A stretch of DNA of 45,480 nt from a virus, in IMG/VR virus record IMGVR_UViG_3300032356_000002, positions 1 to 45,480 of that record; one strand, given 5' to 3'. The stretch's first letter is position 1. Every line of letters begins with the position of its first letter. Made by a program: the position numbers and the translations under genes. Positions 1 to 45,480 of the stretch are shown in pieces. The notes beneath the pieces were generated by a model. The model saw only the letters and a program-made list of their open reading frames with translations, was not told where the DNA came from and ran no database searches.

Positions 1-236
1 GCGGGCTTTCTGGCTCGCGCCGCCTCTTCGAGCGCCGCCCACGGCGCTCGCTTGCCGTCGATCAGCAGTACATCTACTGCGGTGGTGACAGTGTGCCCCG
101 CCTCGACCAGCCGCAGCATGCCGCGCAGCTTTTTGGCGGGCCGGGCGTGCCACAGCATGATCAAGTTGGCGGTGGAAATGTCCCCGCCAACGTTCACTAT
201 TCCTCGGTAGATATCAGTCATTTTTTTCTTCTTCAT
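1..236 (-). CDS. Unknown early protein, truncated by the window edge
   Basis: Open minus-strand frame from ATG at 236 (second ATG at 221) running off the left edge, 78 codons visible. It starts MKKKKMTDIYRGI and ends in a basic/alanine-rich stretch. No family is recognised. A TTGACA-17-TAGTAT promoter lies just upstream, placing the predicted transcription start at or next to the first base of the ATG, so translation could be leaderless from 236 or start at 221 after a purine-rich GAAGAAG. It would be the first gene of a leftward operon. If the molecule is circular the frame continues about 20 codons past the junction and overlaps the start of the minus-strand gene at 45472. Confidence 0.6.
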   Translation of the reverse strand, partial: MKKKKMTDIYRGIVNVGGDISTANLIMLWHARPAKKLRGMLRLVEAGHTVTTAVDVLLIDGKRAPWAALEEAARARKP

Positions 237-242
237 GCCTTC

Positions 243-271
243 ATACTATCACCACCTCACCTCCGTGTCAA
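243..271 (-). promoter_or_regulatory. Leftward sigma70-type promoter, possibly leaderless
   Basis: On the minus strand TTGACA (271-266) is a perfect -35 box, followed by exactly 17 nt and TAGTAT (248-243) as -10 (4 of 6 matches). Six nucleotides separate the -10 from the ATG at 236. The spacer holds two GAGGTG copies that could bind a regulator. Confidence 0.7.
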
Positions 272-336
272 TATTTTTTTTGAACTTTATTTCCTTTGTT
301 TTCAATCACTTGCGAAATCGGGTGGATTTTGGCCAT

Positions 337-365
337 TTGACAGACCGGCAGTCCTGCAATATGCT
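337..365 (+). promoter_or_regulatory. Rightward early sigma70-type promoter
   Basis: TTGACA at 337-342, 17-nt spacer, TATGCT at 360-365 (4 of 6). It diverges from the promoter at 243-271, and the 65 bp between the two -35 boxes is AT-rich. It would drive the nuclease-RecT early operon. A GTG at 373, seven nt after the -10, opens a 45-codon frame that ends at 510 with an ATGA overlap on the nuclease start; this may be a leader peptide. Confidence 0.6.
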
Positions 366-451
366 GGACCCAGTGATTTTTGCCGGACCAAAGCCAGACG
401 CAGGGACCGGACGCGGTGTTGGCCTGGCCATCCTTCCTTCTCCTCCCCAAT

Positions 452-495
452 GGGCGCACCCATCCGCCAGCCACGGGCGGGTGCGCCCGCCTTTT
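452..495 (+). terminator. Leader hairpin, possible attenuator of the early operon
   Basis: Perfect 10-bp stem GGGCGCACCC (452-461) / GGGTGCGCCC (479-488), 17-nt loop, then GCCTTTT. It lies between the early promoter and the ribosome site (GGAG at 499-502) of the first early gene, so unregulated it should reduce read-through. It could be an attenuator, an antitermination target or an mRNA-stabilising stem. Confidence 0.55.
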
Positions 496-506
496 ATGGA
501 GCGGAA

Positions 507-1328
507 ATGAGGCTCTCAGCCACCTCTCTTCAGATGCTCTTCCGGTGCGGGGTGCAGTATGAATTCCGCTACATCAGGGGAATCGTAAAGCCGCCCGGAT
601 GGGCGCTGATCGTCGGAAAGAGCGTCGACGAGGCGGTGACAAAGAACCTCGCCGAGAAGATCGCAAAGGGGACACTGCTTCCCAAGGACGCCGTGCTCGA
701 CATCGCGCGGGATGCCGTGGACCACAACTGGACGGACGACGTGCGGCTTGAGCCCGATCAGGAAGCCGCTTGGAGCAAGCTCCAGGCCAAGGCCGAGGCG
801 ATTGACACCAGCGTGATGCTGGCCGGCTTACACCACGAGAAAGCCGCGCCGCGGATAGAGCCGACGCATGTCCAGCGCAAATGGGAGCTCGACGTCGAAG
901 GGGCTGATCTCACGCTCTCTGGTGTCATCGACATCCAGGAGGGCGCGCGGGCAATCCGCGACACCAAGACCTCAAAGAAATCTCCGCAGCCTACTGACGC
1001 CCATACCAGCGTGCAGCTCAGCATGTACGCGATGGCCGTATGGAAGGAGGATGGCGAGCTGCCGAAGGAGGTGGCGCTCGACTATCTCGTCCACACCAAA
1101 GAGCCCAAGCTCGTCCAAATCGTAAGCAGCCGCTCTCCGCAGGATTTCGATCATCTGGTTCAGCGCATTGCGGCGGCGAGTGAGGCAATCCGCCGTGGAG
1201 TTTTTGTTCCCGCGCCGCTTGATTCATGGTGGTGCTCGGAGCGCTGGTGTGGTTACTGGTCCGAGTGCCCATATGCCAGGAGACCGGTTTCTATTCAATC
1301 CACATCGACAGGAGGAAGCAATGAGTAG
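507..1328 (+). CDS. PD-(D/E)XK exonuclease with Cas4/AddB-like Fe-S cysteines
   Basis: Likely 5'-3' exonuclease partner of the downstream RecT in double-strand-break recombination. From ATG 507 (GGAG upstream) it is 273 aa. The nuclease core shows a GVIDI strand, the DTK (D/E)xK element and a QLSMYA helix motif. Cysteines at about 14, 243, 248 and 254 (one near the N-terminus, then C-x4-C-x5-C) match the 4Fe-4S cage of Cas4, AddB and related RecB-like nucleases. An upstream in-frame extension to 93 is open but crosses both promoters and the leader hairpin, so it was rejected. The stop overlaps the recT start by 8 nt. Fold assignment is confident; exonuclease polarity is inferred from context. 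Confidence 0.85.
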   Translation: MRLSATSLQMLFRCGVQYEFRYIRGIVKPPGWALIVGKSVDEAVTKNLAEKIAKGTLLPKDAVLDIARDAVDHNWTDDVRLEPDQEAAWSKLQAKAEAIDTSVMLAGLHHEKAAPRIEPTHVQRKWELDVEGADLTLSGVIDIQEGARAIRDTKTSKKSPQPTDAHTSVQLSMYAMAVWKEDGELPKEVALDYLVHTKEPKLVQIVSSRSPQDFDHLVQRIAAASEAIRRGVFVPAPLDSWWCSERWCGYWSECPYARRPVSIQSTSTGGSNE

Positions 1329-2301
1329 CAGTGAGGCAGTAGTACCGTCGCCGGCGCAGCAGAAGACCGTGAGGGATCTCTTGCGCAGCGATGATTTCAG
1401 GAAAGCGGTAGCGGCGGCGCTACCGAGCGCGGTCAAGCCGGACCGTTTCGTGCGCGTGGCTTACAGCGCGTGCACGCGGCAGCCGGAGCTCCTCAAGAGC
1501 AGCAAGGAGTCCTTGTTCAAGGCCCTGTTGGATCTCGCGTCCCTTGGCATCGAGCCGGACGGACGCCGGGCTCACCTAATCCCATTCCAAAATACTAAGA
1601 CCGGAAAGATCGAGATCCAGTTGATCCTCGACTACAAGGGAATACTGGAGTTACTACACCGCAGCGGAGACATATCTTACGTCCACGCGGATGTGGTGTA
1701 CCCTGAGGACGATTTTTCGTTCTCCTATGGCACGGACGCCCACTTGCGGCACACGCCGAAGCTCGACCGCACCAGTAAGCGGCCTATCTGCGCCTACTCA
1801 TATGTGCGGATGCGTGATGGGGGCGAGGATTTCTGCGTGATGTCCATCGCCGAGGTGGAAAAGATCCGATCACAAAGCCGGGCCGCCCAGAGCGGACCGT
1901 GGCGCGATCATTTCGACGAGATGGCGAAGAAGACCGTGTTCAGGCGTCATTCGAAATGGCTGCCACTTTCGCCCGAGACGCGCGAAGCGATTGAGCGGGA
2001 CGATGAGATGGACTTTTCGGTGGATATGCTGGAGCCGGCCGCGATCGAGGCTCCATCCAAGCCGATCAGCTTGGATTCCATCAAACCGAAACCGCCCGCG
2101 AAAGCCGCCAAGAGCGCAACCCAGCCTGCGTTGCAGTTCCCGGAGGTTCACGAACTGCCAGATGCGTTCGAGTATCCGCGCACCCATGTGTTCCGGTGCA
2201 AGGGAAAGCTGTGGACTCCCAACGAGGATCACAGCGCGTGGAATGAAGTCAGCGAGGCAGAGGCGCTGGAGCTGGCCGGCGGCGGACCAAGGGAGGAGTG
2301 A
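1321..2301 (+). CDS. recT: RecT-family single-strand annealing protein
   Basis: Anneals complementary single strands made by the adjacent nuclease, for phage recombination and end repair. 326 aa. The RecT core spans about 15-230: a helical N-terminus (VRDLLRSDDFRKAVAAALP), LLDLASLGIEPDG, the conserved IQLILDYKGILEL block and a basic KKTVFRRHSKWLP segment. The C-terminal 80 residues are proline/lysine-rich and end in an acidic tail, as often in annealing proteins that contact SSB. Start ATG 1321 has GGAGGAA upstream and overlaps the nuclease stop. The nuclease/RecT pair is a standard phage module. Confidence 0.93.
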   Translation: MSSSEAVVPSPAQQKTVRDLLRSDDFRKAVAAALPSAVKPDRFVRVAYSACTRQPELLKSSKESLFKALLDLASLGIEPDGRRAHLIPFQNTKTGKIEIQLILDYKGILELLHRSGDISYVHADVVYPEDDFSFSYGTDAHLRHTPKLDRTSKRPICAYSYVRMRDGGEDFCVMSIAEVEKIRSQSRAAQSGPWRDHFDEMAKKTVFRRHSKWLPLSPETREAIERDDEMDFSVDMLEPAAIEAPSKPISLDSIKPKPPAKAAKSATQPALQFPEVHELPDAFEYPRTHVFRCKGKLWTPNEDHSAWNEVSEAEALELAGGGPREE

Positions 2302-2302
2302 C

Positions 2303-2692
2303 ATGCTCACGAGGCAGGAGCGCGGCGAGGCGCGAGATTACTACGACGACAGTCAGTTCGCACCGGACTGCCGGTGTGGCTGGAAAGACAGCTACGACGA
2401 GCATCCGACGTGCGAACACTGCGGTAGGGATCTATGCGTTGACCGCAGTGACCTTGAGTGGCGCGAGGGGCTGTGCGCCAGGTGCTTTCCGCCTGAGGAG
2501 CGGGACATGTTCGCCGTAATCGGGGTTTTACTGGATGTACTTCACGCAGTGCGAACGGACGTGCTACTCGGCCGCCCGATTTCGGACCGCTGGATCGAGC
2601 AAGCCCTGGCTGCTGCGCGCAGCTACGAGAAAGGCGCGGACGACATTCAGCAGATGCGCGAAAAAGAGAAGGAATGCAATGCGAATTACTAG
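2303..2692 (+). CDS. Small zinc-ribbon protein of unknown role
   Basis: 129 aa, ATG at 2303 right after the recT stop with GGGAGGAG upstream. The N-terminal half carries Cys pairs CRCG, CEHC, a single C and CARC spaced like a zinc ribbon; the C-terminal half is helical (GVLLDVLHAVRTDVLLGR). No family recognised. Probably a nucleic-acid or protein-binding accessory of the early operon. Its 3' end overlaps the next gene by 14 nt. Confidence 0.7.
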   Translation: MLTRQERGEARDYYDDSQFAPDCRCGWKDSYDEHPTCEHCGRDLCVDRSDLEWREGLCARCFPPEERDMFAVIGVLLDVLHAVRTDVLLGRPISDRWIEQALAAARSYEKGADDIQQMREKEKECNANY

Positions 2693-2987
2693 AGACCCCG
2701 ATGGTCGCTTTATTTCTCCGGGCACGGCGCTCCGGGTGTGGCTTCCGGAGCTTCTGGAAAGTCACAAGGGCGGAGACCCGCTACGAACCATGCTGCAAGT
2801 TGCCGCCGAATGGTGCGAGAAAAAGGCGGCGCACAGATACGACATGGCTGCCTGGGTGTTAGGAACCTTGAGCACGCTTCCTAATCCAACCGAACTCGCC
2901 AAGAGGGACGCGGAGTTTGCAAGCAGGTGGCTGCATAACAGGAGTGAGCTTTTATCTACCATCCAACGACTGCGTGGGGCTAAGTAG
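2679..2987 (+). CDS. Unknown early protein
   Basis: 102 aa from ATG 2679, preceded by AAGGA and overlapping the zinc-ribbon gene in another frame. It begins MRITRDPDGRFISPG and is mostly helical with a basic end. No family recognised. An ATG at 2674 opens only a shadow frame. Confidence 0.6.
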   Translation: MRITRDPDGRFISPGTALRVWLPELLESHKGGDPLRTMLQVAAEWCEKKAAHRYDMAAWVLGTLSTLPNPTELAKRDAEFASRWLHNRSELLSTIQRLRGAK

Positions 2988-2989
2988 AT

Positions 2990-3151
2990 ATGAAACGAAC
3001 ACGAATGATACTTATTCGCCTTTTGGATCTTATCGCGCGGCGGGCGAGCACCATGAGGCCATTCCGGCCCAGGCTGCGCCCCCTGACACAGAAGGAGCTG
3101 GACGAGATCGTGAGACGAGTCCAGAGTGATCGGAAATGCAACGCGAACTGA
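2990..3151 (+). CDS. Small basic protein, 53 aa
   Basis: ATG at 2990, two bases after the previous stop; MKRTRMILIRLLDLIARR then a basic linker and a helix QKELDEIVRRVQSD. Strongly cationic, no Cys pairs. Its last 16 nt overlap the next gene's start, as elsewhere in this operon, which supports it as real. Function unknown; a nucleic-acid-binding or host take-over peptide is possible. Confidence 0.45.
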   Translation: MKRTRMILIRLLDLIARRASTMRPFRPRLRPLTQKELDEIVRRVQSDRKCNAN

Positions 3152-3420
3152 CTAGGCGAGACGTGGAATTCCTTCGGCGGCTCGGAGTGCGAGTTGACGA
3201 CGAGCCGCGCGCCAAATACGATCCGCCGCCGCCGGTTGATGCGGAATGGGTTCACCGCTCTCGGTTGATCGACTTCGAAGCGGCCTTGCGCGAATCCTAC
3301 GCGCGAGAATGCCGCTTACTTGCGCGGATTGAGCTTCTGCGCCGGATACTGGCGCTCTCGCTTGCGGCGACAATCGCATCATTGGCTGCGGCTGTAGCCG
3401 CGCTAAAAGGAATGATTTGA
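3136..3420 (+). CDS. Small protein with C-terminal membrane helix
   Basis: 94 aa from ATG 3136. The N-terminal 65 residues are charged and include a PPPP run. The last 25 residues (ILALSLAATIASLAAAVAAL) form one hydrophobic helix, suggesting a tail-anchored inner-membrane protein. No family recognised; its early position argues against a holin. Confidence 0.6.
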   Translation: MQRELTRRDVEFLRRLGVRVDDEPRAKYDPPPPVDAEWVHRSRLIDFEAALRESYARECRLLARIELLRRILALSLAATIASLAAAVAALKGMI

Positions 3421-3431
3421 TGAGCACGGCG

Positions 3432-3442
3432 TGACAGTGTCA
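3432..3442. promoter_or_regulatory. Palindrome TGACAGTGTCA in a short intergenic gap
   Basis: Perfect 5-1-5 palindrome in the 54-nt gap between the membrane-protein gene and the next gene. It could be an operator half-site pair. A GTGACA -35-like hexamer overlaps it but no convincing -10 follows. Confidence 0.25.
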
Positions 3443-3474
3443 GGATTGCTTTCAGACTAAATGAGGTGAACGAC

Positions 3475-3978
3475 ATGGATTACTACGCTGATCTGATCAG
3501 ACAACGCGGAGAGGCCGAAGCCACCGCGATCATCGCAGACGATGCGCGAAAGCTGCGCCGCCACTTGTGCCTCATCCGGCTCATGGCGGCTGTGGCTGCT
3601 GCGCGGGAGCTGTGTCGGCGCGGCATCAAGGCGCCTTCTGGCACTTGGCACTTCGAACAAGGCTGGATGGATCTGATGCGAGAGGCGCGTTACGCTAAGG
3701 TGGCGGACGGACCGGCGCCGGAGTACGTCGTGCGCATAATCGCGTCCGGCGATCCGATAGACGATACTGAGCACATCGTCTTGAATGCTGGCCTCTTGCT
3801 CAGCCGGATGCAGCATGGATTTATTCCGTCCGCTCCGTTCCCATCCGAGGACTATCAGCGCGGCTGGGAAGCCGCATGTCAGGCGCTGCGCGAATCACAC
3901 GAGGCGCGCCTTTTGGCTGAGGCGTTGGAGGAGGCGAGAGGGGCGCTGGAGTCGTGTGGGATGGTCGGGAGGGATTGA
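3475..3978 (+). CDS. Unknown early protein
   Basis: 167 aa from ATG 3475, chosen because AGGTG lies six bases upstream; a GTG at 3466 is in frame but overlaps that site. Mostly helical: DYYADLIRQRGEAEATAIIADDARKL, then a basic stretch, and a C-terminal coil-like RLLAEALEEARGALES. No family recognised. It is the last gene before the first GGCNN array. Confidence 0.65.
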   Translation: MDYYADLIRQRGEAEATAIIADDARKLRRHLCLIRLMAAVAAARELCRRGIKAPSGTWHFEQGWMDLMREARYAKVADGPAPEYVVRIIASGDPIDDTEHIVLNAGLLLSRMQHGFIPSAPFPSEDYQRGWEAACQALRESHEARLLAEALEEARGALESCGMVGRD

Positions 3979-3998
3979 GGCTAGATCAAGCTTTGCGC

Positions 3999-4183
3999 GG
4001 CTTGGCTTGGCGTGGCTGGATATGGCCTGGCATGGCACGGCGCGGCGGGGCGCGGCGGGGCGTGGCCGGGCTAGGCAAGGCGAGGATACCGCACTAATGT
4101 GTTTCCGCGGCGCGCCCTGGCTTGGCGCGGCTGGGCGAGGCGGGACCCGGCCCGGCGAGGCGCGACGAGGCATGGCGAGGTTT
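3999..4183. repeat. GGCNN pentamer array 1
   Basis: About 36 consecutive 5-bp units, nearly all GGCNN, in one register from 3999 to 4183. A 25-bp non-repeat insert (five units long, from about 4084) sits inside without breaking the phase. The array ends in GGCATGGCGAGGTTTTT. The + strand is GG-N3-GG throughout, so two-tier G-quadruplexes are possible. It fills the gap between genes ending at 3978 and starting at 4235. A frame starting at 4098 crosses it but its protein only mirrors the repeat. Confidence 0.9.
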
Positions 4184-4185
4184 TT

Positions 4186-4203
4186 CGCACGCTTCGGCGT
4201 GCG
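4186..4203 (+). other. Hairpin with C(UUCG)G tetraloop after array 1
   Basis: Stem CGCACGC / GCGTGCG closes loop TTCG, the very stable C(UUCG)G tetraloop. T5 precedes rather than follows the stem on the + strand, so it is not a normal rightward terminator. It ends 31 nt before the ATG at 4235 and could shape that mRNA's leader. Confidence 0.5.
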
Positions 4204-4234
4204 CACATCAACAAGGTAAGTCAAGGAGCTGAAA

Positions 4235-4792
4235 ATGCATATCGCAAGTGCAAGACTAAAATCAGTAAGTCCATATTCGCAGAGTCGATATCATGCGATT
4301 CCGCGCGACCCGAAGGAGACTGCCGACGACCACGAGCGGCGCACATGGCGCGAGAGATGCCATGTGACGGACGATGGCCGGATCTTCATCCCGCCGATGG
4401 CATTCAAAAATTGCCTCGCCGAAGCGGCGAAGTTCTTGGGCAAGCAGATACCCGGGAAAGGTAAGTCTACATACACGAAGCACTTTGAGGCCGGTGTTTT
4501 GGTGCTCGAGCCCCTGATTCTGCCCCTTCGCAAAGAGGAGGTCGAGGGCGAATGGCTGCACGTGCCATCCGATGGCGTCCGCGGCTCCGGGAAGCGCGTT
4601 ATGAAGTGCTTCCCGCTCATCCGGCAGTGGGAGGGCGAGGTGACGTTTCACATTTTGGACAACCTGATCACGGAGGATGTGTTCCTGGAGCATTTGGAGG
4701 AGGCCGGCAAATTCATCGGCATCGGGCGCTTCCGCCCGCGCAACAATGGGTTTTACGGCCGCTTCGAGGTTGTCGGCCTGAAGTGGCAGTGA
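4235..4792 (+). CDS. Unknown conserved-looking protein between two GGCNN arrays
   Basis: 185 aa from ATG 4235 with AGGAG six bases upstream. N-terminal SPYSQSRYH and ERRTWRERCH, a central basic GKGKSTYTKHF, and a C-terminal glycine/arginine-rich IGIGRFRPRNNGFYGRFEV strand-loop. That last motif recalls the G-rich loops of ferredoxin-like RAMP/Cas7-type RNA-binding proteins, but this is resemblance only. The gene is isolated, with a pentamer array on each side. Confidence 0.65.
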   Translation: MHIASARLKSVSPYSQSRYHAIPRDPKETADDHERRTWRERCHVTDDGRIFIPPMAFKNCLAEAAKFLGKQIPGKGKSTYTKHFEAGVLVLEPLILPLRKEEVEGEWLHVPSDGVRGSGKRVMKCFPLIRQWEGEVTFHILDNLITEDVFLEHLEEAGKFIGIGRFRPRNNGFYGRFEVVGLKWQ

Positions 4793-4804
4793 CGAGCTTC
4801 CTGA

Positions 4805-4974
4805 GGCGTGGCACGGCATGGCCGGTCCGGGCATGGCCGGGCTTGGCACGGCTCGGCAAGTCGAGGCGAGGACACAGCAATCATGGATTCCTGCGGCCCG
4901 GCTCGGCGTGGCATGGCAAGGCTCGGCACGGCGGGGCTCGGCCCGGCGGGGCAAGACATGGCGAGGCGAGGTTT
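4805..4974. repeat. GGCNN pentamer array 2
   Basis: About 33 in-phase 5-bp units from 4805 to 4969, then GGTTTTAGTG. It shares with array 3 a five-prime block (ggcac ggcat ggccg) and an identical right end of about 55 bp. Like array 1 it carries a 25-bp insert (from about 4870) flanked by GGCGA on the left and GGC on the right. The middle pentamers differ from the other arrays. A frame from ATG 4883 runs through it and overlaps the next gene by 11 nt; I regard it as doubtful. Confidence 0.9.
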
Positions 4975-4980
4975 TAGTGT
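4953..4980 (+). promoter_or_regulatory. Candidate promoter at the right end of array 2
   Basis: AAGACA (4953-4958, 4 of 6 to TTGACA), 16-nt spacer, TAGTGT (4975-4980, 4 of 6 to TATAAT). The -35-like hexamer arises where one pentamer departs from GGCNN (GACAT). The same arrangement recurs at array 3. The start would fall near 4987, just ahead of AAGGA and ATG 5001. Confidence 0.4.
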
Positions 4981-5000
4981 AACAACGAAAGGAACTCACA

Positions 5001-5594
5001 ATGAACAATGAGCATTCTATGAACAACGCGAACGGCGAAAGCATCGCCAACAGTGACAAGGCCGGCTCGGTGGCGCAGATCTCCCTTGAGGCGCTCGCGG
5101 CCTACAAACTCATCCGGACGCTCAAAGACCGCGGCTATGGTGCGGTCGTTACATACGGCGAGTTGCACGAGGCAATGGGCGTCGACCCTCAGAGCCACCG
5201 GGGCCGCGGATACCTCCGCACGGCGCGGCGCAAGGCTCTGCTCGTCGACGAGATGGTCACGGTCTGCGAGGACAACATCGGCGTGAAGTATCTCGGCCCG
5301 CGCGAGACCGTCAGTCACGGGCTCCAGGAGCAGGCCAGGGTCAAGCGCAAGGTGCATTGGACGCTGCGCAAAATGGCCACGATTGTGCCGGAAAGGGCAG
5401 CTGAGCTGAAGCCGGACGAGCGCACGGAATTCAACGTGCTGCTCTCCTCACTCGGCGCATTGCGGCTCTGCCTCAAGCCGAAATCACAGAAACTCATCGC
5501 TTCTGCCGTGGAAAAGCGCGGAAAGTTAATTGGGGCCGCCGAGGCCTTGAAATTGTTTGGGGCAGAGAACGGCGCAGACGGAAGGGTTGGTTGA
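5001..5594 (+). CDS. Unknown early protein, possible winged-helix
   Basis: 197 aa from ATG 5001 with AAAGGA upstream. Asn-rich first 20 residues, then ALAAYKLIRTLKDRGYGAVVTYGELHEAMGVDP, which reads like a helix-turn-helix with a recognition segment (HRGRGYLRTARRKAL). The C-terminal half is a lysine-rich helical region. No family recognised with confidence; DNA binding is an inference. It is followed at once by the next gene (TGA then ATG). Confidence 0.65.
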   Translation: MNNEHSMNNANGESIANSDKAGSVAQISLEALAAYKLIRTLKDRGYGAVVTYGELHEAMGVDPQSHRGRGYLRTARRKALLVDEMVTVCEDNIGVKYLGPRETVSHGLQEQARVKRKVHWTLRKMATIVPERAAELKPDERTEFNVLLSSLGALRLCLKPKSQKLIASAVEKRGKLIGAAEALKLFGAENGADGRVG

Positions 5595-5984
5595 ATGCGA
5601 GCCAGCCCAGGAGAACTCATCGACTTAGTCGGCGGAGCACGCTGCCGGAGCGTGCGTGATCTTTCTGGCGTGCGCAAGGCGGTCGGGCATTTGGCTGTTG
5701 AGGTCGGCGCTAGGGAGGCGCGGGCCCTGCTTGCGCAACTTAGCTTGTTCGAACGACGACTCCGTCGATACGCAGCAAAGCGCGGGTGTTTTGCGATGGC
5801 GTCGGTATACTGGACCGGCGAGCGTGGCATCTGGCTGGAATACTCCATTCAAGATGGTCGCGGGCTAAACCTGTGGCTGATCCTTGATCCATTCTGCGCC
5901 ACAATGGGCCACGGCGCTGATGCTGTTTACCTCGGCAAGACACCGGAACAGATCTGGTTGCGGCTTATGGAGCAAAAGCCATGA
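5595..5984 (+). CDS. Unknown early protein
   Basis: 129 aa, ATG directly after the previous TGA, GGAAGGG upstream. N-terminal helices (ELIDLVGGARCRSVRDLSGVRKAVGHLAV), an RRLRRYAAKRG basic patch and a C-terminal mixed alpha/beta part with many aromatic residues. No family recognised. It precedes the AcrIII-1 gene, so it could share a counter-defence role, but nothing in the sequence shows this. Confidence 0.6.
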   Translation: MRASPGELIDLVGGARCRSVRDLSGVRKAVGHLAVEVGAREARALLAQLSLFERRLRRYAAKRGCFAMASVYWTGERGIWLEYSIQDGRGLNLWLILDPFCATMGHGADAVYLGKTPEQIWLRLMEQKP

Positions 5985-6015
5985 ATGGAATGCTCGAAAG
6001 GAAAGGAGAGACAAA

Positions 6016-6378
6016 ATGACTCGCAAAGCGTACATCGTCAACGCGTTCTCCCTAAACATGTTGCCGGACATTAACGACGGCGAGGTCGTCGAGGCATGCA
6101 TCTCGAAGCTGCCTACGCATGAGGCGCGGAAGCTCATAAAGCCACCTTACATAGAGGCCATTTCCTACTTGGGACATGAAGCTATCGCTGTCCGTGCGAG
6201 CAACGATCTAGGCTTAAACCTCCCCGTCAATCGGTCTACGCTTCGCCTTGATGGCGCAGAAAGCACACTGGTAGTCTGCCAATATCGAGGACCAAGGCTT
6301 CCGGAGGGCGCTACTGAATTGCCGGAAGGGGCCATTATTGAGTACTACTACGTCTACTTAAAGGTTACTAGGTGGTGA
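6016..6378 (+). CDS. acrIII-1: AcrIII-1 family anti-CRISPR ring nuclease (DUF1874)
   Basis: Viral ring nucleases of this family degrade cyclic tetra-adenylate, the second messenger of type III CRISPR systems, and so silence Csx1/Csm6-type effectors. 120 aa, the family's usual size. Hallmarks in order: VNAFSLNML at the N-terminus, SYLGHE with His54 (equivalent to catalytic His47 of SIRV1 gp29), LPVNR at 69-73, and QYRGPRLPEG with Glu97 (equivalent to Glu88). Both catalytic residues are kept. ATG 6016 has AAAGGAGAG upstream; the frame is open upstream to 5884 but that overlaps another gene. It looks less GC-rich than its neighbours, hinting at transfer. Family call is confident; activity is inferred. 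Confidence 0.9.
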   Translation: MTRKAYIVNAFSLNMLPDINDGEVVEACISKLPTHEARKLIKPPYIEAISYLGHEAIAVRASNDLGLNLPVNRSTLRLDGAESTLVVCQYRGPRLPEGATELPEGAIIEYYYVYLKVTRW

Positions 6379-6405
6379 TAAGATGTCAAAACGGGGAGGA
6401 TAGGC

Positions 6406-7356
6406 ATGTCTGGAAAAAGAAACCCGTGGTATCCGATGTATCCAGGAGACTTCGAAACTGACGAAAACGTCAAGGGCATGACCGACGAAGAGGTTGGCTT
6501 CTACGTCCGGTGCCTGAACCATTGCTGGATCAATGGCAGCATCCCGGGGAACCTCGTGGAACTCGCCAGGGTCATGGGCCGTCCAGTCCGCACCGTGAGG
6601 CGGCTGTGGAGGGCGGTCGGCAAGTGCTTCGTGCCTGTAGATTCAGGTTACAATTCTTTAATTCGGCTCGGAAATAAAAGATTGCTCGAGGAATTGGAGA
6701 AAATCGAAAACCGCAGAAATTCAGCAAAGTTCAAAGCTACCCTTCGCTGGGCAAAAATCGATTCCGGCAATCAAAACGCGCAAGTCCAGACTTATCAACA
6801 AAACGCCGATGCTACGGCAATGCCACGGCAATGCCACGGCATTGCTGCGGCATTGCAGACTGTGAATGCTACAGCATTGCCACGGCAATGCCACGGCAAT
6901 GCTAATCATAATCATAATCATATAATACAGGCCCCCCCTACCCCCCCATGCTCCAACGGAGCGCCTCTCGACGAGTTTTTCGAGGGACGCTACCGAGCAC
7001 ATCCGAAGAAACGCGACCGGATGCTGGCCGAGCAGTACATGTCCCAGATCCCCGGCATCGAGACCGCCGAAATGCAGGACGAATTCCGGCGCGGACATGA
7101 CGCTTGGATCAGGTCTGAGGAGTGGCGCTGGAAAAACGGCGCGAAGGCTCCCACGCTGGCGCAATTCATCCTCGATCAAGGCTGGAAATATCCCCCGCCG
7201 GACGGGGAGGACTCGGGCGAAGTCCCCATGATCTCCACCGAGGAGTTTGAGCGGCTTCACCCGCCGTCGAGCGAGGGCGTAGATCCATACGCCGAATGGA
7301 TTCCACCGTGGGAGGACGAAAAGCGCAAGCGTGAGATTACCGGAGGTGACGCGTGA
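6406..7356 (+). CDS. DUF1376-type replication initiator / helicase loader
   Basis: Role comparable to lambda O: origin recognition and helicase recruitment. 316 aa. N-terminal DUF1376 domain, about 1-110 (WYPMYPGDFETDENVKGMT, EEVGFYVRCLNHCW, a winged-helix-like region). Then a Gln/Ala/His linker at about 130-180, coded by iteron-like repeats and ending in His-Asn alternation. The C-terminal part (DEFFEGRYRAHPKKRDR to ILDQGWKY) resembles helicase-loader C-termini. ATG 6406 has GGGGAGG upstream. The stop overlaps the dnaB GTG start. Two C7 tracts at about 6932-6947 are prone to slippage. Confidence 0.8.
   Translation: MSGKRNPWYPMYPGDFETDENVKGMTDEEVGFYVRCLNHCWINGSIPGNLVELARVMGRPVRTVRRLWRAVGKCFVPVDSGYNSLIRLGNKRLLEELEKIENRRNSAKFKATLRWAKIDSGNQNAQVQTYQQNADATAMPRQCHGIAAALQTVNATALPRQCHGNANHNHNHIIQAPPTPPCSNGAPLDEFFEGRYRAHPKKRDRMLAEQYMSQIPGIETAEMQDEFRRGHDAWIRSEEWRWKNGAKAPTLAQFILDQGWKYPPPDGEDSGEVPMISTEEFERLHPPSSEGVDPYAEWIPPWEDEKRKREITGGDA
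6811..6929. other. Candidate replication origin: iterons plus AT-rich element
   Basis: Seven 11-bp direct repeats, consensus GCYACGGCAWT, at 6811, 6822, 6833, 6844, 6868, 6879 and 6890, with one 13-bp spacer at 6855-6867. They are followed at 6901-6929 by an AT-rich stretch of repeated aatcat. Each repeat holds a near-palindrome (GGCAATGCC). Iterons plus an unwinding element inside the initiator gene, just upstream of the helicase gene, is the lambda ori/O arrangement. Confidence 0.75.
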
Positions 7357-8696
7357 GCCAGCGGGATGAGCTGCCGCAAAACCTCGATGCAGAGCGCTTC
7401 GTGCTGGGCTCCGTGCTGCTGGACGATTCGCTGTTCCCTCAGGTGGCGGCGATCCTCCGAGCGGAGGATTTCAGCCTGGAAAAGCACCGGCGAATCTTCT
7501 TGCGAATGGGCGAGCTGAACAGCCGCGGGGAGAAGATCGACCATCTCACCGTGGCTGAGGAGTTGAAGCGTAACAATCAGCTCGAAGCGTGCGACGGTTA
7601 CGGCTACTTAGTCTCACTGGACGAGGGGCTGCCGAAGATAGAGAACATCGATAGCTACATCCGGGTGATCAAGGAAAAGGCGCTGCGGCGGCGCTTGATC
7701 TACCTGAGCCATGAGTTAAGTCAAACATGCGCGTCCAGTGAAAAAGACTCCGCCGAGATACTGGTCGACTTTTCTACGCGGCTGCTTCAGATCGGATCTG
7801 ATGGAAGCCGCTCCGGGCCGGCCAGTATAGCTGAGATCATTGACGGACATGAAGGCGGGCTGAATTACTTGCTCGACCCGATGGCGCGGAGCCGCGGCCT
7901 CAGCACCGGCTACAAGCGGTTCGACGAGCTCACCGGCGGACTGCACGAAGGCGAGCTGATCGTACTGGCGGGCCGGCCATCGATGGGCAAGACGGCGCTG
8001 GCATTGAACATCGCGCACCACGTGGCGGAGAAATACAAAAAAGCCGCCGTTATTTTCTCGCTGGAGATGTCAAAGGAGGCGTTGATCGAGCGTCTGGTGT
8101 GTGCGTCGGCGAGGGTTGACTCACACCGGTATCGGTGCGGATACCTGGATGCCGAAGAGCGCCGGAAACTGCAACGCGCGGCCGCAAAACTTGTCGAACT
8201 TCCCATATGCATTGACGATACAGCAAGCGCGAGCTTGGCCGACATGCGCGTTTCGCTGCGGCGGACGCAAGCCCAATGTCCGGTCGGCATTGTGGTTGTC
8301 GACTATCTCCAGCTGATGACCACGCGAGAGAAGGTAGATAATCGCGTGCAAGCTGTAAGTGAGATATCTCGCGGGCTCAAGATACTGGCGCGCGATCTGT
8401 GTGTGCCCGTTCTCGCGCTTTCCCAATTGAGCCGCGCTCCGGAGCTGCGCGTTGACCGCCGCCCGCTGCTCAGTGACCTGCGAGAGAGCGGTTCGATTGA
8501 GCAAGACGCGGACGTTGTTGCGTTTATCTTCCGCGAGGAGGTCTACAAGCAGAACGACCCTGCGTTGCGCGGCATTGCGGAGCTGATTATAGCCAAGCAG
8601 CGCAACGGGCCGACGGGCAAGATCCGGTTGGCATTCAACCACGCTTGCACTAGGTTTGACGATCTTACTGCCGACAGTGAGGAGAATGCGGCATGA
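7353..8696 (+). CDS. dnaB: Replicative DnaB-family DNA helicase
   Basis: Hexameric 5'-3' helicase that unwinds the fork. 447 aa, full length for DnaB. N-terminal domain about 1-110 (LPQNLDAERFVLGSVLLDD, the primase-interacting fold), linker to about 175, RecA-like ATPase after that. Walker A GRPSMGKT at 207-214, FSLEMSKE at 235-242, Walker B VVVDYLQL at 314-321, SQLSR at 357-361, DLRESGSIEQDAD at 375-387. GTG 7353 overlaps the stop of the initiator gene (GTGA), so loader and helicase are translationally coupled. No phage DNA polymerase or primase is visible in the window, so it presumably serves host polymerase. Confidence 0.96.
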   Translation: MSQRDELPQNLDAERFVLGSVLLDDSLFPQVAAILRAEDFSLEKHRRIFLRMGELNSRGEKIDHLTVAEELKRNNQLEACDGYGYLVSLDEGLPKIENIDSYIRVIKEKALRRRLIYLSHELSQTCASSEKDSAEILVDFSTRLLQIGSDGSRSGPASIAEIIDGHEGGLNYLLDPMARSRGLSTGYKRFDELTGGLHEGELIVLAGRPSMGKTALALNIAHHVAEKYKKAAVIFSLEMSKEALIERLVCASARVDSHRYRCGYLDAEERRKLQRAAAKLVELPICIDDTASASLADMRVSLRRTQAQCPVGIVVVDYLQLMTTREKVDNRVQAVSEISRGLKILARDLCVPVLALSQLSRAPELRVDRRPLLSDLRESGSIEQDADVVAFIFREEVYKQNDPALRGIAELIIAKQRNGPTGKIRLAFNHACTRFDDLTADSEENAA

Positions 8697-9088
8697 AGCA
8701 CAAGGCGATTTCATCGGTAGATGGTTCACGTCACGCGAACATGCGGAGAAGCGGGGCTACTTGCAAGCCGGTTCCTACCGAGAATCAGATCGCGCAGCAG
8801 ATCTGTGACTATCTCCGCTATCGAGGCTGGCGCGTCCACCGGCTGGAGGCGGACATCAGCGGCCCGAAGGCTAAGGCGAAGCGCGAGGATGCCGGAACGC
8901 CGGATTACATCGCAGTTCGCCGGCGCGAATGGCAGGCGACCGGATGCGACTGTGTGTACATCGAAGTGAAGCGGCCGGGCGGCAAGCTGCGTCGAACACA
9001 AGAGCTCTGGATTTGGCAGAGCCGGGACGAAGGCTGGGATGTAATTGTAGCCTCTTCGATTGATGACTTAGTTGCGGAGGGGCTGTAA
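8693..9088 (+). CDS. VRR-NUC domain nuclease
   Basis: 131 aa. VRR-NUC is a PD-(D/E)XK subfamily found in phage and FAN1-type structure-specific nucleases; a Holliday-junction or flap role in DNA processing is likely. Visible residues: Glu30 (TENQIAQQICDYL), Asp71 (GTPDYIAV), Glu91-Val-Lys93 (YIEVKRPGGKL) and Gln103 (RRTQ). ATG overlaps the dnaB stop (ATGA). The gene ends just before pentamer array 3. Confidence 0.85.
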   Translation: MKHKAISSVDGSRHANMRRSGATCKPVPTENQIAQQICDYLRYRGWRVHRLEADISGPKAKAKREDAGTPDYIAVRRREWQATGCDCVYIEVKRPGGKLRRTQELWIWQSRDEGWDVIVASSIDDLVAEGL

Positions 9089-9120
9089 TTGGCAAGACAA
9101 GTTGTGTGGGATTGCATTGT

Positions 9121-9315
9121 GGCGAGGCTGGGCTGGATTGGGCATGGCGCGGCACGGCATGGCCGGTCCGGGCATGGCGCGGCTCGGCACGGCTAGGCCT
9201 GGCCGGGCAAGGCTCGGCAGGGCAAGGCCCGGCGCGGCCTGGCCCGGCGTGGCGCGGCAAGGCCTGGCATGGCGGGGCTCGGCCCGGCGGGGCAAGACAT
9301 GGCGAGGCGAGGTTT
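9121..9315. repeat. GGCNN pentamer array 3
   Basis: 38 in-phase 5-bp units from 9121 to 9310 with no indel; only four units depart from GGCNN (gattg, gtccg, gacat and the final ggttt). A decayed lead-in occupies 9091-9120 in the same register. It lacks the 25-bp insert of arrays 1 and 2. Its right end (about 55 bp, through GTTTTAGTGTAACAACGA) is identical to that of array 2. It occupies the 274-nt gap between genes ending at 9088 and starting at 9363, where I see no other gene. Confidence 0.92.
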
Positions 9316-9321
9316 TAGTGT
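9294..9321 (+). promoter_or_regulatory. Candidate promoter at the right end of array 3
   Basis: AAGACA (9294-9299), 16 nt, TAGTGT (9316-9321), the same as at array 2. The start would be near 9328, leaving a leader of about 35 nt with GGAGGAAAG before ATG 9363. Confidence 0.4.
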
Positions 9322-9362
9322 AACAACGACCGGAGGAGGGGTGCGGGCGCGGAGGAAAGAGC

Positions 9363-9545
9363 ATGGATGAACCGACGATTAGTTTCAAAAAGCTGGAGGC
9401 TGGACTTGGCGTCTGGCTGTCAAACGTGCATGTAGGGGACGATGGCTGTGTTGGTGTCATGATACCGTGGGAGACTTTTTCTCAAATTGTACACGCACTT
9501 GTGTTAGATGGATTCTATGAGAAAGAGTTGGAGAAGTCAGATTAG
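9363..9545 (+). CDS. Unknown small protein, 60 aa
   Basis: ATG 9363 preceded by GGAGGAAA. MDEPTISFKKLEAGLGVWLSN, a central glycine-rich turn and an acidic C-terminus; reads as a small soluble alpha/beta protein. First gene after array 3. No family recognised. Confidence 0.6.
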   Translation: MDEPTISFKKLEAGLGVWLSNVHVGDDGCVGVMIPWETFSQIVHALVLDGFYEKELEKSD

Positions 9546-9577
9546 CTGGTTTAATGTGCGGATCGAGGAGGAACAAC

Positions 9578-9856
9578 ATGGACTCACCTGACCCAATGGC
9601 AGACGCAATCTGCGCCAAGCAGCGCGCGGCATGGGAAAGAAGGGGCATGGCCGGATCGTTTAAAATTGCCGGCCAAACATCAAGTGATCCTACGCGAGAG
9701 ATTCCGCCGCGCAGAGTTGAAGCTCTGCGCGAGCACATTGAGATTTACAAAGCGAATCGGCGTTACTACTTGGCGGCGGCGCGAAGGTTCGAGAAAGAAG
9801 TTCGTAAGCTGCGGCGTGAGCTGCGCACGCTTCTGCGAAAAGGAGTCAAATCATGA
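9578..9856 (+). CDS. Unknown basic coiled-coil protein
   Basis: 92 aa from ATG 9578 (GAGGAGGAA upstream). N-terminal half polar; C-terminal half is one long Arg/Glu-rich helix (RVEALREHIEIYKANRRYYL onward) likely to form a coiled coil. Stop overlaps the next start (ATGA). No family recognised. Confidence 0.6.
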   Translation: MDSPDPMADAICAKQRAAWERRGMAGSFKIAGQTSSDPTREIPPRRVEALREHIEIYKANRRYYLAAARRFEKEVRKLRRELRTLLRKGVKS

Positions 9857-10170
9857 GCAGACTGAGCTCCCGCAGGGTCCGTGCGCCCGGTAATCCTCGC
9901 TTCCTCGATATGCCGCATCGCCGAGCGCTTGTGGCGAAGTTCAAGCGCGGGGCGATGGCGCACGCCGGAGGGCCGGGGTTTCATGCTATCGCGGACCCGG
10001 CGGAGGAGGCCTACCAGGAGCTGTTGGATGCCGAGCATTACCTCTCGATCATGGTTCGCAGGCCCAACTCTTTGAGTGCCCGGCTGGTAGCCGCGGTTTG
10101 CATTGTTTTGGCGCGCATGACGGCGGCAGCGGTAAGGTTTTTAGACCACGTAGGAGGAAACAAGCAATGA
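9853..10170 (+). CDS. Unknown early protein with hydrophobic C-terminal helix
   Basis: 105 aa; Arg-rich N-terminus, ADPAEEAYQELLDAEHYL helix, then LVAAVCIVLARMTAAAVRFL, long enough for one membrane helix or a buried amphipathic helix. Coupled to both neighbours by overlaps. No family recognised. Confidence 0.55.
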   Translation: MSRLSSRRVRAPGNPRFLDMPHRRALVAKFKRGAMAHAGGPGFHAIADPAEEAYQELLDAEHYLSIMVRRPNSLSARLVAAVCIVLARMTAAAVRFLDHVGGNKQ

Positions 10171-10412
10171 AGTGGATCAAGGATAGTCACTGGCCAGGCA
10201 TATTCTATGCAAGCGGCCAACTTGGAAGGATCTATGAGGTTAAGCGAAATGAGGACGGTACGTTCCTTGTTAAGGTCCGGCTTCCAAGCTGTGATGTAGA
10301 CGTGTTGACCATCGGACGAGTCAGGCATAAAGAATGGGGTCAGGATATCGCTGAGGCCCTAGAGAAATACCTAGTCAAACTTCGTGGAGGCAGCAATGAG
10401 GGCAATAGTTGA
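10167..10412 (+). CDS. Unknown early protein, 81 aa
   Basis: ATG 10167 overlaps the preceding stop and has TAGGAGGAA upstream. Beta-rich N-terminal half (GIFYASGQLGRIYEVK, TFLVKVRL), helical end (QDIAEALEKYLVKL). The 3' end overlaps the dnaN start. No family recognised. Confidence 0.6.
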   Translation: MKWIKDSHWPGIFYASGQLGRIYEVKRNEDGTFLVKVRLPSCDVDVLTIGRVRHKEWGQDIAEALEKYLVKLRGGSNEGNS

Positions 10413-11511
10413 CAGAAATAGGTTCGTCAGCGCGGTCAAGCTGGCGTGTGAGGGCGCATTAAATACGCGCGGCGGCGACTTTCCGGCGCTGCGGTCGGTG
10501 CTGCTTGAGCCAAGAGATGAGCGTAGCATCTCGCTTTGTGGTACAGACCTTGAGGTGCGCGTGAACGTCGCGGTCAAGGCGGATGTCGACGGGTCCGGGG
10601 CTGCGTTGATCGAGGGGCGGCGACTACTCCAATACTGTTCGCTGCTTGAGGCGGACTCGGTCGACATGGAGATCGAGGGCGGCACTGCCACATTCCGCTC
10701 TGGGACATCCGAACTTCGGATGCAATCTCTTCCGGTGGAGGAATACCCAGAAAGCGCGACGGTCGCCGGGGATTCAATCTCTATTCCGCTGGCCGACATA
10801 GAGCGCTTGATCGAGCAGACCGCATTCGCCGTTTCTCGGGAACCAGATCGGTTCAGCATCAACTCGATTCTGCTGGCATGCTATGTCATCGGCAACGTCG
10901 AAGCCGTGGCGACTAACGGGCATTTGCTTTCTATCGCTTACGGCAAGTGCAAAACCATTGCGGAACAAAAACTGCTGGTTCCGCTTCCGGCTGCATTGCT
11001 CGTTCAAAAGGCCACGCGGTTTTCAAGGGGATCTGATATCGAGGAGTGCTACAAGACCTGCGATATAACACTCGACGAAAACTCGATTAAGTTCGAGTTG
11101 CCGGATGTCAGCATCATCGCCAGGCGCGCAACGGGTTCGTTCCCCGATTACTCCAGAGTGATTCCTAAATCGCATGGCGGCTCGGCGCGGTTCAATTGTG
11201 CTGATGCACTCGGCGCCTTCCAGCGCCTCCGAGTGATTGCAGACGGAGAGCCGAGACCGATCCGATTGGAGTCCGACGGAGAGCGGATTCGGGCATACGC
11301 TGAGGCCGATTCTACGGCATCATGCTCCGAGCAGATCGAGGCTGTAACCGGCGGCAATGCTTGTAAATTCGCCCTGAACGGCGACTATTTGGTTGACGTT
11401 CTGTCTGCCATCGGAGACGGAGATGTGACGATGCAGTGGAATGGGCCGGAGGATGCGATTCTCTTTAATGGCGGAGGCATGGTTGCGGTTGTTATGCCGC
11501 TGAGAGCGTAG
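10396..11511 (+). CDS. dnaN: DNA polymerase III beta subunit (sliding clamp)
   Basis: Ring-shaped processivity factor. 371 aa from ATG 10396 (GGAGG five bases upstream; a GTG at 10384 is in frame but overlaps that site), close to the usual 366. Three clamp repeats are visible: MRAIVDRNRFVSAVKLACEGAL with CGTDLEVRV; then VEEYPESATV, ADIERLIEQTAFAVS and VATNGHLLSI; and a third ending in MVAVVMPLRA, the typical clamp C-terminus (vMPmR). A phage-encoded clamp with no phage polymerase implies recruitment of host Pol III, or of clamp-dependent transcription by the adjacent sigma factor. Confidence 0.93.
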   Translation: MRAIVDRNRFVSAVKLACEGALNTRGGDFPALRSVLLEPRDERSISLCGTDLEVRVNVAVKADVDGSGAALIEGRRLLQYCSLLEADSVDMEIEGGTATFRSGTSELRMQSLPVEEYPESATVAGDSISIPLADIERLIEQTAFAVSREPDRFSINSILLACYVIGNVEAVATNGHLLSIAYGKCKTIAEQKLLVPLPAALLVQKATRFSRGSDIEECYKTCDITLDENSIKFELPDVSIIARRATGSFPDYSRVIPKSHGGSARFNCADALGAFQRLRVIADGEPRPIRLESDGERIRAYAEADSTASCSEQIEAVTGGNACKFALNGDYLVDVLSAIGDGDVTMQWNGPEDAILFNGGGMVAVVMPLRA

Positions 11512-11514
11512 CGA

Positions 11515-12051
11515 ATGGCCGGAAAGCCATCACGACCCGCCATGACCACAGAGGAACGCAACGCGCTGGTCGAGCAATACCTTCCCACCATCCGCAAAAT
11601 AGCCAAGGGTGTTATCGCCGCGCATTGCGCTTCCGGCGGCCTTGATCTCGATGACGTGGTGCAAGAGGTGGCGCTGCGCATGATGACCCGGGGGTGGAAT
11701 TATCAGCGCTGGCGCGGGGTGACACTGGAGACCTATCTCCAGTCGATCATAAAAAACCACGCCATTGACTACATCAGAAATTCCGCTCGGTTCCGCCACG
11801 AGGAGGTCTTCTCCGAACCGGCGGTAGCCCCTCCGGTCTGGATGCTCTGCCAGGATCGCGCAAGGCTCAAGAAGTTATTGACAAAGAAGCAGTTACAGGC
11901 CGTAGAGCTTGTCTATGTCTACGGTTTCACCCATGAGCAGGCTGCCAAGAAGTTGGGCATACATCGGGTCAAGATTTCCGAAAGACTTCGCCGCGCACTC
12001 TTTAGGTTGAAAAAATCTGAGATTCAAACCGGTACAAAATACCCCACTTAA
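11515..12051 (+). CDS. Sigma-70 family RNA polymerase sigma factor
   Basis: 178 aa, ECF-size. Region 2 at about 43-95 (LDLDDVVQEVALRMM, ETYLQSIIKNHAIDYIRN) and region 4 at about 120-168 (LTKKQLQAVELVYVYGFTHEQAAKKLGI, then KISERLRRAL), joined by a short linker with no region 3. It probably redirects host RNA polymerase to late promoters, since it is the last early gene before the structural region. ATG 11515 lies four bases after the dnaN stop with only a weak ribosome site. Confidence 0.88.
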   Translation: MAGKPSRPAMTTEERNALVEQYLPTIRKIAKGVIAAHCASGGLDLDDVVQEVALRMMTRGWNYQRWRGVTLETYLQSIIKNHAIDYIRNSARFRHEEVFSEPAVAPPVWMLCQDRARLKKLLTKKQLQAVELVYVYGFTHEQAAKKLGIHRVKISERLRRALFRLKKSEIQTGTKYPT

Positions 12052-12055
12052 AGCG

Positions 12056-12066
12056 TATAATATAAT
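12056..12066 (+). promoter_or_regulatory. Double TATAAT -10 element
   Basis: Two overlapping perfect -10 boxes (12056-12061 and 12061-12066) in the gap after the sigma-factor gene. The hexamer 17 nt upstream is TACAAA, a weak -35. It would start transcription toward the tRNA and ParB region near 12070. Confidence 0.45.
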
Positions 12067-12077
12067 GCAGGCGGTAG

Positions 12078-12281
12078 ATGCCGGTTCGAATCACTGGTTG
12101 GCTGCGCATGGAAAAGCAAGGCGGCAGAGCAGTTAGGCGTCGCCATGAACGCGTTGTGTTTCCACACGGAACGGAGGGTGCATATCTGGCATGGCTCAAA
12201 GAGCGGGCTGCATTTTGGGGCAACTTGCGCCAGCCAGAACCGGCAGGCGGCAACACGTCCGGGGTTCGCCGTTTAGCCTAG
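12078..12281 (+). CDS. Possible small protein, 67 aa
   Basis: Frame from ATG 12078 (alternative 12108). Arg-rich N-terminus, then EGAYLAWLKERAAFWGNLRQ and a Gly/Asn-rich end. No ribosome site is clear. Support comes from the upstream -10 boxes and a terminator-like hairpin directly after the stop. No family recognised. Confidence 0.4.
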   Translation: MPVRITGWLRMEKQGGRAVRRRHERVVFPHGTEGAYLAWLKERAAFWGNLRQPEPAGGNTSGVRRLA

Positions 12282-12282
12282 C

Positions 12283-12303
12283 CGACCGCCGGGGCGGTCG
12301 TTA
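12283..12303 (+). terminator. Hairpin after the small gene
   Basis: Stem CGACCGC / GCGGTCG (12283-12289 / 12294-12300) with a 4-nt loop, followed by TTAAT. The T-run is weak, so termination would be partial. 12304-12376 holds nothing else I recognise. Confidence 0.45.
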
Positions 12304-12376
12304 ATCCACCCCCGCAGCAGTTGTCGGCGGGACGAGTGTGCCCGGATTCACCGGTTTCCCCGCATTGGCGGCGAAC

Positions 12377-12820
12377 ATGCCGGAGTCAATCCCAATCTAT
12401 CGGGCAGACGGTGAGCTATGTGGGGCCATTGGCCCGGCCGCGCTTCAACGGATGCAGGCGGCCGGGCTTATCGCCCGCGTGATCAAGTCCCGCAAGGGCG
12501 AGATTAAGCGCGCCATTATGGTCCCGCGCCGCCACGGCGATAAGCCGCTGCCGTTAACAGCATACATGGGAACGAGATATAGCTTTCTCGACCGAATGCC
12601 GGTCGGCCAATGCTGGGACTTAAAGCGGCTCGGTGGTGCTCGCTGGGGAACCAACTACGCGCCAGATGAAGTGCGCCCAATCTTTCTGCAAGTTGTCAGA
12701 GAATGTTTGGTGCCCAATATGACGCGGGGTAGCGCAGCGGTAGCGCGGCGGACTCATAATCCGCAGGCCGTGGGTTCGATTCCCACCCCCGCAACCATGT
12801 CTTTCCCGAGGACCTTGTGA
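12377..12820 (+). CDS. Unknown protein whose 3' end overlaps a tRNA gene
   Basis: 147 aa from ATG 12377 (GTG at 12338 also in frame). MPESIPIYRADGELCGAIGP, then AALQRMQAAGLIARV and a basic KSRKGEIKRAIMVPRR, resembling a small nucleic-acid-binding protein. The last 33 codons are read through the tRNA at 12723-12797, so the native protein may have been shorter or the tRNA inserted there. No family recognised. Confidence 0.55.
   Translation: MPESIPIYRADGELCGAIGPAALQRMQAAGLIARVIKSRKGEIKRAIMVPRRHGDKPLPLTAYMGTRYSFLDRMPVGQCWDLKRLGGARWGTNYAPDEVRPIFLQVVRECLVPNMTRGSAAVARRTHNPQAVGSIPTPATMSFPRTL
12723..12797 (+). tRNA. tRNA-Met (CAU) with initiator-type C1xA72
   Basis: 75 nt including encoded CCA. Acceptor CGCGGGG / CCCCGCA gives five pairs plus a C1xA72 mismatch and G2-C71, as in bacterial tRNA-fMet. 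D-stem GCGC/GCGC, anticodon stem GCGGA/TCCGC with loop CTCATAA (anticodon 12755-12757), T-arm GTGGG TTCGATT CCCAC. Deviations from a classic initiator: C11-G24 instead of A11-U24, and anticodon-stem pairs 29-31 are G-C, G-C, A-U rather than three G-C. An elongator Met or Ile(k2CAU) tRNA is less likely given C1xA72. Confidence 0.93.
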
Positions 12821-13086
12821 TCCGCGAACTTAGGATCTACTGGCGTCTTAGGCCTATCATAAAGCAGGCCAAGGAGTTATCTAATATGAAGCTGTCCGTT
12901 AACGTGGTGATTCAGTTGCTCGCGCTGGTTGCTCAAGCCATCAACGCGACTCAAGACCTACTCCCGCCCAAGGGCAAGTTCTGGGCGATGGTGATCCTCT
13001 CTGTCGTGCAAGGGATTTCCGCCGTGCTCGCCCACTTTGCCAACCCGGATGGCACGCCGGTAACAGAGCCGTACGCGAAGAAGTAA
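12817..13086 (+). CDS. Small membrane protein
   Basis: 89 aa from GTG 12817, overlapping the previous TGA (GTGA). Alternatively from ATG 12886, giving 66 aa. Two hydrophobic segments: VVIQLLALVAQAI and FWAMVILSVVQGISAVLAHFA, separated by a lysine/proline turn. Could be holin-like, but it is far from the endolysin candidate. No family recognised. Confidence 0.6.
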   Translation: MIRELRIYWRLRPIIKQAKELSNMKLSVNVVIQLLALVAQAINATQDLLPPKGKFWAMVILSVVQGISAVLAHFANPDGTPVTEPYAKK

Positions 13087-13097
13087 AGCCGTCGAAT

Positions 13098-14318
13098 ATG
13101 GCTCGAAGTGGCGCGCGCACCAAGCGCGGCGATAAATGCAGGCTGGCTGACGTCATCGAGCGTTGGCCGGTCGAGCGGCTGATTCCGTATGCCAGGAACG
13201 CCCGCACGCACTCCGACGAGCAGGTGGCGCAAGTAGCGGCGTCGATCGCCGAGTTTGGGTTTGTGAACCCGATTTTAGTGGGGTCCGACGGCGTGATGAT
13301 CGCCGGCCACGCGCGGCTGCTGGCGGCTCGGAAGCTGGGCCTGACTGAGGTTCCGGTGATCGTGCTCGACCACTTGACGCCGACGCAGAGGCGGGCACTC
13401 GTGATCGCCGACAACAAGCTCGCATTGAACGCCGGCTGGGACGAGGAGATGTTGAGGATCGAGCTGGAGGCATTGCGGGAGGAAGACTTCGACGCCAGCT
13501 TAACAGGGTTCAACCAGCAAGAGCTAGAGAAGCTGCTATCGGAGGCCGAAGACAGCATAGATCCAGATGACGAGGAACTGGATGATCCGGCGTCGCGCGG
13601 AATCTATGCACTGCGCGAGGATGCCATTTTCTCTTCGTCGAATAAATGGGGCATCCCCGACCTTCTCCCGGATATGCTATCCACGCAGGTGCCGGACAGA
13701 ATGTGGTACGGCGGGCCAGTGGAGGATGCATCTAAGACACTGTTCATTTATCGAACAGCTAAGTTCGGAAAGGATGCGGCCGGAGGAGTCCTCGCCTTCT
13801 ATGTGGATGACTGGCGGTTTGAAAATCTATGGAATGATGCCGTTGCGGTCGTAGAAGAGTTCAAGGAATTTGGCTGGGGTAGCATATTAACGCCAGACTT
13901 TAGCGTCTGGCGCGATGATCCTATGGCTGTACAGCTTTGGAACATCTACCGCTCTAGATGGTGCGGTAGATATTGGCAAGAGGCCGGGATTAAGGTGATA
14001 CCAAGCCTGAACTGGTCGGATGAGCGCAGCTACGAGTTCACTCACGCCGGGATTCCGTGCGGCGTCCCGGTCGCCGGAGTGCAATGCCGCACGACAAGGT
14101 CGCGCAAGGGCAAGGATTACTTCATCGACGGACTCTGCGAGGCGATCAGGCAAGTTAAGCCCGAGACTTTGCTGATCTACGGAGAGCCGGGTGCTATCAC
14201 TTGGCTTGCGAGTAAGATTCCAAGTGGGCCAAGGTGCATATGGTTTGAGAGTTGGCCGACGGCGCGAAAGCGGATGCGCCAGCAAGCGAGAAAGGAGGAA
14301 CAGCATGGGACGAATTGA
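13098..14318 (+). CDS. ParB/sulfiredoxin-fold domain fused to DUF4417
   Basis: 406 aa. Residues about 16-110 are a ParB N-terminal domain: VERLIPYARNARTHSDEQV, IAEFGFVNPILV, the GHARLLAARKLGL box and the LTPTQRRALVIADNK segment typical of phage ParB proteins. About 110-150 is acidic. About 170-390 matches DUF4417: GVLAFYVDDWRFENLW, GSILTPDFSVWRDDP, LWNIYRSRWCGRYWQEAG, VIPSLNWSD. In phages this ParB type is usually fused to a DNA methyltransferase; the DUF4417 partner replaces it here. Activity unknown; the ParB part may bind or hydrolyse CTP or nick DNA. Confidence 0.8.
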   Translation: MARSGARTKRGDKCRLADVIERWPVERLIPYARNARTHSDEQVAQVAASIAEFGFVNPILVGSDGVMIAGHARLLAARKLGLTEVPVIVLDHLTPTQRRALVIADNKLALNAGWDEEMLRIELEALREEDFDASLTGFNQQELEKLLSEAEDSIDPDDEELDDPASRGIYALREDAIFSSSNKWGIPDLLPDMLSTQVPDRMWYGGPVEDASKTLFIYRTAKFGKDAAGGVLAFYVDDWRFENLWNDAVAVVEEFKEFGWGSILTPDFSVWRDDPMAVQLWNIYRSRWCGRYWQEAGIKVIPSLNWSDERSYEFTHAGIPCGVPVAGVQCRTTRSRKGKDYFIDGLCEAIRQVKPETLLIYGEPGAITWLASKIPSGPRCIWFESWPTARKRMRQQARKEEQHGTN

Positions 14319-14472
14319 GGGCCGCGGTGGCGGCGGAGGTGTCGGCGGAGGTGTCGGCGGAGGTGGAGGCCGCGGTGGAGGCCGGGGTGGAGGCCGCGGT
14401 GGAGGCCGGGGTGGAGGCCGCGGTGGAGGCCGGGGTGGAGGCCGCGGTGGAGGCCGGGGTGGACGGCGCTAG
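14305..14472 (+). CDS. RGG-repeat low-complexity protein, 55 aa
   Basis: ATG 14305 with AAAGGAGGA upstream, overlapping the end of the ParB-DUF4417 gene by 14 nt. After MGRIEGR it is only glycine and arginine with two valines: eight GGGR units then GGRR. RGG/GGR tracts bind RNA and can drive condensates in other proteins. Its TAG overlaps the TAG of the convergent C39-like gene at GCTAGC. Function unknown. Confidence 0.55.
   Translation: MGRIEGRGGGGGVGGGVGGGGGRGGGRGGGRGGGRGGGRGGGRGGGRGGGRGGRR
14362..14457 (+). repeat. Eight 12-bp tandem repeats with alternating Arg codons
   Basis: Unit GGTGGAGGCCGC alternates strictly with GGTGGAGGCCGG, so the true period is 24 bp repeated four times without error. 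This suggests recent expansion by 24-bp duplication inside the RGG gene. Confidence 0.9.
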
Positions 14473-14837
14473 CCTGGCTGATACACTACGCGCACGATCT
14501 CCCAGTTCCTGCGCGGATACCGCTCTGGGAAGAACGGCTGGCGCATCTGCGGATCGAAGATGCGCCGGCCGTCCCAAGCGATCCAGTGGCCGATACGGCG
14601 GCCGGCCGGGCGGATTATGACGGCCGCCGGGCCGGGTGGCAGGGTTGTCCGGCGGGAGACGGCCCAGCGAGACCCTGTGATGCGGCCGAGGCAGTCGACC
14701 ATTTCCTGAACCCAAAAGCCATGCATCGCCTCTGGGTCAGGGTCCGCTGCTCTGGCCGCTGCATACGGACAGCCGGCCAGCATCGCTGCTACGGCGACGC
14801 CGCAGTCGAGGCCGTTCCGCTGGCGGATCAAGCGCAC
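14469..14837 (-). CDS. C39/papain-like cysteine peptidase homologue
   Basis: 122 aa on the minus strand from GTG 14837. Catalytic layout: Cys12 in NGLDCGVAVAAMLAG, His84 in IGHWIAWDG, Asp95 in RIFDPQ, the order of papain-fold C39 peptidases. No signal peptide. A TTGACA-17-TAGGAT promoter ends six bases before the GTG, suggesting a leaderless mRNA. It is an isolated, convergently placed gene between the early and packaging regions; it may process a host or phage protein. An alternative is an inactive C39-like domain. Confidence 0.75.
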   Translation of the reverse strand: MRLIRQRNGLDCGVAVAAMLAGCPYAAARAADPDPEAMHGFWVQEMVDCLGRITGSRWAVSRRTTLPPGPAAVIIRPAGRRIGHWIAWDGRRIFDPQMRQPFFPERYPRRNWEIVRVVYQPG

Positions 14838-14843
14838 GGTTAA

Positions 14844-14872
14844 ATCCTAACAGAATCAGTAGCTTATGTCAA
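14844..14872 (-). promoter_or_regulatory. Leaderless-type promoter of the C39-like gene
   Basis: Minus strand TTGACA (14872-14867), 17-nt spacer, TAGGAT (14849-14844), six bases, then GTG 14837. The spacing to the start codon equals that of the promoter at 243-271. Confidence 0.65.
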
Positions 14873-14883
14873 GGTGAGTGAAA

Positions 14884-15126
14884 ATGGCCTCCATCCTACG
14901 GAACATGGTCAGGCTTCTGCGCATCATCGCGGGCGGATTTCAACCGCATACGAGGCCGTGGCCGGACTTGGCCGACAAGCCGGAGTGGCACCAGTGTGTG
15001 GAATGTACTGATTCCACGCAACTTACGGGTCCTTCCGGGGCGGCGAGGCGGCGGGTTGCCGGATGGCACGATTTCGCTAGCGGCAGGCAACGGAAAAGGT
15101 GGTCGGTGGTCGATTTGCGGACTTAG
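14884..15126 (+). CDS. Unknown small protein
   Basis: 80 aa from ATG 14884 (AAGGTGAG upstream; GTG 14878 also in frame). N-terminal amphipathic MASILRNMVRLLRIIAGGF, then a basic polar region with CVEC. Last frame before the terminase genes. No family recognised; could be spurious. Confidence 0.4.
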   Translation: MASILRNMVRLLRIIAGGFQPHTRPWPDLADKPEWHQCVECTDSTQLTGPSGAARRRVAGWHDFASGRQRKRWSVVDLRT

Positions 15127-15138
15127 CCGTGGTACGGA

Positions 15139-15630
15139 ATGCCGCTCCTGAGCTTGCGGGCTTACGCCAGACATCGCGGTGTGCGGCTTTCAGCCGTCCA
15201 GAAGGCGATTCAGACCGGGCGGATTCAAACCACGCCGGATGGGCGGATCGACAGCGAGCAAGCCGATGCGGACTGGGAGGCCAGGACGCGGCCGAGACAA
15301 GGCAGGGCGGCGCATCGCAAAACAGAAACCTCGCGCGGAGAGGCTGTCGGTGGCCTTGATTACTTCAGGGCGCGGGCCATCCGTGAGAGCTACCTGGCGC
15401 GGCTGGCCAAGATCGAGTTCGAGGAGAAGACCGGCAAGCTGGTCAGCCGGGACGAGGTGCAGGTGGCGGCCTTCACCTTGGCGCGCACGGTGCGCGACAA
15501 CTTGTTAAACATTCCGGACCGTCTGGCGGCGTTGCTGGCCTCGGAGTCCGACGCCGACCGAGTGCATCAGATACTGACCGAGGAGATTCGCAAGGCGCTC
15601 GATGATCTCGCCGGCGCAAACAGCGACTGA
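15139..15630 (+). CDS. terS: Terminase small subunit, Nu1-like
   Basis: 163 aa. Recognises the packaging site and regulates the large subunit. N-terminal winged-helix/Nu1 domain (LSLRAYARHRGVRLSAVQKAI, TPDGRIDSEQADADWEART) followed by a long helical oligomerisation region (FRARAIRESYLARLAKIEFEEKTGKLVSRDEV). Nu1-type spacing and direct overlap (29 nt) with the GpA-type large subunit support the call. Confidence 0.85.
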   Translation: MPLLSLRAYARHRGVRLSAVQKAIQTGRIQTTPDGRIDSEQADADWEARTRPRQGRAAHRKTETSRGEAVGGLDYFRARAIRESYLARLAKIEFEEKTGKLVSRDEVQVAAFTLARTVRDNLLNIPDRLAALLASESDADRVHQILTEEIRKALDDLAGANSD

Positions 15631-17506
15631 GATTTACAACGCCGCGTTCAACGCCGGGCTCCGGCCGGACCCGGTGCTGACGGTGTCGGAGTGGGCCGAT
15701 CGCTATCGGCGGCTGTCGGGCAAGTCGGCGGCCGAGCCCGGGCCATACCGCACGAGTCGCACGCCATACTTACGAGAGATCATGGACACTCTGTCGCCTT
15801 TATGCCCGGTGGAACGGGTGGTGGTGATGAAAGGCGCTCAGTTGGGATTAACGGAGGCGGGCAATAACTGGGTCGGCTACGTGATCCACAAATCGCCCGG
15901 TCCGATGATGGTGGTGCAGCCCACGGTGGAGCTGGCCAAGCGCAACTCCAAGCAAAGGATCGATCCGCTGATTGAGGAGAGCGAGGCGCTGCGGGAACTG
16001 GTCAAGCCAGCGCGCTCGCGTGACTCGGGAAACACGGTGTTGTCGAAGGAGTTCCCCGGCGGGGTGTTGGTGATGACGGGGGCCAACTCGGCGGTTGGAT
16101 TGCGCTCGATGGCGGTTCGGTATCTGTTTCTCGACGAGATCGACGCCTATCCGGGCGACGTCGACGGCGAAGGCGATCCGATCAATCTGGCTTACGCTCG
16201 CACGCGGACTTTCTCGCGGCGCAAGATATTCATGGTATCGACGCCGCTGGTTACTGGTTGGAGCCGGATTGAGGCGGCATTCGCCGAGAGCGACCAGCGG
16301 CGTTACTGGGTCCCGTGCCCGCACTGTGGCGAGTTCCAGGTGCTGAAGTTCGAGCGGCTGCGCTGGCCCAAGGGCGAGCCGCAGAAGGCGGCCTATTATT
16401 GCATCGCCTGTGAGCAAGCCATCTACAACCACCACAAGGCCGCGATGCTGGCGCGCGGGGAGTGGCGGCCGGAAGCTGCCGGAGACGGGCGCACTCGCGG
16501 CTACCACCTGTCGAGCCTCTATAGTCCGGTGGGCTGGTACTCGTGGGAGCGGGCGGCCGAGGATTGGGAGAAGGCGCAAGGCGACGTGGAGCGGTTGAAG
16601 TCGTTCGTCAACCTGGTGCTGGGCGAGTCATGGCAAGAGCGCGGGGAGGCACCCGACTGGCAGCCGCTCTATGAGCGCCGGGAGGATTACCGGATCGGGA
16701 CCGTGCCCGAGGGCGGGCTGTTTCTGACGGCGGGCGCGGACGTGCAGAAGGACCGCATCGAGGTGGAGATCGTGGCCTGGGGCCGGGGCAAGGAGTCCTG
16801 GTCTGTGGACTACCGGGTGCTGGTGGGGGACATCGCCGAATCGGGCATCTGGCGGGAGCTCGATGCGCTGCTGGAGGAGGAGTTCAGCGGGCTGCCGATC
16901 CGGGTGTTGTGCATCGACTCAGGATACAACCCGCAGTTGGTTTACGACTGGGTGCGGCGCCACCCGCAGGCGAGCTGGGGGCCGGCGGGGGCCCGCGCGC
17001 CCCATCCCAAGACGGCAGTGGCGGTCAAAGGCACGGCCCGCTCCGATCGGCTGATCGTGGGCGCGAGCGCGGCAGACACGGCCTCCAAGCGCCGGGCAGT
17101 GCGGGTGTGGACGATTGGTACGCCGGTGGCTAAATCGCAGCTTTATAGCTGGCTTCGGCTTCCGAAACCGACAGAGGAGAGCGGCGAGCCATACCCGGCT
17201 GGCTACTGTCATTTTCCGCGCTACACGGAGGAGTACTTCCGGCAGTTGACGGCGGAGAGCTTCATCAAGGGGCAGTGGGTGAAAGATCCCAACCGCCGCA
17301 ACGAGGCGCTGGATGCGCGCTGCTATGCGCGGGCGGCGGCGGCCATTTATGGCATGGACCGCTTTGCCGAGCGGCAGTGGAGGGAACTGGAAGCGGCGCG
17401 GCGGCGGCACAGAACTGAAACGGAGCCTGAGCCGTTGGCTCCAACTGAGCCGACGGTGAAACCGGTACGGCGAACAATCATACGTTCGGGATGGATTAGG
17501 GGTTGA
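15602..17506 (+). CDS. terL: Terminase large subunit, GpA family
   Basis: DNA packaging motor and end-cutting nuclease. 634 aa. ATPase: variant Walker A MKGAQLGLTE at 76-85 and Walker B LFLDEIDAYP at 175-184, with the GpA-type DVDGEGDP after it. A CPHC / CIAC zinc-like pair follows at about 240-270. Nuclease: LTAGADVQKDRIEVEI and LCIDSGYN acidic strands, ending in a basic tail. ATG 15602 is inside the end of terS. GpA-type terminases usually make cohesive ends. Confidence 0.95.
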   Translation: MISPAQTATEIYNAAFNAGLRPDPVLTVSEWADRYRRLSGKSAAEPGPYRTSRTPYLREIMDTLSPLCPVERVVVMKGAQLGLTEAGNNWVGYVIHKSPGPMMVVQPTVELAKRNSKQRIDPLIEESEALRELVKPARSRDSGNTVLSKEFPGGVLVMTGANSAVGLRSMAVRYLFLDEIDAYPGDVDGEGDPINLAYARTRTFSRRKIFMVSTPLVTGWSRIEAAFAESDQRRYWVPCPHCGEFQVLKFERLRWPKGEPQKAAYYCIACEQAIYNHHKAAMLARGEWRPEAAGDGRTRGYHLSSLYSPVGWYSWERAAEDWEKAQGDVERLKSFVNLVLGESWQERGEAPDWQPLYERREDYRIGTVPEGGLFLTAGADVQKDRIEVEIVAWGRGKESWSVDYRVLVGDIAESGIWRELDALLEEEFSGLPIRVLCIDSGYNPQLVYDWVRRHPQASWGPAGARAPHPKTAVAVKGTARSDRLIVGASAADTASKRRAVRVWTIGTPVAKSQLYSWLRLPKPTEESGEPYPAGYCHFPRYTEEYFRQLTAESFIKGQWVKDPNRRNEALDARCYARAAAAIYGMDRFAERQWRELEAARRRHRTETEPEPLAPTEPTVKPVRRTIIRSGWIRG

Positions 17507-17507
17507 C

Positions 17508-17717
17508 ATGGCCTACACGCAATCGCAGTTGGAGGCGCTGGAGGCGGCGCTGGCCAGCGGCATGCTGCGCGTGTCGTTTGAAGGCCGCAGTGTCGAGTAC
17601 CGGAGCGTCGAAGAGCTCAAGAAGGCGATCGCCGAGGTGAAGGCTGCGCTCGCTGCGCAAGACCCGGCGCAAGCGCGATCGCGCATCGTGAAGGTCACAA
17701 CGAGCAAGGGGTTTTGA
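17508..17717 (+). CDS. gpW-like head-tail joining protein
   Basis: 69 aa, lambda gpW size, in the lambda gpW position between terminase and portal. Two-helix/beta-hairpin pattern: QSQLEALEAALASG, LRVSFEGRSVEYRS, VEELKKAIAEVKAALA, basic end SKGF. Plugs the portal and prepares the head for tail joining. Its TGA overlaps the portal ATG. Confidence 0.85.
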   Translation: MAYTQSQLEALEAALASGMLRVSFEGRSVEYRSVEELKKAIAEVKAALAAQDPAQARSRIVKVTTSKGF

Positions 17718-19237
17718 TGGCTGGTTACTGGCGCAATCTGATGCGGGCGGCGTTTGCGCCGCTGGTGAAAGCGGCCTCGGGCTATGAGGCGGCCTCGGCG
17801 GGCTGGCGCACGCGGGGCTGGTATGCATCTACAGATGGCATCAATGCCCTGTTGACGGTGGGCGGGGAAGCCTTGCGGTCGCGCTCGCGGGAGATGGTGC
17901 GGCGTAACGCCTGGGCCTCCAACGCCATCGACAGCTTCGTGGCCAATGCCGTGGGCGCGGGCATCAAGCCCCAATCAAAACATCCAGACGCTGCGGTCAA
18001 GCGGCGGCTTCAAGAGCTGTGGCTGCGCTGGACCGACGAAGCCGACGCTCATGGTCTCACCGACTTCTACGGGCTGCAAGCCTTGGTCTGCCGGTCGGCG
18101 ATCGAGGGCGGCGAGTGCATAGTGCGGCTGCGGCCGAGGCTGCCAGAGGACGCTCTCACGGTCCCGCTTCAGTTGCAGTTGCTGGAAGCCGAGCACTTGC
18201 CTCTGGCGAAGAACGAGGACTTACCGAACGGCAACGTCATCCGGGCGGGGATCGAGTTCAATGCGATTGGCCAGCGGGTGGCGTATCACCTCTACCGCGA
18301 GCATCCAGGCGAGCGGGTGATGTTCGCCAACGCCGGCCAGACGGTGCGCGTGCCGGCCGAGTCGGTGTTGCACATCTACAAGCCCCTGCGGCCCGGCCAG
18401 CACCGCGGGCAGCCCTGGTTGGCGCAAGTGCTGGTGAAGCTCCACGAGCTGGACCAGTACGACGACGCCGAGCTGGTGCGCAAGAAGCTGGCGGCCATGT
18501 TTGCGGCCTTCATTGTTGAAAACAATCCGGACGACCCAGTGATTGGGGCCAAGCCGGCCGAGGCGGAGCGGGACCAGACGGGAGCGGCGCTGGCCGGGCT
18601 GGAGCCCGGCTCGATGGTCAAGCTGCTGCCGGGCGAGGATGTGCGGTTTGCCGAGCCGGGTGACGTGGGCGGCATGTACACCGAGTTCATGCGGATGCAA
18701 TTGCGCGCGATTGCGGCCGGTCTTGGCATCACCTATGAGCAGTTGACCGGGGATCTGGAGCGGGTGAACTACTCCTCGATCCGCGCCGGCCTGCTCGAGT
18801 TCCGCCGCCGCTGCGAGCAGTTCCAACACCAGGTCATGGTCTATCAGTTCTGCCGGCCGGTGTGGCGTGCCTGGATTGAGTCCGCGGCACTCGCCGGCGC
18901 GATTGACGCGCGCGACTATGCTCAGAATCCAGAAGCTTACCTCGATGTGGAGTGGCGGCCGCCTTCTTGGGCTTGGGTTGATCCATTGAAGGACATCAAC
19001 GCTGAAATTCTTGCGGTGCGTGCGGGCTTCAAGCCGCGGAGCGCCGTCATCAACGAGATGGGCTATGACGAAGAGGATGTCGACCGGCAGGTTGCTGCCG
19101 ACAACGCCCGCGCCGATTCGCTGGGACTGATTTACGACTCTGACCCTCGCAAGACAAGCGGCAATAGGCAACAGAGGGCTGCATCGGCAGACGACCAGGA
19201 TGATGGATCCGTGCAAGATTCAGAGGAGCCAAAATGA
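17717..19237 (+). CDS. Portal protein, lambda gpB family
   Basis: 506 aa. Dodecameric DNA channel at the capsid vertex. Family blocks: RSREMVRRNAWASNAIDSFV, NAVGAGIKPQ, GGECIVRLRP, HIYKPLRPGQHRGQPWLA, GITYEQLTGDLERVNYSS. The C-terminal 40 residues are acidic/polar. ATG 17717 overlaps the gpW stop; a TTG at 17714 is not needed. Confidence 0.93.
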   Translation: MAGYWRNLMRAAFAPLVKAASGYEAASAGWRTRGWYASTDGINALLTVGGEALRSRSREMVRRNAWASNAIDSFVANAVGAGIKPQSKHPDAAVKRRLQELWLRWTDEADAHGLTDFYGLQALVCRSAIEGGECIVRLRPRLPEDALTVPLQLQLLEAEHLPLAKNEDLPNGNVIRAGIEFNAIGQRVAYHLYREHPGERVMFANAGQTVRVPAESVLHIYKPLRPGQHRGQPWLAQVLVKLHELDQYDDAELVRKKLAAMFAAFIVENNPDDPVIGAKPAEAERDQTGAALAGLEPGSMVKLLPGEDVRFAEPGDVGGMYTEFMRMQLRAIAAGLGITYEQLTGDLERVNYSSIRAGLLEFRRRCEQFQHQVMVYQFCRPVWRAWIESAALAGAIDARDYAQNPEAYLDVEWRPPSWAWVDPLKDINAEILAVRAGFKPRSAVINEMGYDEEDVDRQVAADNARADSLGLIYDSDPRKTSGNRQQRAASADDQDDGSVQDSEEPK

Positions 19238-20433
19238 GCCATTTTACGCACCTCGCTTCGCGTGTTTTCAACACGCCGCTGATGATTGACCAGAAGAAGC
19301 TGGCGGCGATCATGGCCGTGCTCGCTCCGCGCATGGGATTCGATCCTCCGGGTGTGGATGCGGCGCTGCTGGCCGAGCAGCGGACGCGGAAGCCTTATGC
19401 CGTCACCGATGCTGGAGTCGCGGTGATCGAAGTGTCAGGGACGCTGGTGAACCGCGCTTCCGGCCTGGAGGCGCAGTCGGGGCTCACCTCATACGAGCAG
19501 TTGGGGAACGAGATTCTCGATGCAGCGACGGACCCGCGAGTGCGGGGAATCTTGCTGCGCTTGGACAGCTACGGCGGCGAGTCCAACGGGGCATGGGACG
19601 TGGCTGATCTGATTGAGCAGGCGGCACAAGTGAAACCTATCTGGGCCGCGGTTGACGACTGGGCCTTGAGCGCCGGATATCTGCTCGCCTCGGCGGCTGA
19701 CAGAATCTGGATCACTCGCACGGGCGGTGTCGGTTCAGTGGGCGTCATTGCGATGCATGTCGATCAGAGCGGCTTCGATGCGGCCAATGGCTTGCGCTAC
19801 ACGACGATCTTCGCCGGCCAGCACAAGAACGATTTCAATCCTCATGAGCCGCTGTCGGCTGAAGCGCGCGACGTGCTCGTGGCTGAGATCAACCGGCTCT
19901 ATGGCATGTTTGTCGATGCCGTGGCCCGTAGGCGCAATCTCAGCGCCGAATTCGTCCGAGTTACGGAGGCTGGGATTTTCTACGGCGAGGACAGCGTCGC
20001 CAGAGGCTTCGCCGATCGCGTGGGTACATTCCGCGATGCCCTCGCCGCCATGACCGAGTTTTTGTCAAAACCCAAATTTACGAAAGGAGGCACATCAGTG
20101 TCTGAAATTACCCAGGCGGCTACGAGCCCGCCCATTCCCGATCTGGCCGCAATCGAGGCCGAGGCCCGCCAACAGGGCTATGCCGAAGCGGCCGAGATCG
20201 TTATGCTGTGCACGATCGCCGGCCGGACGTCGTTGGCCAGCGACTTCATTGACCGCCGTCTGTCGGCAGCCGAGGTCCGCAAGGAATTGCTCGCGCTGCG
20301 GGCTGAAGCGGACAAGCAAGAGATTATCTCGCATGTGTTGCCGGAAACGGGATCCCATGCAAACCAGAATCTCGAAGATAATCCGGTCGTAAAAGCCTGC
20401 TCGGCATTGGCCGGATCGAAAGGAGCGAAGTAA
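19234..20433 (+). CDS. S49-family head maturation protease fused to scaffold
   Basis: 399 aa, comparable to lambda gpC. S49/SppA protease domain about 60-275: GTLVNR, LDSYGGESNG oxyanion strand, Ser146 in ALSAGYLLASAAD, Lys198 in GQHKNDFNP as likely catalytic dyad. After about 288 a helical scaffold domain is separable because of an internal start at 20098. ATG overlaps the portal stop (ATGA). It cleaves portal and scaffold during prohead maturation in lambda. Confidence 0.92.
   Translation: MSHFTHLASRVFNTPLMIDQKKLAAIMAVLAPRMGFDPPGVDAALLAEQRTRKPYAVTDAGVAVIEVSGTLVNRASGLEAQSGLTSYEQLGNEILDAATDPRVRGILLRLDSYGGESNGAWDVADLIEQAAQVKPIWAAVDDWALSAGYLLASAADRIWITRTGGVGSVGVIAMHVDQSGFDAANGLRYTTIFAGQHKNDFNPHEPLSAEARDVLVAEINRLYGMFVDAVARRRNLSAEFVRVTEAGIFYGEDSVARGFADRVGTFRDALAAMTEFLSKPKFTKGGTSVSEITQAATSPPIPDLAAIEAEARQQGYAEAAEIVMLCTIAGRTSLASDFIDRRLSAAEVRKELLALRAEADKQEIISHVLPETGSHANQNLEDNPVVKACSALAGSKGAK
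20098..20433 (+). CDS. Nested in-frame scaffold protein (Nu3-like)
   Basis: GTG 20098 lies in frame within the protease gene, seven bases after a perfect AAAGGAGG that has no reason to be there for coding. It would give a 111-aa product equal to the protease C-terminus, rich in Ala/Glu helices (IEAEARQQGYAEAAEIV). Lambda makes Nu3 scaffold from gene C the same way. Confidence 0.75.
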   Translation: MSEITQAATSPPIPDLAAIEAEARQQGYAEAAEIVMLCTIAGRTSLASDFIDRRLSAAEVRKELLALRAEADKQEIISHVLPETGSHANQNLEDNPVVKACSALAGSKGAK

Positions 20434-20436
20434 ACC

Positions 20437-20811
20437 ATGCCAGTTCAGAACGAAGCGAACTACTTGGGCGACTGGCTCAAGTGGGAAGAAGACAACCTTT
20501 ACAGCCGTGAGAAAGTCACCGTTGCGAGTGGCCAGAATCTGGAGACCGGAACGGTTGTCGGGGTCATCACCGCCAGCGGCAAGGTGACCAAGCTTGCGCC
20601 GGGTGCCAGCGATGGATCGCAAAATGCGGCCGGCGTTTTGCTGAATGCCGTTGACGCAAGCAGTGGCGACAAGCCGGGTGTGATCATCGCGCGTCATGCA
20701 GTCTGCTCGGACAAGGGGCTCGTATGGCCGGCCTCGATCACCGGCCCGCAGAAGGCAACGGCAATCAGTCAACTCAAAGCCCTGGGCATTCTCATCCGGG
20801 AAGGAGCGTAA
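20437..20811 (+). CDS. Head decoration protein, lambda gpD family
   Basis: 124 aa. Caps capsid three-fold sites and stabilises the expanded head. Family features: YLGDWLKWEEDNLYSREKVTV, ETGTVVGVITASGKV, AAGVLLNAVDA, beta-rich throughout. Lies between scaffold and major capsid gene as in lambda. Confidence 0.9.
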   Translation: MPVQNEANYLGDWLKWEEDNLYSREKVTVASGQNLETGTVVGVITASGKVTKLAPGASDGSQNAAGVLLNAVDASSGDKPGVIIARHAVCSDKGLVWPASITGPQKATAISQLKALGILIREGA

Positions 20812-20814
20812 AAG

Positions 20815-21819
20815 ATGCTGAATCCGTTCAAGAATGATGCTTTCAACATGGTCGCGCTGACCGCGGCCATCAACAAGATCCCCAATAACTACGGCCGTCT
20901 TGAGCAGCTCAACCTATTTCCGGCGGTCGGTGTTCGCACCCGCACCATCCTCGTTGAGGAGATGAATGGAGTGCTCAATCTACTGCCGACGCAGCCGGTC
21001 GGCGCGCCGGGCACCCTCGGCACGCAGGGCAAGCGGAAGGTTCGGTCCTTCGTGATCCCCCACATCCCGCATGACGACGTCGTGCTGCCGGAGGAAGTCC
21101 AAGGCATCCGCGCCTTCGGCTCGGAATCCGAGATGGAGGCCATCGCCACAGTCATCGCCCAAAAGCTTGAGACGATGCGCAACAAGCATGCGATTACGCT
21201 GGAATGGCTCCGTATGGGTGCGCTGAAGGGCGTGATTCTCGACGCTGACGGCTCGACGCTGTACAACCTCTACACGGAGTTTGATATCACGCCAAAGACG
21301 GTCAATTTCGCTTTGAACAACGCCGCGACCGATGTGTTGGCTAAGGTGCTGGAGGTCAAGCGGCACATCGAGGACAACCTCAAGGGCGAATTCATGACCG
21401 GCGTCATGTGCCTGTGCTCGCCTTCGTTTTACGATGCGCTGACTGGCCACGCCAAGGTCAAGGAAGCCTTCATGTACTTCCAGCGGTCACAGAATCTCGG
21501 CGGCGACTACCGCACGGGATTCACCTTCGGCGGCGTGACGTTTGAAGAGTATCGCGGCCAGGCCACGGATGCCAATGGGGTGGTGCGGAAGTTCATCGAG
21601 GACGACGAGGCACATTTCTTCCCGGTTGGCACAGCCAACACCTTCCGGACTTTCTTCGCCCCGGCTGATTTCAACGAGACGGCGAACACCATCGGGTTGC
21701 CGCTCTACGCGAAGCAGGAGCCGCGGAAATTCGACCGCGGGACCGATCTCCACACCCAGTCCAATCCTCTGCCGATCTGCTTGCGGCCGGAGGTGCTGGT
21801 CAAGGGGACGAAGTCCTGA
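20815..21819 (+). CDS. Major capsid protein, lambda gpE family
   Basis: 334 aa, HK97 fold by family. Starts MLNPFKNDAFNMVALTAAIN, with FPAVGVRTRTILVEEM, VIPHIPHDDVVLPEEVQGIRAF, LEWLRMGALKGVILDADGS and a C-terminal LPICLRPEVLVK. Preceded by AAGGAGCG. Expected to be the most abundant virion protein. Confidence 0.94.
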   Translation: MLNPFKNDAFNMVALTAAINKIPNNYGRLEQLNLFPAVGVRTRTILVEEMNGVLNLLPTQPVGAPGTLGTQGKRKVRSFVIPHIPHDDVVLPEEVQGIRAFGSESEMEAIATVIAQKLETMRNKHAITLEWLRMGALKGVILDADGSTLYNLYTEFDITPKTVNFALNNAATDVLAKVLEVKRHIEDNLKGEFMTGVMCLCSPSFYDALTGHAKVKEAFMYFQRSQNLGGDYRTGFTFGGVTFEEYRGQATDANGVVRKFIEDDEAHFFPVGTANTFRTFFAPADFNETANTIGLPLYAKQEPRKFDRGTDLHTQSNPLPICLRPEVLVKGTKS

Positions 21820-21821
21820 CC

Positions 21822-22127
21822 ATGAGCAGTTGGCACGAGGCAGTGAAGGACCTCGACGCAGCGGTGGTCCAGACGTTTGGGCGCGAGGTCCTTTACTTGC
21901 CGGAGGCTGGCGGGCAAGCCACGATCCGCGCAGTGTTTCAGCCCGTGCGCGAGGCAGAGCAATCCTCGCCCGGAGTCTATGCTGTACTATTCGTGCGGCT
22001 GGCAGACCTTCCTGGGGCTCCGGTTTGCGGCGATGAGGTGGAGACCGGCGGCGTGCGCTACAAGGTCTTCGATATCGAGGCCGACTCGGAGGGTGCCGCC
22101 GTGCTCAGGCTCCGCAAGGTTGGCTGA
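21822..22127 (+). CDS. Head-tail connector, gpFII-like
   Basis: 101 aa; beta-rich with a WHEAVKDLDAAVVQTFGREV helix first, then VYAVLFVRLADLPGAPVCGDEV. Size, fold pattern and position after the capsid gene fit a gpFII/head-tail attachment protein. Confidence 0.7.
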   Translation: MSSWHEAVKDLDAAVVQTFGREVLYLPEAGGQATIRAVFQPVREAEQSSPGVYAVLFVRLADLPGAPVCGDEVETGGVRYKVFDIEADSEGAAVLRLRKVG

Positions 22128-22582
22128 TGGCCAGCGTCCGTGTATATGTGAAGAAGCAGCTCCGGCTGGATCTGCTCAACTTCCGCCAGCGGCAGATGTA
22201 TGAGTTGGGCTCAGTTGGCGTCGCGGCGGTCAAGGAGCGACTGGCGGCGGCACGGGGACCGACGGATGCGCCGGCCAAGCCGCTTACCAAGGGTTATGCG
22301 ATTTGGAAGACGCGGCAGGGCAAGGGCAACCGGCGTAATCTCACATTCACTGGCGACATGCTGAGGAATTTCCAGGTCCGCACGGTCAGTGAGAACTGCG
22401 CGAAGGCAAACGTTTCAACGAGCAAGAACCGCATCAAAGCCAGGGCCAACCAGAAGCGCGAGGAGTGGATGGTCTTTTCGCCCAAGAACAAGGCGGCCGT
22501 GGTCGAGGCCGCGCGGAAGATGCTCGAGGCCATGAAACCTCGGCTGCTTATCGAGCGCGCCTTGGGAGGTAAGCAAAGGTGA
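22127..22582 (+). CDS. Minor tail/tail-completion protein, gpZ/HK97 gp10-like
   Basis: 151 aa, basic. FRQRQMYELGSVGVAAVKERLAA, LTFTGDMLRNFQVRTVSENCAK and a C-terminal KNKAAVVEAARKMLEAM pattern common to gp10/gpZ-type proteins. ATG overlaps the preceding stop (TGATG). Confidence 0.7.
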   Translation: MASVRVYVKKQLRLDLLNFRQRQMYELGSVGVAAVKERLAAARGPTDAPAKPLTKGYAIWKTRQGKGNRRNLTFTGDMLRNFQVRTVSENCAKANVSTSKNRIKARANQKREEWMVFSPKNKAAVVEAARKMLEAMKPRLLIERALGGKQR

Positions 22583-23052
22583 TCAACCCGGCGGAACTCG
22601 TCGACAACTTGGTCGCCTTGCTGCGTGACATACCGGATCTGGTAGCCGAGATGGAAGGCGATGCGCAGCGGATCTTCGCCTATCACGATCAGTACCCGAA
22701 GCGCGCTAGTCTTGCGGCGGCGGTTCACCAGATGCCCGCGCCGGCGATCCTGGCCGCCTGGCAAGGCACGCAGCCGGGGAGTTTTGGCGGCGTGGACGTC
22801 TGGCGTCATCAAGTCACCCTCTACCTGCGGGCGCGGGAGACTTTCGACGGCGACCAACCCACGGCCTACTACCGGCTGTTCCGTCTGATCACCAAGGGGG
22901 TGCCTACGTCGTTGGGCGTGCCCATGCTCAATGTTACGGTGCATCCTTCTTGCTACCCAATGGACTTGCCGCAGATCCAGCGGCAGACCGACGCCGAAGG
23001 GCTGGATTATTTTGAAATTCCCCTAACTTTCACGGAGATGGGAGATGAATGA
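22579..23052 (+). CDS. Tail terminator-like protein (gpU position)
   Basis: 157 aa from GTG 22579 with AAAGG upstream. INPAELVDNLVALLRDIPDLV helix, then beta strands (VDVWRHQVTLYLRAR, LNVTVHPSCYPM, FEIPLTFTEMG). Fold pattern and order fit a gpU-type tail terminator. Confidence 0.65.
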   Translation: MINPAELVDNLVALLRDIPDLVAEMEGDAQRIFAYHDQYPKRASLAAAVHQMPAPAILAAWQGTQPGSFGGVDVWRHQVTLYLRARETFDGDQPTAYYRLFRLITKGVPTSLGVPMLNVTVHPSCYPMDLPQIQRQTDAEGLDYFEIPLTFTEMGDE

Positions 23053-23251
23053 GCGCATCGCTGAACACGTGGCGGAGCTTCGGCATCAGGCCTATCGCAT
23101 CGAGGCATTGAGGTACGCTCCGCTGTCAGCGCCGCGACGGGCTCAGATTCTCGCTGCCATCGATCGGATGATGCGCATCTTGGCAGAGATGAAAGATGAG
23201 GTCAACAATGAAAGACACAGTTCTAATGCGCTCGCCCTCAGGCGAGATTGA
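23045..23251 (+). CDS. Small helical protein, 68 aa
   Basis: ATG 23045 overlaps the terminator-like gene by 8 nt. One long amphipathic helical region (IAEHVAELRHQAYRIEAL, RRAQILAAIDRMMRILAEM) likely to form a coiled coil. No family recognised. Confidence 0.5.
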   Translation: MNERIAEHVAELRHQAYRIEALRYAPLSAPRRAQILAAIDRMMRILAEMKDEVNNERHSSNALALRRD

Positions 23252-23378
23252 GGAAGTCGAAGCCACGCCGGCCGAACTCGTGCCGCGGATGGTGCGAGGC
23301 TGGCGGCAGATCAATACAGAGGAGGTAACGCCTGATGTCCGTAGCACGGATGCAGGAGATACAGATTTGCTTCGGTAA
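23208..23378 (+). CDS. Small tail-region protein, 56 aa
   Basis: ATG 23208 with GAGG six bases upstream (ATG 23196 also in frame). Pattern VLMRSPSGEIEEVEATPAEL then RGWRQIN is typical of small phage proteins in tail operons. It overlaps both neighbours. Function unknown. Confidence 0.55.
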   Translation: MKDTVLMRSPSGEIEEVEATPAELVPRMVRGWRQINTEEVTPDVRSTDAGDTDLLR

Positions 23379-24375
23379 GCAGAAGCAGGCCGACATCGCC
23401 ACGGCCAATACTGCGCAGCAGATGTGGCAACTGCGCAAGCTCAACGCACAGCTCGCCAATCCGAAGCTTAACACCGAGAATGATGCCGAGGAATTCGGCA
23501 AGGGGCACGAGTTTGCCACGCAATCGTTCCAGACATCCTGGGACATCAGCGGCACGCTCGAGAAATATCTCAGCGCCGAGATCGCCGCTTGGGCCATGGC
23601 CTTTGGCCTGGGCAAGGTCGTGAAGTCGGGCACTCAGCCGAACTTCACCTATACTTGCACGCCGCTGTTTCCAGCCTCGGGGGATGCAGCCGAACTGCCC
23701 TACTTTTCTTTCGTCGAGCAGATCCGGCCCGGCGCGAGCGCCGTCATCGACCGGATGGCGGTGGGCTGCGCCGTCGAAGGTTGGACCATCTCGATCGGCT
23801 CGGGTCCGGGCCGCGCCAACTCGAAGATCACTGTTGAGTTCGTGGGATCGGGCAAGTACATTGAGCCCTCTGGCATCACCATGCCGGCGGCGACGGTGGA
23901 GAAGCTGCTGCCATCGGCCTCATTGGCGCTCACGATCAACGGCGTCAACTACGTCTCGAACAAGAACATTGTTTCGCTCGAAACCTCCTGGAAGAACAAC
24001 GTGCGGCTGGACGGCGGTTTCTACCCTGGCTCCGGCTTCCAGACGCCTGGCGATGGGACGAGTGGGGCCATCCGAGGGCGGCTTGAGTTTGGCAACCGCC
24101 AGGGCGCGCTGCGCTTCGTCGCCCGCTTCGAGAATGGCTCGACCGAGCTCACCAAGCTGCGCCAGCAGACGGCCGGCACGGCGGTGATCTCGCTCACCTA
24201 CGACTCGAACAACTCGCTCGAGCTCACTTGGCACAAGGTCTCGTTTGCGACCGCTGAAGTCGGCGAGACGGACGGCATCGTCATAGTTTCCGTCGAGTGC
24301 CTGCCGATGTGGGACGCCACCAACGGCGTCGTTTCGGCCGTGGCCAAGTGTGGTGTCGACGGGATTTGCCAGTAG
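23335..24375 (+). CDS. Major tail tube protein
   Basis: 346 aa, ATG 23335 after GAGGAGGTAA. Beta-rich: FQTSWDISGTLEKYLSAEIAAW, PYFSFVEQI, GWTISIGSGPGRANSKITVEF, a central LPSASLALTINGVNYVS domain, LTKLRQQTAGTAVISLTYD. Position before the tail chaperones fits the gpV/tail-tube slot; the length suggests an extra surface domain. Confidence 0.8.
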   Translation: MSVARMQEIQICFGKQKQADIATANTAQQMWQLRKLNAQLANPKLNTENDAEEFGKGHEFATQSFQTSWDISGTLEKYLSAEIAAWAMAFGLGKVVKSGTQPNFTYTCTPLFPASGDAAELPYFSFVEQIRPGASAVIDRMAVGCAVEGWTISIGSGPGRANSKITVEFVGSGKYIEPSGITMPAATVEKLLPSASLALTINGVNYVSNKNIVSLETSWKNNVRLDGGFYPGSGFQTPGDGTSGAIRGRLEFGNRQGALRFVARFENGSTELTKLRQQTAGTAVISLTYDSNNSLELTWHKVSFATAEVGETDGIVIVSVECLPMWDATNGVVSAVAKCGVDGICQ

Positions 24376-24386
24376 AGAGGACTCTC

Positions 24387-24989
24387 ATGTTCGATGCAAA
24401 GCAGCCCATCACCATTCAACTGCGCACGCCGGGCGGCGCGAAAACCCTGCGCGTGCGCTTCCCCACGGATGAAGAGTGGATCGACCGGCAGCGCAAGCGC
24501 AAGGTTATCGTGAAGCAACTGGGGAGGGGCGTCTCCGAGACGACGATCCCTGACTCTCATGATGCCGATGCCGCGCTGCTCGCCAAGATCCGTCTGGCCG
24601 ACGAGAACGCGCCCGAGGTCGATGCCTTCGAGGCCAGCCGGATCATCGAGCAGTTGAGCCAGGCCGATGTCGACGATGTGGTCCAGGCTGGCGACGGCTT
24701 CCGCGTGACGATGCGCGTGCTGGGTGGCACGGTAACGCATGTGCTGCGGATGCCTTCGGCCAAGGACGTCTTTGAGTACCGCCGCGGCTTCGCGCGGGTG
24801 CTCGATCTGCCCTATAACCGGCAAGAGCTGATCATTAACCTGGCTCCGGCAGCGGATCTCTACAAGAAGTTGGTGGAGTCCACCGAAGGCTATGCGGGCG
24901 ACGTGCCAATCATTCATCAGGCCGTGGCAGTGAAGGCCGCCATCGACGCGCTCGACGGTGCCTTCGCGGAGTCCTCGGACCCAAACTGA
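24387..24989 (+). CDS. Tail assembly chaperone, G-like
   Basis: 200 aa from ATG 24387. Begins MFDAKQPITIQLRTPGG, with RFPTDEEWIDRQRKRKVIVK, an RMPSAKDVFEYRRGFARVLDL block and an alanine-rich C-terminal helix. It ends at TGA directly after a C CCA AAC slippery heptamer. It binds tape measure during tail assembly in lambda-type phages. Confidence 0.8.
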   Translation: MFDAKQPITIQLRTPGGAKTLRVRFPTDEEWIDRQRKRKVIVKQLGRGVSETTIPDSHDADAALLAKIRLADENAPEVDAFEASRIIEQLSQADVDDVVQAGDGFRVTMRVLGGTVTHVLRMPSAKDVFEYRRGFARVLDLPYNRQELIINLAPAADLYKKLVESTEGYAGDVPIIHQAVAVKAAIDALDGAFAESSDPN

Positions 24990-25318
24990 TACCGGGGGAG
25001 TGGCCGGAGCGGCCCTCCCTGCGGTTTCTGATTCACTGGGCGTTGCGCCGTGAGGAACTCTGCGATCCCAAGATTTGCCCGGATGCGCCCGATGATGGCG
25101 GCCGTTGTGATCATTGCCCGCTCGACAAACTGGATGCGGCTCAATCCTCGGAAGTCGGCCTGTTGTTGCGGCGCGCGATCGATCTCCAGGCGGCATTGAA
25201 GTTGGGCGTCCATATCGGCCTCGACGAGATCCGGGCGGATGAATTCATGGCGCTCATGCTACTAGAGCAGGAGCAGGATGCTCTTGAGCGGGAGCGATTG
25301 AACCAAGATGGCCGGTGA
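24387..25318 (+). CDS. Tail assembly chaperone GT fusion by -1 frameshift
   Basis: Predicted join of 24387-24986 and 24986-25318, about 310 aa. After slippage the product reads on through RPSLRFLIHWALRREELCD, with CDPKICPDAPDDGGRCDHC cysteines, to an acidic coil (EQEQDALERERLNQDGR). The T part has no good start of its own; a TTG at 25043 lacks a ribosome site. The T end overlaps the tape-measure start by 11 nt. Confidence 0.8.
24980..25019 (+). promoter_or_regulatory. Programmed -1 frameshift signal
   Basis: Slippery heptamer C CCA AAC at 24980-24986, next to the zero-frame TGA (24987-24989). Nine nt later a stem-loop begins: GGGAG/CTCCC (24996-25000 / 25015-25019), one bulged T, then GGCC/GGCC around a 5-nt loop. 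Spacing and order fit a canonical stimulated -1 site. Confidence 0.8.
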
Positions 25319-28300
25319 AAACAAACTCGAACTTGTAGTCGAAGTAGATGCCAACCGGGCCAATGCGTCCATCAAGAGCGTCAATGCCGGCCTGTCCAGC
25401 ATCGAGCAGGCAGCCGTCAAGAGCGCCCGCGGTGCATCGCAAGGCATCGACGGGATGACGATGTCGATGGCCAAGGCTGTGGCTGCCGGGCAGGCGATCT
25501 ACGGTGCCATCATGGCGGCGGCGAGGGCGCTGCGATCGCTGGCGATCGGCGCAATCGAGACACAGGACCAGCTTGGGAAGACAGCCCAAAAAGTCGGCGT
25601 CAGCGTAACAGAGCTCAGCGCCTTTCGACATGCCGCCGAGCTCGCAACCGTGCCGATGGAGACGCTGACGGCGGCCCTCGGCCGGTTCTCGGCGAACGCG
25701 GCCCGCGGCAGCAAGGAGTTGGAGGTGCTCGGCGTCGCCACTCGCAGGCAGGATGGGATGCTCCGTGCCACATCCGAGATCCTCGCTGACGTGGCCGACA
25801 GGTTTGCGCGGATGCCTGATGGCGTGAGCAAGACGGCGCTCGCCATTGATCTGTTCGGGCGCTCCGGCAAGGATCTGATCCCGCTGCTCAATGGCGGCCG
25901 CGCCGGGCTGGAGGCGATGGCGCGCGAGGCGCGCGATCTGGGCCGCGTCATCGACGAGGACACAGCCAAACGCGCTGAGCATCTGCGCGATAACATGACC
26001 CGCCTGAAGGGCGCCATCGAAGGGCTCGCATTCGAAATCGCGCAGCGCGCCGTTCCGGCTGCCATCCGCATCACAGATGCCATCATCAAGTGGGTGCGCG
26101 AGGGCGGCATGGAACGGCTTGTGCAGTATTTGCGAGATGCCGCAGAGTGGGCGAAGAACATCGGCGTCTGGATCGCCAGTTACGCCGTTGTCAAGCACGT
26201 ACTCGATCTGGCGGCGGCGATGCGCAGCGCGGCGATTGCGGCCGGCGGGCTCAATGCGGCGCTGCTCGCCAATCCGTGGGGTCTGGCTGCTGCCGGAGTG
26301 GCCACACTCGGCGTGGTCGTATATCGCGCCAAGCAGCGGCTCGACGAATACGCCGCATCTGCTGCGGCGGCGGCTGAGAAGGCGGCTCTGCTCAAGCAGA
26401 TTGCTGAGGGCGCTACGCTCGATCAATTGCGGAAGCAGGGCTACGACGAGGCCGCCATCCGCGCCGCAATCGGCGCTCCCGAGGGCATGGAGAGCCCGCG
26501 CCGTGTCGTGCAGGACATCGACGTCGAGGAGCTCATCCGCCAACGCGAGAAGGCCGCAGAGGCCGAGAAACGGGCAGCAGAAATCCTCCGCCAGGCCCGC
26601 GAGAGTGAGCTGACTGGCGTCGCGAAAATCAGCGCCGAGTATGAGCGCTACCGCCGCGAGCTGGGCTTGACGGCCAAGGCGCAGCGAGATCTGGCCGAGG
26701 CGATGGAGATTCGCATCCGCTCCGAGGCTCGCGATGAGCTGCGCAAGGCCGCCGAGGCTGCCATCGCCGAGATGGACCGGCGCGCGGAGCTCGACCGCCG
26801 CGCTCAGGCCGAGCGCCTGCGGCAGGAGATTGAGTGGTCGTCCGAGACTCTGGAAATCGCGCAGGATACCGCGCGCGAGCGCCTCCGCTACGAGGAGAGG
26901 GCAGCAGAGCAAATCCGCGACGCGCAGCTCCGGCAGCTCGATCTCGTCGGTGCGCGGACCGTCGAGCAGCAGATCGCCCTACAGCAGCAGCGGCTCCAGA
27001 TCGAGGAGGAGTACCTTCTGAAGCGCTTTGCACTCCGTGCGGACGAATTGCGCCGCGAGTCCGAGTTGGAGATCTCGACGATGGAGACGATCGCCCGGGC
27101 GCGGGGCATGGCGGAGGAGCAAATCGCCGCGCGCCGGGACGCCATTCTCCAACAGTACGCCGAGCGCGGGCGGCAGCTTGATGCGGAGACTCAAGATGCA
27201 ATCGTAGCTGCGCGCGAGACGGCGGCGATCCGCCAGGCGCAATTGGTGCGCGATCACAATCAGCGCATCTTCGACTCCTTCAAGCGGCAGGCCGAGGGAG
27301 TGTTCGACGCCTTGCTGACGAAGGGCCGGTCGATCTGGTCGGCGCTTGCGGACTCGCTCAAGACGGCGCTATTGACCGCTATCAAAGAGGTGGTGACATC
27401 GCGCATCGCAGCGATGTTGACCTATTTGTTCTCTGGGCGGCGAGTGTCGTTTGCTGGTGGGGCTGGCGGCTTACTCGCGGCGGCCCCGGTCTTCGGAGCC
27501 GTCGGTGGGGAGCCCGGAACGGCGGCGACTACTCCAACCGGAGGCATCGGCGGGCTCGCGGGACTGGGCGTCGGACTAGGCATAACTCGGGCAGGGCTGG
27601 CGGCGATGGCACCGCAACTTGGACTGCTTGGCGCGGGATTGGGACTGATGGGTGCATTCCGGCTCGGGCAAGGCGGTGGAGTGGGGCGCGGTCTGGCGCC
27701 GGCGCTGGGCGCGATCAGCGGCCTGGTTGGGTTCGGGGCGCTGGCGTCCATGTTCCCTGCCTTGATAGCTGCCGGACCTGCGGGATGGATTGCGGCGGCG
27801 GGTATCGGTGCGTTCGCCGGTATCCTCGGCATGTTCCGAAAGAGCGCGGAGCAGAAGGTGCGGGAGAAGATCAAGGCCACCTACGGCGTCGAGATCCGCG
27901 AGAAGAACGTCCTGCGCCAGATCGTTGAGATGGCCAAGCAGGGCTTCGGCAGCAACCTCGACATGGCCATCCGCAGTCAGCCAGTTCGGGAACTGATCCA
28001 ACTCTACGCGATGAGCACCGGCCAGAGCACGGCGGGGCTGCCGGCCACCATGCGCCCGGTATCGATGGTTCACTATGGCGGCGCGCTGTTCTCGCAGGGC
28101 TCCGGTGGATTCTCTCTCGACCGGATCGGAGCGGGAGCTCCGTCTGGTGGTACGACGGTCATCAATATCACCGTGCCGGGGGCCAAGGAGTTCTTCGAGC
28201 AGGAGACCGTGCGCGTGGTGGTGAGCAACCCGCGCGCGGTGCAATCGGCGGCGATGAATGCGATGAAGCAGAACGCCGGCCGCCGGCAGTCGGCGGCCCT

Positions 28301-28331
28301 GCAAATGAGTCCGGGGCTGGTGGTGGGATAA
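25308..28331 (+). CDS. Tail tape measure protein
   Basis: 1007 aa; its length sets tail length (about 150 nm at 1.5 Angstrom per residue). N-terminal helical part with AVKSARGASQGIDGM; LGKTAQKVGVSVTELSAFRHAAEL is typical of tape measures. A charged coiled-coil region occupies about 370-700, a Gly/Ala-rich hydrophobic region about 710-860, and a C-terminal TVINITVPG beta segment. No lytic transglycosylase or peptidase motif seen. ATG 25308 is inside the T frame end. Confidence 0.92.
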   Translation: MAGENKLELVVEVDANRANASIKSVNAGLSSIEQAAVKSARGASQGIDGMTMSMAKAVAAGQAIYGAIMAAARALRSLAIGAIETQDQLGKTAQKVGVSVTELSAFRHAAELATVPMETLTAALGRFSANAARGSKELEVLGVATRRQDGMLRATSEILADVADRFARMPDGVSKTALAIDLFGRSGKDLIPLLNGGRAGLEAMAREARDLGRVIDEDTAKRAEHLRDNMTRLKGAIEGLAFEIAQRAVPAAIRITDAIIKWVREGGMERLVQYLRDAAEWAKNIGVWIASYAVVKHVLDLAAAMRSAAIAAGGLNAALLANPWGLAAAGVATLGVVVYRAKQRLDEYAASAAAAAEKAALLKQIAEGATLDQLRKQGYDEAAIRAAIGAPEGMESPRRVVQDIDVEELIRQREKAAEAEKRAAEILRQARESELTGVAKISAEYERYRRELGLTAKAQRDLAEAMEIRIRSEARDELRKAAEAAIAEMDRRAELDRRAQAERLRQEIEWSSETLEIAQDTARERLRYEERAAEQIRDAQLRQLDLVGARTVEQQIALQQQRLQIEEEYLLKRFALRADELRRESELEISTMETIARARGMAEEQIAARRDAILQQYAERGRQLDAETQDAIVAARETAAIRQAQLVRDHNQRIFDSFKRQAEGVFDALLTKGRSIWSALADSLKTALLTAIKEVVTSRIAAMLTYLFSGRRVSFAGGAGGLLAAAPVFGAVGGEPGTAATTPTGGIGGLAGLGVGLGITRAGLAAMAPQLGLLGAGLGLMGAFRLGQGGGVGRGLAPALGAISGLVGFGALASMFPALIAAGPAGWIAAAGIGAFAGILGMFRKSAEQKVREKIKATYGVEIREKNVLRQIVEMAKQGFGSNLDMAIRSQPVRELIQLYAMSTGQSTAGLPATMRPVSMVHYGGALFSQGSGGFSLDRIGAGAPSGGTTVINITVPGAKEFFEQETVRVVVSNPRAVQSAAMNAMKQNAGRRQSAALQMSPGLVVG

Positions 28332-28341
28332 GGAGGTGCCA

Positions 28342-28557
28342 ATGGAATGGCAGGCAGTCACGGCATTGTGCGCGGTGGCCGTGATCGCGTCAACGGTGGT
28401 GGGCGTCTTTGTGCGGCAGAGCGTGGGCGAGGCCATCGCCCGGCTGAAGTTCGAGCTCCTGGAGCTACTAGACGAGCGCTACGTTCAGCGGCGGGAGTGG
28501 CAGCAGTGGCTTGAGCGATGCCGCTTGCAGCATGGCCAAGATAAGGAGGGAACATGA
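28342..28557 (+). CDS. Small single-pass membrane protein
   Basis: 71 aa from ATG 28342, AGGAGGT upstream. N-terminal membrane helix (VTALCAVAVIASTVVGVFV), then a charged helix (LKFELLELLDERYVQRREW). Just upstream of the endolysin candidate, so a holin or spanin-like helper is possible. Stop overlaps the next start (ATGA). Confidence 0.6.
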   Translation: MEWQAVTALCAVAVIASTVVGVFVRQSVGEAIARLKFELLELLDERYVQRREWQQWLERCRLQHGQDKEGT

Positions 28558-28892
28558 AATCGTTTCTGTCAAAGCTGGCACGATTTTTCTCGACTATCTT
28601 CTCGAAGGATTTCTGGTCACTCGTGCTGGCCGGCATTGAGTCGGCCGCTCCATATCTGGAGGTAGCCTACGAGGTTGTTAAAATCGCCGCGTGGATGACT
28701 CCGACGAGGGCGGATGATGAGTTGATTGCGCTCGCCGAGGCGCTTGCGGTTCCTGCCGTGTGGACCTCTCCCGACAAGGGGCAGGCGATCCGTGAGATCG
28801 TCTTTGCGGCGCTCAAGCGGAGGTTCCCGGCTCTGCCGGACCGCATCATTAACCGCGCGATCGAGCTTGCCTACGGAGCGCTGCGGCCATGA
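28554..28892 (+). CDS. Unknown protein, possible lysis-region component
   Basis: 112 aa. N-terminal amphipathic and hydrophobic stretch (FLSKLARFFSTIFSKDFWSLVLAGIESA) could insert in or lie on a membrane; the rest is helical (RADDELIALAEALAVP). Overlaps the endolysin-like gene by four bases. No family recognised. Confidence 0.55.
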   Translation: MKSFLSKLARFFSTIFSKDFWSLVLAGIESAAPYLEVAYEVVKIAAWMTPTRADDELIALAEALAVPAVWTSPDKGQAIREIVFAALKRRFPALPDRIINRAIELAYGALRP

Positions 28893-29359
28893 CTCGGGCG
28901 GAACTCATTGATGGAATTGCGCGGGCAATCGCCGAGATGGAGGGGTTCTTTGTGGGCGAAGCGCAAGCCCGGGCGCGCAAGATCCGCTATCCGACGCTGG
29001 CTCAGATCAACGCCAACCCTGGCAACATTCGGCAGTGGCGGGACAGCCGCGGGCTGCCGTACCCGACATCGAGGGGCTATGTCGACTTCGTGGCGTGGGC
29101 TTCGGAGCGCTTCCCCGGCGTGAGCCGCGAGGAGCTGAGCCGGCGGGCGCTGGAGGAGGGCTGGCGGGTGCTGAGGGTGCTCATTGGCCAGTATCTGGAT
29201 GGCCGCTACACGAAAGGCAAACCGCCGACATTTCTGGAGATGTTCAAGGTGTATGCTCCGTCAACCGACGGCAATCACCCGGCCAACTACGCCCAGTTTG
29301 TGGCTGGCAAGCTTGGCGCAGATCCTGGCGCGGTGGTTGCAAGTCTGATTACAGCGTGA
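28889..29359 (+). CDS. Lysozyme-like endolysin candidate
   Basis: 156 aa. AIAEMEGFF supplies a Glu in the usual lysozyme-like helix; NPGNIRQWRDSRG resembles the NPGNIR motif of phage muramidases/transglycosylases; YVDFVAWASE, GWRVLRVLIGQYLDG and MFKVYAPSTDGN fit the same fold, whose YAPs-D-N block is common. No signal peptide. It follows two small membrane-type genes, forming a probable lysis cassette inside the tail cluster. Virion-associated murein hydrolase is an alternative. Confidence 0.7.
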   Translation: MTRAELIDGIARAIAEMEGFFVGEAQARARKIRYPTLAQINANPGNIRQWRDSRGLPYPTSRGYVDFVAWASERFPGVSREELSRRALEEGWRVLRVLIGQYLDGRYTKGKPPTFLEMFKVYAPSTDGNHPANYAQFVAGKLGADPGAVVASLITA

Positions 29360-29375
29360 TCACTCGGAGGCATGG

Positions 29376-29705
29376 ATGATTTCAGCTACTGAATTGCAGC
29401 AACTTAAGGCGATCATCGAGCGCGAAGGAGGCGTCGCTGGATTTGTGCGGGCGCTGGCTGATGCGTGGGGCGACGCCACGATCCAAAAAGCCTTGGACCA
29501 AATCGGCGCAAACCTATCGCTTGGCGTCAAGGATTGGGTGGCTCTGAAGGCGCAAATCACGAGGGCAGCGGATTCAATTACTCTGGACCGGGCGCTGAAG
29601 GCCGTGGCTCAGGCCGTGCGGAATAAGGATGCGACAAGGCTCGGTCCGGCCTTGGCCGTGTCCACCGCGTTGGCGGCCAAGGGGTTGGGCATCTCGCTGG
29701 AGTAG
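29376..29705 (+). CDS. Unknown helical protein
   Basis: 109 aa from ATG 29376, CGGAGG five bases upstream. Entirely helical: LQQLKAIIEREGGVAGFV, ALDQIGANLSLGVKDW, then an alanine-rich C-terminal hydrophobic stretch. No family recognised. Confidence 0.6.
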   Translation: MISATELQQLKAIIEREGGVAGFVRALADAWGDATIQKALDQIGANLSLGVKDWVALKAQITRAADSITLDRALKAVAQAVRNKDATRLGPALAVSTALAAKGLGISLE

Positions 29706-29708
29706 AGC

Positions 29709-31490
29709 ATGGCTGCGATTACCTCAGCACAATCTGGTCTGTGGTCCCAGTCGAGCACTTGGGTGGGCGGGGTTGTGCCCGGAAACGGGGATACCGCAAC
29801 CATTGCCACCGGACACACCGTAACTTTCGACGTGGATCAAAGCGGCTTCGCCTCTGGTTTGGCCGGGCTGACCATCGGCGGCACCCTACAAGTGGCCGTG
29901 GATGGAACCCGCACTTACTTGAAAATGGCCGGGAACATCACTGGCACTGGCTCCATGTACTGGGGTACAGAGGCAAATCCGGTGCCAGCTCCTACGGATT
30001 CGACGCCGGAAGTCGCAACCATTGCGTTCAACGGCGCTTACTTGATCACTGGGAACTTAGCGAACCTTGAGCTTTGGGGCGAGCAGAGGCAGCCAAGCTA
30101 TCCAATTGCGAGCAAGACGGATAATTACACCATAGTCCTAGCTGGCAGCGGATCTCTGACTTGGCTTCGAGCCGGGGACAAGATCGGAATTAGCGACAGT
30201 ACCGTGCAGGGGCTGCACTCTCCGCCGAGTGAAGAATTCACGGTCTCGGCGTACAATGCTTCTACTCGCACCATTACTCTAGTTGAACCGCTTACTAGGG
30301 CCGTCAATCAGAATGGCGCGACCGATCGCGTTATGCTGATCACTCGCAACATACTGGCGACAAACTTAGGAAAGGCCAGCAATATTGGCTTCGTTAATGC
30401 AAAGAACAGCGGCAAGGCGGCTGGCGTGCGGTTCTACAATTTTGGGCGCGGCCCGCTGGATAACCGCAACGACTGGACAGTAGCATATTGCACCGGCCAG
30501 AACAACACCTATGGCGGCATTGCTTACAGCGGCAGCGGCCACACGATCTCGGGATGCATCGGCCAGAACAATATCGCTAGCGCCATTGCTTACAGCGGCA
30601 GCGGCCACACGATCTCAGGGTGCATCGGCCAGAACAACACCTATGGCGGCATTGCTCACATGGGCAGCGGCCACACGATCTCGGGATGCATCGGCCAGAA
30701 CAACACCTATGGCGGCATTGCTTACAGCGGCAGCGGCCACACGATCTCGGGATGCACCGGCCAGAACAACTCTAATGGCGGCATTGCTTACAGCGGCAGC
30801 GGCCACACGATCTCGGGATGCACCGGCCAGAACAACTCTAATGGCGGCATTGCTAACGCGGGCACCGGCTACACGATCTCGGGATGCACCACCGACGGTA
30901 CGAATTCAGGGGGAACGTTGTATTATGTGCTCTCTGCCAAGGTGTACAGTACGCTATTTGGCGAAGCAATCGAGTTCACCGGTTACAATAGCACCAACCG
31001 CAATGCCGCGCAGCTAGTCATTAGTTTCGATCACGACCAGATTTCGGGAAACATCCGGGCATGGTGCCGAGGTGGTATAGTAACCACAGTTAGCGACGTT
31101 GTCCCATCTGGTCGCACACGCAGCTACAAGCACGCTTGCGAAAACGCCAGTTACCCAGTACAAATGGATCTGCCGCTTACGATCGAAGCCGGGAAGCAAA
31201 TTGTCATCCGCGCGTGGATGCGCAAGGACGCGAGTATGTCGTGGCTCCCGCGAGTGCAATTGCTCGATCCGGCGCAAGATCCAATAGTTGACGCAAGTGC
31301 CATCCCGCTGGTTGAGCAGCAGATGTCTAGCAGCACTGACATCTGGGAGCAGTATACGATGCGATGGACCAATCCCGACTCATCTCCACGTCAGGTTATA
31401 CTTCGATCCATCGCCATGAACGCGAGTGGTAACTTCTGGTTCGAGTTCGAAGCCGTCGGTGCAACGGCGGCGTGGGGGAGTATCCGATGA
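29709..31490 (+). CDS. Right-handed beta-helix tail spike/fibre
   Basis: 593 aa. N-terminal G8-like segment (SGLWSQSSTWVGGVVPGNGD, ATIATGHTVTFD), then beta-helix coils. Residues about 263-394 are six 22-residue repeats (GQNN-x-GGIAYSGSGHTISGC). The C-terminal beta-sandwich-like domain (LPLTIEAGKQIVIRAWMRK) could bind carbohydrate. Probably host-surface recognition or depolymerase; no catalytic residues assigned. Confidence 0.75.
   Translation: MAAITSAQSGLWSQSSTWVGGVVPGNGDTATIATGHTVTFDVDQSGFASGLAGLTIGGTLQVAVDGTRTYLKMAGNITGTGSMYWGTEANPVPAPTDSTPEVATIAFNGAYLITGNLANLELWGEQRQPSYPIASKTDNYTIVLAGSGSLTWLRAGDKIGISDSTVQGLHSPPSEEFTVSAYNASTRTITLVEPLTRAVNQNGATDRVMLITRNILATNLGKASNIGFVNAKNSGKAAGVRFYNFGRGPLDNRNDWTVAYCTGQNNTYGGIAYSGSGHTISGCIGQNNIASAIAYSGSGHTISGCIGQNNTYGGIAHMGSGHTISGCIGQNNTYGGIAYSGSGHTISGCTGQNNSNGGIAYSGSGHTISGCTGQNNSNGGIANAGTGYTISGCTTDGTNSGGTLYYVLSAKVYSTLFGEAIEFTGYNSTNRNAAQLVISFDHDQISGNIRAWCRGGIVTTVSDVVPSGRTRSYKHACENASYPVQMDLPLTIEAGKQIVIRAWMRKDASMSWLPRVQLLDPAQDPIVDASAIPLVEQQMSSSTDIWEQYTMRWTNPDSSPRQVILRSIAMNASGNFWFEFEAVGATAAWGSIR
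30495..30890 (+). repeat. Six 66-bp tandem repeats in the spike gene
   Basis: Six in-frame 66-bp units, nearly identical in DNA. Variation is concentrated at two codon pairs per unit (TY/IA/SN and YS/HM/NA), so coils can be gained, lost or shuffled by recombination. Confidence 0.9.
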
Positions 31491-32449
31491 TCTACCTGGG
31501 GAGATTTGTCGCTGGCGCGTCGGTCTTCTACGGCGCGAGCTTTCATAACGACGTTGGCACGCTGGAAGACCCAACCGATCCGGCCGCACGCATCCGAACG
31601 CCCGCTGGGGCGTGGTCCAATCTAAGCACGCCGACAAAGCAGGATTCGCAGACCGGATTTTACGGCGGCTCCATTGACACGACTGGATTCTCCGCCGGGC
31701 AGTATATTGTGCGGCTCAGCGGCACGGTTAGCAGCAGTAAAAACGTGGCGACGGTATTTTGCTTTGAGGTTGGGCCGGTTCAAGCGGAGCTCACTAGCGC
31801 TTACGACGCGGCGAAGAGCGCGGCATCCCAAAGCAGCGTAAACTCCATCGCAACGCAGATTGGCACGGCAGGCAGCGGCCTGACCAGCATCGGCGACTCG
31901 CGGCTTGCAAACCTCGACGCCGCGGTGAGCAGCCGGTCCAGCTTGACCGCTCAGCAGGTGTGGGAGTACACGACTCGTTCACTGACGACCTTCGGCACGC
32001 TGGCGTCGGACGTGGCCTCTGCCGTATGGGGCGCTACGACGCGGACCCTGACCGGCTTCGGCTCGCTTGTTGCTGACGCGGCGGCTGCGGTGTGGGGAGC
32101 GGCATCTCGCACGCTGACCAGCTTCGGATTCGCGGTGACAGCGCAAACCGTGCAAGACAAGACCGGTTACTCGCTCACCGAGGCTTACGACGCGGCGAAG
32201 AGCGCGGCCCAATCTGCCGATATTCCCACGACATCCCAAATCGCCGATAAGATCTTGGGCCGCAATTTGGCCGGTGGCGCTGACGGAGGGCGTACGGTAC
32301 GTGATGCTCTGCGAGGATTGCGCAACCGGCGCGAAATTTCAGCCGGGGAGCTGCGAGTGTACCAAGAGGACGACAGCACGGTGGCGTGGACCGCGGCGGT
32401 CACAACCGCGAGCGACGCAGACCCCGTAACTGGCATTGATCCGGAGTAA
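31487..32449 (+). CDS. Tail-associated structural protein
   Basis: 320 aa, ATG 31487 overlapping the spike stop. N-terminal beta domain (YLGRFVAGASVFYGASFHND, GGSIDTTGFSAGQYIVRLSG), then Ala/Ser-rich tandem segments with AVWGAxxRTLTxFG motifs, and a C-terminal RTVRDALRGLRNRREI plus QEDDSTVAWTAAV. The pattern is common in phage fibre-region proteins. Likely trimeric fibre or adaptor. Confidence 0.65.
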   Translation: MIYLGRFVAGASVFYGASFHNDVGTLEDPTDPAARIRTPAGAWSNLSTPTKQDSQTGFYGGSIDTTGFSAGQYIVRLSGTVSSSKNVATVFCFEVGPVQAELTSAYDAAKSAASQSSVNSIATQIGTAGSGLTSIGDSRLANLDAAVSSRSSLTAQQVWEYTTRSLTTFGTLASDVASAVWGATTRTLTGFGSLVADAAAAVWGAASRTLTSFGFAVTAQTVQDKTGYSLTEAYDAAKSAAQSADIPTTSQIADKILGRNLAGGADGGRTVRDALRGLRNRREISAGELRVYQEDDSTVAWTAAVTTASDADPVTGIDPE

Positions 32450-32452
32450 CCA

Positions 32453-32593
32453 ATGCTGGACTCCATTACACTATGGCTGTCCCGGCTCGGGGCTCCGCGG
32501 CCAAGCGCGATCCGCACCGTGCGCGTGCCCGCAGAGAATCGCACCGCGCGCGTGCTCGCAGAGAATCGCACCGTGCGCGTGTGGGAGGCATGA
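32453..32593 (+). CDS. Very small fibre-region protein, 46 aa
   Basis: ATG 32453 four bases after the previous stop, GGAG upstream. MLDSITLWLSRL then a repeated RTVRV-(P/L)AENR motif (units at about 21, 30 and 39). Such peptides recur between fibre genes in phages and duplicate easily. The next ATG is four bases after its stop. Confidence 0.6.
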   Translation: MLDSITLWLSRLGAPRPSAIRTVRVPAENRTARVLAENRTVRVWEA

Positions 32594-32596
32594 TCG

Positions 32597-32881
32597 ATGG
32601 GATTCGTGATGACAAAAGACCCTGACGCTACGCTCGATTACTCGCTCGATTGGTCTGCGTGGCTCGGTGACGACAAAATCGCTACCAGTCAATGGATAGT
32701 TGAACCTATCAGCGCGACCAGGCCGCTGACGGTTGCCGGCAGCAGCAAGACGGATAAAACTGCCACCGTGTGGGTGTATGGCGGGGAGTACGGGGTAACA
32801 TACAAAGTGACAAACCGCATCACCACGACGGGCGGACGCACCGATGACCGCACCATCATCATCCGAGTGCTCGACAGATAG
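32597..32881 (+). CDS. Fibre-tail adaptor-like beta protein
   Basis: 94 aa, Ig-like beta pattern: ATLDYSLDWSAWLGDDKIA, SQWIVEP, KTATVWVYGGEYGVTYKVTN, DDRTIIIRVLDR. Matches the small phage fibre-tail adaptor type and lies between fibre and tail-tip genes. Confidence 0.75.
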   Translation: MGFVMTKDPDATLDYSLDWSAWLGDDKIATSQWIVEPISATRPLTVAGSSKTDKTATVWVYGGEYGVTYKVTNRITTTGGRTDDRTIIIRVLDR

Positions 32882-32884
32882 CAT

Positions 32885-33286
32885 ATGCCCGGCTCGGTAC
32901 AGAACGCAGCGCCCCTCACTGTACTTCCGGCCAGCCTCTCGCACGCTTTCACCCACGAGCGCGAGTATCCGGTCTTGGACAACGAGTATCGCAACGGCGA
33001 ATCGCAGCGGTCGGTTCAGGCGGCCAACAGCCGCAAACGCTGGCGGTTGACGAAGCGGTTGACGCCAGCGCAACTCGCCGAACTGCGTGACTTCTATGAC
33101 GCCCGCAAGGGTCCGGCTGAGCCGTTTTACTTCTACGATCCCTGGGAGACCGTCCCAAAGTTCAGCTATGACCCAACCGGCCAGGCCACGCAGGGGAGGT
33201 ACACCGTTCGCTTCGCCGGTGCGTGGAAACAGAGCGCCTCGCTTTCGCGCATCGATCTGTCGCTGGAGTTGATCGAACTTGCCTGA
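32885..33286 (+). CDS. Minor tail protein, DUF2460-like
   Basis: 133 aa. LPASLSHAFTHEREYPVLDNEY, SRKRWRLTKRLTPAQLAELRDFYDAR and FYFYDPWE typify DUF2460/gpM-like tail-tip proteins. The stop overlaps the TTG start of the large tail gene. Confidence 0.75.
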   Translation: MPGSVQNAAPLTVLPASLSHAFTHEREYPVLDNEYRNGESQRSVQAANSRKRWRLTKRLTPAQLAELRDFYDARKGPAEPFYFYDPWETVPKFSYDPTGQATQGRYTVRFAGAWKQSASLSRIDLSLELIELA

Positions 33287-36200
33287 CTACATCGGCAACA
33301 TCCAAGTCCCGGAGATTACTCCATCCGGCACATTCCCGCTCGTGCCGGACTACCCGCTGGAGGTGCGCCGCGACCATGAGGTTGTGGTGCATCAATTCGG
33401 CAGCGGGAACGCCAAGATCGAGCAACGGTTCCTCCTCGGGACCGGTGCCCGGAGATTCACCATCCGCAAGCAGTGGCTCCGTGACGCCGACCGTGTAGCT
33501 CTGCGCAACTTCTGGGAGACGAAGTACGGGCCTTACGGCGCGTTCACCTTCAACGCGCCGAATGACAACGGCGTAGGAACAACGCCGGTAACATGCCGCT
33601 TTGCCAATGAGCCGCTCTCGTGGGAGATGGTCGCGGATTGGGCCTGCTCGCTGGGCGTGATGCTGGTCGAAATCCCCGCCGGGAACCCGTCCTATCCGCT
33701 CAGTCAGACCGTCAACCGTTTCCCGCCGGCCGCGCTCCAGACCGCGCTGCTGTCCCAGGTGCAGGAGATTATCCCACTCGTAAAGATTCAACCGCTCCAG
33801 CCAAGCTACCCGGCGATCTACCTCTCCGACAGGCGCTGCACCATCGGCGGCCAACTCTACCAGGCGCGGCTCGTCGAGTTTGAGGGGATCTCCCAGTCTC
33901 TCGGCGGGGAGTCCGATGAGGCCAAGTTCACCTTCGGAAACGCCGACCGGGTGATGCGCGATCTGGCCAACGACGTGGATCTGTACCGGGCGGCGGTTCA
34001 GTTCTCGCTCTACCACGTCGGCACCGGGATCAAGCTTGATCTGTGGCAGGGGCATGTGGTCAACTGGTCCGCCGACTCTGGGCCGGAGTTTCGCATCACT
34101 GCCGCCGACGGGCTGTACGAGCTCAACCTGCCCTATCCCACCAGGAAGATCTCCCGCACCTGCTGGAAGCAGTTTAAGGATGGCGCGAGTTGCCCCTACA
34201 CCGGGCCGGATACGTCCTGCGACAAGGGCTTCGACACGCCGAACGGATGCCGGGCTCATGGCATGGACAACTACTTCGGCGGCATCATCGCCAAGCCGCA
34301 GAGTGTCCGCGTCAAGGACAACTCGACCGGCGTCTGGGGCTTCCGGCGGTCCAGCATCACCAGCACGTCGCTCGTGGCCGAGTCGATCTACGACCAGATA
34401 GTGCCGGAGATCTACACCGATTCGGCCATGCCGGTCAACTGCAAGATCGCCATGGGCCGGGAAGAGTCGGACTTCTATGCCGCCGTGGGGATCGTGGGCG
34501 AGGGGCCAATCGGGGCCTTTGGAACGGGCCACACGCTGGACAACCAGCTACACCATGGGCCGGGCGACCTAGGGCTGTACCTCAACACCGGGCCTGATCC
34601 GAACCCGCAGCCGTTCGGCTTCGACACGGACAACGCACCAGAGAGGGCGGCCGGCACGGCCTTCTTGATGATTCGGCGCAATGACCCGAAGGGCTTTCAG
34701 TTATCGAAGCTCGAAGAGCACTCAATGCAGGCCATCATCAATCAAGGCCTCGGGGGATGGGTGTGGAGTGCGCCAGGGCAACGGGCTTGGCAAAACGGGC
34801 TGACGAATCCCATCTGGATCGCGGTCAACATGATTCTCCGGGCGCGGGGCCTACGGTTTGCCAGCGCATCGGTCTGCGAGCAGTACTTCGACGTCGAGGC
34901 GGCGGTCGAGGCCGCCGCGATCTGCGACCAGACGGTGACCAGCCTGTTTCCGCGCAAGATCAAGGTCTGGATCGAGGATGCTCCGGGCTACTACGACGAG
35001 CATGGCCAGTGGCATGAGCCGGAAGGCCACTATGAGTGGCAGGAGATCAACCAGGAGACTCAGTTCAAGTTCCGGGGCGTGCTTCAAGAAGAGAAGCCGC
35101 TGCGCGACTGGCTCCAGGAAGTCCTCGCCAATTGCCTGGGCTACTACACCTTCGCCAACGGCAAGCTGAAGCTGGGCATCCGGGTGAACTCCTCGACCGT
35201 GGAGGCCTTCACCGAAGGCAACATCCTGTTCCGCAGCCTACAGCTTGCGCCGCTCAAGCCCGGCTTCAACCACCTGACAGCCAACTTCGCCGATGAGGAG
35301 TTTGACTTCGCCGGCAACTCCATCTCGCTTTACGACGCCGATCATGCGGCGCTGTTGGGCGGCGGGGCCGGGCCGCTGTACCTCAAAGCGAACCTCAACC
35401 TATCGGGGACCGCATCCAAGTCTCAGGCAGCCCGAATTCTCACCACCCGGCTGCGCGAGGAGTTGGGCGGGATCACACCGGCGGAGTGGAAGGCCGCGCG
35501 GCGGGTCGCATTCAAGACCACGGTCCTCGCCTTGAACACCGAGCCCGGCATGGTCTGCTCGCTCACCCATCCCGACATGCCCGGCGGCTCGGGCGAGTTC
35601 CGGGTCACCGGCTGGCGGCTGAACAAGGATTTCTCCATAGACATCGAGGGCCACACGACCACGGACTCCATGTATGACCTGGCGATCGGTCCGAAACCGG
35701 CGGACGTGCCGCCGAGTGAGGTCCCGATTGAGCCGGGCTACAACCAGGCTCCCCATGTCCAACTCTTCCGCGCCGGGCGATTGCAGCAGGATGGTAAGTT
35801 TGCACCGGAGATGTACTGGGACGACCGCCGCCAGCGGATGTTGATCGACTGGGCATGTCTTGCGCCCGACGACCGCACCAACTGGTCCGGGGTGCAGGTG
35901 TGGATCCGGTCGCCTCGCACGGGAGGAGGCTACGATTACACGCCGGCCACCGATCCGATTCCGCAGACCCAGTTCACGCTGCCGCGCCGGGTGGAGGGTG
36001 GAGGTCAGCAGGTCCCGTACCTCTACGACACCATCGCCATCGAGCCCGAGAGCATCCCGCAGCCGCCGCAGACCTGGACGCTCATCTGCGCCAGCATCAG
36101 CAGATTCGGAGCACTCAATCGGGACTCGGAAGGCAACCCGTTCGGGCCGACGGTGGAGTTGACGACGCTGCCGAGGGCGGATTACGTCTCGAACTTCGCT

Positions 36201-38120
36201 GCCGAGGCCGTCTACGAGATCACCGAGAGCGGCGACCAGCAGTTCCGGCTGAGGGGCTCTTGGACGAATCCCACGACGCCGCGCTACAAGGGCGTGCGCA
36301 TCCTCATGCGCGGGTGGGAGGCGGCGGACATAACCGTGGCCGACGCTCCAGAGGGCGCCTCCTCGTTCGCTTCCCAGTCCTGGCCCGTTCCACAGGCGGC
36401 CAAGAACATCACGCTCTACGCTGTCCCGGTCTATGGCGATGGGACGGTGGGCGCCGTCGTGCCTGGCTCCACTCCATCAGTGGCGCTGACGATCCAGCGA
36501 CTCACCGGCGACGCGGGGCGGGAGTACGCCGATCTGGTGACAGGGTTCACCGCTGCGCTTGCAAGCCCGGCCTATGCGGTCAACGGCCAGGGCCAGCGGG
36601 TGCTGCGTGTCAATCTGTCGTGGTCGAACCCGTCCGATCCGCGCTTCGGCGGGGTGGCGCTCTACGTGAACTGGACCGATGGCCGCACCTACCAGCTTGC
36701 CAGCTTCGAGCGGGGGACGAGTTTCGCCTGGGAGACAACCAACTTCCCGTCATCTGCGGCCAACGCCACCTTCTACGCCCGCAGTGTAGACACCAACAAC
36801 CGCGTGAACAGCTATGTGATCGGGGTGACTCCGGCACAGACCATCCAGATCCCGGCTCCAACCTCAGACAACGCGCCTGCGGAGTGGTGCGCTCATGTCA
36901 TCAACTTCAACGCCTCGGTCTCCTACCCGGCGACGGCGGACGGGACCGCCCGGGCGGTGGTCACCTGCACCTTCACCCCGCCCAATGATCCCCGGTGGGG
37001 AGGAGTGAGCATCCGCACTACGACCGATTTTGCGGTCTACATCGGAAGGGTGGAGGGATCCAGGTCGCCACTGACGTTCGAGCTGCCGGTGGGCATTACG
37101 CCGACCACGTTCTACGTCGCTGCTGTCAGCTTCGACGTGAACGGGCGCATGAACACGCCAGCGGTCGGAGCCGGAACTCCCTGGCAATCCATCATCGTGG
37201 GCAACGCGGCCGGCCAGCTTGATCTCTCCCGAGCCAGGCCTACCAGCTATGACCCGGACATCTTTACGATCCAGGACGGTCGGTTCAAGATCTGGCAGTT
37301 CAACGGCAGCCTGATCGTCGCCGGTACGGTGTCGAGCGACAAACTCGCCACCAACGAGATCATGGTCGGCGGCGGTGGGAACAAGCCGGGGAAGTTCGGA
37401 GTCTACAATGCAGTCGGCCAGCAGATAGGCTGGATCGGCGTCAGTGGTGCAGATCAGGGCGCATGGTTCAAGACCGCCCGCATCGGCGGGACGAATTACT
37501 CCAACGCCCCATTCCAGGCCGACACCAACGGGAACGTGTCGTTGAATGAGGCCACGATCCAGGCATCCGGGTCGTGGACGGACTCTTTCAATGTAAACCG
37601 GTCCCAGACTTTCTCGGTGACGCCAGCATCCACGCAGATTGTCGTGCTGACTGAGACAACCAGCGCTATCCCCGCCCGGAAGCGCAGCAAGACAACACTG
37701 GGCAGTCAGGGCATCGACAGCCGTGGGTCAGACAACTCCTGGGATGGCTGGTGCTATTTGATGAGATACCACCGGCCACAGGCCATGAATGGATTGATCC
37801 CAGAGACACTCAGTGCGGACATGCAACTGTATGCTGGCCCGAACGCATCCGGCTATGCTTCGTGGGCACGGATGTATGCTTACCATAACATAGACAACGA
37901 CACCACTTACTCAAGCTTGGAACTCTGGTCGGATCTTCCAGGGGGAGGCCGACAGTTTCGTCTGGATCTTGGCTATTCCTCAGGAAGCATGACCGTACAG
38001 AACTTAGATGTGACCGTAAACGGCAGCGCGGCATTTACCGGAACCGTTCAAGTGAAGAAGCCAGACGATACGACGGCCACCCTGACGTTCAAGCAGGGCT
38101 GGCTCGTAGGAGTAAGTTAA
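33279..38120 (+). CDS. Fused tail-tip protein: DUF2460 + gpL-like + gpJ-like hub
   Basis: 1613 aa from TTG 33279 (GGAG about ten bases upstream). Domain order: about 1-135 DUF2460-like (RRFTIRKQWLRDADRVALRNFW); about 150-345 gpL-like with four cysteines C-x9-C-x8-C-x9-C (in SRTCWK, ASCPYTG, TSCDKG, NGCRAHG), matching the iron-sulfur cysteine set of lambda gpL; about 350-830 hub/gpJ-like baseplate region; several fibronectin-type beta modules; C-terminal fibre-like region with a glycine-rich IMVGGGGNKPG loop. It merges proteins that lambda makes separately, and probably forms the tail tip that contacts the receptor. Confidence 0.85.
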   Translation: MPDYIGNIQVPEITPSGTFPLVPDYPLEVRRDHEVVVHQFGSGNAKIEQRFLLGTGARRFTIRKQWLRDADRVALRNFWETKYGPYGAFTFNAPNDNGVGTTPVTCRFANEPLSWEMVADWACSLGVMLVEIPAGNPSYPLSQTVNRFPPAALQTALLSQVQEIIPLVKIQPLQPSYPAIYLSDRRCTIGGQLYQARLVEFEGISQSLGGESDEAKFTFGNADRVMRDLANDVDLYRAAVQFSLYHVGTGIKLDLWQGHVVNWSADSGPEFRITAADGLYELNLPYPTRKISRTCWKQFKDGASCPYTGPDTSCDKGFDTPNGCRAHGMDNYFGGIIAKPQSVRVKDNSTGVWGFRRSSITSTSLVAESIYDQIVPEIYTDSAMPVNCKIAMGREESDFYAAVGIVGEGPIGAFGTGHTLDNQLHHGPGDLGLYLNTGPDPNPQPFGFDTDNAPERAAGTAFLMIRRNDPKGFQLSKLEEHSMQAIINQGLGGWVWSAPGQRAWQNGLTNPIWIAVNMILRARGLRFASASVCEQYFDVEAAVEAAAICDQTVTSLFPRKIKVWIEDAPGYYDEHGQWHEPEGHYEWQEINQETQFKFRGVLQEEKPLRDWLQEVLANCLGYYTFANGKLKLGIRVNSSTVEAFTEGNILFRSLQLAPLKPGFNHLTANFADEEFDFAGNSISLYDADHAALLGGGAGPLYLKANLNLSGTASKSQAARILTTRLREELGGITPAEWKAARRVAFKTTVLALNTEPGMVCSLTHPDMPGGSGEFRVTGWRLNKDFSIDIEGHTTTDSMYDLAIGPKPADVPPSEVPIEPGYNQAPHVQLFRAGRLQQDGKFAPEMYWDDRRQRMLIDWACLAPDDRTNWSGVQVWIRSPRTGGGYDYTPATDPIPQTQFTLPRRVEGGGQQVPYLYDTIAIEPESIPQPPQTWTLICASISRFGALNRDSEGNPFGPTVELTTLPRADYVSNFAAEAVYEITESGDQQFRLRGSWTNPTTPRYKGVRILMRGWEAADITVADAPEGASSFASQSWPVPQAAKNITLYAVPVYGDGTVGAVVPGSTPSVALTIQRLTGDAGREYADLVTGFTAALASPAYAVNGQGQRVLRVNLSWSNPSDPRFGGVALYVNWTDGRTYQLASFERGTSFAWETTNFPSSAANATFYARSVDTNNRVNSYVIGVTPAQTIQIPAPTSDNAPAEWCAHVINFNASVSYPATADGTARAVVTCTFTPPNDPRWGGVSIRTTTDFAVYIGRVEGSRSPLTFELPVGITPTTFYVAAVSFDVNGRMNTPAVGAGTPWQSIIVGNAAGQLDLSRARPTSYDPDIFTIQDGRFKIWQFNGSLIVAGTVSSDKLATNEIMVGGGGNKPGKFGVYNAVGQQIGWIGVSGADQGAWFKTARIGGTNYSNAPFQADTNGNVSLNEATIQASGSWTDSFNVNRSQTFSVTPASTQIVVLTETTSAIPARKRSKTTLGSQGIDSRGSDNSWDGWCYLMRYHRPQAMNGLIPETLSADMQLYAGPNASGYASWARMYAYHNIDNDTTYSSLELWSDLPGGGRQFRLDLGYSSGSMTVQNLDVTVNGSAAFTGTVQVKKPDDTTATLTFKQGWLVGVS

Positions 38121-38434
38121 TGACAATCACCATCGAAATCGACGACAACACCTTCAACGCCATCGCCGAGCACATCTCCGGCTTGCGCAAACCGCCGCGT
38201 CAACTGGAGAACGGCGCGGTGATCTCCGAGCCGCTGTTCAGTGGGCCGGAGCAATACATCGAAGAGGTCTTAGCGCAAAACTTCGTGCGCATCTTGGAGG
38301 CCAATCCGACGCCGGAGATGATTCAGGCGCGACTGCAACTCGAGGCCGCCCAGCGGGCCATGCTCGCCGCAGCCAAGCCCGCCGTGCGGTCTGATCGGAC
38401 GCTGCTGAACAAGGAAAGGGAAGTGGAGAAGTAA
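38120..38434 (+). CDS. Unknown tail-region protein
   Basis: 104 aa, ATG overlapping the previous stop (TAATG). Short beta start (ITIEIDDNTFNAIAEH), then helical (PEMIQARLQLEAAQRAML). No family recognised. Confidence 0.6.
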   Translation: MTITIEIDDNTFNAIAEHISGLRKPPRQLENGAVISEPLFSGPEQYIEEVLAQNFVRILEANPTPEMIQARLQLEAAQRAMLAAAKPAVRSDRTLLNKEREVEK

Positions 38435-38443
38435 GGAGGCAAC

Positions 38444-38809
38444 ATGGGCGATAAGAGCTACGCCTGGGCCAATCAGATCCTCAACGATCTGCGGTCGCAA
38501 TCCCTTGAAGTCGCGCTCTATACCACCTTGCCGAACAAGAACGACTCCGGCGGTGTGGAGGTCTCCGCCTCGGAGTACCAGCGGCAGCCCGTCACCTTGA
38601 GCACGCCCAGCAACGGCCAATGCTCGAACACGGCTGAGATCCTATTCCCGGAGGCAGCTTCTTCCTGGGGCACCGTTGTGGGGTTCGGCATCCGGGTGGT
38701 CTCGGGTGGGCTGCGCTATGTGGACACGTTCACTGGCGGGCCGGTCGCCGTGAGCGCTGGGCAGCAGCTTCGATTCAAGGCCGGACAGCTTCAGATTCAG
38801 GAGAGTTGA
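38444..38809 (+). CDS. Tail fibre-region structural protein
   Basis: 121 aa after AAGGAGG. MGDKSYAWANQILNDLRSQSLEVALYTT, EYQRQPVTL, ILFPEAASSWGTVVGFGI, AGQQLRFKAGQL: a recognisable small phage structural protein found beside fibre genes. Confidence 0.7.
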   Translation: MGDKSYAWANQILNDLRSQSLEVALYTTLPNKNDSGGVEVSASEYQRQPVTLSTPSNGQCSNTAEILFPEAASSWGTVVGFGIRVVSGGLRYVDTFTGGPVAVSAGQQLRFKAGQLQIQES

Positions 38810-38810
38810 T

Positions 38811-40901
38811 ATGCGCAGAGTGATGCCCCTGATCCTCGTGTCTCTGTGCCTACTGGCGCAGAACCCGAACACCGCCAAGTATCCGGCGCAACTGGCCACC
38901 GATCAAGACCTGCTGGTGGCCCGCGACAACTCCACCTCCACCCTGACCGCAGGGATCAACTCCACCACGCTGTCCATCCCGGTGGCCGACGGATCGAAGT
39001 TCACCGCCTATGAGCTCGTCACCATCGACTCCGAGCTCATCCTGATCTGCTCGGTGGCCGGCAACACCCTGACGGTCTGTTCAGGCGGGCGTGGATTCGG
39101 CGGCACCACCGCCGCCGCGCATGACTCCGGGGCCGCCGTGGACGGCTTCATCAACGCCTGGCACCACAACCAGATGGCGGCTGAACTCAAGGCCGTGCAG
39201 TCCTCGCTCGGGGTGAACTTGGGCAACGTGGCGCTGGCCTCGCATCAGCATTCCGCGAACGACATCACTTCCGGCGCCTTGCCTACGAGCCGGGGAGGAT
39301 TGGGCAGCACGTCTTGGACGGCTGGTTCCCTGCCCTACTTCAACGGAACGTCCTTCGTAGAGGAAAACACCAGATTGTTTTGGGAATCAGTCAGCAAACA
39401 GCTCAGGATAGACGGCGACATAAAAGTTGGCGGGGCAAATGCGAATACGATGGACGGACGGATTTCCGCTTATCATGACCATTCCAATGCGTCAGGAGCG
39501 TATCATGGCATTTACAGCATTTTACGTCACGCCCCCGCGGGCACTTCAATCACATACAACTATGCTGTACGAGGGCGTCTGAACATGTTCCCGTCTTCTG
39601 ACGGTTACATTCATGCCGCGGATTATAATCACGCCGCTGTTTATGGACATCTTAATATTGGCGGCGCCGGCGGTGTTGCTGCTGTAGAGGGCCTCCATTC
39701 CACTGCTTTGTTCCAGGATACCGTCAGCGTTGGTACTTACCGGGCGTTTTCGGCTCACACCCCCGTTCAGACCAGCGGAACACCAACGGTCACAAAGGCC
39801 GTTGGCCTGCACATTCAAGGCATGAAAACCAGTTTCATTACAAGCGCTTACGGAATTGAACAGAAAGGCGCGGATGACATAAACTACTTTGAGGGCAATA
39901 CTGGGGTTGGCGTCGATCCGCCGACGACCAAGCTGGACGTTAACGGCATCGTCCGCGCGCGAAATGGCTTTCGCATCAGCGCGTCGCCGGAGGCAGGAAC
40001 ATACCTGCGCAGCAACGGCAGTGAGTTTGTGGAAAGTTCGATTCAGGCGTCCGACTTGCCGGACCTGAGCGGGACGTACCAGCCGGCAGATGCTGATCTC
40101 ACGGCGATTGCAGCTCTGTCTTGCACCACTGGCCAAATCATCAAGCGCAACGCCAGCGGGCAATGGGGGTGTGCAGACGAGTCTGGCGGCAGCTCTACTC
40201 CGACGATTAACCCGGCGTACATTCAGGACTTCGACGAGTGGACGAGCAACGGCAACGGCGCAACCCAGCCTGTAGGACGGCTGGGTTGGACGGTGTCTAC
40301 GGACAACGGCAGCGGTGCAGCTGCGGCCGGATACGAGTCTTATTCCTCTTATAGCCTCATTGGTGTTGCGGAGCTGGCCCCAGCTGGCGTCAACGCCCGC
40401 GTCACCCTGCATTTAGGCGCATATGGCATGGGCGCTCGTTGGTTTGCCGCTGCCATTAACTCTTGGGAGTACCAGTTTGTCGTCCGCACCGATAACTACG
40501 AAAACACGCAAGTGTCATACATCGTCGGCTTGGCTGACTCCGTAAGCCAACAACCGACAAACGGCATCTGGGTCAGATATCGTAACAACACCGGATGTAC
40601 TGTAACTGGCAGCGATACTGAATGGGTGTACGAAACTCGTTCCAGCGGCGCAAGCACCACTCAGGCGTCCGGCATGAGCGCGTCCACGGCGACGGTATAC
40701 CGCATCCGCATCCGCAAGTCCGGCAGTGGCGTGGGATTTTCCATGTGTTCCGGCGGTCCGACATGTACGTTGGGCAGCGAAACGGTTATCACAACCAATA
40801 TTCCAACAGCTAACCTGTCGCCATATATTCAGTCCGTTAGTTGCGGCAGCGGCTATCACAAATTGTTTGCAGACCGCTTTGATGTTCTGATTCAGAGGTA
40901 A
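38811..40901 (+). CDS. Tail fibre with an N-terminal signal-like sequence
   Basis: 696 aa. Residues 1-17 (MRRVMPLILVSLCLLAQ) look like a Sec signal: Arg pair then hydrophobic core. Then beta modules (LTAGINSTTLSIPVADGS), HQHSANDITSGALPTSRGGLG fibre signature at about 140-165, NTGVGVDPPTTKLDVNG, and a second HxxS/SDLPDLSGTYQPADADLTAIA fibre motif at about 415. C-terminal lectin-like beta region with Cys. An export signal on a fibre is odd for a phage protein. The middle (about 39400-39930) is AT-richer, suggesting module exchange. Confidence 0.7.
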   Translation: MRRVMPLILVSLCLLAQNPNTAKYPAQLATDQDLLVARDNSTSTLTAGINSTTLSIPVADGSKFTAYELVTIDSELILICSVAGNTLTVCSGGRGFGGTTAAAHDSGAAVDGFINAWHHNQMAAELKAVQSSLGVNLGNVALASHQHSANDITSGALPTSRGGLGSTSWTAGSLPYFNGTSFVEENTRLFWESVSKQLRIDGDIKVGGANANTMDGRISAYHDHSNASGAYHGIYSILRHAPAGTSITYNYAVRGRLNMFPSSDGYIHAADYNHAAVYGHLNIGGAGGVAAVEGLHSTALFQDTVSVGTYRAFSAHTPVQTSGTPTVTKAVGLHIQGMKTSFITSAYGIEQKGADDINYFEGNTGVGVDPPTTKLDVNGIVRARNGFRISASPEAGTYLRSNGSEFVESSIQASDLPDLSGTYQPADADLTAIAALSCTTGQIIKRNASGQWGCADESGGSSTPTINPAYIQDFDEWTSNGNGATQPVGRLGWTVSTDNGSGAAAAGYESYSSYSLIGVAELAPAGVNARVTLHLGAYGMGARWFAAAINSWEYQFVVRTDNYENTQVSYIVGLADSVSQQPTNGIWVRYRNNTGCTVTGSDTEWVYETRSSGASTTQASGMSASTATVYRIRIRKSGSGVGFSMCSGGPTCTLGSETVITTNIPTANLSPYIQSVSCGSGYHKLFADRFDVLIQR

Positions 40902-40905
40902 CGAC

Positions 40906-41343
40906 ATGCCACTGTTCGGCAAGGGCAGATTCGGCGAAACCCGCTTCGGCGGGACCAGTCCGTTCGTCGACGTGGCTGGTCTGGCCGGCGGGGAAGGTGC
41001 AGTCAGCGGGACAACGTTCCTGCTCGCCTCCGTCCAGGGAGCCGCCCAGGGAGATGGAGAGGTCGCGGGTTCCGCATATCGCACCGGCGTGCTGGTCTCT
41101 CTGCTCGGTGCGGCCGCCGGCGACGGCGACGCCATTGCCCAGGCAGTGCTCGCTCTGGCCGCCGCCGGGCTGATCGGTGGGGATGGCGACGTTGCGGCCT
41201 CCCTGAGCATCCGCCACAGCCTGGCAGGGCTGCCTCAAGGCGACGGCGACGCGCGGGGCTCGATTTCTTTCGCCGGCCTGCCGCCTCCCTCACCAGCCGC
41301 CATCCGCGTCGCCCGCTGGCTCAGAAAGCCGGGGGCAGGGTGA
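40906..41343 (+). CDS. Gly/Ala-rich repeat structural protein
   Basis: 145 aa. FGKGRFGETRFGG start typical of small tail proteins, then about four repeats of roughly 25 residues with a GDGD/E core and hydrophobic arms (LVSLLGAAAGDGDAIAQAV). Beta-helix-like or fibre-end protein; function unknown. Confidence 0.55.
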   Translation: MPLFGKGRFGETRFGGTSPFVDVAGLAGGEGAVSGTTFLLASVQGAAQGDGEVAGSAYRTGVLVSLLGAAAGDGDAIAQAVLALAAAGLIGGDGDVAASLSIRHSLAGLPQGDGDARGSISFAGLPPPSPAAIRVARWLRKPGAG

Positions 41344-41435
41344 GTGTGGACCGGAAGCCCGGGCAACCGCAGCTTGCGCCACCGCACCATCATCATCCGG
41401 TTGCTCGACCGATAGCACCGCAGGAGGTATACTGC

Positions 41436-42281
41436 ATGCCGGCAGAAACGGGCTGGGCCGCAGTTGATGCGGCCCGCTCTGCGCTTTTGCCGCGAATTCA
41501 GCGGCTGCACAGCTGTGACGACGAAACAAAACTTGTCAAAGTTGATTTCCGGCGGAGGAACCCGCAGCCGGATCACCTTGAGATTTCCCACCTAACCGAC
41601 CTCCAGTACGGGCATAAGTTATTCCAACTGCCGCGCTTCCTAAGATACCGCGACTGGATACTGTCGAGCGACGCGCGGTTTACCATTCTTGGCGGTGACC
41701 TTATCGACGCAGCCACGGTACTCAGCATAGCCAGTCCGTATGAAAACACTGGAGAGCCAATCGATCAAGTCTATGGGCTCATAGAGCTACTCCGTCCACT
41801 AAGTGAGGCAGGGCGCATCTTGGGCTATGTCGGCGGCAACCACGAGCGCCGCACAGTCAAGGCGTTCGGCGACGTAGGCCGGTTGATTGCGCGTGAGCTC
41901 AAGATACCGTATTCGCGCGGCGTGCAACTGATCGATATTTGGTATGGAGAGCACAGGCCATTCAAAATATCCATCTGGCACGGCTCCGGATCGGCCCGCA
42001 CGAAAGGAGCCAAGGCACAGATGCTACACCGATTTATGGGACAGGGCGACTCCAGAGTATACGCCGTAGGCCACCTGCATGATGCGATGGTGCTATTTGA
42101 TTGGCGTCACAAACGCGAGCGAGGTAAGATTCGGCTTGAGAAGGTAGCTGGAATTATGTCTAGCAGCTTCCTTGGATACTGGAATAGCTACGCCGAGACT
42201 GCGGCTATGAGTCCAAGTGACACGATGATGGGCCGGATAATACTGGAGCCAAACGGACACTGGGAGGTGACGATGCGATGA
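41436..42281 (+). CDS. Calcineurin-like metallophosphoesterase
   Basis: 281 aa from ATG 41436, chosen for AGGAGGTA eight bases upstream; an upstream GTG 41340 is in frame. Motifs: D55-L-Q57 in LTDLQYG (Gln where most have His), GGDLID at 86-91, GNHERR, WHGSGSARTKGA, GHLHD. Di-metal phosphoesterase on nucleotides, nucleic acid or protein. It is in the late strand after the fibres. Confidence 0.85.
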   Translation: MPAETGWAAVDAARSALLPRIQRLHSCDDETKLVKVDFRRRNPQPDHLEISHLTDLQYGHKLFQLPRFLRYRDWILSSDARFTILGGDLIDAATVLSIASPYENTGEPIDQVYGLIELLRPLSEAGRILGYVGGNHERRTVKAFGDVGRLIARELKIPYSRGVQLIDIWYGEHRPFKISIWHGSGSARTKGAKAQMLHRFMGQGDSRVYAVGHLHDAMVLFDWRHKRERGKIRLEKVAGIMSSSFLGYWNSYAETAAMSPSDTMMGRIILEPNGHWEVTMR

Positions 42282-42538
42282 GCGGGGCCGACTGGAACAG
42301 CATCGACGAGCTGAGGGCAGGGGCCGGAATCGCCAGCGGAGAGCCGCCGCCCGGCGCGTTCACGGTCGACGATTATTCCGAGCACTATGGAGTGCCGCGC
42401 GAAACCGCGCGGCACCATCTTGCCAGGCTGCACGAGATGGGGGCCATAGAGAGCGGGCTATTTTCGGTCGCTCGGCGAGGCGTGCGCCGGGCGACTCGCT
42501 ACTACTGGCCGCGCGAGAAAAAGAGCCGGAGGACGTAG
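42278..42538 (+). CDS. Winged helix-turn-helix DNA-binding protein
   Basis: 86 aa, ATG overlapping the phosphoesterase stop. FTVDDYSEHYGVPRETARHHLARLHEMGAIESG is a clear winged-HTH with recognition helix at about 40-52, then a basic wing (RRGVRRATRYYWPREKKSRR). A perfect 9-bp inverted repeat (42392-42400 / 42407-42415) lies within the helix codons. Confidence 0.8.
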   Translation: MSGADWNSIDELRAGAGIASGEPPPGAFTVDDYSEHYGVPRETARHHLARLHEMGAIESGLFSVARRGVRRATRYYWPREKKSRRT

Positions 42539-42540
42539 GC

Positions 42541-42909
42541 ATGGACGACCGTGCGCTCGGCCGCATGTGCCGCACCTGGCAGCGGCGCCTGCGGCTGATG
42601 GATTGGCGCATCGCCGTGCGCTATTTGCCGGCCGCGGAGATGGGTGAGGATCTCGGGCGCTGCGAGTACGACGATACCGAGATGGAGGCGACCATCAGCA
42701 TCGTGGCCGACGGAGAGCATCCCGGGCACTCCGAGCGCACGCTCGTGCACGAGCTGCTGCACTTGAGACTTGCTGCATGGAGTGCGCCGCACGGAGATCC
42801 GGCGCAAGAGACGGCGATCAACCTACTGGCCGATTCGATCCTGGCGGCATACCGCAGAAGAAGAAAAGGCGCCTCCGCAGATTCCGGCGGAGGTGCCGCG
42901 GGCGGCTGA
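42541..42909 (+). CDS. HExxH zinc metallopeptidase-like protein
   Basis: 122 aa. TLVHELLHLRL gives His70-Glu71-x-x-His74. N-terminal WQRRLRLMDWRIAVRYLP and EATISIVADGEH match phage SprT-like/putative metallopeptidases. The codons after about 110 (Gly/Ala tail) contain the terminator stem of the convergent operon. Confidence 0.75.
   Translation: MDDRALGRMCRTWQRRLRLMDWRIAVRYLPAAEMGEDLGRCEYDDTEMEATISIVADGEHPGHSERTLVHELLHLRLAAWSAPHGDPAQETAINLLADSILAAYRRRRKGASADSGGGAAGG
42861..42897 (-). terminator. Terminator of the minus-strand operon, inside the opposing CDS
   Basis: Minus-strand stem GGCACCTCCGC / GCGGAGGCGCC (11 bp with one wobble; + positions 42887-42897 / 42868-42878), 8-nt loop, then TTTTCTTCTT. 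It stops transcription after the RHH gene and lies within the 3' end of the convergent metallopeptidase gene. Confidence 0.8.
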
Positions 42910-42930
42910 CTTTTGGGTGGGCGCGGCTGG

Positions 42931-43110
42931 CTACTTCTTCTGGCGCCCTTGCTCCTTGTCCAGGCCGAGCGCCCGGCGCAGCAGCGCATCGATCAGCGCC
43001 GAGATGGATGGCACTCGGGCTTCCCACCTCAGCCGGTCGAGCTCCGCCCAAATATCTGGACGGAGTGTGATGGTAAGTCGGCGCGGGCTCATGCTCGATC
43101 CCGATATCAT
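42931..43110 (-). CDS. Ribbon-helix-helix DNA-binding protein
   Basis: 59 aa from minus ATG 43110, with GGAGGG upstream and an ATGA overlap with the solenoid stop; the longer start at 43137 lacks a site. RRLTITLRPDIWAELDRLRWEARVPSISALIDALLRRAL is a complete RHH/CopG-type fold: beta strand, helix, SISALI turn, helix. Probable autorepressor or operon regulator. Confidence 0.85.
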   Translation of the reverse strand: MISGSSMSPRRLTITLRPDIWAELDRLRWEARVPSISALIDALLRRALGLDKEQGRQKK

Positions 43111-43922
43111 TTTTCCCTCCTTTCGGTTTCCCGCCATAAAACCTCGTGCTCGTAACGCCGGGCGTAGTCATCGTCCGACAGGATGGTCGGCTCCGCCTCC
43201 GGCCACCTGCCGCCGATCACCTCGGCGGCGTAGAGGCGAGCCCACCGTGGATCTTGGGCGATTGCTTCCTCCCCCTCCGGCCATCGCCCGCGGATTACGT
43301 CGGCTGCGTAGAAGCAGGCCCACTGGGCATCTTGGGCGATTGTCGGCTCCGCTTCGGGCCACCGGCAGCGCAGCACGTCGCGGGCGTAGAGGTATGCCCA
43401 CTCGGGGCTCCGGGCGATGATCGGCTCCACTTCCGGCCACCGCCCGCGGACCACATCGCGGGCGTAGCGGTATAGGTACTCCGGATCTTGATCGCGGGCG
43501 ATTGCCTCCTCACCATCCGGCCACCGGCCGCGCAGCACGTCGCGGGCGTAGAGGTACGCCAACTGCGTGTCCCGGGCGATGTTCGGTTCGCCCTCCGGCC
43601 ACCTCCCGCGCACCACGTCGCGGGCATAGTAGTAGGCCCGCTCTGGGTCCTGTGCGATGACCGGCTCTGCCTCCGGCCATCGTCCGCGGAGAACGTGCTT
43701 GGCGTATTGCCACGCGGGCCACGGCTCTCTTGCGATGATCGGCTCCAGGTCGGGCACGGGCTGCCTGACGACACGGATGGCATAACAGCAGGCCCATTCG
43801 GGCGCATCGGGGTGCCTGGCAAATTCGTCCCAGCCCCCCATAGATTGCAGGATCTCAATCACCTCCCGGCAGACTCCGGCGTCCCTTGCGCGCTTAACTG
43901 CATCGTGAAAGCTTAAGTTCAT
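43107..43922 (-). CDS. 26-residue-repeat alpha-solenoid protein
   Basis: 271 aa. After about 50 N-terminal residues (SFHDAVKRARDAGVCREVIEIL) it is seven or more 26-residue units, consensus RGRWPEAEPxIAxDPxxAYxYARDVL. Arg-Trp-Pro turns and alternating acidic and tyrosine helices imply a stacked helical-hairpin solenoid, as in HEAT/TPR-like scaffolds. Similar repeats occur in other phage proteins of unknown role. Its leader contains the hammerhead ribozyme. Partner unknown. Confidence 0.75.
   Translation of the reverse strand: MNLSFHDAVKRARDAGVCREVIEILQSMGGWDEFARHPDAPEWACCYAIRVVRQPVPDLEPIIAREPWPAWQYAKHVLRGRWPEAEPVIAQDPERAYYYARDVVRGRWPEGEPNIARDTQLAYLYARDVLRGRWPDGEEAIARDQDPEYLYRYARDVVRGRWPEVEPIIARSPEWAYLYARDVLRCRWPEAEPTIAQDAQWACFYAADVIRGRWPEGEEAIAQDPRWARLYAAEVIGGRWPEAEPTILSDDDYARRYEHEVLWRETERREK
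43124..43133 (-). promoter_or_regulatory. GAAA-tetraloop hairpin before the RHH gene
   Basis: Minus strand CGG-GAAA-CCG, 13 nt before ATG 43110 and adjoining the ribosome site AAGGAGGG. A weakened copy of the hairpin ahead of the solenoid gene. Confidence 0.5.
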
Positions 43923-43936
43923 CTTTCCTCATCTCT

Positions 43937-44009
43937 TGCGGTTTCCCGCGACGCCCCAGAGGGGCGTTTCGGCCGGGGACCACCCGGACTCATCAGGCGG
44001 GCTTGCGCA
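43937..44009 (-). ncRNA. Hammerhead ribozyme, type I
   Basis: Minus strand. Core CUGAUGAG (43996-43989) and CGAAAC (43971-43966) with all invariant residues. Stem II between them: G-C, one U x C mismatch, CCGGG/CCCGG, 5-nt loop. Stem III: ACGCCCC/GGGGCGT with loop TCT. Cleavage triplet GUC ends at C17 = 43950; scission falls between 43950 and 43949. Stem I is open: CCCGC/GCGGG, a 4x4 internal loop, then TGCG/CGCA. It starts about 7 nt after the terminator of the preceding gene and ends 14 nt before ATG 43922. The 3' product begins exactly with hairpin GCGG-GAAA-CCGC. Confidence 0.92.
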
Positions 44010-44016
44010 CTTCACG

Positions 44017-44044
44017 AAAAGCCCGGCGGCTTCGGCTGCCGGGC
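44017..44044 (-). terminator. Intrinsic terminator upstream of the hammerhead
   Basis: Minus strand stem GCCCGGCAGC / GCCGCCGGGC (10 bp with one wobble) with CGAA loop, then TTTT (44020-44017). It follows the 73-aa gene and lies 7 nt before the ribozyme, leaving no room for a promoter between them. Confidence 0.85.
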
Positions 44045-44049
44045 CCGAA

Positions 44050-44271
44050 TCAGTCTTGGAGAGCTACAGCGCCATCAATCCACCGCCGCGCAACCCTTTT
44101 GAGCTGCTCGGCCGTATAGGCCAACTCCGCGTTACCGTCACGCCGAAAGACCTGCCGCCCCCACGAAATGCTCGTGGGGTCCACGAAAACATAACCGCTC
44201 GGACGCGCCACGAACCTCACAACGCGGCCTAGCTTCCGGCTCTTAATGTCAAGCACGATTGTCTCACTCAT
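44050..44271 (-). CDS. Unknown small protein, 73 aa
   Basis: Start ATG 44271 chosen for AAAGGAGGAG just upstream; longer starts run into the terminator. Beta-rich N-terminal half (ETIVLDIKSRKLGRVVRFV, SGYVFVDPTSISWG), helical end. No family recognised. Bounded on both sides by terminators. Confidence 0.65.
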   Translation of the reverse strand: MSETIVLDIKSRKLGRVVRFVARPSGYVFVDPTSISWGRQVFRRDGNAELAYTAEQLKRVARRWIDGAVALQD

Positions 44272-44293
44272 CACTCCTCCTTTCATGCTAACG

Positions 44294-44322
44294 AAAAAGC
44301 CCGGCAGCCGAAGCCGCCGGGC
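44294..44322 (-). terminator. Intrinsic terminator with C(UUCG)G loop
   Basis: Minus strand stem GCCCGGCGGC / GCTGCCGGGC, loop TTCG, then TTTTT. Ideal intrinsic terminator directly after the gene ending at 44329. The hairpin sequence equals that at 44017-44044 in flipped orientation, with the T-run on the same side in both. Confidence 0.9.
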
Positions 44323-44328
44323 CATGAA

Positions 44329-44859
44329 TCAGAAAATTTCAGCGAGTTCCCTCTCCTGAGGGGTTGCCACAAGGACTTTCCCCTCACGTAGGATATAGTG
44401 GTACTCTGGAGGCGCGCCGTAAAGGCGCCCTGTCCGTCGCACCTTCAGGACTTTCTCTTGAGGGATGAGAACAACAAGCTGCTCCCCCCACCCCATCCGC
44501 CCAGCCGCGCCCTGGGCGATGACGCCGCGAACAATGGACATGAATTCGCCTTCGTGGGAATTCCCCCCACGAAATCCGATTCCAGTCCGCAACACAAGGA
44601 TGGCTGGAGCGGGCACAGCGTTCTCCAGAGACGCGGCAAGCAGCTTGGGCTTGCCGGAAGAAGTCTGTCCCACTTGGGCGGCGTAGATCCGCTCTCCCGG
44701 ACGAACGCCCACGACCGGGAGCACGCCCAGCGACCGGCCGCGCCCTTTCTCGCCGACAAGGATGGCGGGGATTTTTTCCCCGCTCGAAAGGGTCAGTTCC
44801 TGCACCTCGGCCCCGTCCTCGATCCTGGGACCGGAAATTGTGAATATTCTAAGCACCAT
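44329..44859 (-). CDS. Unknown protein, 176 aa
   Basis: Start ATG 44859 after GAGGAGGAGGAGACAT, overlapping the upstream gene by 11 nt. Beta-rich with glycine turns: LSSGEKIPAILVGEKGRGRSLGVLPV, PAILVLRTGIGFRGG, WGEQLVVLIPQEKVLKV. No family recognised. Followed by a strong terminator. Confidence 0.65.
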   Translation of the reverse strand: MVLRIFTISGPRIEDGAEVQELTLSSGEKIPAILVGEKGRGRSLGVLPVVGVRPGERIYAAQVGQTSSGKPKLLAASLENAVPAPAILVLRTGIGFRGGNSHEGEFMSIVRGVIAQGAAGRMGWGEQLVVLIPQEKVLKVRRTGRLYGAPPEYHYILREGKVLVATPQERELAEIF

Positions 44860-45472
44860 ATGTCTCCTCCTCCTCTCTTGCGGTTTCCCGCGACACTGCA
44901 TCCGCATAGCGCCCGGGAAGGTACTCGACGGACTCCAGTCCCTGAGCACCATCCCAAGGATCCTGCGCCCAGGTGTCCGTGATGCGGGCACATCCACAGC
45001 GCATACAGACATCGATGACCACGACGCCGCCGCCGTGGCTCCAGACGCCCGGATTGCTTTCGCACCCGCCTACGATCTCGTGGGGTGCGTGCCAATCGTG
45101 GTCGTCGTCATCGATGCACGGCGGTTCCTCCGGGTCGATTGTCACTTTCATGACCTGGTCATCGACTCGGCAGAGCTTTCCGTCTTCATTGATCGCTGGG
45201 CGGTACACGGTAACGTTCACCCAATCCGTGCGCAAGCTAGGCTCCCAGTCGCCCGTATCCACGTATGCCCGGGCGGCCTCCTCCGCCGTCCGCGCGCCCG
45301 GGAACGGCCAGTCTCCGCCTTCGTCCGCCACGCACCACAGCGGCGGCTCCGGGAGGACGCAGCGGCCCTCCCGCCAGTCGTCGATTATCCTCCAGCCGCG
45401 CTCAGCGGCCAGCTCGTCAATGGTGGCTTGCCCCGCAGACACCCGGCGGGCAAGCTCTTCGATTTTCTCCAT
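44849..45472 (-). CDS. Unknown phage protein with Cys-rich C-terminal half
   Basis: 207 aa from ATG 45472. N-terminal helix (LARRVSAGQATIDELAAERG), middle strand VNVTVYRPAINEDG, then DDHDWHAPHEIVGGCESNPGVW and VCMRCGCARITDTWAQ, a possible single-metal site. Its end codons carry the GCGG-GAAA-CCGC hairpin of the next gene. No function known. Confidence 0.7.
   Translation of the reverse strand: MEKIEELARRVSAGQATIDELAAERGWRIIDDWREGRCVLPEPPLWCVADEGGDWPFPGARTAEEAARAYVDTGDWEPSLRTDWVNVTVYRPAINEDGKLCRVDDQVMKVTIDPEEPPCIDDDDHDWHAPHEIVGGCESNPGVWSHGGGVVVIDVCMRCGCARITDTWAQDPWDGAQGLESVEYLPGRYADAVSRETAREEEETYGA
44880..44891 (-). promoter_or_regulatory. GAAA-tetraloop hairpin before the 176-aa gene
   Basis: Minus strand GCGG-GAAA-CCGC, 20 nt before ATG 44859. 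It is preceded by GTC and followed by AAGAGA, making a 21-nt match to the hammerhead cleavage-product region at 43952-43932, but there is no ribozyme core upstream. Confidence 0.55.
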
Positions 45473-45480
45473 TACTTCCA

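Follow-up and report, generated by a model that had tools for sequence, protein, structure and literature searches.

Described phage hammerheads and related constructs

Type I hammerhead ribozymes of prokaryotes and phages have been described by Perreault et al. (2011, PMC3088659) and reviewed in PMC6155905. They lie in intergenic positions of phage and prophage operons, and often occur several times in one genome. RNAs of 2 kb carrying clustered prophage hammerheads are cut in vitro, and one set is cut also in E. coli (PMC3088659). HHphage, the hammerhead of haloviruses HF1 and HF2, is found a few nt before a start codon, and the 5' end of a halovirus transcript has been mapped to the hammerhead site, near the position of cleavage (PMC3088659). 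The role of phage hammerheads is presented as an open question in PMC6155905. A hammerhead cut followed by a hairpin placed directly before the ribosome-binding site is also the arrangement of RiboJ, an engineered insulator in which the sTRSV hammerhead, derived from a plant satellite RNA, is joined to a 23-nt hairpin (PMC8794103).

The element described here is found in the IMG/VR record IMGVR_UViG_3300032356_000002, analysed over its whole length of 45,480 bases (hereafter, the window). It shares with the known prokaryotic and phage type I hammerheads the core, the type I topology and a pseudoknot joining loop II to the 3' side, as well as the intergenic location in phage or prophage operons and the tendency to occur in several copies per genome (PMC3088659 and PMC6155905). 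As HHphage, it precedes a start codon by a few nt, but it has a consensus core, whereas HHphage carries core insertions near C3 (PMC3088659). It differs from the set of Perreault et al. in that Rfam RF00163 does not report sequences of its class. A hairpin of the leader competing with the ribozyme fold, documented below, is not described for this type of hammerheads in the accessible parts of PMC3088659 and PMC6155905. The order of cut, hairpin and ribosome-binding site resembles RiboJ, from which the window differs in that the hairpin reuses one strand of stem I.

The window genome encodes a GpA-type terminase, a lambda-type portal, a capsid E protein, a tape measure protein, a DnaB-like helicase and a RecT-like protein. 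By terminase, portal and capsid E it is classified as a Caudoviricetes-type genome. A single tRNA gene, with anticodon CAU, is located at 12723-12797. Two matches to one short Rfam motif, spaced 48 nt apart at 14370-14457, suggest a 48-nt tandem repeat. Strong palindromic GCAATGCC/GGCATTGC repeats at 6817-6902, within a primosomal-protein-like gene, cause false Rfam miRNA matches. The ribozyme belongs to a short unit on the minus strand, near the right end of the record.

Structure of the window element

The minus strand from 44001 to 43945 reads directly as a complete type I hammerhead ribozyme, as proposed by a sequence-only reading of this DNA. All the invariant core residues are present in order (C3 U4 G5 A6 N7 G8 A9, G12 A13 A14 A15.1-U16.1 and H17), three helices surround them, and the identification is further backed by the minimum-energy fold, by a covariance model (74.8 bits, see below) and by homologues in isolated phages. 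The order of the parts on the minus strand is CCCGC-CUGAUGA-GUCCGGG-UGGUC-CCCGGCC-GAAACGCCCC-UCU-GGGGCGU-C^GCGGG-AAACCGCAAGAGAUGAGGAAAG-AUG. Stem I is open, while stems II and III are closed by loops, which identifies type I.

Stem I consists of 5 bp, formed by the CCCGC (44001-43997) and GCGGG (43949-43945) strands. The CUGAUGA box (C3-A9, 43990-43996) is column-invariant in the family except for N7. The GAAA box (G12-A15.1, 43967-43970, A15.1 being 43967) is similarly invariant in the alignments. Stem II and loop II (GUCCGGG-UGGUC-CCCGGCC, 43971-43989) include 6 bp and one U.C mismatch at the second pair, adjoining the closing pair. Two relatives (L193 and L174) have the same UGGUC loop, but their stem II is made of 7 perfect pairs, and no mismatch of the window type was seen among the relatives inspected. 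Stem III (43951-43967), with loop UCU, covaries in relatives; its 7 bp, already counted in the earlier reading, are confirmed by the fold. Cleavage is predicted at GUC^G, between 43950 (C17) and 43949, the same site indicated earlier, as deduced from the hammerhead consensus.

The 73-nt piece alone is predicted to fold as a hammerhead, and the hammerhead is the minimum-energy fold also when 100 nt of flanking DNA are added on each side. In the single-strand ensemble computed with flanks, leaving out the pseudoknot, this fold takes about 10% of the weight. A type II reading relying on GAGAUGAG downstream (Rfam type II model, 13.2 bits) was rejected, as it lacks CUGAUGA.

Homologues and detection by covariance models

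When the element and its surroundings (2,981 nt) were searched by blastn, the sole match was with Salisaeta icosahedral phage 1 (E 3e-6). The match falls exactly at the element, is 83% identical over 60 nt, and is located in an unannotated gap of the phage genome; outside the element, no DNA similarity between the two was found within the 3 kb searched. With a short query, blastn also matched Flavonifractor phage Castelnaud and Faecalibacterium phage FP_Brigit. Matches to plasmids were weak and chance-like.

A covariance model of 69 positions was derived from 15 phage relatives, excluding the window. Run on the window, it identified the element as sole match (74.8 bits, E 2.7e-21). This E-value is partly circular for stems I and III, because most of the 15 loci had been retrieved with patterns derived from these stems of the window element, whereas the blastn match is not circular. 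The same model detected a second element in Salisaeta icosahedral phage 1, before ORF17. The phage (JN880423) thus hosts two unannotated hammerheads, at 3578-3648 and 4001-4069, directly before ORF17 and ORF18, respectively. Both are of type I, precede a start codon and have the same stem III, stem I and leader start as the window element. In the copy before ORF18, stem II is perfect and the pseudoknot is CGC/GCG in place of the GGU/ACC of the window.

The sequence-only reading had indicated the Rfam hammerhead model as a check, and a score below threshold as a refutation. By that criterion the element would fail, because RF00163 gave no match at E<=10, short of its gathering cut-off. The failure reflects the poor sensitivity of the Rfam model and not the absence of a ribozyme, because no hammerhead is reported by Rfam in 19 loci carrying clear ones, and the homologue in the Salisaeta phage scores 21.8 bits with the type I model, whose cut-off is 34. 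The gathering cut-off is a database threshold, and not a defining structural feature. Across the family, 69% of the GCGGG-class elements (for example L095:2693-2760) feature an extra U between A9 and the first stem II pair (CUGAYGAUGG..CCGAAA). The extra U may be the reason why Rfam misses elements of this class.

Size of the family and covariation

The pattern combining stem I CCCGC/GCGGG with the core retrieved a large set of viral contigs among the matches listed. The same pattern identified 86 stretches in bacterial and archaeal genomes, against an estimated 0.1 or so expected by chance; these are mostly from Clostridia/Bacillota, with some from cyanobacteria. Three further stem I classes added 58, 18 and 73 contigs. 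A pattern limited to stem III (CCGAAACGCCC..GGGCGUC) retrieved from viral contigs both type I and type II elements among the matches listed.

Members of the CCCGC/GCGGG set, which is unbiased, feature a stem II of at least 4 bp in 96% of cases, compared to 18% after shuffling, and a stem III in 62%, compared to 3%. In a clean alignment, 93.5% of the cells are paired according to the named structure, and 54 double changes were counted. None of 500 shuffles reached any of the measures, and the structure collapses when slid by one column. By these sequence comparisons, the window element is assigned to a very large family of type I hammerheads of phages and prophages. The size of this family, invisible to Rfam, is possibly new: neither it nor the leader hairpin was found described in the accessible parts of open-licence papers.

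Some variants are worth recording. One phage locus (L030, near 890 and 1814) hosts two elements in which the core is CCGAUGAG and not CUGAUGAG (U4C), beside consensus copies. A further phage leader combines two ribozyme classes in tandem: a type I hammerhead is followed, after about 15 nt, by a Twister-sister ribozyme (L044:1081-1235, minus strand; Rfam, 46 bits).

Pairing of loop II with the 3' tail

A tertiary contact involving an extended stem I with an internal loop had been anticipated for this element. A contact emerges from the comparison of relatives, but it is differently placed. RNAalifold, supplied with the alignment and no given structure, paired loop II unprompted with the nucleotides that directly follow stem I on its 3' side; one pair of this helix shows 24 double changes. 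The partners vary in concert across elements (GGC-GCC, GGU-ACC, GGA-UCC, CGC-GCG). In the window, the Watson-Crick pairing of the stem II loop with the stem I region involves GGU (43979-43981) in loop II and ACC (43940-43942) in the tail that follows stem I. Loop II and tail can form at least three Watson-Crick pairs in 97.5% of 200 elements, but in 69% when partners are swapped. Covariation in about 200 relatives supports a pseudoknot between loop II and the 3' tail as the best account of the stem I/II contact. Such a pseudoknot is described by Perreault et al., and breaking it cost orders of magnitude in rate (PMC3088659). The outer part of stem I (UGCG/CGCA), on which the sequence-only reading relied, was discarded as a tertiary contact of the family, since it pairs in 37% of the elements versus 32% with swapped partners, which is near chance.

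A possible alternative hairpin in the 3' product

Instead of its 5' partner, the 3' strand of stem I may pair with a segment located 5-15 nt downstream. The resulting hairpin in the window is GCGG-GAAA-CCGC (43938-43949, minus strand), in which the stem I strand meets its own complement in the leader. The hairpin excludes both stem I and the pseudoknot, because it uses a strand of each.

A first covariation test, carried out on a small sample of 33 elements with a non-GCGG stem I, gave no clear signal. A non-redundant test was positive, and three new stem I classes were then fetched to test the prediction. Redundancy was cut at 85% similarity, and relatedness among phages may inflate the counts given here. 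CCGC is present in 82/146 GCGG leaders and in 4/86 leaders of the other classes; CCAC in 31/44 GTGG leaders and in 40/188 elsewhere. The excess of the own complement is weaker in two small stem I classes (3/10 and 8/32). Pooling the three non-GCGG classes, 42/86 leaders carry it, against 26.7 +/- 3.3 after label shuffling (maximum 38 in 5000). Overall, a leader hairpin of at least 4 bp is possible in 65% of the leaders, and in 14% of shuffled ones.

The hairpin, possibly new, would form after cleavage and trap the product, so that the ribosome-binding site is closely preceded by a structured 5' end. Hammerheads of types II and III obtain a hairpin of this kind for free, as their stem I is closed; type I would need an evolved extra strand.

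Genomic context

The predicted cut is followed by the leader hairpin (43949-43938), by the Shine-Dalgarno GAGG (43930-43927) and by an AUG at 43922, 27 nt past the cut, in the same order seen in RiboJ. The location of the hammerhead in the leader of a phage gene, claimed from the start, is retained. The downstream gene (43107-43922) encodes a 271 aa repeat (solenoid-like) protein, for which family searches gave no convincing family. On the other side, a small gene (44050-44271, 73 aa), whose start is preceded by AAGGAGG, gave no phage homologue, and no close relatives of the neighbouring proteins were found in viral contigs. A terminator-like hairpin followed by four U (44017-44046) separates this gene from the ribozyme; it is real, and ends 7 nt before 44009, where the element had originally been made to begin. 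Similar GGCCCGGC/GCCGGGC hairpins with U runs are found on the minus strand after two consecutive genes, at 44323-44298 and 44046-44021.

The arrangement is general downstream of the ribozymes. A Shine-Dalgarno and a start codon are found within 150 nt in 121 of 145 distinct type I elements, at a median distance of 43 nt past the cut; the corresponding figures are 29/152 in antisense and 269/760 at random places. The preceding reading frame usually stops some 22 nt short of the element, and many genomes have several elements, before successive genes. These three features place the elements between genes that are transcribed together, in agreement with what is described for prophage hammerheads (PMC3088659).

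Terminator-like hairpins within 120 nt upstream were found in 7/152 relatives (4.6%) and at 14/456 random places (3.1%), and the terminator was rejected as part of the module because of this near random frequency. The idea that terminator read-through is followed by self-cleavage is consequently not supported as a general mechanism. It may hold in the window, where no sigma-70-like promoter was found in 42900-45480; here the upstream hairpin may keep most transcripts from reaching the ribozyme.

A core-less copy of the tail

The sequence-only reading overlooked both the hairpin of the 3' product and a second copy of the ribozyme tail before the next gene upstream. This copy, GUCGCGGGAAACCGCAAGAGA, is an exact 21-nt repeat (0 expected) located at 44874-44894 on the minus strand, and has no catalytic core. 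The covariance search found no core at this place, and the window hosts no second complete hammerhead. The gene behind the copy (44329-44859, minus strand) starts 15 nt after it, and its homologues in L174 and L193 are found directly behind complete hammerheads. Of 154 tails in the fetched loci, that of the window is the sole one not preceded by GAAAC and a stem III trace (it is counted twice, via a duplicate locus); one further match is cut by a contig end. The copy is interpreted as what is left of a second hammerhead that lost its core on joining of the preceding ORF (45472-44849), while hairpin and ribosome-binding site were kept. Cleavage of the tail copy in trans by the intact ribozyme was rejected, as only about 4 stem III pairs could form.

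Proposed role and alternatives

The core, the fold, the family, the covariation of stems, pseudoknot and leader hairpin, and the position before start codons, all read from sequence, point to a self-cleaving hammerhead set between genes of a minus-strand phage unit, which would process the intercistronic mRNA and leave a 5'-OH hairpin leader, as RiboJ does. We assign to this reading a probability of about 0.7 (0.72). As transcription proceeds through the element, the core would fold, with the 5-bp stem I, stems II and III and the GGU/ACC pseudoknot, and the RNA would cut itself after C43950. The upstream message, carrying the terminator hairpin, would retain most of the ribozyme and end in a 2',3'-cyclic phosphate. 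The downstream message would begin with 5'-OH-GCGGGAAACCGC, at a distance of 27 nt from the AUG. Once freed, this strand could refold into the GCGG-GAAA-CCGC hairpin, made of the stem I strand and the pseudoknot strand. Refolding should make cleavage irreversible, and provide a 5' leader of defined structure that immediately precedes the Shine-Dalgarno. Ribozyme activity, co-transcriptional cutting, trapping of the product and stabilisation or insulation of the mRNA are all expected under this scheme.

Self-cleavage in leaders can also lower expression, as occurs with glmS. By analogy, an active hammerhead could reduce expression of the downstream gene, either because the mRNA is degraded once its leader is cut, or because cleavage is regulated by a ligand or a protein, as was raised for phage hammerheads by Perreault et al. 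(PMC3088659). We regard this as rather unlikely, because the cut spares the Shine-Dalgarno and the start codon, a hairpin can form at the new 5' end in most relatives, and loops II and III are minimal, with no aptamer-like insert in the window.

The U.C mismatch in stem II and the core-less 21-nt copy in the same window might rather denote a decayed, inactive relic of recent descent, in which the mismatch marks the loss of function and the tail copy a further step of decay. This is less probable still, as all invariant residues, stem I, stem III and the pseudoknot are intact, and an irregular foot of stem II is common in relatives, including the 69% of one class that have the extra U after A9.

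The exact duplication of the 21-nt tail before another gene of the window, together with leaders that, in several loci, are almost the same ahead of different genes, would also fit a main role at the DNA level, that of a conserved spacer promoting recombination of phage gene cassettes, cleavage being secondary. This looks very improbable: compensatory changes in all three stems and in the pseudoknot show that RNA structure is under selection, and a recombination site has no need of it. Finally, hammerhead-like strings arise by chance in large databases (PMC3088659), but a chance match to a small motif is already refuted by the blastn and covariance model matches, the window has one occurrence of the relaxed core pattern where 0.06 would be expected, the model match extends over 69 positions (E 2.7e-21), and the element is conserved in unrelated phages.

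Processing between genes thus stays the preferred reading, and a wider proposal, on which we are of two minds, may be built on it. Type I phage hammerheads might be natural cut-refold-cap modules, in which the released strand is built to fold into a hairpin at the 5' terminus, at the expense of both stem I and the pseudoknot, making cutting one-way. Each gene of a long phage transcript would so obtain a leader of its own, with a 5'-OH and a hairpin cap, right in front of the ribosome-binding site, and type I would have evolved the extra strand for it.

A common ribozyme of phages escapes the standard Rfam model, and is consequently undercounted in phage annotation. The family is large enough to exhibit a regular architecture, made of ribozyme, alternative 5' hairpin, ribosome-binding site and start codon, which provides a concrete and testable mechanism by which phages may cut their polycistronic messages.
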